Below are positions 1 through 48,969 of a stretch of 48,969 bases of DNA, piece by piece; the stretch's first letter is position 1; each line of letters opens with the position of its first letter. Origin of the DNA: Rhodospirillales bacterium. Lineage in GTDB: Bacteria; Pseudomonadota; Alphaproteobacteria; Reyranellales; Reyranellaceae. Made by a program: the position numbers and the translations under genes. The stretch covers positions 1-48,969 of the forward strand of contig JACPVT010000110.1 of NCBI GenBank assembly GCA_016191685.1, written 5' to 3'. Below the pieces are notes generated by a model that saw nothing but the letters and a program-made list of their open reading frames with translations, was not told the DNA's origin and ran no database searches.

Positions 1-270
1 ATCGAGGGCAAGACACGCGTGGTCTTCGTCACCGCCTACGACGAGTACGCAGTGCAGGCTTTCGAGCAGCAGGCGCTGGACTATGTGCTGAAGCCGGTGA
101 AGACCGAGCGCCTGGCGCCGCGACGTGGTCGAGCGGCTGGTCGCGCATCTGCGCGAAGCCAGGCGCATGGGCTGCGATCTGGTGGTGTTCCCCGAACTTA
201 CGCTCACCACGTTCTTTCCGCGCTGGTGGATGGCCGACCAGGCCGAAGTCGATTCGTTCTTCGAACGTGA
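1..270 (+). CDS. Partial response-regulator receiver fragment (LytTR type), joined out of frame to foreign sequence
   Basis: The reading frame is open from the first base of the window. Its first 39 or so residues look like the end of a receiver domain: a [12 protein letters not shown] stretch, then DYVLKPV with the conserved lysine of the LKP motif, then TERLA. This pattern is typical of LytTR-family regulators (AlgR/LytR), which control genes after aspartate phosphorylation. From about base 115 the translation turns into Arg/Ala-rich nonsense up to a stop at 270, and the +2 frame instead carries the body of an amidohydrolase. No LytTR DNA-binding domain follows. Only bases 1 to about 117 are therefore credible coding sequence. 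The regulator was cut by a deletion, a rearrangement or an assembly join. Confidence 0.6.
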
Positions 271-991
271 AATGCCGGGCAACGAAACGGCGCCATTGTT
301 CAACGAGGCCAGGCAACTCGGCCTGGGCTTCTGTCTGGGCTATGCCGAGCTCGCCAACGAAGGCGGCAAGGTTCGCCGGTTTAACACCTCGATCCTAGTC
401 GAGCGCGACGGCAGCATCGTTTCCAAGTACCGCAAGATCCACCTGCCGGGCCACGCTGAGCACGAGCCGGAGCGCCCGTTCCAGCATCTGGAGAAGCGCT
501 ACTTCGAGGTTGGCAATCTCGGCTTCCCGGTAGTGAAGGCGTTTGGCGGCAACATGGGCATGTGCATCTGCAACGACCGCCGCTGGCCCGAGACCTACCG
601 CGTCATGGGCCTGCAGAATGTCGAGATGGTCCTGCTGGGCTACAACACGCCGCTGCACAATGCGCCGGCCCCCGACCACGATGAGCACAGCTGGTTCCAC
701 AACCAGCTCTCGATGCAGGCTGGTGCCTATCAGAACGGCAGCTGGGTGGTCGGTGTCGCCAAGGGAGGCATGGAGGAGGGCGTGCCCTCGCTCGCCGACA
801 GCATGATCGTGGCGCCGTCGGGCAAGGTGGTGGCGCGCGCCGGCGGTGATGGCGACGAGCTGATCGTCCATCGCTGCGACCTCGATGCCGGCAAGAGCTA
901 CAAGGCGACAACTTTCAATTTCGCCGTCCATCGCCAACCCGACCAATACAGGATGATCGTGGAGCGCAAGGGCGCCGTCGATCCGGCCTGA
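125..991 (+). CDS. N-carbamoyl-D-amino acid hydrolase, N-terminus missing
   Basis: This is a nitrilase-superfamily amidohydrolase. D-carbamoylases split N-carbamoyl-D-amino acids into the D-amino acid, CO2 and ammonia, after a hydantoinase. Family hallmarks are [34 protein letters not shown] and [10 protein letters not shown]. The catalytic triad is visible as E24, K104 and C149 counted from the GTG at 125. In the known enzyme these are E47, K127 and C172, a constant offset of 23 residues, so the first strand of the fold is missing. The frame continues upstream only to the junction near base 115, where response-regulator sequence begins. As drawn, the protein is probably unstable or inactive, and GTG 125 is a default start rather than a supported one. 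Downstream, a strong hairpin begins at base 999. Confidence 0.8.
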
Positions 992-998
992 GAGCTAC

Positions 999-1069
999 GG
1001 AAGCGCAACGTCTTGCGCGCTTCCTGCGGCTTGCCTATCTGACCTTGCACTTGGCGGGTACGACCCCGC
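999..1069 (+). promoter_or_regulatory. Two hairpins in the leader of the guanidinium exporter gene
   Basis: The first hairpin (999-1024) has a perfect 6-bp core, GCGCAA with loop CGTC and TTGCGC, flanked by GGAA/TTCC. The second (1054-1069) is GCGGG, loop TACGAC, CCCGC. It ends 20 bases before the ATG and just upstream of the GAAGGG ribosome-binding site at 1077-1082. Guanidine-II (mini-ykkC) riboswitches consist of two hairpins with ACGR loops and often precede sugE/gdx genes. The second loop contains ACGA, but the first carries ACGT with the wrong closure. The resemblance is suggestive and not a consensus match. The first hairpin could simply end the upstream transcript, although it lacks a T tract. 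Confidence 0.3.
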
Positions 1070-1089
1070 TTCTTGCGAAGGGTGCATCC

Positions 1090-1410
1090 ATGGCTTGGCT
1101 CATTCTCCTCGTTGCCGGTCTCTGCGAGATCGGTTGGGCGACCGGACTGAAATACACCGAAGGCTTCACGCGTCTTATGCCGACGATCCTGACGGTCACG
1201 TCGATGGTCGTGAGTATTGTCCTTCTCGGCATTGCCCTGAAGACGCTGCCCGTCGGGACAGGCTACGCGGTTTGGACCGGCATCGGTGCCGTCGGCACGG
1301 CGATCACGGGCATCCTCCTGTTCGGCGAGTCGACGGACCTCATGCGCCTCGCCTCGATCGGGCTGATCATTGCCGGCATCGTCGGATTGAAGCTCACAAG
1401 CGCAGTCTAG
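1090..1410 (+). CDS. sugE: SMR-family guanidinium exporter (Gdx/SugE)
   Basis: This 106-residue small multidrug resistance protein has four predicted membrane helices and works as an antiparallel dimer in the inner membrane. It matches the Gdx (SugE) subtype, which exchanges guanidinium for protons, rather than EmrE. Visible features are the essential membrane glutamate E13 followed by W16, then S42, Y59 and W62 in a [11 protein letters not shown] motif, and a GLKLTSAV end. The start is ATG 1090 with GAAGGG 7 bases upstream; an in-frame GTG at 1045 has no such site. The gene stands alone. Its stop codon overlaps the stop of the convergent NTF2-like gene within the palindrome CTAG. Two leader hairpins may regulate it. 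Gdx against a general drug pump cannot be proven from sequence alone. Confidence 0.9.
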
Positions 1411-1874
1411 ATGACGGCGCTCTTCGTAAACTTGCCGAAGCTGCGCTCCGGGGTTCCGCGGAACAGCGACATGTGCGTGTGGGTGGCGACGAACGGATCG
1501 CCCACCGCCTTGCGGCCGAGGACGGCCGTGGTCCGCCCGGGACGGTCGAAGGGATCGCTGTTGGGATGGAAACCGTCCGACTGCCACACGGCCATGCCGA
1601 CTGCCGTCAGCCGGTCGGCCGAGACGATGGCCTCGACCTTATCGAGATCGTAGCGGAAATTGCGGATCGTACCCCACACATTGCGCCACTGTTTCTGCTC
1701 GGCAAGATCACGGCCATGCATGAAGTCGGTGAAGGTGCCGAAGGCGATCATGTCGTCGGCAAAGATCGGCCGTGCGCCCTCGTAGTCGACGGCGCGGCAG
1801 TGCTTCGACAATGTGTCGAACCAGGCGCGCACGGCGGCGAGGTCGTCGGGACTGACAGGCGAGCGAAGCTTCAT
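1407..1874 (-). CDS. NTF2-like/SnoaL-type nuclear-transport-factor fold protein
   Basis: The product is 155 residues. It has the SnoaL/ketosteroid-isomerase-like pattern: an N-terminal helix ([16 protein letters not shown]), the [17 protein letters not shown] strand-turn, a [14 protein letters not shown] segment and a C-terminal [10 protein letters not shown] strand. Such cone-shaped proteins include isomerases, hydrolases and stress proteins of unknown substrate, usually cytosolic; I see no signal peptide. ATG 1874 is preceded by a good AGGAG site. The frame could extend 16 codons further but without support. The stop overlaps the sugE stop by three bases in convergent orientation. The GNAT gene is upstream on the same strand, about 50 bases away, so the two may share a transcript. 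The substrate cannot be named. Confidence 0.75.
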
Positions 1875-1922
1875 TGCGGATCTCCTGGACGTTGCGATAC
1901 CTGAGTTCGACTCGAAACCCAC

Positions 1923-2381
1923 TTAAGGTGGTGCCAGGGAGCGCTCCATGATGATGGTACGCTCGTCGCCGTGGTAACTGTCGCGCACGGCCTTGAAACC
2001 CAGCTTGGAATAGAAGTGCTCTGCGGTAACCGACGATGGGACTGTAAGCGCTTCCACGCCCATCTCGCGCGCGGCGCGCTCGACCTCGGCCATGAGACGC
2101 CTGCCGACGCCTCGCCCCTGGAGATCGGGTGCCACGAATACCGTTCGAACGACCTTTCCGTCCAGGCTGGCGGTCCCGACAAGCCGGTCGCCTGTCACGG
2201 CAACGAAGACTTTTCGTCTGCCCATCAACTTCAGCACCTCGGCAGGGCTGAAGTTCTTCACCAGCCGTTCGATGACCTCCTGCGAATAGTCCTTGGTGTT
2301 GGATTCTCGGAGCGCCCGCAGGATCACCGAGCTCACGTCTGCTGCATCGCCCTCATGGGCAGCCCGGATCACGCACTCCAT
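1923..2381 (-). CDS. GNAT-family N-acetyltransferase
   Basis: This 152-residue protein has the GNAT fold. The acetyl-CoA pyrophosphate-binding motif is Q88-G-R-G-V-G-R (the Q/R-x-x-G-x-G/A motif A), preceded by the strand TVFVAPDLQ and followed by the motif B strand and AEHFYSKLGFKAV near the C-terminus. It would transfer an acetyl group from acetyl-CoA to an amine; the substrate is not evident. ATG 2381 is chosen because GGAAGG lies 8 bases upstream. The longer open frame runs back into the peptidase gene and is not supported. The NTF2-like gene follows on the same strand. Confidence 0.85.
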   Translation of the reverse strand: MECVIRAAHEGDAADVSSVILRALRESNTKDYSQEVIERLVKNFSPAEVLKLMGRRKVFVAVTGDRLVGTASLDGKVVRTVFVAPDLQGRGVGRRLMAEVERAAREMGVEALTVPSSVTAEHFYSKLGFKAVRDSYHGDERTIIMERSLAPP

Positions 2382-2427
2382 CGCTGCACCTTCCACCATT
2401 CTGCGATTCTCGGCGTGTCGCGCAAAT

Positions 2428-3258
2428 CTAAAGTCCGAAGCGCTGCCAGTGCAGGCGCTCCTCGATCGCGACAAGGGTCGCAGGTCCGATTTCATCCAGT
2501 CCGGTGGCAAGGCCGAAGCGGGACAGCAGGCGGCGGCGCGGTCCGATCACCGGCAGGCGCACCTTGGCGCCGTAACGTGCCTGCAGGGTGGCGCGAAGTT
2601 CGCCCAAACCATCCGCCAGCCCCAATTCAAGACCGCGCTTGCCGGTCCAGAATTCGCCGTTGAACAGCGCCGCCTCATCGCCCTTGAGGCGCGAGGCCCG
2701 GCGTTGGCGAACCCAATCCTTGAATCCGTCGTGGATTTCCGCCTGCAGGCGTTTCAGGCGTTCTACGTCCTCGGGATTCTCGGGGCGAAACGGATCGAGC
2801 ATCGCCTTGCGCTCTCCCGACGTGTGCACGCGGCGTTCGACGCCATGACGGGCGATCAGATCCTGGAAGCCGAAGCCCGCGCTGATGACGCCGATCGAGC
2901 CCACGATCGAACTGGGATCGACGATGATCTCGTCGGCCGCGCAGGCAAGCCAGTAGCCGCCCGAGGCCGCCACGTCCTCGACGAAGGCGATCACCGGCAG
3001 GCCCTTTTCCGCAGCATGAAGGCGGATGCGCTGGGCGATCAATGCCGACTGCACCGGCGAGCCTCCGGGCGAGTTGATCGCGAGCGCCACCGCCTTGGCG
3101 CCGCGCATGTCGAAGGCCCGTTTGAGCAAGGGTGCCACCTGGTCGATGGACAGGCTGCGGCCCGCCAGCAGGCCACCGGTGGAGGCAATGACGCCCGCCA
3201 GCCGGATCACCGGCACGGTGGGGGTACGGCGGAAGCGGTCTCTGATCCAATTCAACAT
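2428..3258 (-). CDS. S49 family peptidase (SppA/SohB-like, short form without membrane anchor)
   Basis: This is a 276-residue member of the ClpP/crotonase-fold S49 peptidases, which use a Ser-Lys dyad to degrade cleaved signal peptides or membrane-associated peptides. The oxyanion motif INSPGGSP (61-68), the nucleophile S99 in AASGGYWLA and the general base K151 in SGERKAMLDPF are all present. It is the short one-domain type. Unlike many SppA proteins it has no N-terminal transmembrane helix, only a basic MLNWIRDRFRR start. ATG 3258 is used; a TTG at 3294 would overlap the preceding gene. The broken methyltransferase lies directly upstream on the same strand, a neighbourhood often seen beside ispB in alphaproteobacteria. 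Confidence 0.88.
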   Translation of the reverse strand: MLNWIRDRFRRTPTVPVIRLAGVIASTGGLLAGRSLSIDQVAPLLKRAFDMRGAKAVALAINSPGGSPVQSALIAQRIRLHAAEKGLPVIAFVEDVAASGGYWLACAADEIIVDPSSIVGSIGVISAGFGFQDLIARHGVERRVHTSGERKAMLDPFRPENPEDVERLKRLQAEIHDGFKDWVRQRRASRLKGDEAALFNGEFWTGKRGLELGLADGLGELRATLQARYGAKVRLPVIGPRRRLLSRFGLATGLDEIGPATLVAIEERLHWQRFGL

Positions 3259-3283
3259 GGCCGGCACTGTCGCGGCGGGCGCG

Positions 3284-3816
3284 CTAGAAGGCAAGCGGAG
3301 CGGCGTGGCGCAGGATCGCTTCGGCTTCTTCCGTATAGCCGCCCTCCGGGCGATGCAGGACGAGGGGCGGCGAGGGGTGTCGCACCGCCGTACCTGCCCG
3401 CCGGGCGCGCAGCAGGACGCGCGCGGCGGGCGGGAGGAGCTTCACGGTCACATTGCCCCAGCCCAGCCGCACGAGATGATCCACGATCTCCTCCAGCCGG
3501 TCGCTGCGATGGATCACGGTCAACGTGCCCGTCGGTTTCAGGCCACCTACCGCCACGGTGAGCCAGCGGGCGAGATCGGCACTTGATTCGACGGTGGCCA
3601 ACGCCTTGCGCCCGGTACGCGTGCGGCCAGGCAGAGGCCCACGGCGCCGACACCGGCGCCGAGGTCGAGCACGCGATCGCCCGGCGCCGCCTCGATTGCG
3701 GCGGCGAGCAGCACGGCATCCACGGCGACACGATAACCACGCGGCGGCTGCAACAACCGGACGCGGCCACCCAGCAAGGCATTTTCGGTTGGAACCGTTT
3801 CCATGCTAGGCATCAT
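3284..3816 (-). pseudogene. TrmN6-type tRNA1(Val) adenine-N6 methyltransferase with internal frameshifting deletion
   Basis: The N-terminal piece (3816 to about 3606) reads LLGGRVRLLQPPRGYRVAVDAVLLAAA, then the SAM-binding motif DLGAGVGAVGLCLAARVPGA. The C-terminal piece is in another frame (from about 3613 down to 3284). It reads GRKALATVESSADLARWL, then TLTVIHRSDRLEEIV and a C-terminal tail. Intact homologues are about 250 residues and carry some 65-75 residues between these parts, including the catalytic NPPY motif. Here that block is gone and the two frames meet at the shared bases GGGCGCAAGG. Neither piece can methylate. The family acts on A37 of tRNA-Val. The cause may be a real microhomology deletion or an assembly collapse. 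Its divergent neighbour ispB and downstream sppA are intact. Confidence 0.85.
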
Positions 3817-3820
3817 CTCA

Positions 3821-3833
3821 CGACATCGTGTCG
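3821..3833. promoter_or_regulatory. Inverted repeat between divergent genes
   Basis: CGACA-TCG-TGTCG is a perfect 5-bp-arm inverted repeat. It lies in the 54-base gap between the methyltransferase remnant (minus) and the polyprenyl synthase (plus), where divergent promoters must sit. It could be a small operator, but no partner regulator is adjacent and no clear promoter boxes flank it. Confidence 0.25.
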
Positions 3834-3870
3834 CAATAACCAGGCATCATCGGGCAACTATTCTCCCATC

Positions 3871-4890
3871 ATGGCAAAGGTCGTCTCCCTCGAAGGAATG
3901 CGCCGGACTCCCAGCCTGGAGCCGCTGCTGTCGCTCTGCGCCGACGACATGGCGCGGATCGACCGAGAAATCCTGGCACGGATGCGCTCGCCCGTGAGCC
4001 TGATTCCCGAACTCGCCAACCATCTGGTTGGCGCCGGCGGTAAACGCATGCGGCCTCTGCTCACGGTCGCATCGGCCAGGCTCTGCGGCTATGCCGACGA
4101 AGACGACCGCCACATCAAGCTCGCGACGTGCGTCGAGTTCATCCATTCCGCCACCCTCCTGCACGACGACGTGGTCGATGTGAGCGCGCTCCGGCGCGGC
4201 AAGCCGTCGGCCAACTCGGTGTGGGGCGACAAGGCCTCGGTGCTGGTCGGCGACTTCCTGTTCACGCGCTCCTTCGAATTGATGGTCGACGTCGGCTCGC
4301 TCGACATCCTGGGCGTGCTGTCGCGCGCCTCCTCGACGATCGCCGAGGGCGAGGTGCTGCAACTCGTCAGCCAACGCGACACCAGCACGCCGGAAGCGAC
4401 CTATCTCGAAGTGATCAAGGCCAAGACCGCCAAGCTGTTCGCCGCGGCGGCCGAGGTCGGCGCCATGATCGCTGGCCGCAACGGGCCGGAGCGCGTGGCG
4501 CTGGAAAGCTTCGGCATGAACCTCGGCATCGCCTTCCAGCTCGTCGACGATGCCCTGGACTACGTCGGGCGGCAGGCCGATCTCGGCAAGGCCGTGGGCG
4601 ACGATTTCCGCGAGGGCAAGATCACCCTGCCGGTCATCCTGGCCTTCCTGCGCGGCGGTGCGGTCGACCGCGAGTTCTGGAAGCGGACCATCGAGAAGCT
4701 GGATCAGCGCGACGGTGACCTCGAGCACGCCCAGGCGCTCATGCAGCGCCACCATTCGGTGACCGACACGCTGGAGCGCGCGCGCCACTACGGCGCCATG
4801 GCGCGCGACGCGCTCGGCCTGTTTCCCGATACACCGCTCAAGGCAGCTCTGCTCGAGGCCGTCGATTTCGCCATCGACCGGGCCCACTGA
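3871..4890 (+). CDS. ispB: Polyprenyl (octaprenyl/decaprenyl) diphosphate synthase
   Basis: This 339-residue all-helical trans-prenyltransferase condenses isopentenyl diphosphate units onto an allylic primer to make the long side chain of ubiquinone. The first aspartate-rich motif is LLHDDVVD (DDVVD at 99-103). The second is QLVDDALDY (226-230), and GAGGKRMRPLL (56-64) binds the IPP phosphate. Small residues before the first motif fit a long-chain product, but length (C40-C50) cannot be fixed by eye. ATG 3871 begins MAKVVSLEGM, the usual start in alphaproteobacterial homologues; no strong ribosome-binding site is visible. It is divergent from the methyltransferase remnant, and glycerol kinase follows after 12 bases on the same strand. 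Confidence 0.95.
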   Translation: MAKVVSLEGMRRTPSLEPLLSLCADDMARIDREILARMRSPVSLIPELANHLVGAGGKRMRPLLTVASARLCGYADEDDRHIKLATCVEFIHSATLLHDDVVDVSALRRGKPSANSVWGDKASVLVGDFLFTRSFELMVDVGSLDILGVLSRASSTIAEGEVLQLVSQRDTSTPEATYLEVIKAKTAKLFAAAAEVGAMIAGRNGPERVALESFGMNLGIAFQLVDDALDYVGRQADLGKAVGDDFREGKITLPVILAFLRGGAVDREFWKRTIEKLDQRDGDLEHAQALMQRHHSVTDTLERARHYGAMARDALGLFPDTPLKAALLEAVDFAIDRAH

Positions 4891-4902
4891 CACTCCCGCG
4901 CG

Positions 4903-6387
<1,485 letters not shown>

Positions 6388-6443
6388 TGGCTGGCCAATT
6401 CATGATTGCTGGTTGGCGGCGCGGCCTCTAGGTTGCGCCCGCC

Positions 6444-7196
6444 ATGCGGACCCGTACGAACCCCGTCTATTGCAGCATCGACACTATCGATCTTGCCCAG
6501 GCCACCAGGCTCATCCAGAGCATTGCCGGGGGCCCGAAGCCGGCCGTCGGCGGCATCAAGCTCGGGCTGGAATTCTTCCTGGCACACGGCGCGCCCGGCG
6601 TACGCTACGCTTTTCCGACGCCGGTACGAGCCACGGGCGTGGGCTTCTTCCTCGACCTGAAATTGCACGATATTCCCAACACCGTGGCCGGCGGCATCCG
6701 CGCCGTGGTCGAACTGGCCCCCAACTTCATCACTCTCCATGCCAGCGGCGGCCGCGAGATGATGAAGGCGGCAGTGGAGGAGGCCGGCACCCAGGCCGCC
6801 AAATTCAACGTGCCGCGGCCCAAGCTTCTTGGCGTGACGGTTCTGACCTCGCTCGACCGCTCCGACCTCGAGGCGACGGGCGTCAACGCCGATCCGTCGG
6901 CCCAAGTACTGCGGCTGGCGGCTCTGGCACACGAGAGCGGACTCGACGGCGTGATCTGCTCGCCGCTCGAGATCGCGGCGTTGCGCAAGCAATGCGGCCC
7001 TGATTTCGTCCTGATGGTACCCGGCATCCGGCCCGTCGGCAGCGCGGCCAACGACCAGAAGCGGGCCATGACGCCGCGCCAGGCGGTCGATCTCGGCGCC
7101 ACTAATCTGGTCGTCGGCCGGCCGATCTACCAGGCCGCAGACCCGCGCGCGGCGGCCGAGGCCATCGCGCGCGAGGCCGGCGTCAACGATCTATGA
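6444..7196 (+). CDS. pyrF: Orotidine 5'-phosphate decarboxylase
   Basis: This 250-residue TIM-barrel enzyme converts OMP to UMP, the last step of de novo pyrimidine synthesis. The catalytic charge network is visible: D13 in SIDTIDLAQA, K39 in GIKLGLEFF, and D71-x-K73-x-x-D76 in the signature DLKLHDIPNTV. Further signatures are LLGVTVLTS and the phosphate-gripper end LVVGRPIYQAADPRAA. The start is ATG 6444. The last four bases (ATGA) overlap the start of trpF, so the two are translationally coupled, an arrangement common in alphaproteobacteria. This gene opens the pyrF-trpF-ridA-trpB-trpA run. Confidence 0.96.
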   Translation: MRTRTNPVYCSIDTIDLAQATRLIQSIAGGPKPAVGGIKLGLEFFLAHGAPGVRYAFPTPVRATGVGFFLDLKLHDIPNTVAGGIRAVVELAPNFITLHASGGREMMKAAVEEAGTQAAKFNVPRPKLLGVTVLTSLDRSDLEATGVNADPSAQVLRLAALAHESGLDGVICSPLEIAALRKQCGPDFVLMVPGIRPVGSAANDQKRAMTPRQAVDLGATNLVVGRPIYQAADPRAAAEAIAREAGVNDL

Positions 7197-7828
7197 GCGT
7201 CGAAGCCAAGATCTGTGGCCTCTCAGCACCTGACACGGTGGATGCCGCGGTGCAGGGTGGTGCCCGCTGGGTCGGCTTCGTCACCTATCCGCGCTCGCCG
7301 CGCCACATCTCCACTGAAGTGCTGCACATGCTGGGCGCGCGGGTCCCGAAGAGCGTTGGCCGGGTCGGCCTGTTCGTCGATCCCGACGATGCGCTGCTCG
7401 ACGAGCGGCTGGCGACCGGCGCGATCGACATGCTGCAGCTTCAGGGCTCCGAGACGCCCGAACGCGTGGCCGGATTGAAGGCACGGACGGGCAAGGCCGT
7501 GATGAAAGTGATCAATGTCGCCACGCGCGAGGATGCCGAACGCGGCATCGCGGCCTATGCGTCGGTGGCCGACCGACTGATGTTCGAGCCGGCTGGCGGC
7601 GTCCTGCCCGGGGGCAACGCCAAGGTCTTCGATTGGACGATCCTGCGTGGCCTCACCGTGCCGCTGCCCTGGTTCCTGGCCGGCGGCCTCACGCCCGACA
7701 ATGTAACCGAGGCGGTGCGCGTGACCGGCGCGCCGACGGTGGACGTTTCTTCTGGCGTCGAATCGAGCCGGGGTGTGAAATCGATCGAACTGATTCGTGC
7801 CTTCCTCGACCGGGTGAAGGCGCTCTGA
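7193..7828 (+). CDS. trpF: Phosphoribosylanthranilate isomerase
   Basis: This 211-residue (beta/alpha)8 enzyme catalyses the Amadori rearrangement of N-(5-phosphoribosyl)anthranilate in tryptophan synthesis. It has the catalytic C8 in KICGL, R37 in SPRHIS, GLFVDP, LQLQGSETPE, and the phosphate-binding PGGNAKVFDW and FLAGGLTPDNV motifs. One oddity: the general-acid aspartate expected in an FDAKPP-like strand is a glutamate here (FEPAGG, E132, codon 7586-7588). It overlaps pyrF by four bases. A RidA-like gene follows 11 bases downstream. Confidence 0.93.
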   Translation: MSVEAKICGLSAPDTVDAAVQGGARWVGFVTYPRSPRHISTEVLHMLGARVPKSVGRVGLFVDPDDALLDERLATGAIDMLQLQGSETPERVAGLKARTGKAVMKVINVATREDAERGIAAYASVADRLMFEPAGGVLPGGNAKVFDWTILRGLTVPLPWFLAGGLTPDNVTEAVRVTGAPTVDVSSGVESSRGVKSIELIRAFLDRVKAL

Positions 7829-7839
7829 AGGGGACATGC

Positions 7840-8400
7840 ATGAAGGTTGAGCAACGATTGAAGGAGCTCGGCATCGAGCTCGCCAAGCCCACGACGCCGG
7901 TGGGCAGCTACGTCAACGCCGTGCGCACCGGCAATCTGCTCTATCTTGCCGGCAAGGGCCCGGGCCTGCCGGGCAAGCCGCTGCCCGTGGGCAAGCTCGG
8001 CCGCGACTTCTCCATCGATCAAGGCTACGGCTTCGCGCGCGACACCGGCCTCAGCATTCTCGCCGCCCTCAAGGAAGAGCTGGGCGACCTCGACCGCGTG
8101 AAGCGCATCGTCAAGGTGCTGGGCATGGTCAATGCCACGTCGGAATACGGCAGCCAGCCGGAAGTGATCAACGGCTGCTCCGACCTCTTCGTGGAAGTGT
8201 TCGGCGAGCGTGGCCGCCATGCGCGCTCGGCGGTCGGCATGGGCTCGCTGCCGCGCGGCATTCCGGTCGAGATCGAGGTGATCGTCGAGATCGAGGAGGC
8301 ACCCGCCCCGCGCGCCGCTGCGGCCAAGCCGGCAGCCAAGCGCAAGGTGGCGCCAAAGGCCAAGGCCAAGAAGAAATCGGCCAAGAAAAAGAAACGCTAG
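7840..8400 (+). CDS. RidA/YjgF-family protein with a lysine-rich C-terminal tail
   Basis: Residues 1-150 are a YjgF/Rid domain ([35 protein letters not shown]). These trimers hydrolyse reactive 2-aminoacrylate and related imines. The arginine that binds the carboxylate in active RidA is kept as R129, and the IEIE-like end strand is VEIEV. Residues 152-186 form an extra tail of Ala, Pro and Lys repeats ending [10 protein letters not shown], resembling the tails of histone-H1-like bacterial proteins. Ordinary RidA ends at about residue 150. ATG 7840 is preceded by GAAGGGG. The gene lies between trpF and trpB, so its position suggests a role near tryptophan synthase, whose beta subunit works through an aminoacrylate intermediate. 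That link is inference. Confidence 0.88.
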
Positions 8401-8405
8401 GGCTT

Positions 8406-8434
8406 TTGACCGACCCCTGCCGGGACTGCTAAGT
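8406..8434 (+). promoter_or_regulatory. Possible promoter before trpB
   Basis: TTGACC at 8406-8411 and CTAAGT at 8429-8434 are separated by 17 bases, 25 bases before the trpB ATG. The -35 box is good and the -10 box is weak. It would give trpBA its own promoter inside the operon. Confidence 0.3.
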
Positions 8435-8458
8435 CCGCCCGTCCCGACAGGAACCGCG

Positions 8459-9679
8459 ATGGCCATTTCACCCAACAGTTTCCGCACCGGCCCCGACGAG
8501 CGCGGGCATTTCGGCATTTTCGGTGGCCGCTACGTCGCCGAAACGTTGATGCCGCTGATCCTCGAGCTGGAAACGGCCTACAATGCCGCCAAGGCCGATC
8601 CTGCGTTCCAGAGCGAGCTCGACTACCTGCTCGAGCATTACGCCGGCCGGCCGAGCCCGCTCTATTACGCCAAGCGCCTGACCGAGAAGCTGGGCGGCGC
8701 CAAGGTCTATCTCAAGCGCGACGAGCTGAACCACACCGGCAGCCACAAGATCAACAACGTGCTGGGCCAGGTCCTGATGGCCAAGCGCATGGGCAAGACG
8801 CGCGTCATCGCCGAAACCGGCGCCGGCCAGCATGGCGTGGCCACCGCAACGGCTTGCGCGCTGTTCGACATTCCCTGCGTCGTCTTCATGGGATCGGTCG
8901 ACGTCGAGCGCCAGTCGCCCAACGTTTTCCGCATGAAGATGCTGGGGGCCGAGGTCCGGCCGGTGACGGCGGGCTCCTCGACCTTGAAGGATGCCATGAA
9001 CGAGGCGCTGCGCGACTGGGTCGCGACCTGCGAGACGACCTTCTATTGCATCGGCACGGTGGCGGGCCCGCATCCCTATCCGACGATGGTGCGCGACTTT
9101 CAGTGCGTCATCGGCAACGAGACGCGCCAGCAGATGATGAAGGCCGAAGGCCGGCTGCCCGACACGCTGGTGGCCTGCATCGGCGGCGGCTCGAACGCCA
9201 TGGGCCTGTTCCATCCTTTCCTCGACGACAAGGGCGTCCGCATCGTCGGCGTCGAGGCGGCCGGTCACGGCATCGACACCGGCCAGCATGCCGCGTCGCT
9301 GACCGGCGGTCGTCCCGGCGTGCTGCATGGCAACCGCACCTATCTGCTGCAGGACAAGGAAGGCCAGATCACCGAGGCGCACTCGATCTCGGCCGGCCTC
9401 GACTATCCCGGCATCGGCCCCGAACATTCGTGGCTCAAGGAAAACGGCCGCGTCGAATATGTTTCGGCGACCGACAACGAAGCGCTCGAAGCGTTTCAGC
9501 TTCTCTGCAAGCTCGAGGGCATCATTCCCGCGCTCGAATCCTCACATGCTCTGGCGCATGTCATCAAGCTCGCGCCGACGCTGTCCAGGGACAATCTTTT
9601 GGTGATGAACCTCTCCGGGCGCGGCGACAAGGACGTGCCGCAGGTCGCCGCGCGCATGGGGATGAAGATCGAATCATGA
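8459..9679 (+). CDS. trpB: Tryptophan synthase beta chain
   Basis: This 406-residue PLP enzyme (fold type II) condenses indole with serine to make tryptophan in the alpha2beta2 complex. The Schiff-base lysine is K97 in [21 protein letters not shown] and the phosphate-cradling GGGSNAMG follow. Also visible are the long GRFGIFGG-like start ([12 protein letters not shown]) and the C-terminal SGRGDKDV. Length fits the TrpB1 type that pairs with TrpA. The stop overlaps the trpA ATG (ATGA), so synthesis of the two subunits is coupled. Confidence 0.98.
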
Positions 9680-10509
9680 GCCGCATCACCAGGCGCTTCG
9701 CCCAACTCAAGGCCGACAAGCGTGCCGGGCTCGTCACCTACATCACCGCCGGCGATCCCGACGGTGCTATCAGCTACCAGATCCTGAAAGGGCTGCCGGC
9801 CGCCGGCGCCGACCTGATCGAGCTGGGCATGCCCTTCACCGACCCAATGGCCGATGGCCCCTCGATCCAGCTCGCCGGCCAGCGCGCGCTGAAGGCCGGC
9901 ATCTCCGTCGACAAGACATTCGACATGGTGCGGCGTTTCCGCAACGAGACCGGCGACAACGACACGCCGATCCTGCTGATGGGCTACTACAATCTCATCT
10001 ACCAGCGCGGCGTCGAGCGGTTCTGCAAGGAAGCGGCGGCCGCCGGCGTCGACGGCTTCATCCTGGTCGACCTGCCGCCGGAAGAAGCCGATGAACTGAA
10101 GCCTTTCGCAGTCGCCAACGGCATCGACACGGTGCTGCTGACGGCGCCGACCACCGACGACAAGCGCCTGCCCGCCGTGCTGAAATACTCGTCGGGCTTC
10201 GTTTATTTCGTCTCCGTGCTGGGAATCACCGGCACCAAGTCGGCGACCGAGGAGGCCGTGCGCACCCACGTCGAGCGCATCAAGCGCCACACCAAGCTGC
10301 CGGTGGGCGTGGGCTTCGGTATCCGCACGCCCGATCAGGCCGCCGCCGTGGCGCGCCATGCCGATGCCGCGGTGGTCGGCACCGCCATCGTCGAGCGCGT
10401 CAAGGCCGGCCTCGACGACAAGGGCAAGGCCAAGCCCGACCTCGTGCCCGGCGTCTTTGCCTACATCAAGGCGCTGGCCGACGGCGTGCGCGGCGTGCGG
10501 AAGGCTTAG
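9676..10509 (+). CDS. trpA: Tryptophan synthase alpha chain
   Basis: This 277-residue TIM barrel cleaves indole-3-glycerol phosphate to indole and glyceraldehyde 3-phosphate and channels indole to TrpB. Catalytic E49 (DLIELGMPF) and D60 ([10 protein letters not shown]) fall at the same numbers as in the E. coli protein. [23 protein letters not shown] and [12 protein letters not shown] (phosphate loop) are present. The start is fixed by the ATGA overlap with trpB. Its stop overlaps the stop of the convergent MBL-fold hydrolase by four bases, so there is no room for a separate terminator. Confidence 0.98.
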
Positions 10510-11177
10510 GTCTTCGCCGTTTCTTCCTCGTCGTCGAATAGCAGGTCGGCGACGAAGGAGTTTGTCTTGCGTTCCCAGCCGAATGTCGAGGTCTGGCCAT
10601 GGCCGGGCACGAAGGTGATGTCGTCGCCGAGCGGCCACAGCCTCTTGCGGATCGAGTTCAGCAACTGTTCGTGGTTGCCGCGCGGAAAGTCGGTGCGGCC
10701 GATCGAGCCTCGGAACAGCACGTCGCCCACGAAGGCGACCTTGGCCGGCCGGTTGACGAACACGACATGGCCCGGCGTGTGGCCGGGGCAGTGGACGACA
10801 TCGAATACAAGGTTTCCCAGGCTCACCGTATCGCCGTTGTCGAGCCAGCGGTCGGGAATGAACGGCTTGTAGACGGGGAAATTGTACTTCGCCCCGGATT
10901 CGGGCAGCCCCTCGATCAGAAACAGATCGTCGCGGTGAGGCCCCTCGATCTTGACGCCATAGTGCTCGGCCATGGTGCCGGCCGCCGAAGCGTGGTCGAC
11001 ATGACCGTGGGTCAGCAGGACCTTGGTGACCTTGATGCCCTGCTCGGTAATCGCCTGCTTCAGCATGTCGAAGTCGCCGCCCGGATCGACGGCGGTTCCT
11101 TCCATGGTGTCGGAGCACCAGACAAGGGAGCAGTTCTGCTGGAACGGCGTGACGGGGGCGATCATGACCTTGAGCAT
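10506..11177 (-). CDS. MBL-fold hydrolase (glyoxalase II-like, YcbL type)
   Basis: This 223-residue metallo-beta-lactamase-fold protein has the di-metal motif THGHVDH (56-62). Further metal ligands sit in CPGHTPGH, FVGDVLFRGSIGRTDFP and a final VPGHGQTSTFGWE. It resembles short GloB-like proteins that hydrolyse S-D-lactoylglutathione or other thioesters but lack the C-terminal glutathione-binding domain of true glyoxalase II, so the substrate is uncertain. It is cytosolic, with no signal peptide. It is convergent with trpA and divergent from the D,D-carboxypeptidase gene. Confidence 0.9.
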   Translation of the reverse strand: MLKVMIAPVTPFQQNCSLVWCSDTMEGTAVDPGGDFDMLKQAITEQGIKVTKVLLTHGHVDHASAAGTMAEHYGVKIEGPHRDDLFLIEGLPESGAKYNFPVYKPFIPDRWLDNGDTVSLGNLVFDVVHCPGHTPGHVVFVNRPAKVAFVGDVLFRGSIGRTDFPRGNHEQLLNSIRKRLWPLGDDITFVPGHGQTSTFGWERKTNSFVADLLFDDEEETAKT

Positions 11178-11218
11178 GCCCCCGATCTAATACCTCCCGC
11201 GGGGCAACGGAAGCGCGT

Positions 11219-12463
11219 ATGCTGAACGTCCCTCATGCGTCGGCGGCGATGAACTTGCGTCTTCTGTTCTGTGTCCTGGGCCTCCTCGGCCTTTGTGCGG
11301 CGTCGGCCCGGGCCCAGATCGCCCCGGTGGACTCGCCCTCCGGCCCGGTGCCGGCCGGCCCCTATGTGGTGGTCGATGTCGCCACCGGCGAGACCTTGCT
11401 CGAGCGTAACGCGGGCTTCTCATGGTATCCTGCCTCGCTCACCAAGATGATGACGATCTACATCGTCTTCGAGGAGTTGAAGGCGGGCCGATTGTCCTTG
11501 ACGTCGCCGCTGCCGTTTTCCCAGAACGCCAATTCCAAGCCGGCGTCGAAGCTCGGTGTCGCGCCGGGCAGCTCGATCACGGTGGAGCAGGGCCTGCAGG
11601 CCCTGGTGGCGCGCTCGGCGAACGACGTTGCCACCGCGTTCGGCGAACGAATCTCGGGCACGGAAGCCGCGTTTGCCCAGCGCATGACCGAGACGGCCTC
11701 GCGGCTCGGCATGACCGCAACCCAGTTCCGCAACGCCAACGGATTGCCCGATCCCGGCCAAGTGACGACGGCGCGCGATCTCGCACTGCTCGGCGTCGCG
11801 CTGGTCAAGGAGTTCCCGCAGTACTACGGCTACTTCCGCACCCAGGATTTCATGTTCGGCAAACAGAAGATCGGGCCGGGCATCAAGTTCCTCGATCTCT
11901 ACGCGCCCTACGCCGATGGGCTGAAGACCGGCTTCATCTGCGCCTCGGGCTTCAACATCGTGGGCAGCGCGGTCCGCGACGGGCGTCGCCTGGTCGCCGT
12001 CGCGCTCGGCTTCAAGCGTGCCGACCTGCGTGATGAGTTCATCATCCGCCTGCTCGACGAGGCCTACCTGCTCAAGACCGCCGGCAGCCGGCCCAAGATC
12101 TGGCAACTTCGCAACGGCGGCGGCGGGCCGGCGACGGTGTTGCCCTACGGCGAGTGCGGCACGATCCGCTACGAGATGCCTGGCGACGCCGCCTGGCTCG
12201 GCACCTTCGGCGACTGGCGCACGGCGCGCACGGCCTTCGACAAGGGCCAGGCCCAGCTCGCGACGCTCGGCTTCTCGCGCCTCGGCAAGGAGTGGATCCT
12301 GCCCGTGACGTCGAACAAGGCGACCCGTCAGGCCGCCATTATCGCCGACCTCGAGCCCGCGGCGGCGGAGAAGCTCTGCGCCGACTACCAGTCGCGGAAA
12401 TTGTTCTGCCAGGTGAAGAAACCCGGAGATTTCGTGCCGCCCTTCAGCGGCTTCTGGCGGTGA
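11219..12463 (+). CDS. D-alanyl-D-alanine carboxypeptidase (PBP5/PBP6-like, S11 family)
   Basis: This 414-residue low-molecular-weight penicillin-binding protein trims the terminal D-Ala from peptidoglycan pentapeptides in the periplasm. It has a signal peptide (hydrophobic LLFCVLGLLGLCAASARA, then Q33). The active-site motifs are in order: S73-L-T-K76, S134-A-N136 and K237-T-G239. A C-terminal PBP5-type domain lies at about 310-395. ATG 11219 has GGAAG 5 bases upstream; the second ATG (11249) has none but gives a cleaner signal peptide. The C-terminus lacks an obvious amphipathic anchor. It heads a same-strand run with accD and folC. Confidence 0.92.
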   Translation: MLNVPHASAAMNLRLLFCVLGLLGLCAASARAQIAPVDSPSGPVPAGPYVVVDVATGETLLERNAGFSWYPASLTKMMTIYIVFEELKAGRLSLTSPLPFSQNANSKPASKLGVAPGSSITVEQGLQALVARSANDVATAFGERISGTEAAFAQRMTETASRLGMTATQFRNANGLPDPGQVTTARDLALLGVALVKEFPQYYGYFRTQDFMFGKQKIGPGIKFLDLYAPYADGLKTGFICASGFNIVGSAVRDGRRLVAVALGFKRADLRDEFIIRLLDEAYLLKTAGSRPKIWQLRNGGGGPATVLPYGECGTIRYEMPGDAAWLGTFGDWRTARTAFDKGQAQLATLGFSRLGKEWILPVTSNKATRQAAIIADLEPAAAEKLCADYQSRKLFCQVKKPGDFVPPFSGFWR

Positions 12464-12515
12464 ACCCGGTCTCCCCGATCTTGGCCAGGCAGGCCATTCG
12501 TGCGATACCGCCGCC

Positions 12516-13406
12516 ATGAACTGGCTGACCAACTTCGTCCGGCCCAAACTGCGCGCGCTGGTCGCCCGCAAGGAAGCGCCCGAAAATCTCTGGCTGAAGT
12601 GCCCCAAGTGCGAACAGATGCTGTTCATGCGCGACTGGGAGGCCAACCAGGAGGTCTGCAATCACTGCGGCCATCATATGCGGCTGCGGCCCCTGAAGCG
12701 CCTGCCGCATCTGTTCGACGAGGGCCGCTACGAGTTGCATCCCTTGCCGCGCGTTATTGCCGACCCGCTCAAGTTTCGCGACACCAAGCGCTATGACGCT
12801 CGCCTCAAGGAGGCCCAGGCCAAGGCCCAGGGCACGACCGATGCGCTGGTGGTGGCAAGCGGCCCGATGGGCGGCCGCATCGCCATCGTGGCATTGCTCG
12901 ATTTCGGCTTCATGGGTGGCTCGATGGGCACCGCAGTGGGCGAGGGGCTGGTGATGGCCGCCGACCTCGCGGTGGCGCGCAAGGCGCCGCTGATCGTGTT
13001 TTCGGCCTCGGGCGGCGCCCGCATGCAGGAGGGCATCCTGTCGCTGATGCAGCTCACGCGCACCACGATCGCCGTACGCAAGGTGAAGGAAGCTGGCCTG
13101 CCCTACATCGTCGTCCTGACCGATCCCACCACCGGCGGCGTGTCGGCATCGTTCGCGATGCTGGGCGATGTCCACATCGCCGAGCCCGACGCCATTATCG
13201 GTTTTGCCGGTCCGCGCGTGATCCAGGACACGATCCGCCAGGAGCTGCCGGCGGGATTCCAGCGCTCCGAGTACCTGTTCGAGCACGGCATGGTCGACGC
13301 GGTGGTGCACCGCCACAAGTTGCGCGAGACCCTGATCCGGTTGACTTCGCTGCTCATGGATCCCGTCGTTTCCGAGGACCGCGGCCTCGCCGTCGCGGTC
13401 CGCTGA
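12516..13406 (+). CDS. accD: Acetyl-CoA carboxylase carboxyltransferase beta subunit
   Basis: This 296-residue protein pairs with AccA to move the carboxyl group from biotin to acetyl-CoA, giving malonyl-CoA for fatty-acid synthesis. The four-cysteine zinc ribbon is complete: C29, C32, C48 and C51. The crotonase-fold core shows FMGGSMG, SGGARMQEG, TDPTTGGVSASFA and GFAGPRVIQ. ATG 12516 follows the dac gene by 52 bases. The order accD-folC is conserved across many proteobacteria, and trxA and addAB face it from the other strand here as in other alphaproteobacteria. Confidence 0.98.
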   Translation: MNWLTNFVRPKLRALVARKEAPENLWLKCPKCEQMLFMRDWEANQEVCNHCGHHMRLRPLKRLPHLFDEGRYELHPLPRVIADPLKFRDTKRYDARLKEAQAKAQGTTDALVVASGPMGGRIAIVALLDFGFMGGSMGTAVGEGLVMAADLAVARKAPLIVFSASGGARMQEGILSLMQLTRTTIAVRKVKEAGLPYIVVLTDPTTGGVSASFAMLGDVHIAEPDAIIGFAGPRVIQDTIRQELPAGFQRSEYLFEHGMVDAVVHRHKLRETLIRLTSLLMDPVVSEDRGLAVAVR

Positions 13407-13417
13407 GCTTTTCCACC

Positions 13418-14710
13418 GTGACGGACGCCATTCTGGACCGCCTCCTGCGGCTCCATCCGCGATTGATCGATCTCGGATTGGAGCGCACCGAGCGGCTGCT
13501 CGAGACGATGGGATCGCCCCATCGCGAGCTGCCGCCGGTCGTCCACGTCGCCGGGACCAACGGCAAGGGCTCGCTGGTGGCCTACGTCAGGGCGATGGCC
13601 GAGGCGGCAGGCTATCGCGTGCACGTCTACACTTCACCCCATCTCGTACGTTTCAACGAGCGCATCCGGGTTGCCGGACGCCTGATCGAAGACGATGAAC
13701 TCGACGCCGTTCTGACGGAGTGCGAAAAGGCCAACCAGGGAAATCCCATCACCTTCTTCGAGATCACGACCGTTGCGGCTTTTCTCGCCTTTTCCCGCGT
13801 GCCGGCCGACCTCGCGGTGATCGAGGTTGGAATGGGGGGACGCTTCGACACCACCAACGTGGTCGATCCCATGCTCTCGGCAATCACGCCGATCGGCTAC
13901 GACCATACCGGCTTCCTGGGCGACAAGCTCGAAAGCATCGCTGGCGAGAAAGCCGGCATCCTCAAGCATGCCGTGCCAGCGGTGATCGGCCGCCAGCGCG
14001 ACGTGTCGGCTTCGGTGATCGCCGCCGAAGCGGCCAGGCTCGCGTCGCCGCTCTTTCGCCTCGGCCACGAATGGCAGGTGGCGCCCACGGCTTCCGGCTT
14101 CACGTACCAAAGCGACTTGGTAAGCCTCGACCTGCCGGCGCCGGTGCTGGTCGGGGCACATCAGCTCGACAATGCTGCGACCGCTGTGGCCTGCATCGAA
14201 CGCCTGCGCGCGGCCAAATTCGTCATCGACGAGAAGGCGATCCGCTCCGGGCTCAAGTCGGTCGAATGGCCGGCGCGGTTGCAGCGGCTCACCAGGGGGC
14301 CGCTTGTCGAGGCGTTGCCGCCGGGCTGCGAGTTATGGCTCGACGGCGGCCACAACGAGGATTGCGGCCTGGCGCTGGGGCGCATGGCCAGCGATTGGGC
14401 CAAGGAGCCGGCACCGCTGCCGCTCTACCTTGTGTTTGCGATGCAGACGACCAAGGACGCCTCGGGTTTCCTGCGGCCGTTGGCGCGTCATGCCGTCGCT
14501 GCGCGCGCGGTGCCGTTTCCCGAAGGCCACAGCGCCTACACCCCGGCGGAAGCCTGCGCCAAGGCGGCCGAGGTCGAACTCGATTGCGCCGCCGCCAACG
14601 ATATCGGCGCGGCGCTGGAGGACCTGTTGGCCACCCAGCCCGCGCCGATGCGCGTTCTCATCTGTGGTTCGCTCTACCTCGCGGGCGCCGTATTGGCCCG
14701 CAACGGTTGA
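13418..14710 (+). CDS. folC: Bifunctional dihydrofolate synthase / folylpolyglutamate synthase
   Basis: This 430-residue Mur-ligase-family enzyme adds glutamate to dihydropteroate and then further glutamates to folates, using ATP. The P-loop is GTNGKGS (46-52). Then come YTSPHLVRFNERIRVAG, FFEITTVAAFLAF, VEVGMGGRFDTTNV and the C-terminal-domain motif WLDGGHN. GTG 13418 is used, 11 bases after accD; the N-terminus lines up with the family from there (DRLLRLHPRLIDLGLERTERLL). It ends six bases before the convergent thioredoxin stop. Confidence 0.95.
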   Translation: MTDAILDRLLRLHPRLIDLGLERTERLLETMGSPHRELPPVVHVAGTNGKGSLVAYVRAMAEAAGYRVHVYTSPHLVRFNERIRVAGRLIEDDELDAVLTECEKANQGNPITFFEITTVAAFLAFSRVPADLAVIEVGMGGRFDTTNVVDPMLSAITPIGYDHTGFLGDKLESIAGEKAGILKHAVPAVIGRQRDVSASVIAAEAARLASPLFRLGHEWQVAPTASGFTYQSDLVSLDLPAPVLVGAHQLDNAATAVACIERLRAAKFVIDEKAIRSGLKSVEWPARLQRLTRGPLVEALPPGCELWLDGGHNEDCGLALGRMASDWAKEPAPLPLYLVFAMQTTKDASGFLRPLARHAVAARAVPFPEGHSAYTPAEACAKAAEVELDCAAANDIGAALEDLLATQPAPMRVLICGSLYLAGAVLARNG

Positions 14711-14716
14711 AGGTTC

Positions 14717-15037
14717 CTAGGCGATCGCGGTGTTGATCCAGCTCACCAGCTTCTGCTTGGGCTCGGCGCCGATCTTGGTCGCGGCGACCTGGCCGTTCTT
14801 GAACAGCAGCAGCGTGGGGATCGAGCGCACGCCGTAGCGCGTCGGCACCATCGGGTTCTCGTCGATGTTGACCTTCACGACCTTGAGCTTGCCATCCATG
14901 TCCTTGGCGATGTCCTCGAGCGACGGGCCGATCATGCGGCAGGGGCCGCACCACTCGGCCCAGAAGTCGACGAGGACGGGCGTGTCGGACTTCAGGACTT
15001 CCTGCTCGAAGGAAGCATCGGTGGCTTTGACGGTCAT
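14717..15037 (-). CDS. trxA: Thioredoxin
   Basis: This 106-residue thioredoxin-fold protein has the active site W29-C-G-P-C33 in [16 protein letters not shown] and the cis-proline in [10 protein letters not shown]. It reduces protein disulfides in the cytosol with electrons from thioredoxin reductase. ATG 15037 is preceded by GGGAGAA; an upstream in-frame start at 15058 has no site. It lies downstream of addA on the same strand, with 84 bases between that may hold its own promoter. Confidence 0.97.
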
Positions 15038-15121
15038 GGTGGGTTCTCCCAAATACAATACAGGCCGGTCAATGGACCGGCGCCGCCCTTAGGTGGAAGC
15101 TAGGAACCGGAACCCCGCGAG

Positions 15122-18100
15122 TCAAGGAGCTGCGGCATAAGGCATTGATTTATCTAATGTTTCTCCGTCGATCTCCATCAACCTGGGAGCTGCTGTCCAC
15201 AGCAGGAAGGCCCGCACCGGGCGGCCGGGATAGATCATTTGGAGAAGGCTGCGGTAGAGCGCGAGCTGGCGGCGATAGGCGAGTGCAACACCGTCGGTCG
15301 AGTCGGGCGGCGGCCGATTGGTCTTGTAGTCGACGATCAGCACTTCGCTTTCGGAAACGGCCAGCCGGTCGACCTGGCCGCTGACGGTGAAGGTGCCGCG
15401 CGGCGTCCGCACGGTGCCGATCAGCGGGACTTCGGCGCGAGACGACGCGGCGAACAACGCGGCATGGGCCGGAGCCTCGGTCACGGCAAGCGCCTCGTCC
15501 GCCCAAAGGTCGATGGTCTCGGCGCTAAGCCCATGCGCCGGCTGGGCGAGGAAGCGGCGCGCCGCAGCAGCGCGGGCCGCGGGCGCGATTGCCGGCAGAT
15601 GGCGTAGCAGTTCATGGATCAGCACGCCGCGCCGCCAGCGGTTGGACTCCTCGCTGGCGAGCGGGCTGAAAGGCGGGTTCTCGCTTGTTGCCTCGTCGGG
15701 TAGCGGCTGCGACGGCGCCAGCGGGGCGGGCGGGTCGGGCTCGGCGGGCGCCGTCTGGCGTGACCAGCTCGGCATGGCGTGCGGCGCGGCCATCGGCAGC
15801 TCTTCCTGGCTGCCGCCGGGGATTCGGCCCTCGCCGACCAGCTCATAGCCGTCGCCTTCCCAGCCGTCGGCGCCGAGCGGGCCTTGCGTGAAATCGAAGG
15901 AGCGTTTGATGGCGCGACCGCGCGGCTGATCGACATCGGTCGAAATGTCGGCGGCAACGCTGGCTTCCAGGCCGGCGGCAATGCGGTCGTACCAGCAGCC
16001 GGAGTCCTGTGGCCGCGCGCCGACCCAGCCACCGATATAGAGCCGGTCCTCGGCCCGGGTCATGGCGACATAGAGAAGCCGATTCTGCTCGTCCATCGAG
16101 CGCGCCCGCATCTCGGCCCGCCAGGCGCGGGCGGCTTCGTTGGCGTCGTCGCTGCGCGCCACCCACAGCCGCGCCTGACCGTCCGCCGCGGCCAACAGGC
16201 GCTCGTTGTTCTGGGGCACGCGCGTGGTGTCGGGCAGATAGACGATCGGCGCCTGCAGTCCTTTTGCGGCATGCACGGTGAGAATGCGTACCTCGCGGCG
16301 TCGGTTGGCGTCGAGGTCGCGCTTGATGTCGCCGCCGCCGGCCTCGAACCAGCGCAGGAAGCCCTGCAGGGAGCCCGATTCGGCGCGTTGATACTGCAGC
16401 GCGCGGGCCAGCAGTTCGTCGATCGGATCGGCGGCCTCGCGTCCCAGACGTTCCAGCAGACGCTCGCGACCACCCTCCGGGCCGAGCACGGTGGCGAAGA
16501 AGTCGAACGGCGTCATGTAGTCGGCTCGCGCGAGCCAGGCCGCGAGGCGCTTGTGTGCGGCGGCGAACTGAAGGTCCTCGGCCGTGCGCCGGCGCAACTC
16601 GCGCCACAGCCGGCCGGATCGGCTCCAGGCCAGGCGGAAAAGCGCCTCCTCGTCGAGGCCGACCAGCGGCGACTTCAGGAGACACGCCAGATTGAGGTCG
16701 TCCTGGGGCAGCAGCACAAAGCGGGCCAACGCGAGCAGATCCTGGATCGACAGCTCGCTGCCGAGGTCGAGCCGGTCGACGCCGGCTACCTCGATCTCCT
16801 CGCGCTTGAGCGCCTTCACCAGCGACGTGACGAAGGCATTGCGCCGGCGCACCAGAACCATGAAGTCCCCGGCATGGATCGGCTTGCCGGTGCTCGAGCG
16901 CCGCTCGTGGCCGATCAGGCCCTTGGCGTGCAGCGCGATGAGCCGTGCCAGCCGTTCGTGCGGCGGCGCCAGCGCGCCGGGATCAGCGTCGAGATCGGTG
17001 GGATCGGCCGCGCTCCGGGCGCCGCGCACCAGCGGCCACAGCTCGACCCTGCCCGGCTGGCCGGTGCGGCTCGGCAGGTGAAGGACGTCGCCGGCCGCGC
17101 CAAGGCCCCGTGCGGCGGCTTCCTCGCCGAACACCCAGTCAACGGCATCGAGGACGGCCGCCGTCGAGCGGAACGAAACGACGAGGTCCACTGCCTGGAA
17201 TTTCATCTCCGCCGCGGCACTGCGTTCGGCGAACCAGACGCGCATGTCTGCGAGCTTGCGTGGATCGGCGCGCTGGAAGCCGAAGATCGACTGCTTGGTG
17301 TCGCCGACGGCGAAGATCGTGCGGCGGCGATCGACCGCGCCGGCGCCGACGAAGAACTCCTCGGTCAGGCGGCGGATCACTTCCCACTGGTCGGGGTTGG
17401 TGTCCTGCGCTTCGTCGACCAGGACGTGGTCGATGCCGCCATCGAGCTTGTAGAGCACCCAGGCCGCACTGTCGGCGCGTTCCAGCAGGCGCCGCGTGGC
17501 GACGATCAGGTCGTCATAGTCGAGGGCTGCGCGCCGCCGCTTGCCGTGCGCGTAGCGCCCGACGATGTCGAGACCCAGCCGCAGCAGGGCGAGCGTGAGC
17601 TCCACCAGTACGGCGGCGCGGATGGCTTCGTGTGCGGCGGCAAGCCGATCGCTCTCGGCCTGCAGGACCGCCTCGATCTCGGGCATTTCCTTGAGCGCTG
17701 CCTTGCCCGCGATCTTCTTGCGCGGCTTGCCCTGCTGGGTGAAGAACACCGAGCGATAGTCGTCGAGCCGGCCCGGCCGCTCCTCGGCCGCATCGAGCCA
17801 GAGCAGCATCAGCTCGCTGTACTTCCGGTTCTCCTTCTCGCCCTTGGCCAGCGCGCGGGCGGCGGCGCGCAGGCTTGGGCCGTCGAAGGCGGCGTCGTTG
17901 CAGCAGGCCGATACCAGCGCGCCGGCACCGGCATCGGCGGTGACGCCCAGGGCTGCCGCGAGCCGCGTGCGCTCATTGGCGAGACCGGCTTCGTCGGCAA
18001 TGCGCGACAGCAGCCAGGCGCGTTCACCCAGCAGCTTCTTCATCAGTTCGTCGTATTCGGCGATGGAGATGCGGCCGGCGACGGCGGCCAGGGCGTCGCG

Positions 18101-18643
18101 CAGCGCCGGCGGCGCATCGCGGCGGGCGAGTGCCGCCATCTGCTCGTCCTGCGCCTGTTTCAGGATGGTGCCCGCTTCGCCCTCGTCCAGGACCTCGAAC
18201 CCCGGTGCCACGCCGGCCTCGAGGGGAAAACGCTTCAGCAGCGCCTGGCAGAAGGCATGGATGGTGAGGATGTTGATGCCGCCCGGCGCATCGAGCACGC
18301 GGGCGAACAGGCGGCGCGCGATCACGCGCTCCTCCGCTTCCGGCGTCCGGTCGATCAGCTGGGCGATCTCCCTGTCGAGATTGGCTTCCTCGGCCAGCGC
18401 CCAGCGCCCGAGCTGGGCGGCCAGGCGGTTGCGCATCTCGGCGGCAGCGGCCTTGGTGAAGGTGAGGCAGAGGATGCGCTCGGGCTTGACGCCGGCCAAC
18501 AGCAGGCGCGTCACGCGGTCGGTCAACACCTTGGTCTTGCCGGTGCCGGCGTTGGCCTCGACCCAGGCCGACTGCGCTGGCGACGTCGCCTTGCGCTGCT
18601 CGGCCGTGGCCAGCATGACGGGATCGAGCCCGAGGATGCTCAT
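15122..18643 (-). CDS. addA: Double-strand-break repair helicase-nuclease subunit AddA
   Basis: This 1173-residue UvrD-like SF1A helicase carries a C-terminal RecB-type nuclease. The Walker A motif is ANAGTGKT (30-37), followed by ILCLTFTKAAAAEM, the Walker B-like VDEAQDTNPDQW, VGDTKQSIFGFQRADP, LTVHAAKGLQAPIVYLPDT and YVAMTRAEDRLYIGG. The nuclease motif VDYKTNR starts at residue 1104. With AddB it resects DNA ends to start homologous recombination (the RecBCD equivalent). It begins 10 bases after the addB stop. The proline/alanine-rich stretch around residues 945-975 is probably a linker. Confidence 0.97.
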   Translation of the reverse strand: MSILGLDPVMLATAEQRKATSPAQSAWVEANAGTGKTKVLTDRVTRLLLAGVKPERILCLTFTKAAAAEMRNRLAAQLGRWALAEEANLDREIAQLIDRTPEAEERVIARRLFARVLDAPGGINILTIHAFCQALLKRFPLEAGVAPGFEVLDEGEAGTILKQAQDEQMAALARRDAPPALRDALAAVAGRISIAEYDELMKKLLGERAWLLSRIADEAGLANERTRLAAALGVTADAGAGALVSACCNDAAFDGPSLRAAARALAKGEKENRKYSELMLLWLDAAEERPGRLDDYRSVFFTQQGKPRKKIAGKAALKEMPEIEAVLQAESDRLAAAHEAIRAAVLVELTLALLRLGLDIVGRYAHGKRRRAALDYDDLIVATRRLLERADSAAWVLYKLDGGIDHVLVDEAQDTNPDQWEVIRRLTEEFFVGAGAVDRRRTIFAVGDTKQSIFGFQRADPRKLADMRVWFAERSAAAEMKFQAVDLVVSFRSTAAVLDAVDWVFGEEAAARGLGAAGDVLHLPSRTGQPGRVELWPLVRGARSAADPTDLDADPGALAPPHERLARLIALHAKGLIGHERRSSTGKPIHAGDFMVLVRRRNAFVTSLVKALKREEIEVAGVDRLDLGSELSIQDLLALARFVLLPQDDLNLACLLKSPLVGLDEEALFRLAWSRSGRLWRELRRRTAEDLQFAAAHKRLAAWLARADYMTPFDFFATVLGPEGGRERLLERLGREAADPIDELLARALQYQRAESGSLQGFLRWFEAGGGDIKRDLDANRRREVRILTVHAAKGLQAPIVYLPDTTRVPQNNERLLAAADGQARLWVARSDDANEAARAWRAEMRARSMDEQNRLLYVAMTRAEDRLYIGGWVGARPQDSGCWYDRIAAGLEASVAADISTDVDQPRGRAIKRSFDFTQGPLGADGWEGDGYELVGEGRIPGGSQEELPMAAPHAMPSWSRQTAPAEPDPPAPLAPSQPLPDEATSENPPFSPLASEESNRWRRGVLIHELLRHLPAIAPAARAAAARRFLAQPAHGLSAETIDLWADEALAVTEAPAHAALFAASSRAEVPLIGTVRTPRGTFTVSGQVDRLAVSESEVLIVDYKTNRPPPDSTDGVALAYRRQLALYRSLLQMIYPGRPVRAFLLWTAAPRLMEIDGETLDKSMPYAAAP

Positions 18644-18653
18644 GCGGCGGCGC

Positions 18654-21602
18654 TCATTCGTCGCTCCCGCCCGTGGTCGACCATTCGGCCACGCGCTCGA
18701 GGTGCTCGTAGTCGTTGAAGTGCGGCACGAACTCCGGCTGCGGAAGTGCCACGTACGGTGTGGCGGGATTGGCGTAGCGCTCGGCCATCTTCTCGACCAG
18801 CGCCAGCATCGCCGGGATCAGCTTGTCCGCACCCTTGATGTTCTTGATCTCGCCGCCGTCGCCCAAGCCATTGGCGCGCCAGTAGGTGAGAATGACCTCG
18901 GCAGCCTTGCCTTTGATCTTCCTGAACCCGCCCGTTTCGGCCATCGCCGCCTCGAGCAGGAGCTGCGGCGCGAACAGCCCCTCGAGCTCGCGCGTCGAGG
19001 GCACGCGGCCGGTCTTGTAGTCGATCACCTCCCACACGCCGGTGCCCAGTTCGTCGATGCGGTCGGCGATGGCGGTGATGGTGAGTGGGCGATTGCGCGG
19101 ACCGACCTTGATCGAGCCCGCCGTCTCGCCGTCGAGCAGGCGCAGGCCCGAGGCGCGGCGCCTGTTCTCTTCGCCCACGAACCAGCGCGCCAGCCGTTGG
19201 AAGCGCGGCCACCAGAAGGCGCGTTCGGCCGGCGCGGTCAAAAGCTCGCCAAGATGCCTCTCGCCGATATCCTCCAACTCGTGAATGGCGTCGCCCGGCA
19301 GCAGGCCGGAGGGATGCCTCTTCAGGAAATCGTCGAGGGCGGCGTGCAGTGCCGAGCCGCGTTCCGCTGCGCCCAGCTCGGCTTCCAGCGGGTCGAGCAG
19401 GCGGAGCTTCAGGATCTGCCGTGCATAGAGGCCGTAGGGATCGCGCCGCCATTGCTCGATGCTGGAGACCGAAAGTTCGGTCGGTCGCGCCGCCAGCGGC
19501 GGCCGTGGCTCGGGACGCGGCCAGGGCTTGTAATCGTCCGGCCGGTCGATCGCCTCGGCCCAGTCGATGTAGCGTCGGCCGCGCTGGATGTATTTGGGCA
19601 GCTCGCCAGCCGAATTGGGGTCATGACCCAGCAGCGCATCGAGCCGCGCCAGCCAGCGTGACGAAACGGTGGGAGCGCCGCCTTCGCGCTCGGCGCGGGT
19701 CAGCAGCACATGGTCGGCGGCCAGCGCGGAGACGAAGTCGTGCGCCGACAGGCCGATGCGCCGCTCGGGCTGCGGCAGGCCGAGCGCGCCGCGCATCGGC
19801 CGGTTGAGCCACGGCCCGGTCTCGACGGACGGCGGCCAGCTGCCCTCGTTCAGGCCGCCGAGGATCACGAGATCGGCGCGCTGCAGGCGGGCTTCGAGCG
19901 GTCCCCAGATCGAGAGCCGGGGATGGCGGCCGTAACGCGGCCGGATCGTGGCGGACGCCAGCATGGCCGCCAGCAGTCCCGGCCACTCGCCGCCCGCGAC
20001 GGTTGGTTGGTCGCGCCAGGCCCCGCGCAGCCTTGCCAGCGTCTCGGCCATCGCCTCGCCGGCCTCGCCGCGCCACAGCGTGTCGGCCGAGGAGACCATC
20101 TCGGCGGCCGCAATGGTGGCGTCGAGCAGCGCGTCGGGCGGGGCGCCCTCGGTCATCAGCACGGCAAGGCCGGAAGTGGCAGCGTCGAGCCGATCGATCA
20201 GGGCACGCACGGCATCGGCGTCCGCGTCGTCGTCCTTACGCCGGTTGGCGACGATCCGGCGCACCGCCTCGAGGCCGATGGCGGGCTTCAGTCCGCGCAG
20301 ATACTTGCGGTCGAGACGGCGTGCAGTGTCGAGCAGATCGGCGCGCGACCGGCCGAGCACGCAGAGCGGATGTTTCAGCAACGCCAACAGATCGACCGGG
20401 CCGAAGCCGCCGTCGACCGCGGCGAGCAGCGCGCGCAGCAGGGTGGCGGGCGGCGTGTCGGCCAGCGGCGTGCCGGCCGAATCGTCGATCTCGATGTTCC
20501 AGCGCCTGAGTTCGGCGCCGACGCGTCGCGCCAGCTCGCGGTCGGGCGTAATCAATGCCGCCGTGCGGCGCGGCTCATTCAGTGCCTCGCGAAGCGCGAG
20601 CGCGATAACGACCGCCTCCTGGTGGGACGTGGCGCAGTCGGCGCGGGCGACGTGGTCCAGCGCCGCCGGATCCGGCCGCGCCCAGGCCTCGCTGGTTTCG
20701 GCTGGCCGCATCAGTTCGGCGACCAGCGTCCGCCGCGCCCGATCGCCGCCGCGGCTGCCGGGCCAGTCCGGCACCGAGGTGCGATCGACACCGAGCGCCA
20801 ACAGCAGTTCATGCAGGCCGAATTGCGGATGCGACGGCTCGAGCTTGTCCCAGCTGTCCCGGTCCATTTCGCTATCGAGGCCAGGCAGCACGATCGCGCC
20901 CAGCGGCAGGCCGGCGACCACGGCCAGCAGTTCGCGCGTGGCCGGCTGCGAGCCGGTCGAGCCTGCGGCGATCACCGGTGTTGCGGGCGGATGGTTGCGC
21001 CACCGTGTGGCCTGGGCGCGGATGGCGAGCGTTCGACGCCCGATGCTGTCGATCTGGCCGCGTTCGGCCAGCATCGCCGGCCAGGCGGTGCCGACGATAT
21101 CGAGGAAGGTGAGCGTGCGCCGCCAATGCTCGGCAAAGTTGCCCGTGACGAGACCGGCCAGCCTGTCGAAGCCCACGCCTTCGATCGACAGCTCGTCGAG
21201 CAATCCGCCCAGCTCACGCGCGAGCTTGAGCGCCTGCGCCGCCGATTGCGCAATCGGATGGCCCTGGTCGTCCCTGAAGGCGGCCACGAGCCGGGCCAGC
21301 AGCGCTTCGCGCTCCATGGGATCGATGGCGGGCGGCAGGGCGAGCGCCGCGTCGTCGCCCGGCGACAGGCCCCATTCACTGTCGTCGACGTCGCCCAGCG
21401 GCGCCATTCGCGGCAGGATCGTGGGCTTGCCGTCGGACGCGCGCAGGAAGGCCTCGCGCAGCGCCCGCACCGAACGCCGGGTCGGCACCAGGATCAGCAC
21501 GTCGGCCAGGCCGAGCGGATCGCCGCCGTATTCCGCCAGCACGCCCCGCGCCAGTTCGTCGGCGAAGCGGCGGTCGATGCCGATGGCGAAGACGCCCTTC
21601 AT
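18654..21602 (-). CDS. addB: Double-strand-break repair protein AddB (alphaproteobacterial type)
   Basis: This 982-residue partner of AddA has a degenerate helicase-like N-terminus (DVLILVPTRRSVRALREAFL), VIAAGSTGSQPATRELL, VILGGLNEGSWP and LLTRAEREGGAPTVSSRWL. The C-terminal nuclease domain carries IDYKTGR at about 860-866. I see no Fe-S cysteine set around that domain, as usual for the alphaproteobacterial type. The start ATG 21602 overlaps the murU stop by four bases, so addB sits within the tsaE-amgK-murU-addB-addA transcript. Confidence 0.95.
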   Translation of the reverse strand: MKGVFAIGIDRRFADELARGVLAEYGGDPLGLADVLILVPTRRSVRALREAFLRASDGKPTILPRMAPLGDVDDSEWGLSPGDDAALALPPAIDPMEREALLARLVAAFRDDQGHPIAQSAAQALKLARELGGLLDELSIEGVGFDRLAGLVTGNFAEHWRRTLTFLDIVGTAWPAMLAERGQIDSIGRRTLAIRAQATRWRNHPPATPVIAAGSTGSQPATRELLAVVAGLPLGAIVLPGLDSEMDRDSWDKLEPSHPQFGLHELLLALGVDRTSVPDWPGSRGGDRARRTLVAELMRPAETSEAWARPDPAALDHVARADCATSHQEAVVIALALREALNEPRRTAALITPDRELARRVGAELRRWNIEIDDSAGTPLADTPPATLLRALLAAVDGGFGPVDLLALLKHPLCVLGRSRADLLDTARRLDRKYLRGLKPAIGLEAVRRIVANRRKDDDADADAVRALIDRLDAATSGLAVLMTEGAPPDALLDATIAAAEMVSSADTLWRGEAGEAMAETLARLRGAWRDQPTVAGGEWPGLLAAMLASATIRPRYGRHPRLSIWGPLEARLQRADLVILGGLNEGSWPPSVETGPWLNRPMRGALGLPQPERRIGLSAHDFVSALAADHVLLTRAEREGGAPTVSSRWLARLDALLGHDPNSAGELPKYIQRGRRYIDWAEAIDRPDDYKPWPRPEPRPPLAARPTELSVSSIEQWRRDPYGLYARQILKLRLLDPLEAELGAAERGSALHAALDDFLKRHPSGLLPGDAIHELEDIGERHLGELLTAPAERAFWWPRFQRLARWFVGEENRRRASGLRLLDGETAGSIKVGPRNRPLTITAIADRIDELGTGVWEVIDYKTGRVPSTRELEGLFAPQLLLEAAMAETGGFRKIKGKAAEVILTYWRANGLGDGGEIKNIKGADKLIPAMLALVEKMAERYANPATPYVALPQPEFVPHFNDYEHLERVAEWSTTGGSDE

Positions 21603-22291
21603 CCCAGCACGCGTTCGGCGTCGGCCAGCGCCTGCGGCGTGCCGACGTGAAACCAGTCGCCGTCGTGCACCAGGCCGTAGAGGCGGCCGGCCGCCTCGGC
21701 CCGGTTCCAGAGCCTCAGCAGCGAGAACGGTCCCTCCGGGGTTCCGTTGAACAGGCGCGGCTCACACACGGAGATGCTGGCAAAAAGATACGGTGCCGTC
21801 TCGGCGTTGCCGCGGTGACGGGCATGGCCGTCCGGCTCAAGATAGTAGTCGCCGCGATCCTTGTCCTCGCGGCCGATGGCCGCCGCCAGCGGATGCAGCA
21901 GCAGCAGCGCATCCATGCGCCGGGGATCCCACGTCGCCTGCAGGCGGCCCAGCATCGACTCCGCGCCGTCGCGCCACAGGCCGTCGCCGTTCAGCACGAA
22001 GAACGGCCCGTTGCCGAGCAGCGGCAGGGCATTGCGGACACTGCCGCCGGTCTCCAGCAACCGGTCCTCGTGGATGACGCGGGCACGGCCGCGCAGGCGG
22101 TCGGCGATCTGGCCGCCGAGATGGTGCACGTTCACCACGACATTCTGCACGCCGTGGCGCTGCAGGCGGTCCATTGCGCGGTCCAGCATGGAGCGGCCGG
22201 CCACGGCGATCAGCGGCTTGGGTGTGTGGTCGGTGAGCGGCCGCATGCGTTCGCCGCGCCCCGCGGCCAGGATCATCGCGGTCCGGATCAT
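21599..22291 (-). CDS. murU: N-acetylmuramate-1-phosphate uridylyltransferase (MurU-like)
   Basis: This 230-residue nucleotidyltransferase has the signature ILAAGRGERMRPLTDHTPKPLI at residues 8-29, then VVNVHHLGGQI, FVLNGDGLW (metal-binding Asp) and a C-terminal LVHDGDWFHVGTPQALADAE. In the cell-wall recycling route MurU turns MurNAc-1-phosphate plus UTP into UDP-MurNAc, bypassing fosfomycin-sensitive synthesis. The assignment rests on sequence type and on the adjacent amgK-like kinase. A mannose-1-phosphate guanylyltransferase-like activity is the main alternative. It overlaps amgK by four bases upstream and addB by four bases downstream. Confidence 0.88.
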   Translation of the reverse strand: MIRTAMILAAGRGERMRPLTDHTPKPLIAVAGRSMLDRAMDRLQRHGVQNVVVNVHHLGGQIADRLRGRARVIHEDRLLETGGSVRNALPLLGNGPFFVLNGDGLWRDGAESMLGRLQATWDPRRMDALLLLHPLAAAIGREDKDRGDYYLEPDGHARHRGNAETAPYLFASISVCEPRLFNGTPEGPFSLLRLWNRAEAAGRLYGLVHDGDWFHVGTPQALADAERVLG

Positions 22292-23292
22292 GGCTCACCA
22301 ATGCGCCGCAGCGGCGGCGGCAGCAAACGATCGACCCAGGCGCGCAACGGTTCCAGCGCCTCGTGCCGCAGCGCGCGCTCGAACATCCGCCACACCCGCG
22401 GCAGATGCTGCAGGTAATCGGGCTTGCCGTCGCGCTTCAGCAGCCGCACGAACAGGCCGATGATCCGCGCGTGGCGTTGCGCAGCCATCAGCGCGAAGCC
22501 GGTCTTGAAGCCGGCCGGATCGGCGATCCCGGTTTCGCCGAGATAGTGCGCGAGGCAGGCGGCATGAATATCGGTGGGGACGTCGCGGCGGGCGTCCTCG
22601 ATCAGCGAGACCAGATCGTAGGAGGGATGGCCGCGCTGGGCGTCCTGGAAATCGAGCAGGCCGCAGGCCTTCATCCCCGGCCGCCCGGGTAGCCACAGCA
22701 GATTGTCCTTGTGGTAGTCGCGCAACAGCAGGGTCTCGGCTGCGGGCGGCAGGAGCGCGAGGCATTCCCGCCAGGCGGCGACGTACCGTTCGGTCTCCTC
22801 GGCGGGCGTCGGCCGGCTGGTTGCGGCCGGCAGATACCATTCCGGCAAAAGCATCGCGGCTTCGATCAGGGCGTCGCCGGCGTAGGCGCCGAGCCCCGGC
22901 AGCAGGGCGTGGCCCTCGGCGCGGTGCAGAGCCACCAGCACATCGGTCGCCCGCGTGTAGAGCATGTGCTCGTCGCCGCCTGCCGCCAGGACACGGGCAA
23001 AGGTGTCGTCGCCCAGGTCCTCCAGCAGCAGGAAGCCGTGCTCGGGGTCTTCCGCCAGGATCTGCGGCGCGCTGAGGCCGAGCGCGATCAGGTGCCGGCC
23101 GATGCGCACAAAGGGCCGCACGTCCTCCTGCGGCGGCGGAGCATCCATCACCACCGCGGAGTCGCGCGGCCGGGTCAGCCTGAAGTATTTGCGGAATGAG
23201 GCATCGCCTGCCAGCAGGCGCTCGCCAGCATTGCCCCAGCCGGCGTCGCGCACGAATGCGGCGCGCCGCAGATCGCGTTCAGACTTCGCCAA
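22288..23292 (-). CDS. amgK: N-acetylmuramate/N-acetylglucosamine anomeric kinase (AmgK-like, APH fold)
   Basis: This 334-residue aminoglycoside-phosphotransferase-fold kinase has an N-lobe with GDASFRKYFRL, a hinge LLLEDLGDDTF, the catalytic loop LLRDYHKDNLLWLPG and the metal site LLDFQDAQRGHPSYDL. AmgK phosphorylates the anomeric carbon of MurNAc or GlcNAc released from the wall, feeding MurU next door. I prefer TTG 23292 because GGAGGGAG lies about 10 bases upstream; GTG 23319 is the longer option. Either start overlaps the end of tsaE. The tsaE-amgK-murU-addB order is typical for alphaproteobacteria. Confidence 0.87.
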   Translation of the reverse strand: MAKSERDLRRAAFVRDAGWGNAGERLLAGDASFRKYFRLTRPRDSAVVMDAPPPQEDVRPFVRIGRHLIALGLSAPQILAEDPEHGFLLLEDLGDDTFARVLAAGGDEHMLYTRATDVLVALHRAEGHALLPGLGAYAGDALIEAAMLLPEWYLPAATSRPTPAEETERYVAAWRECLALLPPAAETLLLRDYHKDNLLWLPGRPGMKACGLLDFQDAQRGHPSYDLVSLIEDARRDVPTDIHAACLAHYLGETGIADPAGFKTGFALMAAQRHARIIGLFVRLLKRDGKPDYLQHLPRVWRMFERALRHEALEPLRAWVDRLLPPPLRRIGEP

Positions 23293-23722
23293 GACGGGCT
23301 TCTCCCTCCAGGGTCGCACGCCGTCCCTCGCCTTCGATGGACAGCGTCACCGTGAGCCGTTCGTGCGGCAGCAAGGGGCCCAGCCGCTCCGCCCATTCGA
23401 TCAGCACGATGCCGTCGGTCCGCGCCTCCTCCCAGCCGAGTTCGAAAACCTGCTCGGCGGTCTCCAGCCGGTAGAGGTCGAAATGCCAGAAGGTGCCTCG
23501 TGGCGTGTCGTAGACTTCGACCAGGGTGAAGGTCGGGCTCGGCACGACCAGTGCCGGCTCGCCCGAGGCCGCCCGCAGGATGGCGCGGGCGAGCGTGGTC
23601 TTGCCGGCGCCGAGACCACCCATCAGCGCCACGACATCGCGCGGCCGCAGGCGCCCGGCCAGGGCCGCGCCAAACCGCTCGGTGGCGGCCTCGTCGGGAA
23701 GGGACAAAGAAAAAGTCGGCAT
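23279..23722 (-). CDS. tsaE: tRNA threonylcarbamoyladenosine biosynthesis ATPase TsaE
   Basis: This 147-residue P-loop ATPase of the TsaBDE complex is needed for the t6A37 modification of ANN-decoding tRNAs. Walker A is GGLGAGKTT (35-43). Then come SPTFTLVEVYD, the FWHFDLYRL motif, and the IEWAERLG motif with the conserved W and E. Length is typical. The N-terminus MPTFSLSLPDEAATERFGAAL aligns with the family, so ATG 23722 looks right. That ATG, however, lies inside the 3' arm of the intrinsic terminator that follows ahcY, and the terminator T tract encodes Phe3. No separate promoter is evident in the 64-base gap. The next gene overlaps its end. Confidence 0.94.
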   Translation of the reverse strand: MPTFSLSLPDEAATERFGAALAGRLRPRDVVALMGGLGAGKTTLARAILRAASGEPALVVPSPTFTLVEVYDTPRGTFWHFDLYRLETAEQVFELGWEEARTDGIVLIEWAERLGPLLPHERLTVTLSIEGEGRRATLEGEARLGEV

Positions 23723-23740
23723 CTTTCGATGCCGACTTTT
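23705..23740 (-). terminator. Rho-independent terminator after ahcY, containing the tsaE start codon
   Basis: On the minus strand a 13-bp perfect stem AAAAGTCGGCATC / GATGCCGACTTTT (23740-23728 and 23723-23711) closes a GAAA loop and is followed by T-rich TCTTTG. This is a textbook intrinsic terminator about 50 bases after the ahcY stop. The tsaE ATG (23722-23720) is in the 3' arm, so the hairpin would also hide the start codon in read-through RNA. Confidence 0.85.
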
Positions 23741-23750
23741 AGCATGGTCG

Positions 23751-23784
23751 CGCCCTCGCTTGCCCTGTGGGCGCTTGAGGGGGC
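23751..23784 (-). other. Second hairpin between ahcY and tsaE
   Basis: An interrupted inverted repeat lies directly after the ahcY stop. The outer arms are CGCCCTC and GAGGGGGCG, and the inner arms are GCCC and GGGC around a TGT loop. It has no T tract of its own. It could stabilise the ahcY 3' end or help the terminator that follows. Confidence 0.5.
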
Positions 23785-23786
23785 GG

Positions 23787-25181
23787 TTAGTAGCGGTAGA
23801 GGTCGCCCTTGAACGGACCCGCTTCCGCCACGCCGATGTACTTGGCCTGGTCGGGCCTGAGCTTGGTCAGCTTGGCGCCGACCTTCTCGAGGTGGAAGGC
23901 GGCGACCTTCTCGTCGAGGAACTTGGGCAACGTGTAGACCTTCTTCTCGTACTTGCCCGGGTTGGTCCAGATCTCGATCTGGGCCAGCGTCTGGTTCGAG
24001 AACGAGGCCGACATGACGAAGCTCGGGTGGCCCGTGGCGTTGCCGAGATTCACCAGGCGGCCCTCCGACAACACGATGATGCGCTTGCCGTCGGGGAACT
24101 CGACCTCGTCGACCTGCGGCTTCACGTTGTGCCACTTGAAGTTCCGCAGGTTCGAGATCTGGATCTCGGAGTCGAAGTGGCCGATGTTGCAGACGATGGC
24201 GCGGTGCTTCATCGCCTTCATGTGGTCGAGCGTCAGCACGTCGACGTTGCCGGTGGCGGTGACGAAGATGTCGGCGCGGGGCGCGGCCTCTTCCATGGTC
24301 ACGACTTCGTAGCCTTCCATCGCCGCCTGCAGGGCGCAGATCGGGTCGATCTCGGAGACCATGACGCGGCATCCGGCCTGGCGCAGCGAGGCGGCCGAGC
24401 CCTTGCCGACGTCGCCGAAGCCCGCGACCATCGCCACCTTGCCTGACATCATCACGTCGGTGCCGCGGCGGATGCCGTCGACCAGCGATTCACGGCAGCC
24501 GTAGAGGTTGTCGAACTTCGACTTGGTGACCGAGTCGTTGACGTTGATGGCGGGCCACAGGAGCTTGCCCTCTTTTTCCATCTGGTAGAGCCGGTGCACG
24601 CCCGTGGTCGTCTCCTCGGTGACGCCGCGGATTGCGGCGCCGAGCTTGGCGTACCAGCCGGGCTTGGCCTTGTTGGTCCTGGCGATCGCCTTGTAGAGGA
24701 CTTCCTCCTCCTCGTTGGTCGGCTTGGAAATCAACGAAGGATCCTTCTCGGCGCGGATGCCGAGATGGACCAGCAGCGTGGCGTCGCCGCCGTCATCGAG
24801 GATCATGTTCGGCGCGCCGCCGTCGCCCCATTCGAAGATCTTGTGGGTATAGTCCCAGTATTCCTCGAGGCTCTCGCCTTTGACGGCGAACACCGGCGTA
24901 CCGGCCTTGGCGATCGCCGCGGCGGCATGATCCTGGGTCGAATAGATGTTGCACGAGGCCCAGCGCACGTCGGCGCCCAGCACCTTCAGCGTCTCGATCA
25001 GCACGCCGGTCTGGATGGTCATGTGCAGCGAGCCCGCGATGCGGGCCCCCTTCAGCGGCTTCTTCGGCCCGTATTCCTTGCGGATCGACATCAGGCCCGG
25101 CATCTCGGTCTCGGCCATGTCGAGTTCCTTGCGGCCCCAGTCGGCGAGCCCGATATCCTTGACGATGTAATCCTGGGCCAT
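23787..25181 (-). CDS. ahcY: Adenosylhomocysteinase
   Basis: This 464-residue NAD-dependent enzyme splits S-adenosylhomocysteine into adenosine and homocysteine, removing the inhibitory product of methyltransferases. Visible features are [18 protein letters not shown], the [15 protein letters not shown] active-site stretch, [21 protein letters not shown], the Rossmann loop AGFGDVGKG (NAD binding), [10 protein letters not shown] and the C-terminal [12 protein letters not shown] reaching into the neighbouring subunit, ending KGDLYRY. It includes the internal insert found in proteobacterial forms. ATG 25181 has GGAG about 6 bases upstream. A palindrome near the likely promoter may be an operator. 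A strong terminator follows. Confidence 0.98.
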
Positions 25182-25252
25182 GTGGCGCTCCTGGCGGCTG
25201 AGGGGAAAGCGGCCGTGTCATATCAGCGGCTCGGGGCCACCTCAACGCGCCG

Positions 25253-25262
25253 TATGCGCATA
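25253..25262. promoter_or_regulatory. Palindrome TATGCGCATA in the ahcY promoter region
   Basis: This perfect 10-bp palindrome lies 71 bases upstream of the ahcY ATG and next to TTATAT on the minus strand, which could be a -10 box. Such placement fits repressor binding. SahR-type ArsR regulators control ahcY in many proteobacteria, but I cannot match their motif from memory. No SAH-riboswitch core is visible in the 71-base leader. Confidence 0.3.
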
Positions 25263-25317
25263 TAAGCAAGAATTTATGGGCAGATAACCGGCGCTTTATG
25301 CCGGAACACCGCCGGCT

Positions 25318-25629
25318 TCAATCCTCGCCGAATTTGCCCTCGATCAGGGCGGAAAGGGCGGCCATGGCCTCGACGGCCTGGCGGCCCGAGCAGACAAGCT
25401 CGATCTCGCAGCCGATGCCGGCGCTCAGCATCATCAGCCCCATGATCGACAGGCCGGAGACTTCCTGGCCCTTGAAGCCGACGCGCACGACCGCATCGAA
25501 CTGGCCGGCGGTGCGGACGAACTTGGCGGCTGCCCTGGCGTGCAGGCCACGCTTGTTGGCGATCCCCAGTGTCCGGCGGAGCGCTCCGATGCTGGCATCG
25601 GCCGCGCCTTGCGACGCGGCATCGCTCAC
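25318..25629 (-). CDS. ptsH: HPr-family phosphocarrier protein
   Basis: This 103-residue HPr passes phosphate from enzyme I to EIIA proteins. The phosphorylated histidine is H30 in NKRGLHARAAAKF. The regulatory serine phosphorylated by HprK is S61 in SGLSIMGLMML. The N-terminus is about 14 residues longer than classic HPr. GTG 25629 overlaps the EIIA stop (GTGA), with AAGGAAG just upstream, so the two are translationally coupled. With HprK and a lone EIIA-Man but no sugar permease, this is a regulatory PTS. Enzyme I is not in the window. Confidence 0.93.
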   Translation of the reverse strand: MSDAASQGAADASIGALRRTLGIANKRGLHARAAAKFVRTAGQFDAVVRVGFKGQEVSGLSIMGLMMLSAGIGCEIELVCSGRQAVEAMAALSALIEGKFGED

Positions 25630-26030
25630 GAGGCTTCCTTGGCCAGGATTCGGGAGGCGACGGTGATGTACTTGCGGCCAGCTTCCTGGGCCATGCGCAC
25701 GGCTTCGGCGATCGGCCGGCTGCGCACGCCGGCAAGCTTGACCAGCATCGGAAGGTTGACGCCCGCCAGAACCTCGATGTGGGCCTGCTCCATGATCGAA
25801 ATCGCGAGGTTCGACGGTGTGCCTCCGAACATGTCGGTCAGTACGATCACGCCTTCGCCCGTGTCGCAGGCGCGAACGCACTCGAGGATTTCGCTACGTC
25901 TCTTTTCCATGTCGTCGTCGGCACCGATGCAGACTGTCGAGACACATTGCTGCGGACCAACGACATGTTCGAGCGCGGCCAAGAACTCACGCGCCAGATT
26001 GCCGTGGGTCACCAGTACGATACCAATCAT
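25626..26030 (-). CDS. PTS EIIA component, mannose family (regulatory)
   Basis: This 134-residue EIIA-Man domain protein has the phosphorylated H9 in MIGIVLVTHG. The conserved loop VLTDMFGGTPSNLA and LAGVNLPMLVKL are present. It has no IIB or IIC partner, as in the alphaproteobacterial PTS, where it receives phosphate from HPr and acts as a regulator rather than a transporter. It lies 15 bases after rapZ and overlaps ptsH by four bases. Confidence 0.93.
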   Translation of the reverse strand: MIGIVLVTHGNLAREFLAALEHVVGPQQCVSTVCIGADDDMEKRRSEILECVRACDTGEGVIVLTDMFGGTPSNLAISIMEQAHIEVLAGVNLPMLVKLAGVRSRPIAEAVRMAQEAGRKYITVASRILAKEAS

Positions 26031-26045
26031 CCATCCCCACCCGGT

Positions 26046-26993
26046 CTACGCCGCGCCGCCCGGCCCCCCGGCCCCGTCGGCGTCTCGGTGGGTGAGAGTG
26101 ACCGAGCGGCCGACGCCGCGCAACCAGTCTGCCAGCGCCTCGGCCACCGCCACCGAGCGGTGGCGGCCGCCGGTACAGCCCACGGCAATGGTCAGATAGC
26201 TCTTCCCCTCTGCGTCAAAACGCGGCAGCAGGGGGCCGACCAGCCCTCTCAAATGCTCGAGAAAGGCCGCGTAGTCGGGATCGGTTGCAATAAAGGACGC
26301 GACGGCCGGATCGCGGCCGGTCAATGGTTTGAGCGCCGGCTCGTAGTGCGGGTTCTTCAGGAACCGCGTGTCGAAGACAAGGTCGGCCTCGCGCGGCAGG
26401 CCGCGACGGAACGAGAACGACATCACCGACAGGCGGGTGCCGATGCGCGGGCCGAGGGCGAAATGGCCCGCAAGCACCTGCTTGAGCGCGTGCGGCGACA
26501 GGGACGAAGTGTCGATCACGAGGTCGGCGGTATCGCGCATCCAGCCGATTTGGCGGCGCTCCTCGACGATGCTGTCGATCACCGGTCGGTCCGGCGCCAA
26601 CGGGTGAGGCCGTCGTGATTCGGTGTAGCGGCGCTGAAGCGTTTCGGTGTCGCAGTCGAGGAACAGCAGCTTCGCATCGAGTTCGGGCCGCTCGCGAAGT
26701 TCGCGGGCACGGCGGACGAGGTCCTGCGGATCGAAGCCGAACGTGCGGGTGTCGACTCCGAAGGCAAGCGGTGGCGCGATCGTACCCGGGTCGCCGGCGG
26801 TCGAGCGCATCAGCTCGCCGAGCAGCGGCAGCGGCATGTTGTCGACGGCGACGTAGCCCATGTCTTCGAGCGCATTCAGCGCCGTCATCCGCCCGGCGCC
26901 GGAGAGGCCGGTCACCAGGACGAACGGGCGGCGCTCGCTCGCGGCGGCCGGAGACGAGGCGGGCGAAGACGAGGAGGGCGGGCTGTCGGGCAT
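26046..26993 (-). CDS. rapZ: RNase adapter / nucleotide-binding protein RapZ
   Basis: This 315-residue protein of the RapZ (YvcJ) family has an N-terminal P-loop domain and a C-terminal domain with the conserved CTGGRHRSVAVAE. In E. coli it senses glucosamine-6-phosphate and guides RNase E to the GlmZ RNA. Its partner here is unknown. The P-loop reads GLSGAGRMT, with Arg and Met where Lys and Ser/Thr normally bind phosphate and Mg. It continues ALNALEDMGYVAVDNMPL, typical of the family. A Ser/Pro/Ala-rich leader of about 20 residues precedes the domain. ATG 26993 is used; TTG 27038 would overlap hprK. It is followed by EIIA and HPr. Confidence 0.92.
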   Translation of the reverse strand: MPDSPPSSSSPASSPAAASERRPFVLVTGLSGAGRMTALNALEDMGYVAVDNMPLPLLGELMRSTAGDPGTIAPPLAFGVDTRTFGFDPQDLVRRARELRERPELDAKLLFLDCDTETLQRRYTESRRPHPLAPDRPVIDSIVEERRQIGWMRDTADLVIDTSSLSPHALKQVLAGHFALGPRIGTRLSVMSFSFRRGLPREADLVFDTRFLKNPHYEPALKPLTGRDPAVASFIATDPDYAAFLEHLRGLVGPLLPRFDAEGKSYLTIAVGCTGGRHRSVAVAEALADWLRGVGRSVTLTHRDADGAGGPGGAA

Positions 26994-27009
26994 GGCAGGA
27001 GCCAAGTCA

Positions 27010-27468
27010 TCATGCGGTTTCGATTTGCGCCAGGGCAAGGCGCAACTTGGCTGCGGCCGAAACTTCGAATGGTGCCAGCGCGAGCACGGGCAGGACGACG
27101 CCCGACAAATCCTCTTCGGCCGGCTCGGGCAGCCGCTCGACGCGGTCGACCGGCACCAGGTCGACCAGCAGCGACAGCGGCGCCCGCGACAACAACTGGC
27201 CGCGGGCCAGCTTCAGGATTCCGACACCACGTACCTCGAGCAGGCCGGCGAGCGCCGCCGGCGCCGTGGCGATCAGGCCGCGCCCGCGCCGGACGACGCG
27301 GGTCTGGTCATCGGCCACCAGGCGCGCACCGGTCTCGATCAGGCGCAGCGCCAGATCGGACTTGCCGGCACCCGAGGGGCCGCGCAGCAGTACCCCGCGC
27401 CAGGTACGGGCGGATGGTCTGCCGCCAGGCCGGAACGCGACGCAGGTTGCATGTACCAGCACCGTCAT
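27010..27468 (-). CDS. hprK: HPr kinase/phosphorylase, short alphaproteobacterial form
   Basis: This 152-residue protein comprises only the C-terminal kinase domain of HprK, as usual in alphaproteobacteria; Bacillus HprK is about 310 residues. Walker A is GPSGAGKSD (30-38). RLVADDQTRVV then follows, and the family motif LLEVRGVGILKL lies near residue 75. It phosphorylates HPr on the serine (S61 of the HPr downstream), tuning the regulatory PTS. The ATG overlaps the chvG stop (ATGA). The coupling of a sensor kinase gene to hprK is conserved in rhizobia. Confidence 0.93.
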   Translation of the reverse strand: MTVLVHATCVAFRPGGRPSARTWRGVLLRGPSGAGKSDLALRLIETGARLVADDQTRVVRRGRGLIATAPAALAGLLEVRGVGILKLARGQLLSRAPLSLLVDLVPVDRVERLPEPAEEDLSGVVLPVLALAPFEVSAAAKLRLALAQIETA

Positions 27469-29246
27469 TTGCGGGCGTTCGCGGCGGGTACCCGGATGGT
27501 GAAGCGCGCGCCCAGCACCTTGCCGTCCGGCGCGTGGCGGTTGCTGGCGGCGATCGAGCCGCCGTAGGTCTCCATGATCTGCCGGCAGATCGAGAGACCC
27601 AGCCCCGAATGCTGGCCGAAATGCTCGATCGGTCGCTCCGAGTAGAAGCGTTCGAAGATCGATTCGAGATTCTCCTCGGGAATGCCCGGCCCCTCGTCGT
27701 CGATGGTGACGACGAAGGGGCCGCCGCGCGGCTCGCGTCCCAGTTCGACGACGATGCGCGAGCCTGCCGGACCGAACGACAAGGCGTTGTCGATGACATT
27801 GCGGAAGACCTGGCCGTAGCGGCCGTCGTGGCCATGTGCCGCGAACGGCGGGTTGGCGGCGACCCGGAACTGGACCTCGACGTCGTGTTTTTTTGCAGCA
27901 CTGATGGCGTAGTGACCGGCCATGTCGGCCAGGAGGCCGTGGAGGTCGACGGGCTTCACTTCGCCGCGCATCAGTTCGGCGTCGAGTCGCGAGGCGTCGG
28001 AAATGTCGGAGATCAGCCGGTTCAACCGGTTGATGTCGTCCATGACGATGGTCATCAGCTTGTCGCGGCGTTCCGCGTCGAGGCCGGGCCGTGCCGCCAT
28101 TTCGATGGCGGAACGCAAGGAGGTCAGGGGATTCTTGAGTTCGTGCGCCACGTCGGCGGCGAAACTCTCGATGGTGTTGATGCGCTGCCACAGCGCGTCG
28201 GTCATCGAACGTAGCGCGTCGTTCAGATCGCCGATTTCGTCGCCGCGTTTGCCGAGGTTGGGAATCTCCGGCCGGCTTTCGCGTGCCAGGCGCACCTCGT
28301 CGGCGGCGCGCGCCAGTCGGACGATGGGCTGGGTGATCGTGCCGGCGAGATAGAGTGAGAGCAGTACCGTGATGCCGAGCGCCGCCGCGGCAATGGTCAG
28401 CATGTCGTAGCGGACCTGTCGCAGGGAGGCGGCGATGGCGCGATTGTCCCGGGTAAGGATCAACGCGCCCAGCACTTGCTTGTAGCGTTGCACGGGCACT
28501 GCGGCGCTCAGGATCATGCGGCCGTCGGGCGCCATCCGCACCGCCGAGGCGTTGAAGCCCCGCAGCGCGCTGGTGGCTTCGGGATAGTCGCGCACCGAAG
28601 GTGTGGCGCGCTCGACATATTCGGGGAAGCGGTCGGCCCGCGACAATTGCCGGGCGATCCAGTCGCTCACCCGGTCGGCGACGGCAATCTCGACGACGGC
28701 GGGCGCTTCGGGCGGCGGCAGCGGGACACTATGGATGCGCCCGGCCTCGCTCAGAAAATTCGAATCTCCGACAAGGTCGCCGGTCTCGGTGAACAGGCGC
28801 GCGCGCACGCCGGTCGGACGCACCAGCCGGGTCAGGAGCTGACGCGCGGCGTCGGCGTCCAGCCGGTTGACCGTGGCCTCCCCACCCACCACCGCGACTT
28901 CGCCGATGCCGGCGGCCACCATTTCGCCCTGGACCAGCAGCGAGGCGAGTTCGGCATCGATCAGCTCGTCCTCGTAGTCGCTCAGATAGACCGCGCCGAG
29001 CGTCAGCAGCGCCACCGGCACGATGTTGAGCAGCAGGATGCGGCGGGTGAGCGGCGAATAACGTCGGGCACTGCTGCGCCGCCGCCGCAGCAGTGACGGA
29101 GATTCGGCCGCAGTCGCCGGCGCATGCATGCGCCGGCGGGCCGGCATCAGCCCGCCGAGCGCCGCCGCCAGTCGCGAACCAAACGATTTTTGCGCCGTGC
29201 GGCGCCCGCCCGGCTCAGGCGTCGCGGTATCGATATCCAATGCCAT
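27465..29246 (-). CDS. chvG: Membrane sensor histidine kinase ChvG
   Basis: The product is 593 residues from the chosen start. It has TM1 at about 70-88, a periplasmic sensor region ([15 protein letters not shown] onward) to about 280, and TM2 at 282-303. HAMP follows, then the H-box [15 protein letters not shown] with H368, the N-box VIDNALSF, G1 DEGPGIP and G2 SGLGLSI. ChvG/ExoS homologues sense acid or cell-envelope stress, gated by the periplasmic ExoR where present, and phosphorylate ChvI. ATG 29246 overlaps chvI by 32 bases; ATG 29147 is an alternative giving a shorter cytosolic leader. No exoR is in the window. Confidence 0.92.
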
Positions 29247-29910
29247 AGAGCGTTTCGATCTGCTCGAACTCGCCGTCGACCTCACGGAACTTGCGGCGTA
29301 CGCGCTTGATATGGCTGTCGATGGTGCGGTCGTCGACGTAGATCGTCTCGCCGTAGGCGGCATCCATCAGCTGGTCGCGGTTCTTGACGTGACCCGGGCG
29401 CTCGGCGAGCGATTTCAGCAGCAGGAATTCGGTCACCGTCAGATGCACCTCCTTGCCCTTCCAGGTGCATTGATGACGGCTGGGGTCGAGTACCAGCTCG
29501 CCGCGCACGACACGTTCGGCGGCGGTCTCACCCTTGGCGGTTCCGGTGTCGGCGCGGCGCAGCACGGCGCGGATGCGCTCGAGCAGCAGCCGCTGGGAGA
29601 ACGGCTTGCGGATGAAATCGTCGGCACCCATCCGCAATCCCAGCACCTCGTCGATCTCCTCGTCTTTCGAGGTGAGGAAGATCACCGGGAACTGCTGTGT
29701 CTTGCGGATGCGGTTCAGCAGTTCCATGCCGTCCATGCGCGGCATCTTGATGTCGAGGATCGCAAGGTCGGGCGGTGCCTGGTTGAGACCTTCAAGTGCC
29801 GAGGCGCCGTCACTGTAGGTCTTGATCTGGAAGCCCTCGGCTTCGAGCAGCATCGACACTGAAGTGAGGATGTTGCGGTCGTCGTCGACGAGGGCGATGT
29901 TCTTGCGCAC
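29215..29910 (-). CDS. chvI: OmpR-family response regulator ChvI
   Basis: This 231-residue protein has a receiver domain with acidic pocket DDD (9-11), phosphoacceptor D53 in [10 protein letters not shown] and lysine in FIRKPFS. A winged-helix DNA-binding domain follows ([46 protein letters not shown]). The spelling is close to the ChvI/ExoR-pathway regulators of rhizobia, which control acid and envelope genes and affect pckA. GTG 29910 is preceded by AGGAG; the TTG at 29934 lies before that site and is not favoured. The divergent HugZ-like gene and pckA lie on the other side. Confidence 0.94.
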
Positions 29911-30030
29911 GGCGTGGATTCTCCTGACAGGCAAGGCGGATAGTGGTTGAATGGTAACACGACCGGGGCGTTGCCGCCGCTGCCACGATCGGCCATCGAT
30001 ATCCGTGAATTAAGGCTGTTTTGCCCCAAA

Positions 30031-30762
30031 ATGATTGAAGATATGTCACGCACGGTCCGCGCCTTGCTGCGTGGCCTCGACCGCGCCGCCCTCGCAACCG
30101 CCCTTCCGGCTCACCCTGGAGGCGAGGGAAGTGCTGCCTGGCCCTATGCCTCGCTGGTGCTGGTGGCGGTCGATCACGATCTGTCGCCGGTCCTGCTGCT
30201 GAGCGATCTGGCCGAGCATACCAAGGCCATCGCCTCCGATGGCCGGGTATCGCTGTTGTTCGACGGCACCGGCGGGCTCGACCAGCCGCTCACCGGCGCC
30301 AGGGTCACGCTGCTCGGGCGCGCCCTCAGGACCGCCGACGAACGGCTCGGCCAGCGCTTTCTCGCCCGTCATCCGGATGCCGCGATATACGCGGGCTTCA
30401 AGGACTTCCACTTCTATCGGGTCGCCCTGGAGCGCGCCCATCTGGTCGCGGGCTTCGGCAAGATTCACTGGCTGGACGCGGCCGACCTGCTGTCCGTTCC
30501 AGCGCCGGCCGGCTTGGCCGAGAGCGAGGCCGGCATCGTCAGCCATATGAACGAGGATCACGCCGACGCCCTCCAGCTTTACGCCCAAAAGCTGCTCGGC
30601 TTGACGGCAGGCGATTGGCGGATGACCGGAATTGACGTCGAAGGGATCGACCTCAGGCGGGGCGGCCAGGTGGCGCGGCTGCCGTTCGACGCCCCGCTCG
30701 CGAGTGCGGCCGAGGCGCGCAAGGTGCTGGTCTCCCTGGTCGGTCGCGCCCGGGCTGCTTGA
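30031..30762 (+). CDS. HugZ-like pyridoxamine-5'-phosphate-oxidase-fold protein with DUF2470 domain
   Basis: The product is 243 residues. The N-terminal split-barrel FMN/heme-binding domain (ASLVLVAVDHDLSPVLLLSDLAEHTKAI, FHFYRVALERAHLVAGFGKIHWL) is followed by a C-terminal DUF2470 domain starting SHMNEDHADALQLYAQ. Such proteins include heme oxygenases of the HugZ type and flavin-binding proteins of unknown role, so heme degradation is possible but unproven. ATG 30031 is chosen; ATG 30043 is equally possible and neither has a clear ribosome-binding site. It is divergent from chvI, with 120 bases between, and upstream of pckA. Confidence 0.8.
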   Translation: MIEDMSRTVRALLRGLDRAALATALPAHPGGEGSAAWPYASLVLVAVDHDLSPVLLLSDLAEHTKAIASDGRVSLLFDGTGGLDQPLTGARVTLLGRALRTADERLGQRFLARHPDAAIYAGFKDFHFYRVALERAHLVAGFGKIHWLDAADLLSVPAPAGLAESEAGIVSHMNEDHADALQLYAQKLLGLTAGDWRMTGIDVEGIDLRRGGQVARLPFDAPLASAAEARKVLVSLVGRARAA

Positions 30763-30837
30763 TTCCGCGCCGCGGGATGGCCTTCGCAGGTGCGGTATCT
30801 GATCCACATGATCCTCGAAACTAACTGTCGCGGGCTC

Positions 30838-30858
30838 TTGCCACCCCTTTGCCACCCC
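30838..30858 (+). promoter_or_regulatory. Tandem TTGCCACCCC repeats upstream of pckA
   Basis: Two identical 10-base repeats, TTGCCACCCC, start at 30838 and 30849, exactly 11 bases apart. They end 52 bases before the pckA GTG. OmpR/PhoB-family regulators bind direct repeats with one-helical-turn spacing, and chvI of that family is encoded 0.9 kb away. This is a candidate ChvI box by position and geometry only. Confidence 0.4.
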
Positions 30859-30910
30859 AGTAGCGCATAGGGCGTTAGTAAGATCGGCCGCACAATTCGG
30901 GAGAAACGCC

Positions 30911-32518
30911 GTGCATCAGGCGGGCTTCGTCATCCCCAAAGTTGGACTGGATACTCTCGGGCTGAAGAACCCGGGCAACGTCTATTGGAACCTCCAGGTT
31001 CCCGCGCTCTACGAGGAGGCGATCCGCCGCCGCGAGGGCACGGTCGCCGAAGGCGGTGCCTTGGTGGTGCGCACCGGTGTGCATACCGGCCGCTCGCCCA
31101 ACGACAAGTTCTTCGTCGAGGACGGTCAATCCAGGAATCGCATTGATTGGGGCAAGACCAACAAGCCGATCTCCCCGGAGCGCTACCGCGCCCTCTACAA
31201 TCGCATGCTCGCCTATGCGCAACGCCGCGACCTCTTCGTGCGCGACTGCTGGGCTGGCGCCGACCCCGCACACCGCATCGGCGTGCGCGTGGTCAACGAG
31301 ACGGCGTGGCACAACCTCTTCGCCCGCAACATGTTCCTGCGGCCCAGGCCCGAGGAGCTGGCGAGCTTCAAGCCCGACTTCACCATTCTCAATCTGCCGG
31401 GCTTCCAGGCGGAGCCGGCGCTCGACGGAACGGCGTCGGATTGCGCGGTGCTGGTGAATTTCACCGATCGCGTCGTGGCGATCTGTGGCACCTGGTACGC
31501 CGGCGAGATCAAGAAGTCGGTGTTCACCATCCTGAACTACCTGCTGCCCGACAAGAACGTGCTGCCCATGCACGCTTCGGCCAACCATGGGCCGAAAGGC
31601 GACGTGGCGGTCTTCTTCGGGCTGTCGGGCACCGGCAAGACGACACTGTCGGCCGATCCATCGCGCACCCTGATCGGCGACGACGAGCACGGCTGGGGCG
31701 AGACCAGCCTCTTCAATTTCGAGGGCGGTTGCTACGCCAAGGTGATCAAGCTGTCGCGCGATGCCGAACCCGAGATCTACGCCACCACCGAGCGCTTCGG
31801 CACGGTGCTGGAGAACGTCGTGCACGATCCGGCAACCGGCCGGCTCGATCTCGACGACGGCAAGCACACCGAGAACACCCGCGCCTGCTATCCGCTTGAG
31901 TTCATTCCCAACGCCTCGGCATCGGGCATCACCGGCACGCCCGAGAACATCGTCATGCTGACGGCCGACGCCTTCGGCGTGCTGCCGCCGATCTCGCGGC
32001 TCAGCCCCGAGCAGGCGATGTATCACTTCCTCTCGGGTTATACGGCGCGGGTCGCCGGCACTGAGAAGGGCGTCACCGAACCGCAGGCCACCTTCTCGAC
32101 CTGTTTCGGCGCCCCTTTCATGCCGCGCCATCCCACGGTCTACGCCAAGATGCTGGGCGAGAAGATGGCCCGCCAGGACGTGAAGTGCTGGCTGGTCAAC
32201 ACCGGCTGGTCGGGGGGCGGTTTCGGCGTTGGCCAGCGGATGTCGATTCGCCATACACGTGCCATGGTGCGCGCAGCACTCGACGGTACGCTGGCAACCG
32301 TTACCTCGGCGGCCGATCCGCACTTCGGCATGCAGGTGCCCAGCGCCTGCCCCGACGTGCCCGGCGAGGTGCTGAATCCGAAGAGCACCTGGAAGGACAA
32401 GAAAGCCTACGACAGCGCTGCGCGCGATGTCGCCAAGCGTTTCGAGGCCAACTTCCAGCAGTTCGAGAGCCACGTCGACGGCAAGGTCAACCGGGCGGCG
32501 ATCCGCGCCGCTGCCTGA
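30911..32518 (+). CDS. pckA: Phosphoenolpyruvate carboxykinase (ATP)
   Basis: This 535-residue enzyme converts oxaloacetate to PEP with ATP in gluconeogenesis. It has [16 protein letters not shown], the substrate site [12 protein letters not shown], the kinase loop [11 protein letters not shown] and [11 protein letters not shown] (metal site). [23 protein letters not shown] and the adenine-binding [16 protein letters not shown] follow. GTG 30911 has GGGAGAAA 7 bases upstream. The gene is next to chvI-chvG, as in rhizobia. Tandem repeats lie upstream, and a long hairpin follows the stop. Confidence 0.98.
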
Positions 32519-32542
32519 CGACCGCCCCCAAGGGTGAGCCTG

Positions 32543-32574
32543 GCCGGCCAAGGAGGCTTTCGCCTTGGACCGGC
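32543..32574 (+). terminator. Stable hairpin after pckA (terminator-like, no T tract)
   Basis: GCCGG-CCAAGG pairs with CCTTGG-a-CCGGC to give an 11-bp GC-rich stem with a single bulge and a 9-base loop. It starts 24 bases after the pckA stop and ends 22 bases before the cyclase start. No run of T follows, so it may protect the pckA 3' end or attenuate read-through into the cyclase. Confidence 0.5.
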
Positions 32575-32596
32575 GGACGCCGTATGATGTGCCGGC

Positions 32597-34156
32597 TTGA
32601 GCAACCTTCCTGACGCATCCCTTCCGGCGGCGGCCATGCCGCGCCGGCCCTGGCGCCTGCCGTTGATCGCGGCTCTGGCGCTGGCGTTCGCTTCGCTGGC
32701 GCTGATCTCGGGCATCGCCTACATCGCTGTGCTGACCGGCGCCACCGGCACCGCCGAACGGCTGCTGGTCGACCGCGCCGAGCGCATCGTCGATGCCGAG
32801 GTGGCGATGATCCGCAGCCGCCTCGATCCGGTCTCGGATCATCTCGAGTTGATTGCCGCCCTGGCCGCGTCCGGCCGTATCGACATCGACTCGCCGGTGG
32901 CGGTGCGCGAGGCGCTGGCGGTGATGATGACACGCGTGCCGGCGGTCTCGGCGGCGGCGTTCGCCACGCTCGACCTCCAACTCCATCGCGCCGTGCGCCA
33001 TCCTGACGGGCAGGTGACCCGTGACACGGTCTCGCTCGTCAACCTGCCGCAAGGCATGGAGCGGTTTCGCCAGTTGCAGACGTCGCACGGCACCTTCTGG
33101 GGGGCCCTGTTCTGGAGCGAGCAGCTGAAGCAGCCGGTGCTCAACGTTCGGACGCCGGTGCGCCGCATCGACGATGCCTTCATCGGCGGACTGATCGCCA
33201 CCGTGGCGGTCGGCGACCTTTCCTACCTGATCGGCGATGCCAACCAGGGCACTGAAGGCCGCTACTTCAGCGATCTCGACCGGCTGACCAACGGCGCCAT
33301 GGTCGGGGCCGCCACGCTCGCCGTCTCGATCGTCCTGGCGATGCTGATGGGATTGAGCATGGCACGCTCGATCCGCACTATCACCTCGGCGGCCGAGTCG
33401 ATCGAGCGGCTGGAGTTCGACCTGCCGTTTCACAAGCGCTCGCGGCTGCGCGAGATCGACGATGCCGGACAGAGCCTCGACAAGGCGCGCGGCGCCCTGA
33501 AATGGTTCGGCGCCTACGTGCCGCATCGGCTCGTCTTCCGGCTGATGGAGCTCGGCGAAAGCGCGGTCGCCTCGCGCCGGCGCGACGTCACCGTCATGTT
33601 CACCGACATCGTCGGCTTCACGCCGCAGGCCGAGGAGCTGCCGGAGCAAGAGACGGCCGACATGCTCAACCATCACTTCGCGCTGCTCGGCGCCTGCATC
33701 GACGCCGACCAGGGCGTGATCGACAAGTACATCGGCGATTGCGTGATGGCGGTTTGGGGCGGCCTCTTCAGGATGGAAGACCATGCCGACCATGCGGTCC
33801 ATGCCGCGCTCGAGATGGCGCGCGTGATCCGCGAGGACAACGTGCAACGCGTCGCCGCCGGACAGACTCCGGTCCGTCTGCGCGTGGGCGTGCATTCGGG
33901 CCCGGTCGTGGTCGGAAACATCGGAGCACCTGGCCGCGTCAACTACACCGTGGTCGGCGACACCGTGAACGTGGCGCAGCGCTTCGAGCAACTCGGCAAG
34001 GAATTCATGCGCGAAGGCGAGGACGTGATCGTGCTGGTCAGCGGCGACACCATTGCCGCCATGAAGCATCCGGAAGTGCTGGGAGAATTGCCGAAGCCCG
34101 AGCTGCGCCATGTCAAGGGCCGCGAGGAGCCGGAGCAGGTTTATCGCCTCGTGTGA
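32597..34156 (+). CDS. Membrane class III adenylate cyclase with extracytoplasmic sensor region
   Basis: The product is 519 residues. TM1 lies at about 22-45, an extracytoplasmic sensor region of about 185 residues follows, and TM2 lies at about 234-255. A short linker (IRTITSAAESIERLEFDLPF) then leads to a class III catalytic domain. Metal-binding aspartates are D337 in MFTDIVGFT and D381 in DKYIGDCVMAVW. K377 and the threonine of NYTVVGDTVNVAQRFE fit an ATP-specific (cAMP-forming) rather than GTP-specific pocket. The TTG 32597 start is uncertain; ATG 32636 would keep TM1. It lies between pckA and the exported-protein cluster, but the ligand sensed is unknown. Confidence 0.88.
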   Translation: MSNLPDASLPAAAMPRRPWRLPLIAALALAFASLALISGIAYIAVLTGATGTAERLLVDRAERIVDAEVAMIRSRLDPVSDHLELIAALAASGRIDIDSPVAVREALAVMMTRVPAVSAAAFATLDLQLHRAVRHPDGQVTRDTVSLVNLPQGMERFRQLQTSHGTFWGALFWSEQLKQPVLNVRTPVRRIDDAFIGGLIATVAVGDLSYLIGDANQGTEGRYFSDLDRLTNGAMVGAATLAVSIVLAMLMGLSMARSIRTITSAAESIERLEFDLPFHKRSRLREIDDAGQSLDKARGALKWFGAYVPHRLVFRLMELGESAVASRRRDVTVMFTDIVGFTPQAEELPEQETADMLNHHFALLGACIDADQGVIDKYIGDCVMAVWGGLFRMEDHADHAVHAALEMARVIREDNVQRVAAGQTPVRLRVGVHSGPVVVGNIGAPGRVNYTVVGDTVNVAQRFEQLGKEFMREGEDVIVLVSGDTIAAMKHPEVLGELPKPELRHVKGREEPEQVYRLV

Positions 34157-34240
34157 AGCGCCACGGCTGGACGTGAAGTATCTTTCACCGGTAGTGTGCC
34201 GCCACCGTTGGGGTGTTACTGCGAGAGGCATAAGAAGCAC

Positions 34241-35467
34241 ATGGAACGGCGCAAACTTCTTGCATTGTCGACGGCCGTGCTGGCCCTCGCTCCTCTCCGC
34301 TCGCTGCAGGCCCAGAGCGCGGCCAAGCCCTTCACGCCCGAGCAGCTCGACCAGATGATAGCGCCGATCGCGCTCTACCCCGATGCGCTGCTGGCGCAAA
34401 CCCTGATGGCCGCGGGTTATCCGCTGGAAGTGGTCGAGGCGGCGCGCTGGTCGCAGGCCAATCCCAATCTCAAGGGCGACGCGGCGGTGGCCGCGGTCAA
34501 GGACAAGAGCTGGGATGTCAGCGTCAAGTCGCTGACCGCCTTCCCGCAGGTCCTCAAGATGATGAACGACCAGCTCGACTGGACCCAGAAGATCGGCGAC
34601 GCGATGATCGCGCAGCAGAAGGACGTGGCCGATTCCGTCCAGCGTCTGCGGGCCAAGGCCGCGGCGGCCGGCAACCTCAAGACCACGCCACAGCAGAAGG
34701 TCACGACGCAACCGTCGACGGCGGGAGGCAGCAGCACCATCGTGATCGAGCCGGCCAATCCGGAAACGATCTACGTGCCGTACTACAATCCGGCATGGGC
34801 CTACGGGCCGTGGCCCTATCCGGCCTATCCGCCACCGTATTATCCGCCGCCGCCCAACTATGGTGCGGCGCTGATGACCGGCATGATGTTCGGTTTGGGC
34901 GTCGCCGCCGGTGCCGCCATGTTCGGCGGCTGGAACTGGAACCACGGCAACACCTACGTCAACGTCAACCGCGCAACCTCGATCAGCGCCAACAACTTCA
35001 ACGCCAGCCACTACGCCAACGGCACCTGGTCGCACGACGCCACGCATCGCGACGGCGTGCCCTATCGCGACCCGGGGCTGCAGCAGAAGTATGGCCAGAA
35101 CCGGCCGGGTTCTGCCGAGCGCGACCAGTATCGCGGCCAGCAGTTCCAGAACGAGCTGCGTGGCGGTCAGGCCGGCCAGCGTGACGGCACCGCCCGTGAC
35201 GGTACCGCCCGTGACGGTACCGCCCGTGCCGGCGCCGAGCAGCGCGCCGGCACCGAGCAGCGCGCAGGGGGCGAGCGTGCTGGCGGAACCCAGGTGATGC
35301 GCGGCAGCAGCGAGGCGCGGTCCTCCGGCGCGGGCCGCAGCGATGCTTTCAGCGGCGTCGATCGCGGCCAGCAGGTCAATCGCGAGTCCCAGCGCGGCGG
35401 CTCGTACGGCGGCGGGCGCAGTTTTAGTGGCGGTGGCGGGCGTAGTTTCGGTGGAGGTCGGCGATGA
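34241..35467 (+). CDS. DUF3300 exported protein with low-complexity C-terminus
   Basis: The product is 408 residues with a signal peptide (MERRKLLALSTAVLALAPLRSLQAQS). Its DUF3300 core begins FTPEQLDQMIAPIALYPDALLAQTLMAA and includes VVEAARWSQANPNLKGDAAVAAV and WDVSVKSLTAFPQVLKMMNDQLDWTQ. ETIYVPYYNPAWAYGPWPYPAYPPP follows, then a Gly/Ala stretch that may be membrane-active. The last 130 residues are Gly/Arg/Gln/Ser-rich, with three RDGTA repeats and a final GGGRSF-type end. Function is unknown. DUF3300 genes are commonly paired with DUF2950, as here with a 4-base ATGA overlap, so the two products probably act together in the envelope. Confidence 0.88.
   Translation: MERRKLLALSTAVLALAPLRSLQAQSAAKPFTPEQLDQMIAPIALYPDALLAQTLMAAGYPLEVVEAARWSQANPNLKGDAAVAAVKDKSWDVSVKSLTAFPQVLKMMNDQLDWTQKIGDAMIAQQKDVADSVQRLRAKAAAAGNLKTTPQQKVTTQPSTAGGSSTIVIEPANPETIYVPYYNPAWAYGPWPYPAYPPPYYPPPPNYGAALMTGMMFGLGVAAGAAMFGGWNWNHGNTYVNVNRATSISANNFNASHYANGTWSHDATHRDGVPYRDPGLQQKYGQNRPGSAERDQYRGQQFQNELRGGQAGQRDGTARDGTARDGTARAGAEQRAGTEQRAGGERAGGTQVMRGSSEARSSGAGRSDAFSGVDRGQQVNRESQRGGSYGGGRSFSGGGGRSFGGGRR
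35180..35224 (+). repeat. Three 15-bp tandem repeats inside the DUF3300 gene
   Basis: Units CGTGACGG(C/T)ACCGCC occur three times in frame at 35180, 35195 and 35210, encoding RDGTA each time. They are followed by two diverged GAGCAGCGCGC units at about 35236 and 35254, encoding EQRAG. Copies two and three are identical. The unit length keeps frame, so copy number could change without breaking the gene. Confidence 0.85.
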
Positions 35468-36378
35468 GCGGTTCACTTCTGCGCCGCGGCCTTCTGGCGC
35501 TCGCCCTGGTCGCGGGCCTTGCCGTCACGGCGGCGGCCCAGCCAAAGCTGCAGGGCTTCCCGACGGCCGATGCGGCGGCGACGGCGCTGGTCGAAGCGGT
35601 CCGCACCAAGAACATCAAGGCGATGGCGGCCATGCTGGGCGCGGGCTGGGCCGAATTCATGGTGGCCGACGCGGGCGAAAGGGATCGCCGGCGCGCCGCT
35701 TTCCTCGCGGCCTGGGACGAGAACCACAAGGTCACCATCTCGGACGGCACCAAGGCCACCGTCGAGGCCGGCAAGTCCGGCTGGACCCTGCCCATTCCGA
35801 TCGTGAAGGACGGCGCGGAGTGGCGCTTCGACGTAGAGGCCGGCCGCCAGGAAATGCGCGCCCGCCTGATCGGCCGCGACGAACTCGCGGTCATCCAGAC
35901 CATGCTGGCGATCGTCGATGCCCAGCGCGACTATGCCGCCCTCGATCCGTTGAAGACCGGCGCGCCAGCCTATGCCCGCCGCCTGCTGAGTTCGCCGGGC
36001 AAGAAGGACGGCCTCTACTGGGATGTGCCGGCCGGCCAGCCGGCGAGCCCGCTGGGGCCGGCAGTGGCCAAGGCGCAGGCCGGTAGCGGCACGGCCGACG
36101 GCCACTACGGCTACAACTTCCGCCTGCTCTATGCCCAGGGGTCGGCGGCGCCGGGCGGCGCCCGCGACTACATCGTGGCTGGCCGCATGATCGGCGGGTT
36201 CGCCGCCATCGCTTGGCCGGTGCGTTATGGCGAGACAGGCGTGATGACCTTCATCGTCAGCCAGAGCGGTGACGTCTATCAGCGCGACCTCGGCCCCGAG
36301 ACGGCGCAGCGCGCGGCAGCCATTGTGACGTTCAATCCGGACAAGGACTGGACGAAAGCGGACATGACGCCCCCATGA
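35464..36378 (+). CDS. DUF2950 exported protein
   Basis: The product is 304 residues with a signal peptide ending in AAAQ (LLALALVAGLAVTAAAQ). It matches DUF2950: FPTADAAATALVEAVRTKN, MLGAGWAEFM, WRFDVEAGRQEMRARLIGRDELAVI, then the substrate-like DGHYGYNFRLLYAQG and FAAIAWPVRYGETGVMTFIVSQSGDVYQRDLG end. Biochemical function is unknown; it is predicted periplasmic or exported. It overlaps the DUF3300 gene by ATGA, and a small lipoprotein gene follows after 22 bases, so a shared transcript is likely. Confidence 0.9.
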   Translation: MSGSLLRRGLLALALVAGLAVTAAAQPKLQGFPTADAAATALVEAVRTKNIKAMAAMLGAGWAEFMVADAGERDRRRAAFLAAWDENHKVTISDGTKATVEAGKSGWTLPIPIVKDGAEWRFDVEAGRQEMRARLIGRDELAVIQTMLAIVDAQRDYAALDPLKTGAPAYARRLLSSPGKKDGLYWDVPAGQPASPLGPAVAKAQAGSGTADGHYGYNFRLLYAQGSAAPGGARDYIVAGRMIGGFAAIAWPVRYGETGVMTFIVSQSGDVYQRDLGPETAQRAAAIVTFNPDKDWTKADMTPP

Positions 36379-36400
36379 GGGGCTTTTTCGGGAGAGAGAC

Positions 36401-36622
36401 ATGATCAAGACCAAAGTGCTCACGCTGTTCGTCGTGACGGGCATGCTGGGCGGCTGCAATGAAACCTTGTCGGACGGCCAGAAGGGCGCCCTGGTGGGCG
36501 CCGCGGCGGGCACCGGCATTGGCCTGCTGGCGGGCGGCAGCTTTGGCGCGGTGGTCGGCGCCGGCCTAGTCGGCGGCGCGGTCGGCTATCTCGGCGGCAC
36601 CGCCATCGGCAACAGCAAGTAA
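36401..36622 (+). CDS. Small glycine-zipper lipoprotein
   Basis: This 73-residue protein has a lipobox MLGGC with lipidated C19. After an ETLSDGQKGALVG linker comes a glycine-zipper (GAAAGTGIGLLAGGSFGAVVGAGLVGGAVGYLGG), in which Gly every few residues lets helices pack in membranes. Similar YMGG/SlyB/OsmB-like lipoproteins respond to envelope stress. A strong GGAGAGAG site precedes ATG 36401. It lies between the DUF2950 gene and the HdeA-like gene on the same strand. Confidence 0.85.
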   Translation: MIKTKVLTLFVVTGMLGGCNETLSDGQKGALVGAAAGTGIGLLAGGSFGAVVGAGLVGGAVGYLGGTAIGNSK

Positions 36623-36636
36623 GAGGGAGAGCCAGC

Positions 36637-36969
36637 ATGATCTCCAGGTTCCTCCTCGCCGCCGGCGCGCTGATCGTCTCTGCCACGGCGGCCCAAGCCC
36701 AGGTTGCCCCAACCAACTTCGACCAGGCGGCCTACATCACCTGCAAGGAAGCGCACGCCATGCAGCCTGCGGTCCGCCGCCAGCTCGCGGTCTATCTCGC
36801 CGACCACGCCGCGCGTCATCGTGGCGTCGCCGTCCCTGACGACGAGCGTGGCGCCCAGCTCGCCCATCTCGTGCGCGGCGGCTGCACCTTGGCGCCCGAC
36901 GCCTATCTGTTCACGGTGATCGACCGCGCCCTGGTGGCCGAGCTCGCGAAGCTGCCGAAGCGGCAATAG
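36637..36969 (+). CDS. Small periplasmic HdeA-like protein
   Basis: This 110-residue protein has a clear signal peptide (FLLAAGALIVSATAAQAQ) and two cysteines, C36 in YITCKEAHAMQP and C83 in VRGGCTLAPDAYLFTVI, spaced 47 apart as in HdeA/HdeB. Those are periplasmic chaperones that unfold at acid pH to protect other proteins. The similarity is in pattern and secondary structure rather than strong identity. GAGGGAGAG precedes ATG 36637. It closes a four-gene exported cluster, and a convergent GST gene starts its stop one base away. Confidence 0.65.
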   Translation: MISRFLLAAGALIVSATAAQAQVAPTNFDQAAYITCKEAHAMQPAVRRQLAVYLADHAARHRGVAVPDDERGAQLAHLVRGGCTLAPDAYLFTVIDRALVAELAKLPKRQ

Positions 36970-36970
36970 C

Positions 36971-37588
36971 TCAGGTCATCTTGACCATGACGTGCTTGGC
37001 ATAGGCCGGGCGCGTCGACAGGCGTTCGTACCAGGCTTTCAGGTTCCTGAGTTCCGGCCGCTCGATGTCGAGCGCGTACCAGCGATAGGCGAAGCAGCCG
37101 ACCGGGATGTCGCCCATGGTGAAGTGCGCGCCGCAGACGTAGCGCCGGTCGGCCAGCCAGCCGTCGAGCCGGCCGAACAGCCTGCCCGCGTCCTCGGCTG
37201 CTTTCTTGATGGCGGCCATGTCGCGCTTCTCGGGCGGCGTGCGCACCAGGCCCCAGAAAGCGATGCGCATGGGCTCGGAGATGGTGCTGAGCTGCCAGTC
37301 CATCCAGCGATCGGCCTCGCTGCGCGCGCCCGGATCGTTGGGCCACAGTGTGCCGGCGGCGTATCTGGCCGAGAGGTAGCGCACCGCCGAGTTGCTTTCC
37401 CAGATGATGCGGCCGCCGTCGTCGATGGTCGGCACGACGCCGTTGGGGTTCATGTCGAGGTACCATTTCTGGTCGTTGCCGCCGAACGGCCCGCCGACGT
37501 CGGTGCGCTCGTATTTGAGCCCGCACTCGTCGGCGGCCCACAGCACTTTCTGCACATTGATCGAGTTGGCGCGTCCCCAGATCTTCAT
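36971..37588 (-). CDS. Glutathione S-transferase family protein
   Basis: This 205-residue protein has an N-terminal thioredoxin-like domain (MKIWGRANSINVQKVLWAADECGL; the cis-Pro/GSH-binding MNPNGVVPTIDDGG; IWESNSAVRYLSARY). The all-helical C-terminal domain includes FTMGDIPVGCFAYRWYALD, the N-capping box region. It would conjugate glutathione or use it as a cofactor; substrate unknown. It lies 20 bases downstream of polA on the same strand. ATG 37588 has GGAGAC upstream. Confidence 0.93.
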   Translation of the reverse strand: MKIWGRANSINVQKVLWAADECGLKYERTDVGGPFGGNDQKWYLDMNPNGVVPTIDDGGRIIWESNSAVRYLSARYAAGTLWPNDPGARSEADRWMDWQLSTISEPMRIAFWGLVRTPPEKRDMAAIKKAAEDAGRLFGRLDGWLADRRYVCGAHFTMGDIPVGCFAYRWYALDIERPELRNLKAWYERLSTRPAYAKHVMVKMT

Positions 37589-37608
37589 CGCTTACCGTCT
37601 CCTGATTC

Positions 37609-40545
37609 CTAGTGCGCCGCTGCCCAGTTGTCGCCGACGCCGGTGTCGACGACCAGCGGCACGGTGAGCGATGCGGCGCTCTCCATGACCTTGCGCGCCA
37701 CGTCCTTGGTCTTGTCGAGCTCCTTGTCGGGCACCTCGAACAGCAGTTCGTCGTGCACCTGCAGCAGCATCTTTGCCTTGAGCCTGGCCCCGGCCAGTGC
37801 CGCCGGCACGCGGATCATCGCCTTCTTGATGATGTCCGCGGCGCCGCCCTGCAGCGGGGCGTTGATCGCGGCGCGCTCGGCGAAGGCGCGCATGCCCTGG
37901 GCCTTCTCGTTGATGTACTTGAGATGGATCTTGCGGCCGAACGGCGTCAGCACGTAGCCGTGCTTGCGCGCATAGTCCTTGGTCCGCTCCATGTAGTCGC
38001 GGATGCCGGGATAGCGCTGGAAATACTTGGCGATGTACTCCTTGGCCTCCTGCTGGCCGATGCCGAGCTGGTTGGCGAGGCCGAAGGCGGAGATACCGTA
38101 GATGATGCCGAAGTTGATCGCCTTGGCGCGCCGCCGCACCAGCGGGTCCATGCCCTTGACCGGCACGCCGAACATGTCGGACGCGGTAATGGCATGGATA
38201 TCGTCGCCGCGCGCAAAAGCCTCCTTGAGCGAGCCGATGTCGGCCACGTGCGCCAGCAGGCGCAGCTCGATCTGCGAGTAATCGGCGCTGAGCAGCTTGC
38301 AGCCCTTCTCGGCAATGAAGGCCTGGCGGATCTTGCGGCCCTCCTCGGAGCGTACCGGGATGTTCTGCAGGTTGGGATCGGTCGAGGCGAGCCGGCCGGT
38401 GGCGGCGCCGGTCATGTGATACGAGGTGTGCACGCGGCCGGTCTTGGCGTCGACCTGGCGCACCAACGCGTCGGTGTAGGTGCCCTTCAGCTTGGCGAGC
38501 TGGCGATGCTCCAGGATCTTGACCGGCAGCGGATGGCCCTGGGCTGCGAGATCGTCGAGCACCGAGGCGTCGGTCACCCACGAACCGTTCTTGCTGCGCT
38601 TGCCGCCCGGCAGCTTCTGCTCGTCGAACAGGATCTCGCCCAGCTGCTTGGGCGATCCGACGTTGAACTCGCGGCCGGCAATCTTGTGGATCTCGCCCTC
38701 GAGTTCGCCCAGGCGCTTTTCGAAATCGTTGCTGAGCTTCTTGAGCTTGAGTGCGTCAACCTTGATGCCGGCTGTCTCCATGCCGAGCAGCACCGGGATC
38801 AGTGGCCGCTCGATGGTCTCGTACATGGTCGTCATGTGCTCGGGCACCAGCCTGGGCTTCAGGTGCGCCCAGAGCTGCATCGTGACGTCCGCATCTTCGG
38901 CCGCATAGTCGCGGGCCTTGTCGAGCGGCACCTTGTCGAAGCTCACCTGCTTGGCACCACTACCCGCCACGTCGGAGAACTTTATGGTCGTCTGTCCCAG
39001 ATGCAGTTGGGCCAGTTCGTCCATGCCATGGTTGTTCTTGCCGGCGTCGAGCACGAAGGAGATCAGCATCGTATCGTCGACCGGGCCGATCTCGACGCCG
39101 TAGCGGCGGAAGACCGTCATGTCGTACTTGATGTTCTGGCCGACCTTCAGCACTGCCGGATCCTCGAGCATCGGCTTCAGCGCCGCGATCGCCTTCTTGA
39201 GCGGGATCTGGCCGTCGAGAAGTTTGCCGCCGTCCTTGTCGCCACCATCGCCCGCGAGATCGAGCGCGCCCTGCGCAGCGCCACCCGGAGTTCGGTGCGC
39301 GAGTGGCAGGTAGGCCGCCCGCCGGCGGCTGGAGTTGACGTCGCCCCACGGCCCTTCGAGCAGGGCGAGCGAGACGCCGACCAGGCCGGCATTGTTGGCA
39401 TCGAGCGCGTCGGTTTCGCAGTCGAAGGCGACCGCGCCGGCCTTGGTCGCCTCGGCGACCCATTCGGCGAGCTGCACCTCGCTCTGGATCAGCTCGTAGT
39501 CGGCGATGGTGAAGGGCTGGTTGGTCTTGGCGCGCGGCGCGGGCTTGGCCACTCCAGACGTAGAGGGTGCGGCCTCGGCCTTCTTCACCGGCGGCGGCGT
39601 GGCGGACGGCGCCACTGGGTTGGTCGCCTCGCCCAGTTCCTTGGTGAACTTGGCGATCAGGCTCTTGAATCCCTGCTGCTCCAGCCACGGCAGCAGCACA
39701 TTGGGATCGGGCGCATTCTTGTCGAAGGAGTCCGGATCGGCGGGCGGCGGCACGTCGCTCCTGAGCTGCACCAGCTTCCTGGAGATGCGGATCAGCTCGG
39801 CGTTCTGCTCCAGCGATTCGCGCCGCTTGGGCTGTTTGATCTCACCGGTGCGCTTCAGGAGCGTCTCGAGGTCGCCATATTCGTTGATGAGCAGGGCCGC
39901 GGTCTTCACACCGATGCCCGGTGCGCCCGGCACGTTGTCGGTCGAATCGCCGGCCAGCGCCTGGACGTCCACGACCTTGTCCGGCGTCACGCCGAACTTC
40001 TCCATCACTTCGGCCGGCCCGACCTTGCGCATCTTCATCGGGTCCATCATGTCGACGCCCGGTCGGATGAGCTGCATCAGGTCCTTGTCGGACGACACGA
40101 TGGTGCAGGTGGCGCCGGCCTCGACCGCGAGGCGGGCATAGGTCGCGATCAGGTCGTCGGCCTCGAAGCCCGCCAGCTCGATGCTGGGCATGCCGAAGGC
40201 GGTGGCGGCCTCGCGGATCAGTGGGAACTGCGGGATCAGGTCTTCCGGCGGCTCAGGCCGCTGCGCCTTGTACTTGGGGTAGATCTCGTTGCGGAAGGTG
40301 GTGCGCCCGGCGTCGAGGATCACGGCGACATGGTCGACCTCGGGATCCTCCAGGAGCTGCACCAGCATCTTGGAGAAGCCGAACACTGCGTTGATCGGCG
40401 TGCCGTCGGGCCGGTTCATCGGCGGCAGCGCGTGATAGGCGCGGAAGATGTAGCCCGAGCCGTCGATCAGGTAGAGGTGACGGATCGGCTTGTTGGTGCC
40501 CTTCGCATCGGATCTGGCCGTGGCCGGTGTCTTCGCCTTGCTCAT
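37609..40545 (-). CDS. polA: DNA polymerase I
   Basis: This 978-residue three-domain enzyme fills gaps and removes RNA primers. The N-terminal 5' nuclease has HLYLIDGSGYIFRAYHALPP, LAGFEADDLIATYA, SSDKDLMQLI and GDSTDNVPGAPGIGVKTAA. The middle 3'-5' exonuclease keeps FDCETDALD and KVGQNIKYDM. The polymerase has DYSQIELRLLAHVA, RRRAKAINFGIIYGIS and QVHDELLFEV. A short Gly/Asp-rich insert (about residues 425-450) and an Ala/Pro linker near 310-340 are lineage features. ATG 40545 begins MSKAKTPATA. Neither a LexA-type box nor clear promoter boxes are visible in the 120-base gap upstream. Confidence 0.98.
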   Translation of the reverse strand: MSKAKTPATARSDAKGTNKPIRHLYLIDGSGYIFRAYHALPPMNRPDGTPINAVFGFSKMLVQLLEDPEVDHVAVILDAGRTTFRNEIYPKYKAQRPEPPEDLIPQFPLIREAATAFGMPSIELAGFEADDLIATYARLAVEAGATCTIVSSDKDLMQLIRPGVDMMDPMKMRKVGPAEVMEKFGVTPDKVVDVQALAGDSTDNVPGAPGIGVKTAALLINEYGDLETLLKRTGEIKQPKRRESLEQNAELIRISRKLVQLRSDVPPPADPDSFDKNAPDPNVLLPWLEQQGFKSLIAKFTKELGEATNPVAPSATPPPVKKAEAAPSTSGVAKPAPRAKTNQPFTIADYELIQSEVQLAEWVAEATKAGAVAFDCETDALDANNAGLVGVSLALLEGPWGDVNSSRRRAAYLPLAHRTPGGAAQGALDLAGDGGDKDGGKLLDGQIPLKKAIAALKPMLEDPAVLKVGQNIKYDMTVFRRYGVEIGPVDDTMLISFVLDAGKNNHGMDELAQLHLGQTTIKFSDVAGSGAKQVSFDKVPLDKARDYAAEDADVTMQLWAHLKPRLVPEHMTTMYETIERPLIPVLLGMETAGIKVDALKLKKLSNDFEKRLGELEGEIHKIAGREFNVGSPKQLGEILFDEQKLPGGKRSKNGSWVTDASVLDDLAAQGHPLPVKILEHRQLAKLKGTYTDALVRQVDAKTGRVHTSYHMTGAATGRLASTDPNLQNIPVRSEEGRKIRQAFIAEKGCKLLSADYSQIELRLLAHVADIGSLKEAFARGDDIHAITASDMFGVPVKGMDPLVRRRAKAINFGIIYGISAFGLANQLGIGQQEAKEYIAKYFQRYPGIRDYMERTKDYARKHGYVLTPFGRKIHLKYINEKAQGMRAFAERAAINAPLQGGAADIIKKAMIRVPAALAGARLKAKMLLQVHDELLFEVPDKELDKTKDVARKVMESAASLTVPLVVDTGVGDNWAAAH

Positions 40546-40635
40546 GTCAAAGCCCTACCACGCGGGCCAATTCAAGGGGAGGCGAGGGAGGGAAATTTGC
40601 ACACAACGTATGTGCCTCTTCCTATTTTGTACGAC

Positions 40636-40656
40636 CGTCCGTTCAGCCTTCGGACG
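40636..40656 (-). other. Hairpin downstream of the solute-binding-protein gene
   Basis: CGTCCG and CGGACG form a perfect 6-bp stem around a 9-base loop, ten bases past the stop of the minus-strand binding-protein gene. There is no strong T tract. It may mark the 3' end of that transcript before polA. Confidence 0.4.
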
Positions 40657-40665
40657 CCTCGTCGC

Positions 40666-41361
40666 TCAGACGAATCCCAGCCGGCGGCGCTCCTCGCGCC
40701 CGGGGCCGTCCGTCAGCAACGCCACCAGCCGCGCCGCTTCCGCCTGCAGCTGCGCTTTCGCGGCGGTCGCCGCGGTGTAGACCGTCGCCAGCGCGCAGCC
40801 GGGCGGCAGGGGGACCACCAGGACGATGCCCGGCGTCGAGAGGATCTCGGTGGCCTGGGTGCAGCCGATCGCGCGACGACTCGTCGAGGCCGCGAGTTCG
40901 CGCATCGCGGTGGCGCCGTTCGGTGCCGTCTTCAGGCGAGGGGCGACTTCGTCGTGGATACTGAGGTCGCGCAGCACCTTGGCGAAGTGGATACCGGCGG
41001 TCGCCTGCTCGGGGTCGGGGAAATGGATGGCGTCGGCATCGAGGAGTGCGGCGCGCAGTGCGGCGGCGTCGCCGACCCGTGGAGTTGCGTCGCCCTGCCG
41101 GACGGCGATGGCGGTTTCGACCGTGCCGAGGTCCGCTGCCGTCGCGCCCACGACGTGACCGTTGCGCGCGAGGCCGTCGATCAACGCGCGGGTCAGGATC
41201 ACGAGATCGGCCGGGTCGCCGCCCAGAAGGCGGGCGCGCATCGCGCCCACGGCGCCGAACATACCCTCGATGGTGCAGTCGGTCTCGGCCTCGAAGGTGG
41301 GCCGCAGCGCCTCGACCAGCCCCTGGGCGGCACCACCGCTCAGGATCCGGAGCTTCTTCAT
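40666..41361 (-). CDS. ModA-like substrate-binding protein without signal peptide
   Basis: This 231-residue type II periplasmic-binding-protein fold resembles the ModA/SBP_bac_11 group: MKKLRILSGGAAQGLVEALRPTFE, DLVILTRALIDGLARNG, a GIHFAKVL hinge region and IGCTQATEILSTPGIVLV. Related proteins bind oxyanions or small acids for ABC transport. No signal peptide is present, so this copy may stay in the cytosol. No permease or ATPase is adjacent. It starts four bases after the Bug-type receptor gene and is probably co-transcribed with it. The ligand is unknown. Confidence 0.8.
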   Translation of the reverse strand: MKKLRILSGGAAQGLVEALRPTFEAETDCTIEGMFGAVGAMRARLLGGDPADLVILTRALIDGLARNGHVVGATAADLGTVETAIAVRQGDATPRVGDAAALRAALLDADAIHFPDPEQATAGIHFAKVLRDLSIHDEVAPRLKTAPNGATAMRELAASTSRRAIGCTQATEILSTPGIVLVVPLPPGCALATVYTAATAAKAQLQAEAARLVALLTDGPGREERRRLGFV

Positions 41362-41365
41362 GGGG

Positions 41366-42349
41366 TCACTGGACCTTGAGGCCGGCTTTCTCGATCACCT
41401 TCGCCCACTTGTCGATGTCGCCCTTGAGGAACGTGGCGAAGGCCGCCGGCGTCATCGTCATGGGCACCGCGCCCTGCTTGGCCCACGCCTCGCGGATCGC
41501 CGGCCGGGCGATGATCTTGCCGATCTCCAGGTTCAACCGATCGATAATTTCCTTGGGCGTTCCAGTCGGCGCCATGATGCCGAGCCAGATCGTGGCCTCG
41601 TAGCCCGGCACCCCCGCCTCGTTCACTGTCGGCACGTTGGGCAGGACCGCGGAGCGCGTGAGGCCGGTGGTCGCCAGCGCCCGCACCTGGCCGGCGTCGA
41701 TCTGGCCCTTCATCGCGGTCACGGCGTCGAACATGATCTGCACATGGCCGCCGATCACGGCACTGCGTGCATCGCCGCTGTTCTTGTACGGCACGTGCAG
41801 GATGTCGGTGCCGGTCATGGTCTTGAACAGTTCGCCGGCCAGATTGTAGGGCGTGCCCGGCCCGGCCGAGGCGTAGGAGAGCTTGCCCGGGTTGGCCTTG
41901 GCGTAGGCGATCAGCTCCTGCACCGTCTTGGCCGGAAGCGAGGGGCTGACGGCCATCACCAGGTCCGACGAATTGACCGGCGCCACCGCGGTGAGATCGC
42001 GCATCAGCGCATAGGGCTTCTTGGTCAGCAGCGTCTCGTTGGTGGTGAGCGTATTGGACATCATCAGGAGCGTGTGGCCGTCAGGGGCGGCCTTGGCGAC
42101 GACGTCGGCGCCGATCGTGCCGCCGGCGCCCGGCTTGTTTTCGACGACGAAGGACTGCTTCAGGATTTCCGACAGCTCATGCCCGAGCACGCGGGCATAG
42201 ATATCGGCCGGGCCGCCCGGCCCGAACGGTACGACGATCTTCACCGTCCTGGCGGGGTATTGCTGTGCGACGACCGGCGCCGCGATGGCGACCGCAGCCG
42301 CGATCAAGAGACTGATTCTTGCCAACCTGCGCATCGTGATTGGGCGCAT
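41366..42349 (-). CDS. Tripartite tricarboxylate transporter (Bug-family) solute receptor
   Basis: The product is 327 residues with a signal peptide (ISLLIAAAVAIAAPVVAQ). The Bug signature YPARTVKIVVPFGPGGPADIYARVL is followed by VVENKPGAGGTIGADVVAKAAPDGHTLLMMS, then GTPYNLAGELFK, ILHVPYKNSGDARSAVIGG and VPTVNEAGVPGYEA. These periplasmic receptors bind carboxylates. The TctA/TctB membrane partners are absent, and orphan receptors are common in beta- and alphaproteobacteria. ATG 42349 has GGAGG 6 bases upstream; the longer frame is not used. A ModA-like gene follows. Confidence 0.93.
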   Translation of the reverse strand: MRPITMRRLARISLLIAAAVAIAAPVVAQQYPARTVKIVVPFGPGGPADIYARVLGHELSEILKQSFVVENKPGAGGTIGADVVAKAAPDGHTLLMMSNTLTTNETLLTKKPYALMRDLTAVAPVNSSDLVMAVSPSLPAKTVQELIAYAKANPGKLSYASAGPGTPYNLAGELFKTMTGTDILHVPYKNSGDARSAVIGGHVQIMFDAVTAMKGQIDAGQVRALATTGLTRSAVLPNVPTVNEAGVPGYEATIWLGIMAPTGTPKEIIDRLNLEIGKIIARPAIREAWAKQGAVPMTMTPAAFATFLKGDIDKWAKVIEKAGLKVQ

Positions 42350-42468
42350 CGCGATCCTCCCTGACTTTGCGGTTCCACGTCGTTGTTCGCGTGGTTGCCC
42401 TATCGTCGTCGGCGACGCCGGGGTTGGCAAGGGTCGGCGGGGAGAGGTCGGCTGGCGCGGGCGCCCGC

Positions 42469-43620
42469 TTATTGCTGCTGCTGTTCCTGGTCCCAACCCT
42501 TTTTCTCCGCTTCGAAGAACGAGGCGAAGACCTTGCGGATGGTGCTCTCGGCGATGTCGCGGGTGATGAACACCACGCGGCTCTTGCGGTCGTCGCCCTC
42601 GGGCCAGGCTTCCAGCGTGGCCGGCGGATGGAAGACGTGCTGCACGCCGTGGATCACCACGGGCTTGTCGGTGTCCTTGACGTTCAGGATGCCCTTCATG
42701 CGCAAGAGGTCGGGGCCGCGATAGGTCACCAGCGCGTCGAAGGCCGCGGCCACCGTCGACCAGCTCATCGGCTCGTCGAAGGTCATGCAGAAGGAGCGGA
42801 TGCGGTCGTCGTGGCGGTTGACGTCGTGCGGGTCCTGTTCGCCATGTGCACCATGCTTGTGCTCATGGTCGTGCCCGTGATCGTGAACGTGATGATGGTG
42901 GCCGTGCCCACGATCGTGGCTGCCCTCGTAGGCCTCGGCCTGCAGCCACTTCTTCACGTCGGCGGTCTTGCTCTCGGGATTGTAGAGGCCGGCATTCAGG
43001 ATCTGGTTGGGGTCGATCTCGCCGGTCGCCACGGTATGGAACGGCGCGCCGGGATTGAGGTGATGCAGGCGGTGCTTCAGTTCTTCGAGCTTGGGGGCGT
43101 CGGCGATGTCGACCTTGGTGAGCAGCAGGCGGTCGGCGACGGCGGCCTGCTTGATCGCCTCCTCGTGATTGTCGAGCGTGCTCGAACCGTTCACGCCGTC
43201 GATCGTGGTCACCACGCCGTCGAGACGGTAACGCGAGGCCAACAAGGGATCTGTCATCAGCGTGTGCAGGATCGGCGCCGGATCGGCGAGGCCGGTCGTC
43301 TCGACCACCATGCGCTTGAATTGCGAGACTTCGCCGCGCGAGCGCTTGAGGAACAGCTCGCTCATGGTGCGCACCAGGTCGCCGCGCACGGTGCAGCACA
43401 GGCAGCCCGAGTTCAGCGTCACCATGCCCTCGTCGTCGGACTTCTCGACCAGCAGATGATCGAGCCCGATCTCGCCGAACTCGTTGATGATGACGGCGGT
43501 GTCAGCAAGTTCCGGCCGGCGCAGTAACTTGTTCAGCAGCGTGGTTTTGCCGCTGCCGAGAAAGCCGGTCAGCACGGTGACGGGAATGCGCTGTTCGGCG
43601 GCGGTGCTGGTGTCGGTCAT
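42469..43620 (-). CDS. CobW/COG0523-family metallochaperone GTPase
   Basis: This 383-residue G3E GTPase has P-loop GFLGSGKTT (19-27), the metal-binding CxCC motif (C73, C75, C76) in NSGCLCCT, the Walker B-like VVETTGLADPAPI, and LLLTKVDIAD (base recognition). A histidine-rich stretch of about 25 residues near 238-262 probably binds Zn or another transition metal. The C-terminal CobW_C domain starts at about 275. Members insert or guard zinc, cobalt or iron under scarcity. The metal is not certain, and no Zur box or cobalamin gene is adjacent. ATG 43620 is preceded by GGGAAG. Confidence 0.93.
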   Translation of the reverse strand: MTDTSTAAEQRIPVTVLTGFLGSGKTTLLNKLLRRPELADTAVIINEFGEIGLDHLLVEKSDDEGMVTLNSGCLCCTVRGDLVRTMSELFLKRSRGEVSQFKRMVVETTGLADPAPILHTLMTDPLLASRYRLDGVVTTIDGVNGSSTLDNHEEAIKQAAVADRLLLTKVDIADAPKLEELKHRLHHLNPGAPFHTVATGEIDPNQILNAGLYNPESKTADVKKWLQAEAYEGSHDRGHGHHHHVHDHGHDHEHKHGAHGEQDPHDVNRHDDRIRSFCMTFDEPMSWSTVAAAFDALVTYRGPDLLRMKGILNVKDTDKPVVIHGVQHVFHPPATLEAWPEGDDRKSRVVFITRDIAESTIRKVFASFFEAEKKGWDQEQQQQ

Positions 43621-43638
43621 CGTCTTCCCTAACTAAAA

Positions 43639-43705
43639 CTTGTCATCCCGAGCGAAAGCGAGGGGTCCTTTTGGATCAGGCCCTTCGGCTCCGCTCAGGG
43701 TTGAC
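43639..43705. repeat. Dispersed extragenic repeat pair between the CHAD and CobW genes
   Basis: Two motifs typical of dispersed extragenic repeats sit back to back in the 89-base gap. One is CTTGTCATCCCGAGCGAAAG at 43639 with continuation CGAGGGGTCCTT. The other is CCCTTCGGCTCCGCTCAGGG at 43681-43700. Similar sequences are scattered between genes in many proteobacteria. A ten-base piece, GAGGGGTCCT, recurs at 48291-48300. There is no coding potential. Confidence 0.6.
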
Positions 43706-43709
43706 GGGC

Positions 43710-44594
43710 TTACGCCCGCCAAAACCGCTCGGCCTTCCTGAAGTCCTTCCAGGCCCGCTCCAGGCGGCGACGGCGGCGCTTTTCGCCGGACGCCACCTGC
43801 TTGGCGAGGGCCTTGAGCGGCTCTGCCACGTCCTCCGTCGGACGGGCCGCCGTCGCGAGATCGGCCAGCACCTGGGCCGCCACCGCACGATCGTTCAAGG
43901 CACCGAGCGCGCCCTGCAGGCGCGCCGTGGCCTCGATATAGGGCTTCACCCGGCCCGGCGCAAAGGCGGGCCCGAAGTAGCCCGCGGCATAGCGCAACTT
44001 CTTGATGGCAATGCGCAGCCGGTGCAGGCGCTCGGTGTCGAACTGCTCGAGCCTGCGACCACGGTGGATCGCCTTGGCATGGCGCTTGTCGAGCACGGCG
44101 CGGCCGAAGACATCGAGGCGGGCGTCGCCCGCGCCCACTTCCGAGACCGGCCCGGCGGGGGGAGGTGCCGCGAAAGCCTGAAGTCCGTGGTCGAAGACGG
44201 CGAAGCGGGCGCCCGAGAGGGCCGCCCGGGCGTGACGCAGATGAACGTCCGCCAGGCGCCTGCCGATCCGACGGATCAGCGGCGGCGGGTCGCTCACGGT
44301 CTCGGTCAGGAACACCTGCAGGTCGCGGGCCGCGGCGCATTCGCGGGCCAGCCACCTGGCCTCGGCGGCAAGCGCCCGGACCGCCGGTCCGTGGATGGCG
44401 CCGCGGAACAGGCCGAAGGCCGCGCGCAGGCGGCGGAGCGCCACGCGGGTCTGGTGGATGCCGTTTGGCCGCGCGCTCTTCAGCACGATCGCCCGGTATT
44501 TCAGGAGATCGGCATGGCAGCCGGCCACGATCTGCCGCAGGGCGGCGTCGGGGGCGGTGTCGGCGCGCAGCCTGGACTCGGGCGAGGGGGCCAT
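43710..44594 (-). CDS. CHAD domain protein
   Basis: This 294-residue all-helical protein has two CHAD repeats. Conserved basic patches are IHQTRVALRRLRAAFGLF, ARDLQVFL, RRIGRRLADVHLRHAR, LHRLRIAIKKLRYAAGYF and LQGALGALND. The positively charged pore of CHAD domains binds polyphosphate and may target proteins to polyphosphate granules. The CYTH domain (triphosphatase) that often precedes CHAD is missing, so this is the stand-alone form. A GGGC/GCCC hairpin spans its stop codon. It is upstream of the CobW gene on the same strand and divergent from the flavin reductase. Confidence 0.9.
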   Translation of the reverse strand: MAPSPESRLRADTAPDAALRQIVAGCHADLLKYRAIVLKSARPNGIHQTRVALRRLRAAFGLFRGAIHGPAVRALAAEARWLARECAAARDLQVFLTETVSDPPPLIRRIGRRLADVHLRHARAALSGARFAVFDHGLQAFAAPPPAGPVSEVGAGDARLDVFGRAVLDKRHAKAIHRGRRLEQFDTERLHRLRIAIKKLRYAAGYFGPAFAPGRVKPYIEATARLQGALGALNDRAVAAQVLADLATAARPTEDVAEPLKALAKQVASGEKRRRRRLERAWKDFRKAERFWRA

Positions 44595-44788
44595 ATCGGC
44601 CCGACGGTAGCGGCCGGCCGGAGCCGAGCAACCGCAAAGAACGACACTCTCGTTAAGGTTTTGTGGCAGTCAGTGGTCGCCTTCGGAGGCAATTCGGACG
44701 ATTTCGCTGACCGGCCCGATGGTTAGCCGGTGACGTTGCCAGCCGTTTCCGGTGGCGGCCGGAGGCTCGGGTGCCATAGTCTCGCAGG

Positions 44789-45304
44789 ATGAGTATCGAT
44801 GCGGCGGCCTTCAAGAAGGGCATGCGCCACCTCGCGGCAAGCGTGACCCTGATCACCACCCGCCACGACAACCTGCGCGGCGGCCTGACGGCGACCGCCG
44901 TGTGCTCGGTCTCGGCCGAGCCGCCGCAGATCCTGATCTGCGTCAACAAGACGGCGAGCGCTCACGATCCGATCGGCGAGGCCGGCTTCTTCTGCGTCAA
45001 TATCCTGAGCCCCGCCCATCGCAAGATCGCCGAGCGCTTCGCCGGCATGGACGGCGTCGAGGGCGACGAGCGTTTTCGCGACATGGGCGACTGGTCGGCG
45101 CTCGCCACCGGCGCCCCGGTGCTGAAGGGCTGCCCGGTGTCGTTCGACTGCAAGCTGGTGACCCGCCTCTCGGCCGGCACGCACACCATCTATATCGGCG
45201 AGATCGTCGATCTCGCGCTCGATCCCGAGGCGACGCCGCTGCTCTATGCCGACGGTACCTTCGTGCATGGCGATGCCCTGAAGAAGGCGGCCGCGGCGGC
45301 GTGA
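44789..45304 (+). CDS. Flavin reductase domain protein
   Basis: This 171-residue split-barrel FMN/FAD reductase has FKKGMRHLAASVTLITTRHD (flavin phosphate binding), GLTATAVCSVSAEPPQILICVN, FFCVNILSPAHRKIAERFAG and THTIYIGEIVDL. Such proteins use NAD(P)H to supply reduced flavin to two-component monooxygenases. No oxygenase is adjacent, so the partner is unknown. ATG 44789 follows GCAGG. The 194-base gap upstream separates it from the divergent CHAD gene and holds an ACCGG/CCGGT inverted repeat near 44717-44738 but no clear promoter. Confidence 0.9.
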   Translation: MSIDAAAFKKGMRHLAASVTLITTRHDNLRGGLTATAVCSVSAEPPQILICVNKTASAHDPIGEAGFFCVNILSPAHRKIAERFAGMDGVEGDERFRDMGDWSALATGAPVLKGCPVSFDCKLVTRLSAGTHTIYIGEIVDLALDPEATPLLYADGTFVHGDALKKAAAAA

Positions 45305-45335
45305 GGCCGTCACTGGACCTTCTTCAAAATCCCGC

Positions 45336-45367
45336 TTGACCTTGACGTCGCGTCAAACGGCCATAAC
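45336..45367 (+). promoter_or_regulatory. MerR-type promoter with operator in a 20-bp spacer
   Basis: The -35 box TTGACC (45336-45341) and the -10 box CATAAC (45362-45367) are 20 bp apart, longer than the normal 17. The perfect inverted repeat TTGACG-TCG-CGTCAA (45342-45356) fills the spacer. This is the hallmark of promoters activated by MerR-family proteins, which untwist the overlong spacer. The MerR gene starts about 95 bases downstream. Confidence 0.75.
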
Positions 45368-45394
45368 GCGGCCCTCGAACAGGAGGAGCCGGTC

Positions 45395-45436
45395 ATGAAC
45401 GTGCCGCGCGACCTTCAGGCGTTCATCGCAAGCTGA
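45395..45436 (+). CDS. Possible 13-residue leader peptide upstream of the MerR gene
   Basis: ATG 45395 has a near-perfect AGGAGGAG ribosome-binding site 6 bases upstream. It opens a 13-codon frame (MNVPRDLQAFIAS) ending in TGA, 24 bases before the MerR ATG. Placement in the mRNA leader, right after the MerR-type promoter, suggests a translated leader. Whether it is regulatory or a remnant is unknown. Confidence 0.45.
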   Translation: MNVPRDLQAFIAS

Positions 45437-45460
45437 CGCGCTCAAGGCAGGAGAGCCCAG

Positions 45461-46297
45461 ATGTTTCGTATCGGAGAATTTGCCCAAATCGCGCAGGTCT
45501 CGGGGCGGCAGCTGCGCTTCTACGACCAGCTCGGCCTGCTGCGGCCGGCGCATACCGACCCGCAGACCGGCTATCGCTACTACAGCATCCGTCAGCTCCC
45601 CCGGTTGAACGGCATCCTTGCCCTGAAGGAACTCGGCCTGTCGCTGGAGCAGATCGGGCCGCTCTTGAAGAACGACCTGCCACCGGCCGAGCTGCGCGGC
45701 ATGCTCACCATGAAGCGGGCGCAGCTCGAGCAATCGCTGCGCGAGGAGGAGGTCCGGCTGCGCTACATCGAATCCCGCATTGCCGAGATCGACCGGCACG
45801 GCGGGATCGGTGACTACGACATCGTCGTGAAGTCGATCGAGCCGATGCCGTTCCTGTCGCTCCACGGTTCGTTCGAAAACATGGATGAGGCGGTGCAGAT
45901 GGTCCGTGCCGTCGCAGAGGACGGCGCACGGCAGATCCGGCCGGCACTGCGCGACAGGCTGATCGTGGTCGCCCGCAACGATCGCGACGAGGATCGGCTG
46001 AATCTTGAGATCGGCTATTCGCTGACGCGGCCGTCGAACACCAGCGTGCGCATCGCCGGCGGCCATGTGTTGCAGGCGGGCGAGCTTCCGGCGGCCGAGA
46101 CGATGGCGACCATCGTGCGCTCGGGCACGAACGCCGCCAGCCATACCTCGTTCGGCGCCCTCGGCGCCTGGATCGAGGCCAATCGCTACGAAGTTGCGGG
46201 CCCCTGTCGCGAAGTTTTCCTCGAATCGATCGTGGAGCCGCCCGGCTTCGAAGGCGCCCTGGTGGAGATCCAGTTCCCGATCCGTCAGGCCGCCTAG
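45461..46297 (+). CDS. MerR-family transcriptional regulator (BltR-like, GyrI-type effector domain)
   Basis: This 278-residue protein has an N-terminal MerR winged helix (FRIGEFAQIAQVSGRQLRFYDQLGLLRPAHTDPQTGYRYYSIRQLPRLNGILALKEL, positions 2-58). A dimerisation coiled coil follows at about 80-115 (MLTMKRAQLEQSLREEEVRLRYIESRI). The C-terminal part from about 125 is a GyrI/AraC-effector-like domain for small hydrophobic ligands, as in BltR/BmrR. AGGAGA precedes ATG 45461. The promoter carries its likely own operator in an overlong spacer. A GST gene follows by 104 bases and may be part of the response. Confidence 0.92.
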   Translation: MFRIGEFAQIAQVSGRQLRFYDQLGLLRPAHTDPQTGYRYYSIRQLPRLNGILALKELGLSLEQIGPLLKNDLPPAELRGMLTMKRAQLEQSLREEEVRLRYIESRIAEIDRHGGIGDYDIVVKSIEPMPFLSLHGSFENMDEAVQMVRAVAEDGARQIRPALRDRLIVVARNDRDEDRLNLEIGYSLTRPSNTSVRIAGGHVLQAGELPAAETMATIVRSGTNAASHTSFGALGAWIEANRYEVAGPCREVFLESIVEPPGFEGALVEIQFPIRQAA

Positions 46298-46401
46298 CCC
46301 GCCTTCAACTTCGAACCCAAGCAAATCCGGACGCCGACGCGTTCCGGCGACGCGAACCGCTGTGTCGATTTCCGGCCGGCGGCCCACCAGAGGAGAAAAG
46401 C

Positions 46402-47067
46402 ATGGCTACGATCTACGGCGTTCCGTTTTCCGTTCACGTCCGCAAGCCGATCGTCACCGCGATCCTCAAGGACATCCAGTATGCCGTCGAGCCGGTGATC
46501 CCGTTCAATCCGCCGCCGAACTGGAGTTCGCTCAGTCCGACCGGCCTGATCCCCGCGATGCAGGACGGCGGCTTCACCCTGGCCGAGTCGACGGCAATCT
46601 GCTTCTACCTGGAGCGCAAGAAGGCAACGCCCGCGATCCTGCCGGCCGATGCCGGGGATTGCAGCCGCGTGCTGTTCTTCGATGGTTATGCCGGATACGT
46701 CTTCCGAAGCGTCATCCATGGGCTATTCTTCCAGAAGATCATCAGCCCCAACATCCTGAAGGGCACCACCGACCACTCGGTGATCGACAGCATCCTGGCG
46801 ACGACGCAACCCAAGGCCTTTGCGTTTCTGGAATCGCAGGTGAGGGGCGCGTTTCTGGTCGGCGACTCGCTGACCCTCGCCGACATCGCCATCGTGTCGA
46901 ACCTCATCAACTTCCAGTATCTCGGCTTCACCATCGACAAGGCGACGTACCCGAAGCTCGCGGCATATGCCGCTGGCATCGTCGCCCTGGAGCCCTTCCA
47001 GCGCGCACTGGCGGACGAAGAGCCGTTCGCCGAGCAGCTGGGATTGAGCCGTGGCTTCCTGGCCTAG
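46402..47067 (+). CDS. Glutathione S-transferase family protein
   Basis: This 221-residue GST-fold protein has an N-terminal thioredoxin-like domain (MATIYGVPFSVHVRKPIVTAIL; the cis-Pro loop LSPTGLIPAMQDGGFTLAESTAICFYLERK). The C-terminal helical domain ends LVGDSLTLADIAIVSNLINF, the Asp N-cap motif of GSTs. A strong GAGGAGAAA site precedes ATG 46402. It sits directly downstream of the MerR regulator, which suggests a detoxification role under its control (inference from position). The substrate is unknown. Confidence 0.9.
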   Translation: MATIYGVPFSVHVRKPIVTAILKDIQYAVEPVIPFNPPPNWSSLSPTGLIPAMQDGGFTLAESTAICFYLERKKATPAILPADAGDCSRVLFFDGYAGYVFRSVIHGLFFQKIISPNILKGTTDHSVIDSILATTQPKAFAFLESQVRGAFLVGDSLTLADIAIVSNLINFQYLGFTIDKATYPKLAAYAAGIVALEPFQRALADEEPFAEQLGLSRGFLA

Positions 47068-47159
47068 AAGGGACGGTGCGGCGCCGACGAGTGACGCCAC
47101 GGCGGCCGGAGGCCGCAGTGGCGCCTGCCCGGCGAAGTCATTATGTTCCGCCCGCCTGC

Positions 47160-47234
47160 TGGGGCGTCGCCAAGCGGTAAGGCAGCGGATTTTGATTCCG
47201 CCATTCCCAGGTTCGAATCCTGGCGCCCCAGCCA
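47160..47234 (+). tRNA. tRNA-Gln (anticodon TTG)
   Basis: The full cloverleaf is visible: acceptor TGGGGCG/CGCCCCA, D arm GCC...GGC, anticodon stem GCGGA/TCCGC with loop TTTTGAT (anticodon TTG), and T arm CCAGG-TTCGAAT-CCTGG. The discriminator base is G and the 3' CCA is encoded (47232-47234). It reads CAA glutamine codons. It stands alone between the GST gene and a convergent kinase gene, with no integrase or prophage next to it. A 13-bp tandem duplication begins three bases after the CCA. Confidence 0.97.
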
Positions 47235-47236
47235 GG

Positions 47237-47262
47237 CCTGATCACCGAACCTGATCACCGAA
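47237..47262. repeat. Perfect 13-bp tandem duplication after tRNA-Gln
   Basis: CCTGATCACCGAA occurs twice head to tail (47237-47249 and 47250-47262). The second copy holds the stop codon of the minus-strand CPT-like gene, and the first lies just past the tRNA 3' end. This is a recent slippage-type event. Confidence 0.9.
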
Positions 47263-47866
47263 CACGGGCGGCGAGCGCCGCCAGGATCGCCGCTATGCAG
47301 GCGTCGGTCGAGGCGGCGCCGGTATCGACGGTGACATCGTAACTGCAGAACGTGTGGACGACATCGGCCAGCCCGCGCGCCCGGCCCAGTACGCGGTCGC
47401 CGCGGGCCTGCTCACGGGCTTCCAGCACATCGAGCGGACAGGTGACGCCCACGGTGAAGACATCGAGCCCCGCCGCGGCGCGGCAATAACTGTCGTACAT
47501 CGCCGGATCATGCAGGACGTGATCGAAGATGACGGCATTGCCGCCGTCGACCAGGGCGCGCACGGCCGGCGCCATCGAGTCGACGAGGCGGCGGAACACC
47601 GGCCCGAACCTGGCCACCACGGCGAGGGGCGCTCCCGGCAGCGAGACCGTCTCCATCTCGACGCCGAGCGCCGTGGAGGAGTCGTGTTCGTCCTGCCGGC
47701 CGGTATCGGCGCCGCGGTAGTAGCGGGGAGCTGCCATGAAGATGAAGTCGTCGAAGCCCACGACGAGATAAGGCTTCGGGAATTTCGCCTGCAGCGCCCG
47801 GCACAGCGTCGTCTTGCCGGCGCTCGACGGGCCGTTGACGAGGATGAGGTCGGGCCAGTGGATCAG
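47255..47866 (-). CDS. Chloramphenicol phosphotransferase-like P-loop kinase, apparent CTG start
   Basis: The product is 203 residues. The frame shows LILVNGPSSAGKTTLCRALQ, a Walker A P-loop, then YLVVGFDDFIFMAA, and further on VIFDHVLHD and CPLDVLEAREQARGDRVLGRARG. This order matches the CPT-like family (chloramphenicol phosphotransferase and relatives). No ATG, GTG or TTG exists in frame before the P-loop; the first GTG (47761) would delete it. CTG 47866 overlaps the upstream DUF1304 stop as CTGA, mimicking the common ATGA coupling, so I take it as start. The true substrate is unknown; chloramphenicol resistance should not be assumed. Confidence 0.8.
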   Translation of the reverse strand: MIHWPDLILVNGPSSAGKTTLCRALQAKFPKPYLVVGFDDFIFMAAPRYYRGADTGRQDEHDSSTALGVEMETVSLPGAPLAVVARFGPVFRRLVDSMAPAVRALVDGGNAVIFDHVLHDPAMYDSYCRAAAGLDVFTVGVTCPLDVLEAREQARGDRVLGRARGLADVVHTFCSYDVTVDTGAASTDACIAAILAALAARVR

Positions 47867-48240
47867 AGGTGCGGTCTCGTACGCGCCGGGCGCGCCGACA
47901 GCACCGCCAGGAGGGCGAGGAGTCCGGGCAGCCCCTGGGTATAGAGGATCGACATCTTGGCGGTGAGCCCGCCATAGACGCCGGCGGCGACCACGCAGGC
48001 GAGGAAGAAGACCTTCACGTCGCGGCGGCCCGTCACCAGGCCCCAGATCAGTCCGGCGGCGAGGAAGCCATTATAGAGTCCCTGGTTGGCGGCGAGGATG
48101 GCGGACGAGGCCGACACTTCAGGCGTCATGTTGAAGATCTGCCGGCCAAGCGGGTGGTTCCAGTAGAACATCTCCAGGACCAGGAAGCCCACGTGGATCA
48201 AGGCGACAAAAGCCACCAGCAGCAGCGAGATCATCCGCAT
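47863..48240 (-). CDS. DUF1304 membrane protein
   Basis: This 125-residue protein has four predicted membrane helices (LLLVAFVALIHVGFLVLEMFYW; LYNGFLAAGLIWGLV; VFFLACVVAAGVYGGL; LPGLLALLAVLSA). It has the DUF1304 signature, HVGFLVLEMFYW followed by NQGLYNGFLAAGL. Function is unknown. A strong GGGGGAGAA site precedes ATG 48240. Its stop overlaps the presumed CTG start of the kinase gene by four bases, so the two are likely coupled. Confidence 0.9.
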   Translation of the reverse strand: MRMISLLLVAFVALIHVGFLVLEMFYWNHPLGRQIFNMTPEVSASSAILAANQGLYNGFLAAGLIWGLVTGRRDVKVFFLACVVAAGVYGGLTAKMSILYTQGLPGLLALLAVLSARPARTRPHL

Positions 48241-48299
48241 CGTTCGTATTCTCCCCCGGCTCCGGCGGCGAACCTAGCACGTTCCGCGACGAGGGGTCC

Positions 48300-48845
48300 T
48301 CAGGCCCGCCGCATCGCCCGTTCGCGCAGCCCCCATGCGCGGGCCAGCCGCGTGGCGCGGTCCTCGAACAGGTCGGGGCCTGCGTCCTTGCCGAGCAACG
48401 TCTCTTCGATCTCGGCGTGGGTGCGCGTGCCGCCGTCGGCCAGCAGATGCTCGATCGCGACGCCGCGCTCGGCCAGGCGCCGCGACACCAGCACGGTGCG
48501 ATGGCAGTCGAGCGGCTCTTTTTCGGCGCACATCAGGCAAACGGTCGTCTTGCCGGCCCGCGCCGTCAGACGGCCGAGCGCGTCGGCGAAGTCGGGTCGC
48601 CGGGCGAGGTCGTCGTAACTGCCGCCGCTCTGGGGCTTGCCGCCAAGTGCCGCGCCCTCGTGGAGGTAGTCGATGCCCGCTTCGGCCAGGGCCTTCGCCA
48701 GCCGGTCCTTGCCGAACTGCGGGAAGCGGCGCGACCACGGCATCGAGCGCACGTCGACCAGCACCTCGACGCCACCCGTCTTCAAGAGATCGACGAAGCG
48801 CTCGATCGGGTGGTTGGAGTGGCCGATTGTCTTGATCGGTTTCAT
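48300..48845 (-). CDS. DUF488 domain protein
   Basis: The product is 181 residues with the typical start KPIKTIGHSNHPIERFVDLLKTGGVEVLVDVRSMPWSRRFPQF, then YLHEGAALGGKP and the conserved cysteine pair region VCLMCAEKEPLDCHR. Function is not established; conserved cysteines and arginines suggest nucleotide or thiol chemistry. The ATG overlaps the stop of the gene upstream (ATGA), so it is the second gene of a coupled pair. The upstream partner runs off the window. Confidence 0.9.
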   Translation of the reverse strand: MKPIKTIGHSNHPIERFVDLLKTGGVEVLVDVRSMPWSRRFPQFGKDRLAKALAEAGIDYLHEGAALGGKPQSGGSYDDLARRPDFADALGRLTARAGKTTVCLMCAEKEPLDCHRTVLVSRRLAERGVAIEHLLADGGTRTHAEIEETLLGKDAGPDLFEDRATRLARAWGLRERAMRRA

Positions 48846-48969
48846 GACGGCAGGCGGCGCACCAGGTCGATGAAGGCCAGCGTCGCGACGGAACGCTCGT
48901 CGCGGCGGCAGGCGAGGTTGAGCGGCACCTTGATGGCGGGCCGCCCCTTCAGCATGCGGTAGGTTACAC
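48842..48969 (-). CDS. Partial gene, C-terminal end only (possibly LysR-type regulator)
   Basis: The last 41 or so residues are visible, reading from the window edge: VTYRMLKGRPAIKVPLNLAC and then RRDERSVATLAFIDLVRRLPS. The phrase with a basic stretch followed by an AFIDLVRR-like final helix resembles the end of LysR substrate-binding domains, but the piece is too short for a firm call. It overlaps the DUF488 start by four bases and must be transcribed with it. Confidence 0.45.
   Translation of the reverse strand, partial: VTYRMLKGRPAIKVPLNLACRRDERSVATLAFIDLVRRLPS

Follow-up and report, generated by a model that had tools for sequence, protein, structure and literature searches.

The ahcY–tsaE junction

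The window, meaning the whole analysed stretch of 48,969 nucleotides, belongs to a genome that resembles Reyranella, a bacterium of soil and water, and is 75% complete and divided among 390 contigs. Genes of the window include a divergent pckA, a ChvI/BvrR-type two-component pair, PTS genes, ahcY, tsaE, an amgK-like gene, a murU-like gene and addB, with the pckA and ChvI/BvrR labels assigned from the translations and from synteny, and the kinase domains from a domain search. addA, taken over from an earlier sequence-only reading of this DNA, is presumably a further member of the downstream set. The features considered here are:

23787–25181, minus strand: ahcY, S-adenosylhomocysteine hydrolase (open reading frame; Pfam PF05221, E 3e-145)
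23789–23787, minus strand: ahcY stop codon
23765–23776, minus strand: upstream box AWYSRCCCACAG (in the window AAGCGCCCACAG; CCCACAG core at 23771–23765), a probable factor-binding site
23736–23746, minus strand: extended −10-like element CRTGYTARRA (in the window CATGCTAAAAG; hexamer TAAAAG at 23741–23736), fitting CRTGYTA
23711–23740, minus strand: terminator hairpin (5' arm 23740–23728, GAAA loop 23727–23724, 3' arm 23723–23711)
23730, minus strand: predicted tsaE transcription start (the A of GGCATC), in the 5' arm, giving the 8-nt leader AUCGAAAG
23722–23720, minus strand: tsaE start codon ATG, within the 3' arm of the hairpin
23705–23714, minus strand: T-rich tail TTTTTCTTTG, overlapping tsaE codons 3–6 (ACT TTT TCT TTG)
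23279–23722, minus strand: tsaE, t6A ATPase (open reading frame; Pfam E 5e-35; TIGR00150 above cut-off)
22288–23319, minus strand: amgK-like sugar kinase, the first gene downstream of tsaE (NF045698, E 2e-77, below the model cut-off)
21599–22291, minus strand: murU-like nucleotidyltransferase (NF045697, E 2.5e-66, below the model cut-off)
18654–21602, minus strand: addB (TIGR02786, E 1e-297, above cut-off)

The gene order between 18654 and 32518 resembles the bvrRS/pckA operon of Brucella, without divL between ahcY and tsaE; the available text of PMC9491525 places divL and a gene of unknown function at that position in B. abortus. The called GTG start of the amgK-like gene lies 41 nt inside tsaE (23279–23319), which suggests either that the two genes are tightly coupled or that the true start lies further on.

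Between 23740 and 23711 the minus strand reads AAAAGTCGGCATC-GAAA-GATGCCGACTTTT and continues with T C TTT G. A terminator scan of 21500–28500 returned six terminator-like sites, where shuffled versions of the same region yield 3.3 on average, and the junction hairpin has the highest pair count of the six, with 13 pairs, 6 of them G-C. The 37-nt hairpin has a folding energy of −20.8 kcal/mol (z = −7.2), a stability that no shuffle among 200 reached. A stable, G+C-rich hairpin is followed directly by a T-rich tract, the anatomy of an intrinsic terminator; its tail is broken up (T5-C-T3) and forms part of the tsaE coding sequence. The 3' arm holds the tsaE codons ATG CCG ACT TTT, and this ATG is the earliest ATG, GTG or TTG in frame after the preceding stop. 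Within codons 1–15 past it, no alternative start is common to all relatives, the most frequent being a TTG at codon 6 (31/45). The sequence-only reading had placed after ahcY a 13-bp, GAAA-looped stem with a T-rich tail, and the tsaE start in the 3' arm of that stem, and both observations were borne out. A known riboswitch or leader was rejected, as an Rfam search of 23000–26000 gave no family above chance, its only matches being two to Thr_leader, at E values of 0.32 and 0.85 and with scores well short of its gathering threshold.

Conservation of the hairpin and of two upstream boxes

Relatives were collected by TsaE searches of 36 genomes of the same genus together with the window genome (a match in 35 of 37), and 45 loci were added from a second collection. 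The first pass comprised 76 loci. One of these (L002) had no tsaE match; 17 had tsaE without an adjoining ahcY (5 Reyranella-clade contig ends and 12 more distant loci); and 15 repeated a junction already present, a junction being the last 60 nt before tsaE plus the first 45 nt of the gene. With these left out, 43 distinct junctions remained, and three more, from five further same-genus sequences of which two were duplicates, brought the set to 46.

The sequence-only reading had proposed a search for the hairpin in relatives, and the element, hairpin included, is kept in 45 of the 46 distinct Reyranella ahcY–tsaE junctions. The gap between the two genes is 42–74 nt in 43 of the 46, and the nested element occupies it. 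The sole exception, L029 (L064 is identical over the junction), has VapD-like and DUF5397 genes between ahcY and tsaE (1953–2452); its VapD match falls short of the model cut-off, and tsaE is called from a TTG that overlaps the vapD stop. L057 has 713 nt inserted between ahcY and the element, and the box, the −10 and the hairpin, the last with one mismatch, remain beside tsaE. This insertion (2291–3000) holds a 136-aa reading frame that matches nothing in Pfam. In L077, the one genome from another family of the same order, ahcY adjoins tsaE and a hairpin is present, by eye without a T tail and without such an element.

Covariation was measured on 37 distinct element sequences. Standard pairs fill 99.2% of the hairpin pair cells, and 30–52% when the partner is shifted by 1–3 columns. 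Double changes occupy 6 cells at 2 stem pairs, compared with 0.9 cells in shuffles, and 0/500 shuffles reach 6 cells; 37/500 shuffles reached the 2 pairs with a double change, and 323/500 the 10 pair types. Covariation in the hairpin is thus present, and its modest extent reflects how little the stem varies. One stem change, U-A to C-G, occurs in 5/37 sequences and accompanies a change of TsaE residue 3 from Thr to Ala. Codon 3 is ACT or GCT in 44/45 rows of the alignment and codon 4 is TTT in 44/45, where usage in the relative G016 is 3.3% of Thr codons for ACT, 8.9% of Phe codons for TTT and 3.0% of Ser codons for TCT, and in a second relative, G022, 6.1% for ACT and 14.2% for TTT. The alignment indicates that the hairpin is selected at the nucleotide level across Reyranella, with rare T-ending tsaE codons retained.

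Upstream of the stem lie two further conserved blocks, both outside it except for the last bases of the −10. CCCACAG is exact in 44/45 rows (L004 has CTCCACAG), and an A stands five bases ahead of it in 44/45; CRTGYTA fits all 45 rows and is followed by an A-rich stretch. The spacer between the boxes is free in sequence and restricted in length, measuring 7–9 bp in 31 rows or 17–20 bp in 14, and never 10–16 bp. On a tree built from the flanking genes, with the element left out, the spacing class changes 11 times, although 14 of the 43 inner branches are weakly supported and the count may exceed the number of independent events, since some long spacers look related: those of the distant rows L001 and L048 are alike, and about five unlike long-spacer groups can be told apart by eye. 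The circular concentration of the spacing at 10.5 bp is 0.88, against 0.39 for a control, the interval between the ahcY stop and the box. As the two classes lie about one helical turn apart, the boxes are read as DNA signals, probably bound by a protein that would keep its face of the helix.

The pair of boxes appears to be particular to this junction. CCCACAG is not enriched ahead of genes in G016 (3/118) or G022 (4/96), and none of these 118 and 96 copies, drawn from 2.4 Mb, has TGYTAR close by; scored with a weight matrix, the window site reaches 36 bits, and the best site in 1.2 Mb of G016 reaches at most 19. A genus-wide repeat or regulon was rejected on the lack of a second box pair in these 2.4 Mb. 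Three further candidates were set aside: a small upstream reading frame from the RTG of CRTGYTA, whose register with tsaE varies (the same frame, at −24 or −27, in 15/45 rows); TGYTAR as a conserved stop codon, which is TGCTAC in L060; and a separate hairpin holding CCCACAG, whose flanks pair in many rows, though by eye not in L003, L057 and L086.

Promoter-like signals and predicted tsaE leaders

The similarity of CRTGYTARRA to an extended −10 was examined by word counts in 1.2 Mb each of G016, with its own tsaE excluded, and G022, using rough gene calls from a gene caller seeded with the window genes. In G016, 9 of 14 copies of TGYTARRA lie ahead of genes, compared with 0.8 expected, and one is antisense; the control words score 1/21 (TGGTARRA), 0/7 (ACYTARRA) and 7/182 (TGYTCRRA). 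Undirected −10 word counts were weak, and these targeted counts clear. In G022, the figure is 4/15, again with 0.8 expected, but control words equal it (CAYTARRA 6/20, TGGTARRA 4/16), so this genome fails to confirm the specificity of the word. TG and TA of the −10 are invariant in 45/45 rows, but the T at −7 is absent, and the A-rich stretch with which the −10 ends may instead belong to the terminator, as its A tract. The aligned flanks of the 45 rows contain no conserved −35-like word, nor a canonical −35 at 16–18 bp, and a consensus promoter scan of 21500–28500 found no promoter. A canonical −35 is dispensable for extended −10 promoters.

The region upstream of ahcY provides a yardstick. 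In 29/29 distinct sequences, TTGAGG (26) or TTGAGA (3) is followed after exactly 17 bp by TA preceded by TGA or TGT, with −10 words that include TGATATGAC (9), TGATAAGAC (8) and TGTTAAGAC (3). The last matches TGYTARRA, which indicates that the tsaE-type −10 class is in use next door. In the window, a block on the minus strand at 25300–25217 carries CATAAA-type repeats and an inverted TTATATG above the promoter-like TTGAGG-N17-TATGAC, and looks like an operator for an ahcY regulator. A new riboswitch in the ahcY leader was considered and dropped, its conserved blocks being read as a promoter.

A pyrimidine–purine step stands 5–7 bp past the −10 hexamer in 45/45 rows, and transcripts predicted to begin there fall into two groups. 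In 34 rows the leader would be 8 nt long and contains neither GGAG nor GAGG, and all 34 start with ATG rather than GTG, the pattern expected of a short leader lacking a Shine–Dalgarno sequence. In the other 11 it would be 12–13 nt long and always contains GGAG or GAGG, and 9 of these use GTG, which is thus confined to rows with a Shine–Dalgarno sequence in the predicted leader (9/9). Leaderless mRNAs are reported to be common in Caulobacter (PMC4117421), and the leaderless genes counted in the available text on Gluconobacter start with 57 ATG versus 3 GTG and 2 TTG (PMC5756330).

RNA folding separates read-through transcripts from these predicted ones. The claim that the start codon would be locked in read-through RNA is upheld by its unpaired probability, below 0.001 in 45/45 rows. 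When the RNA starts at the predicted A or G, the median unpaired probability is 0.46 (range 0.04–0.96), the codon being modestly freer and still partly paired, and RNA begun 2 nt earlier still makes a 5-bp hairpin over the start codon. The exact start site would therefore matter, since an RNA 2 nt longer refolds over the codon.

A proposed nested terminator, promoter and start codon, and its rivals

The best reading of these data is a terminator, a promoter and a start codon nested in one another and conserved in Reyranella, to which we assign a probability of about 0.7. Beyond the conservation of the sequence, the mechanism that we infer would run as follows. CRTGYTARRA would serve as the extended −10 of tsaE's own promoter, assisted by a CCCACAG-binding factor on one face of the helix, about one extra turn away in some species, and RNA polymerase would begin within the 5' arm, at the A or G of GGCATC. 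Only 3 of the 13 nt of that arm would remain in the tsaE mRNA, which for this reason would be unable to form the terminator or the full lock; its translation would use an 8-nt leader and ATG, or a 12–13-nt leader with a Shine–Dalgarno sequence. The RNA of ahcY has both arms and would therefore terminate in the T tract, and any that escaped would have the tsaE start buried. The element would in this way insulate tsaE and the genes that follow from ahcY in very little space.

The sequence-only reading had instead proposed that tsaE is transcribed by read-through from ahcY, with the hairpin as a switch for both termination and translation that links SAH, t6A and wall recycling. The terminator anatomy, the conservation and the fully paired start codon in read-through RNA (45/45) all stand in favour of such dual control, as does the report, in the available text of PMC9491525, that the homologous genes from bvrR to trx-1 in B. 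abortus, ahcY and tsaE among them, form one 16-gene operon by RT-PCR. Dependence on read-through and a single switch shared with ahcY found no such support: the boxes, which point to a separate promoter, are left unexplained together with their helical spacing; GGAG or GAGG is missing right before the buried ATG in 34/45 rows; the spacers between the boxes vary freely, and no conserved anti-terminator is seen in them once aligned; the Rfam search described above returned nothing above chance; and the element of L057 is parted from ahcY. The sequence-only reading had named, as an outcome that would count against it, a promoter and start site downstream of the hairpin with a leaderless or shorter tsaE. 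The comparison of relatives points to something similar, a short-leader tsaE mRNA, although here the promoter core would precede the hairpin and transcription would start within it. A regulatory link between ahcY and tsaE is possible, and less likely than the nested arrangement; its read-through form we regard as unlikely.

Plain compaction would have an ordinary ahcY terminator running into tsaE, which would be served by read-through or a distant promoter, while the boxes serve something else. Intrinsic terminators are common, and the shortness of the junctions (42–74 nt in 43/46) fits this, but the strong conservation of CRTGYTA and CCCACAG with their helical spacing does not, nor does the element of L057, which goes with tsaE rather than ahcY. 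Moreover, G016 has 28 strict terminators in 1.2 Mb, 3 of which adjoin or run into a called start, and by eye none of the three is clearly this arrangement, one TTG-in-loop call being ambiguous; compaction is accordingly rather improbable. Least probable of these alternatives is that the boxes are the two parts of an operator, bound by a repressor or a structural protein, and do not belong to a promoter. Helical spacing indicates only binding on one face of the DNA, and CCCACAG is not a general promoter word, both of which would suit an operator; the resemblance of CRTGYTARRA to an extended −10, enriched before genes in G016 though unspecific in G022, and the pyrimidine–purine step 5–7 bp downstream in 45/45 rows argue for promoter parts.

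The nested arrangement can be compared with four known systems. It shares with intrinsic terminators a G+C-rich stem, a stable tetraloop, an A-rich 5' flank, a T-rich tail and a position after a gene, and differs in that the opening codons of the next gene make up the 3' arm and tail, so that the stem constrains TsaE residues. The RTG-N-TA core and the pyrimidine–purine step 5–7 bp downstream recall alphaproteobacterial extended −10 sigma-70 promoters, such as the Caulobacter RpoD −10, given as GCTANAWC (PMC8144410); unlike these, the tsaE element lacks a conserved −35, has CCCACAG at two distances one helical turn apart and has its predicted start inside a terminator stem. Alphaproteobacterial leaderless and short-leader mRNAs are resembled by the predicted 8-nt leader without a Shine–Dalgarno sequence (ATG in 34/34), whereas some tsaE rows have 12–13-nt Shine–Dalgarno leaders and may use GTG. 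As in attenuators and start-sequestering hairpins, one hairpin could end transcription and also hide a start codon, but no leader peptide, ligand domain or anti-terminator is seen here, and the hairpin also forms the end of the upstream gene. Searches of open-licence literature yielded no description of such a nested arrangement, and on Reyranella promoters, helical phasing and tsaE with ahcY the only relevant item in it was PMC9491525.

Annotation usually gives terminators, promoters and coding starts intervals of their own; about 70 bp here appear to be all three. Selection on the hairpin appears to fix rare codons and to alter the TsaE N-terminus in step with the opposite arm, and with a start site that splits a terminator, the same sequence could end one RNA and spare the next. 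The natural series of spacings (7–9 and 17–20 bp) and the one lineage without the element make the model directly testable.

An extension of the nested reading, rather improbable in our view, is a relay: the polymerase finishing ahcY would slide back, rebind sigma and start tsaE. The T tract lies about 16–24 bp past the predicted tsaE start, so that a terminating polymerase would be left on or beside the tsaE promoter, and in single-molecule work polymerases are reported mostly to stay on the DNA after intrinsic termination and to restart nearby (PMC6978380, PMC6978322). If the relay were true, ahcY transcription would feed the tsaE, wall-recycling-like and addB operon, or block it where termination is slow, and the junction would be a natural site built for termination and reinitiation.

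Read-end pipelines can miss such nested sites: one E. coli study is described as having discarded 3' ends with a start site at most 20 bp upstream (PMC7815308). Assemblies may also break at this place; three contigs (L007, L038 and L037), the first two of which are probably one contig, begin at most 3 nt from the tsaE start, inside the hairpin.
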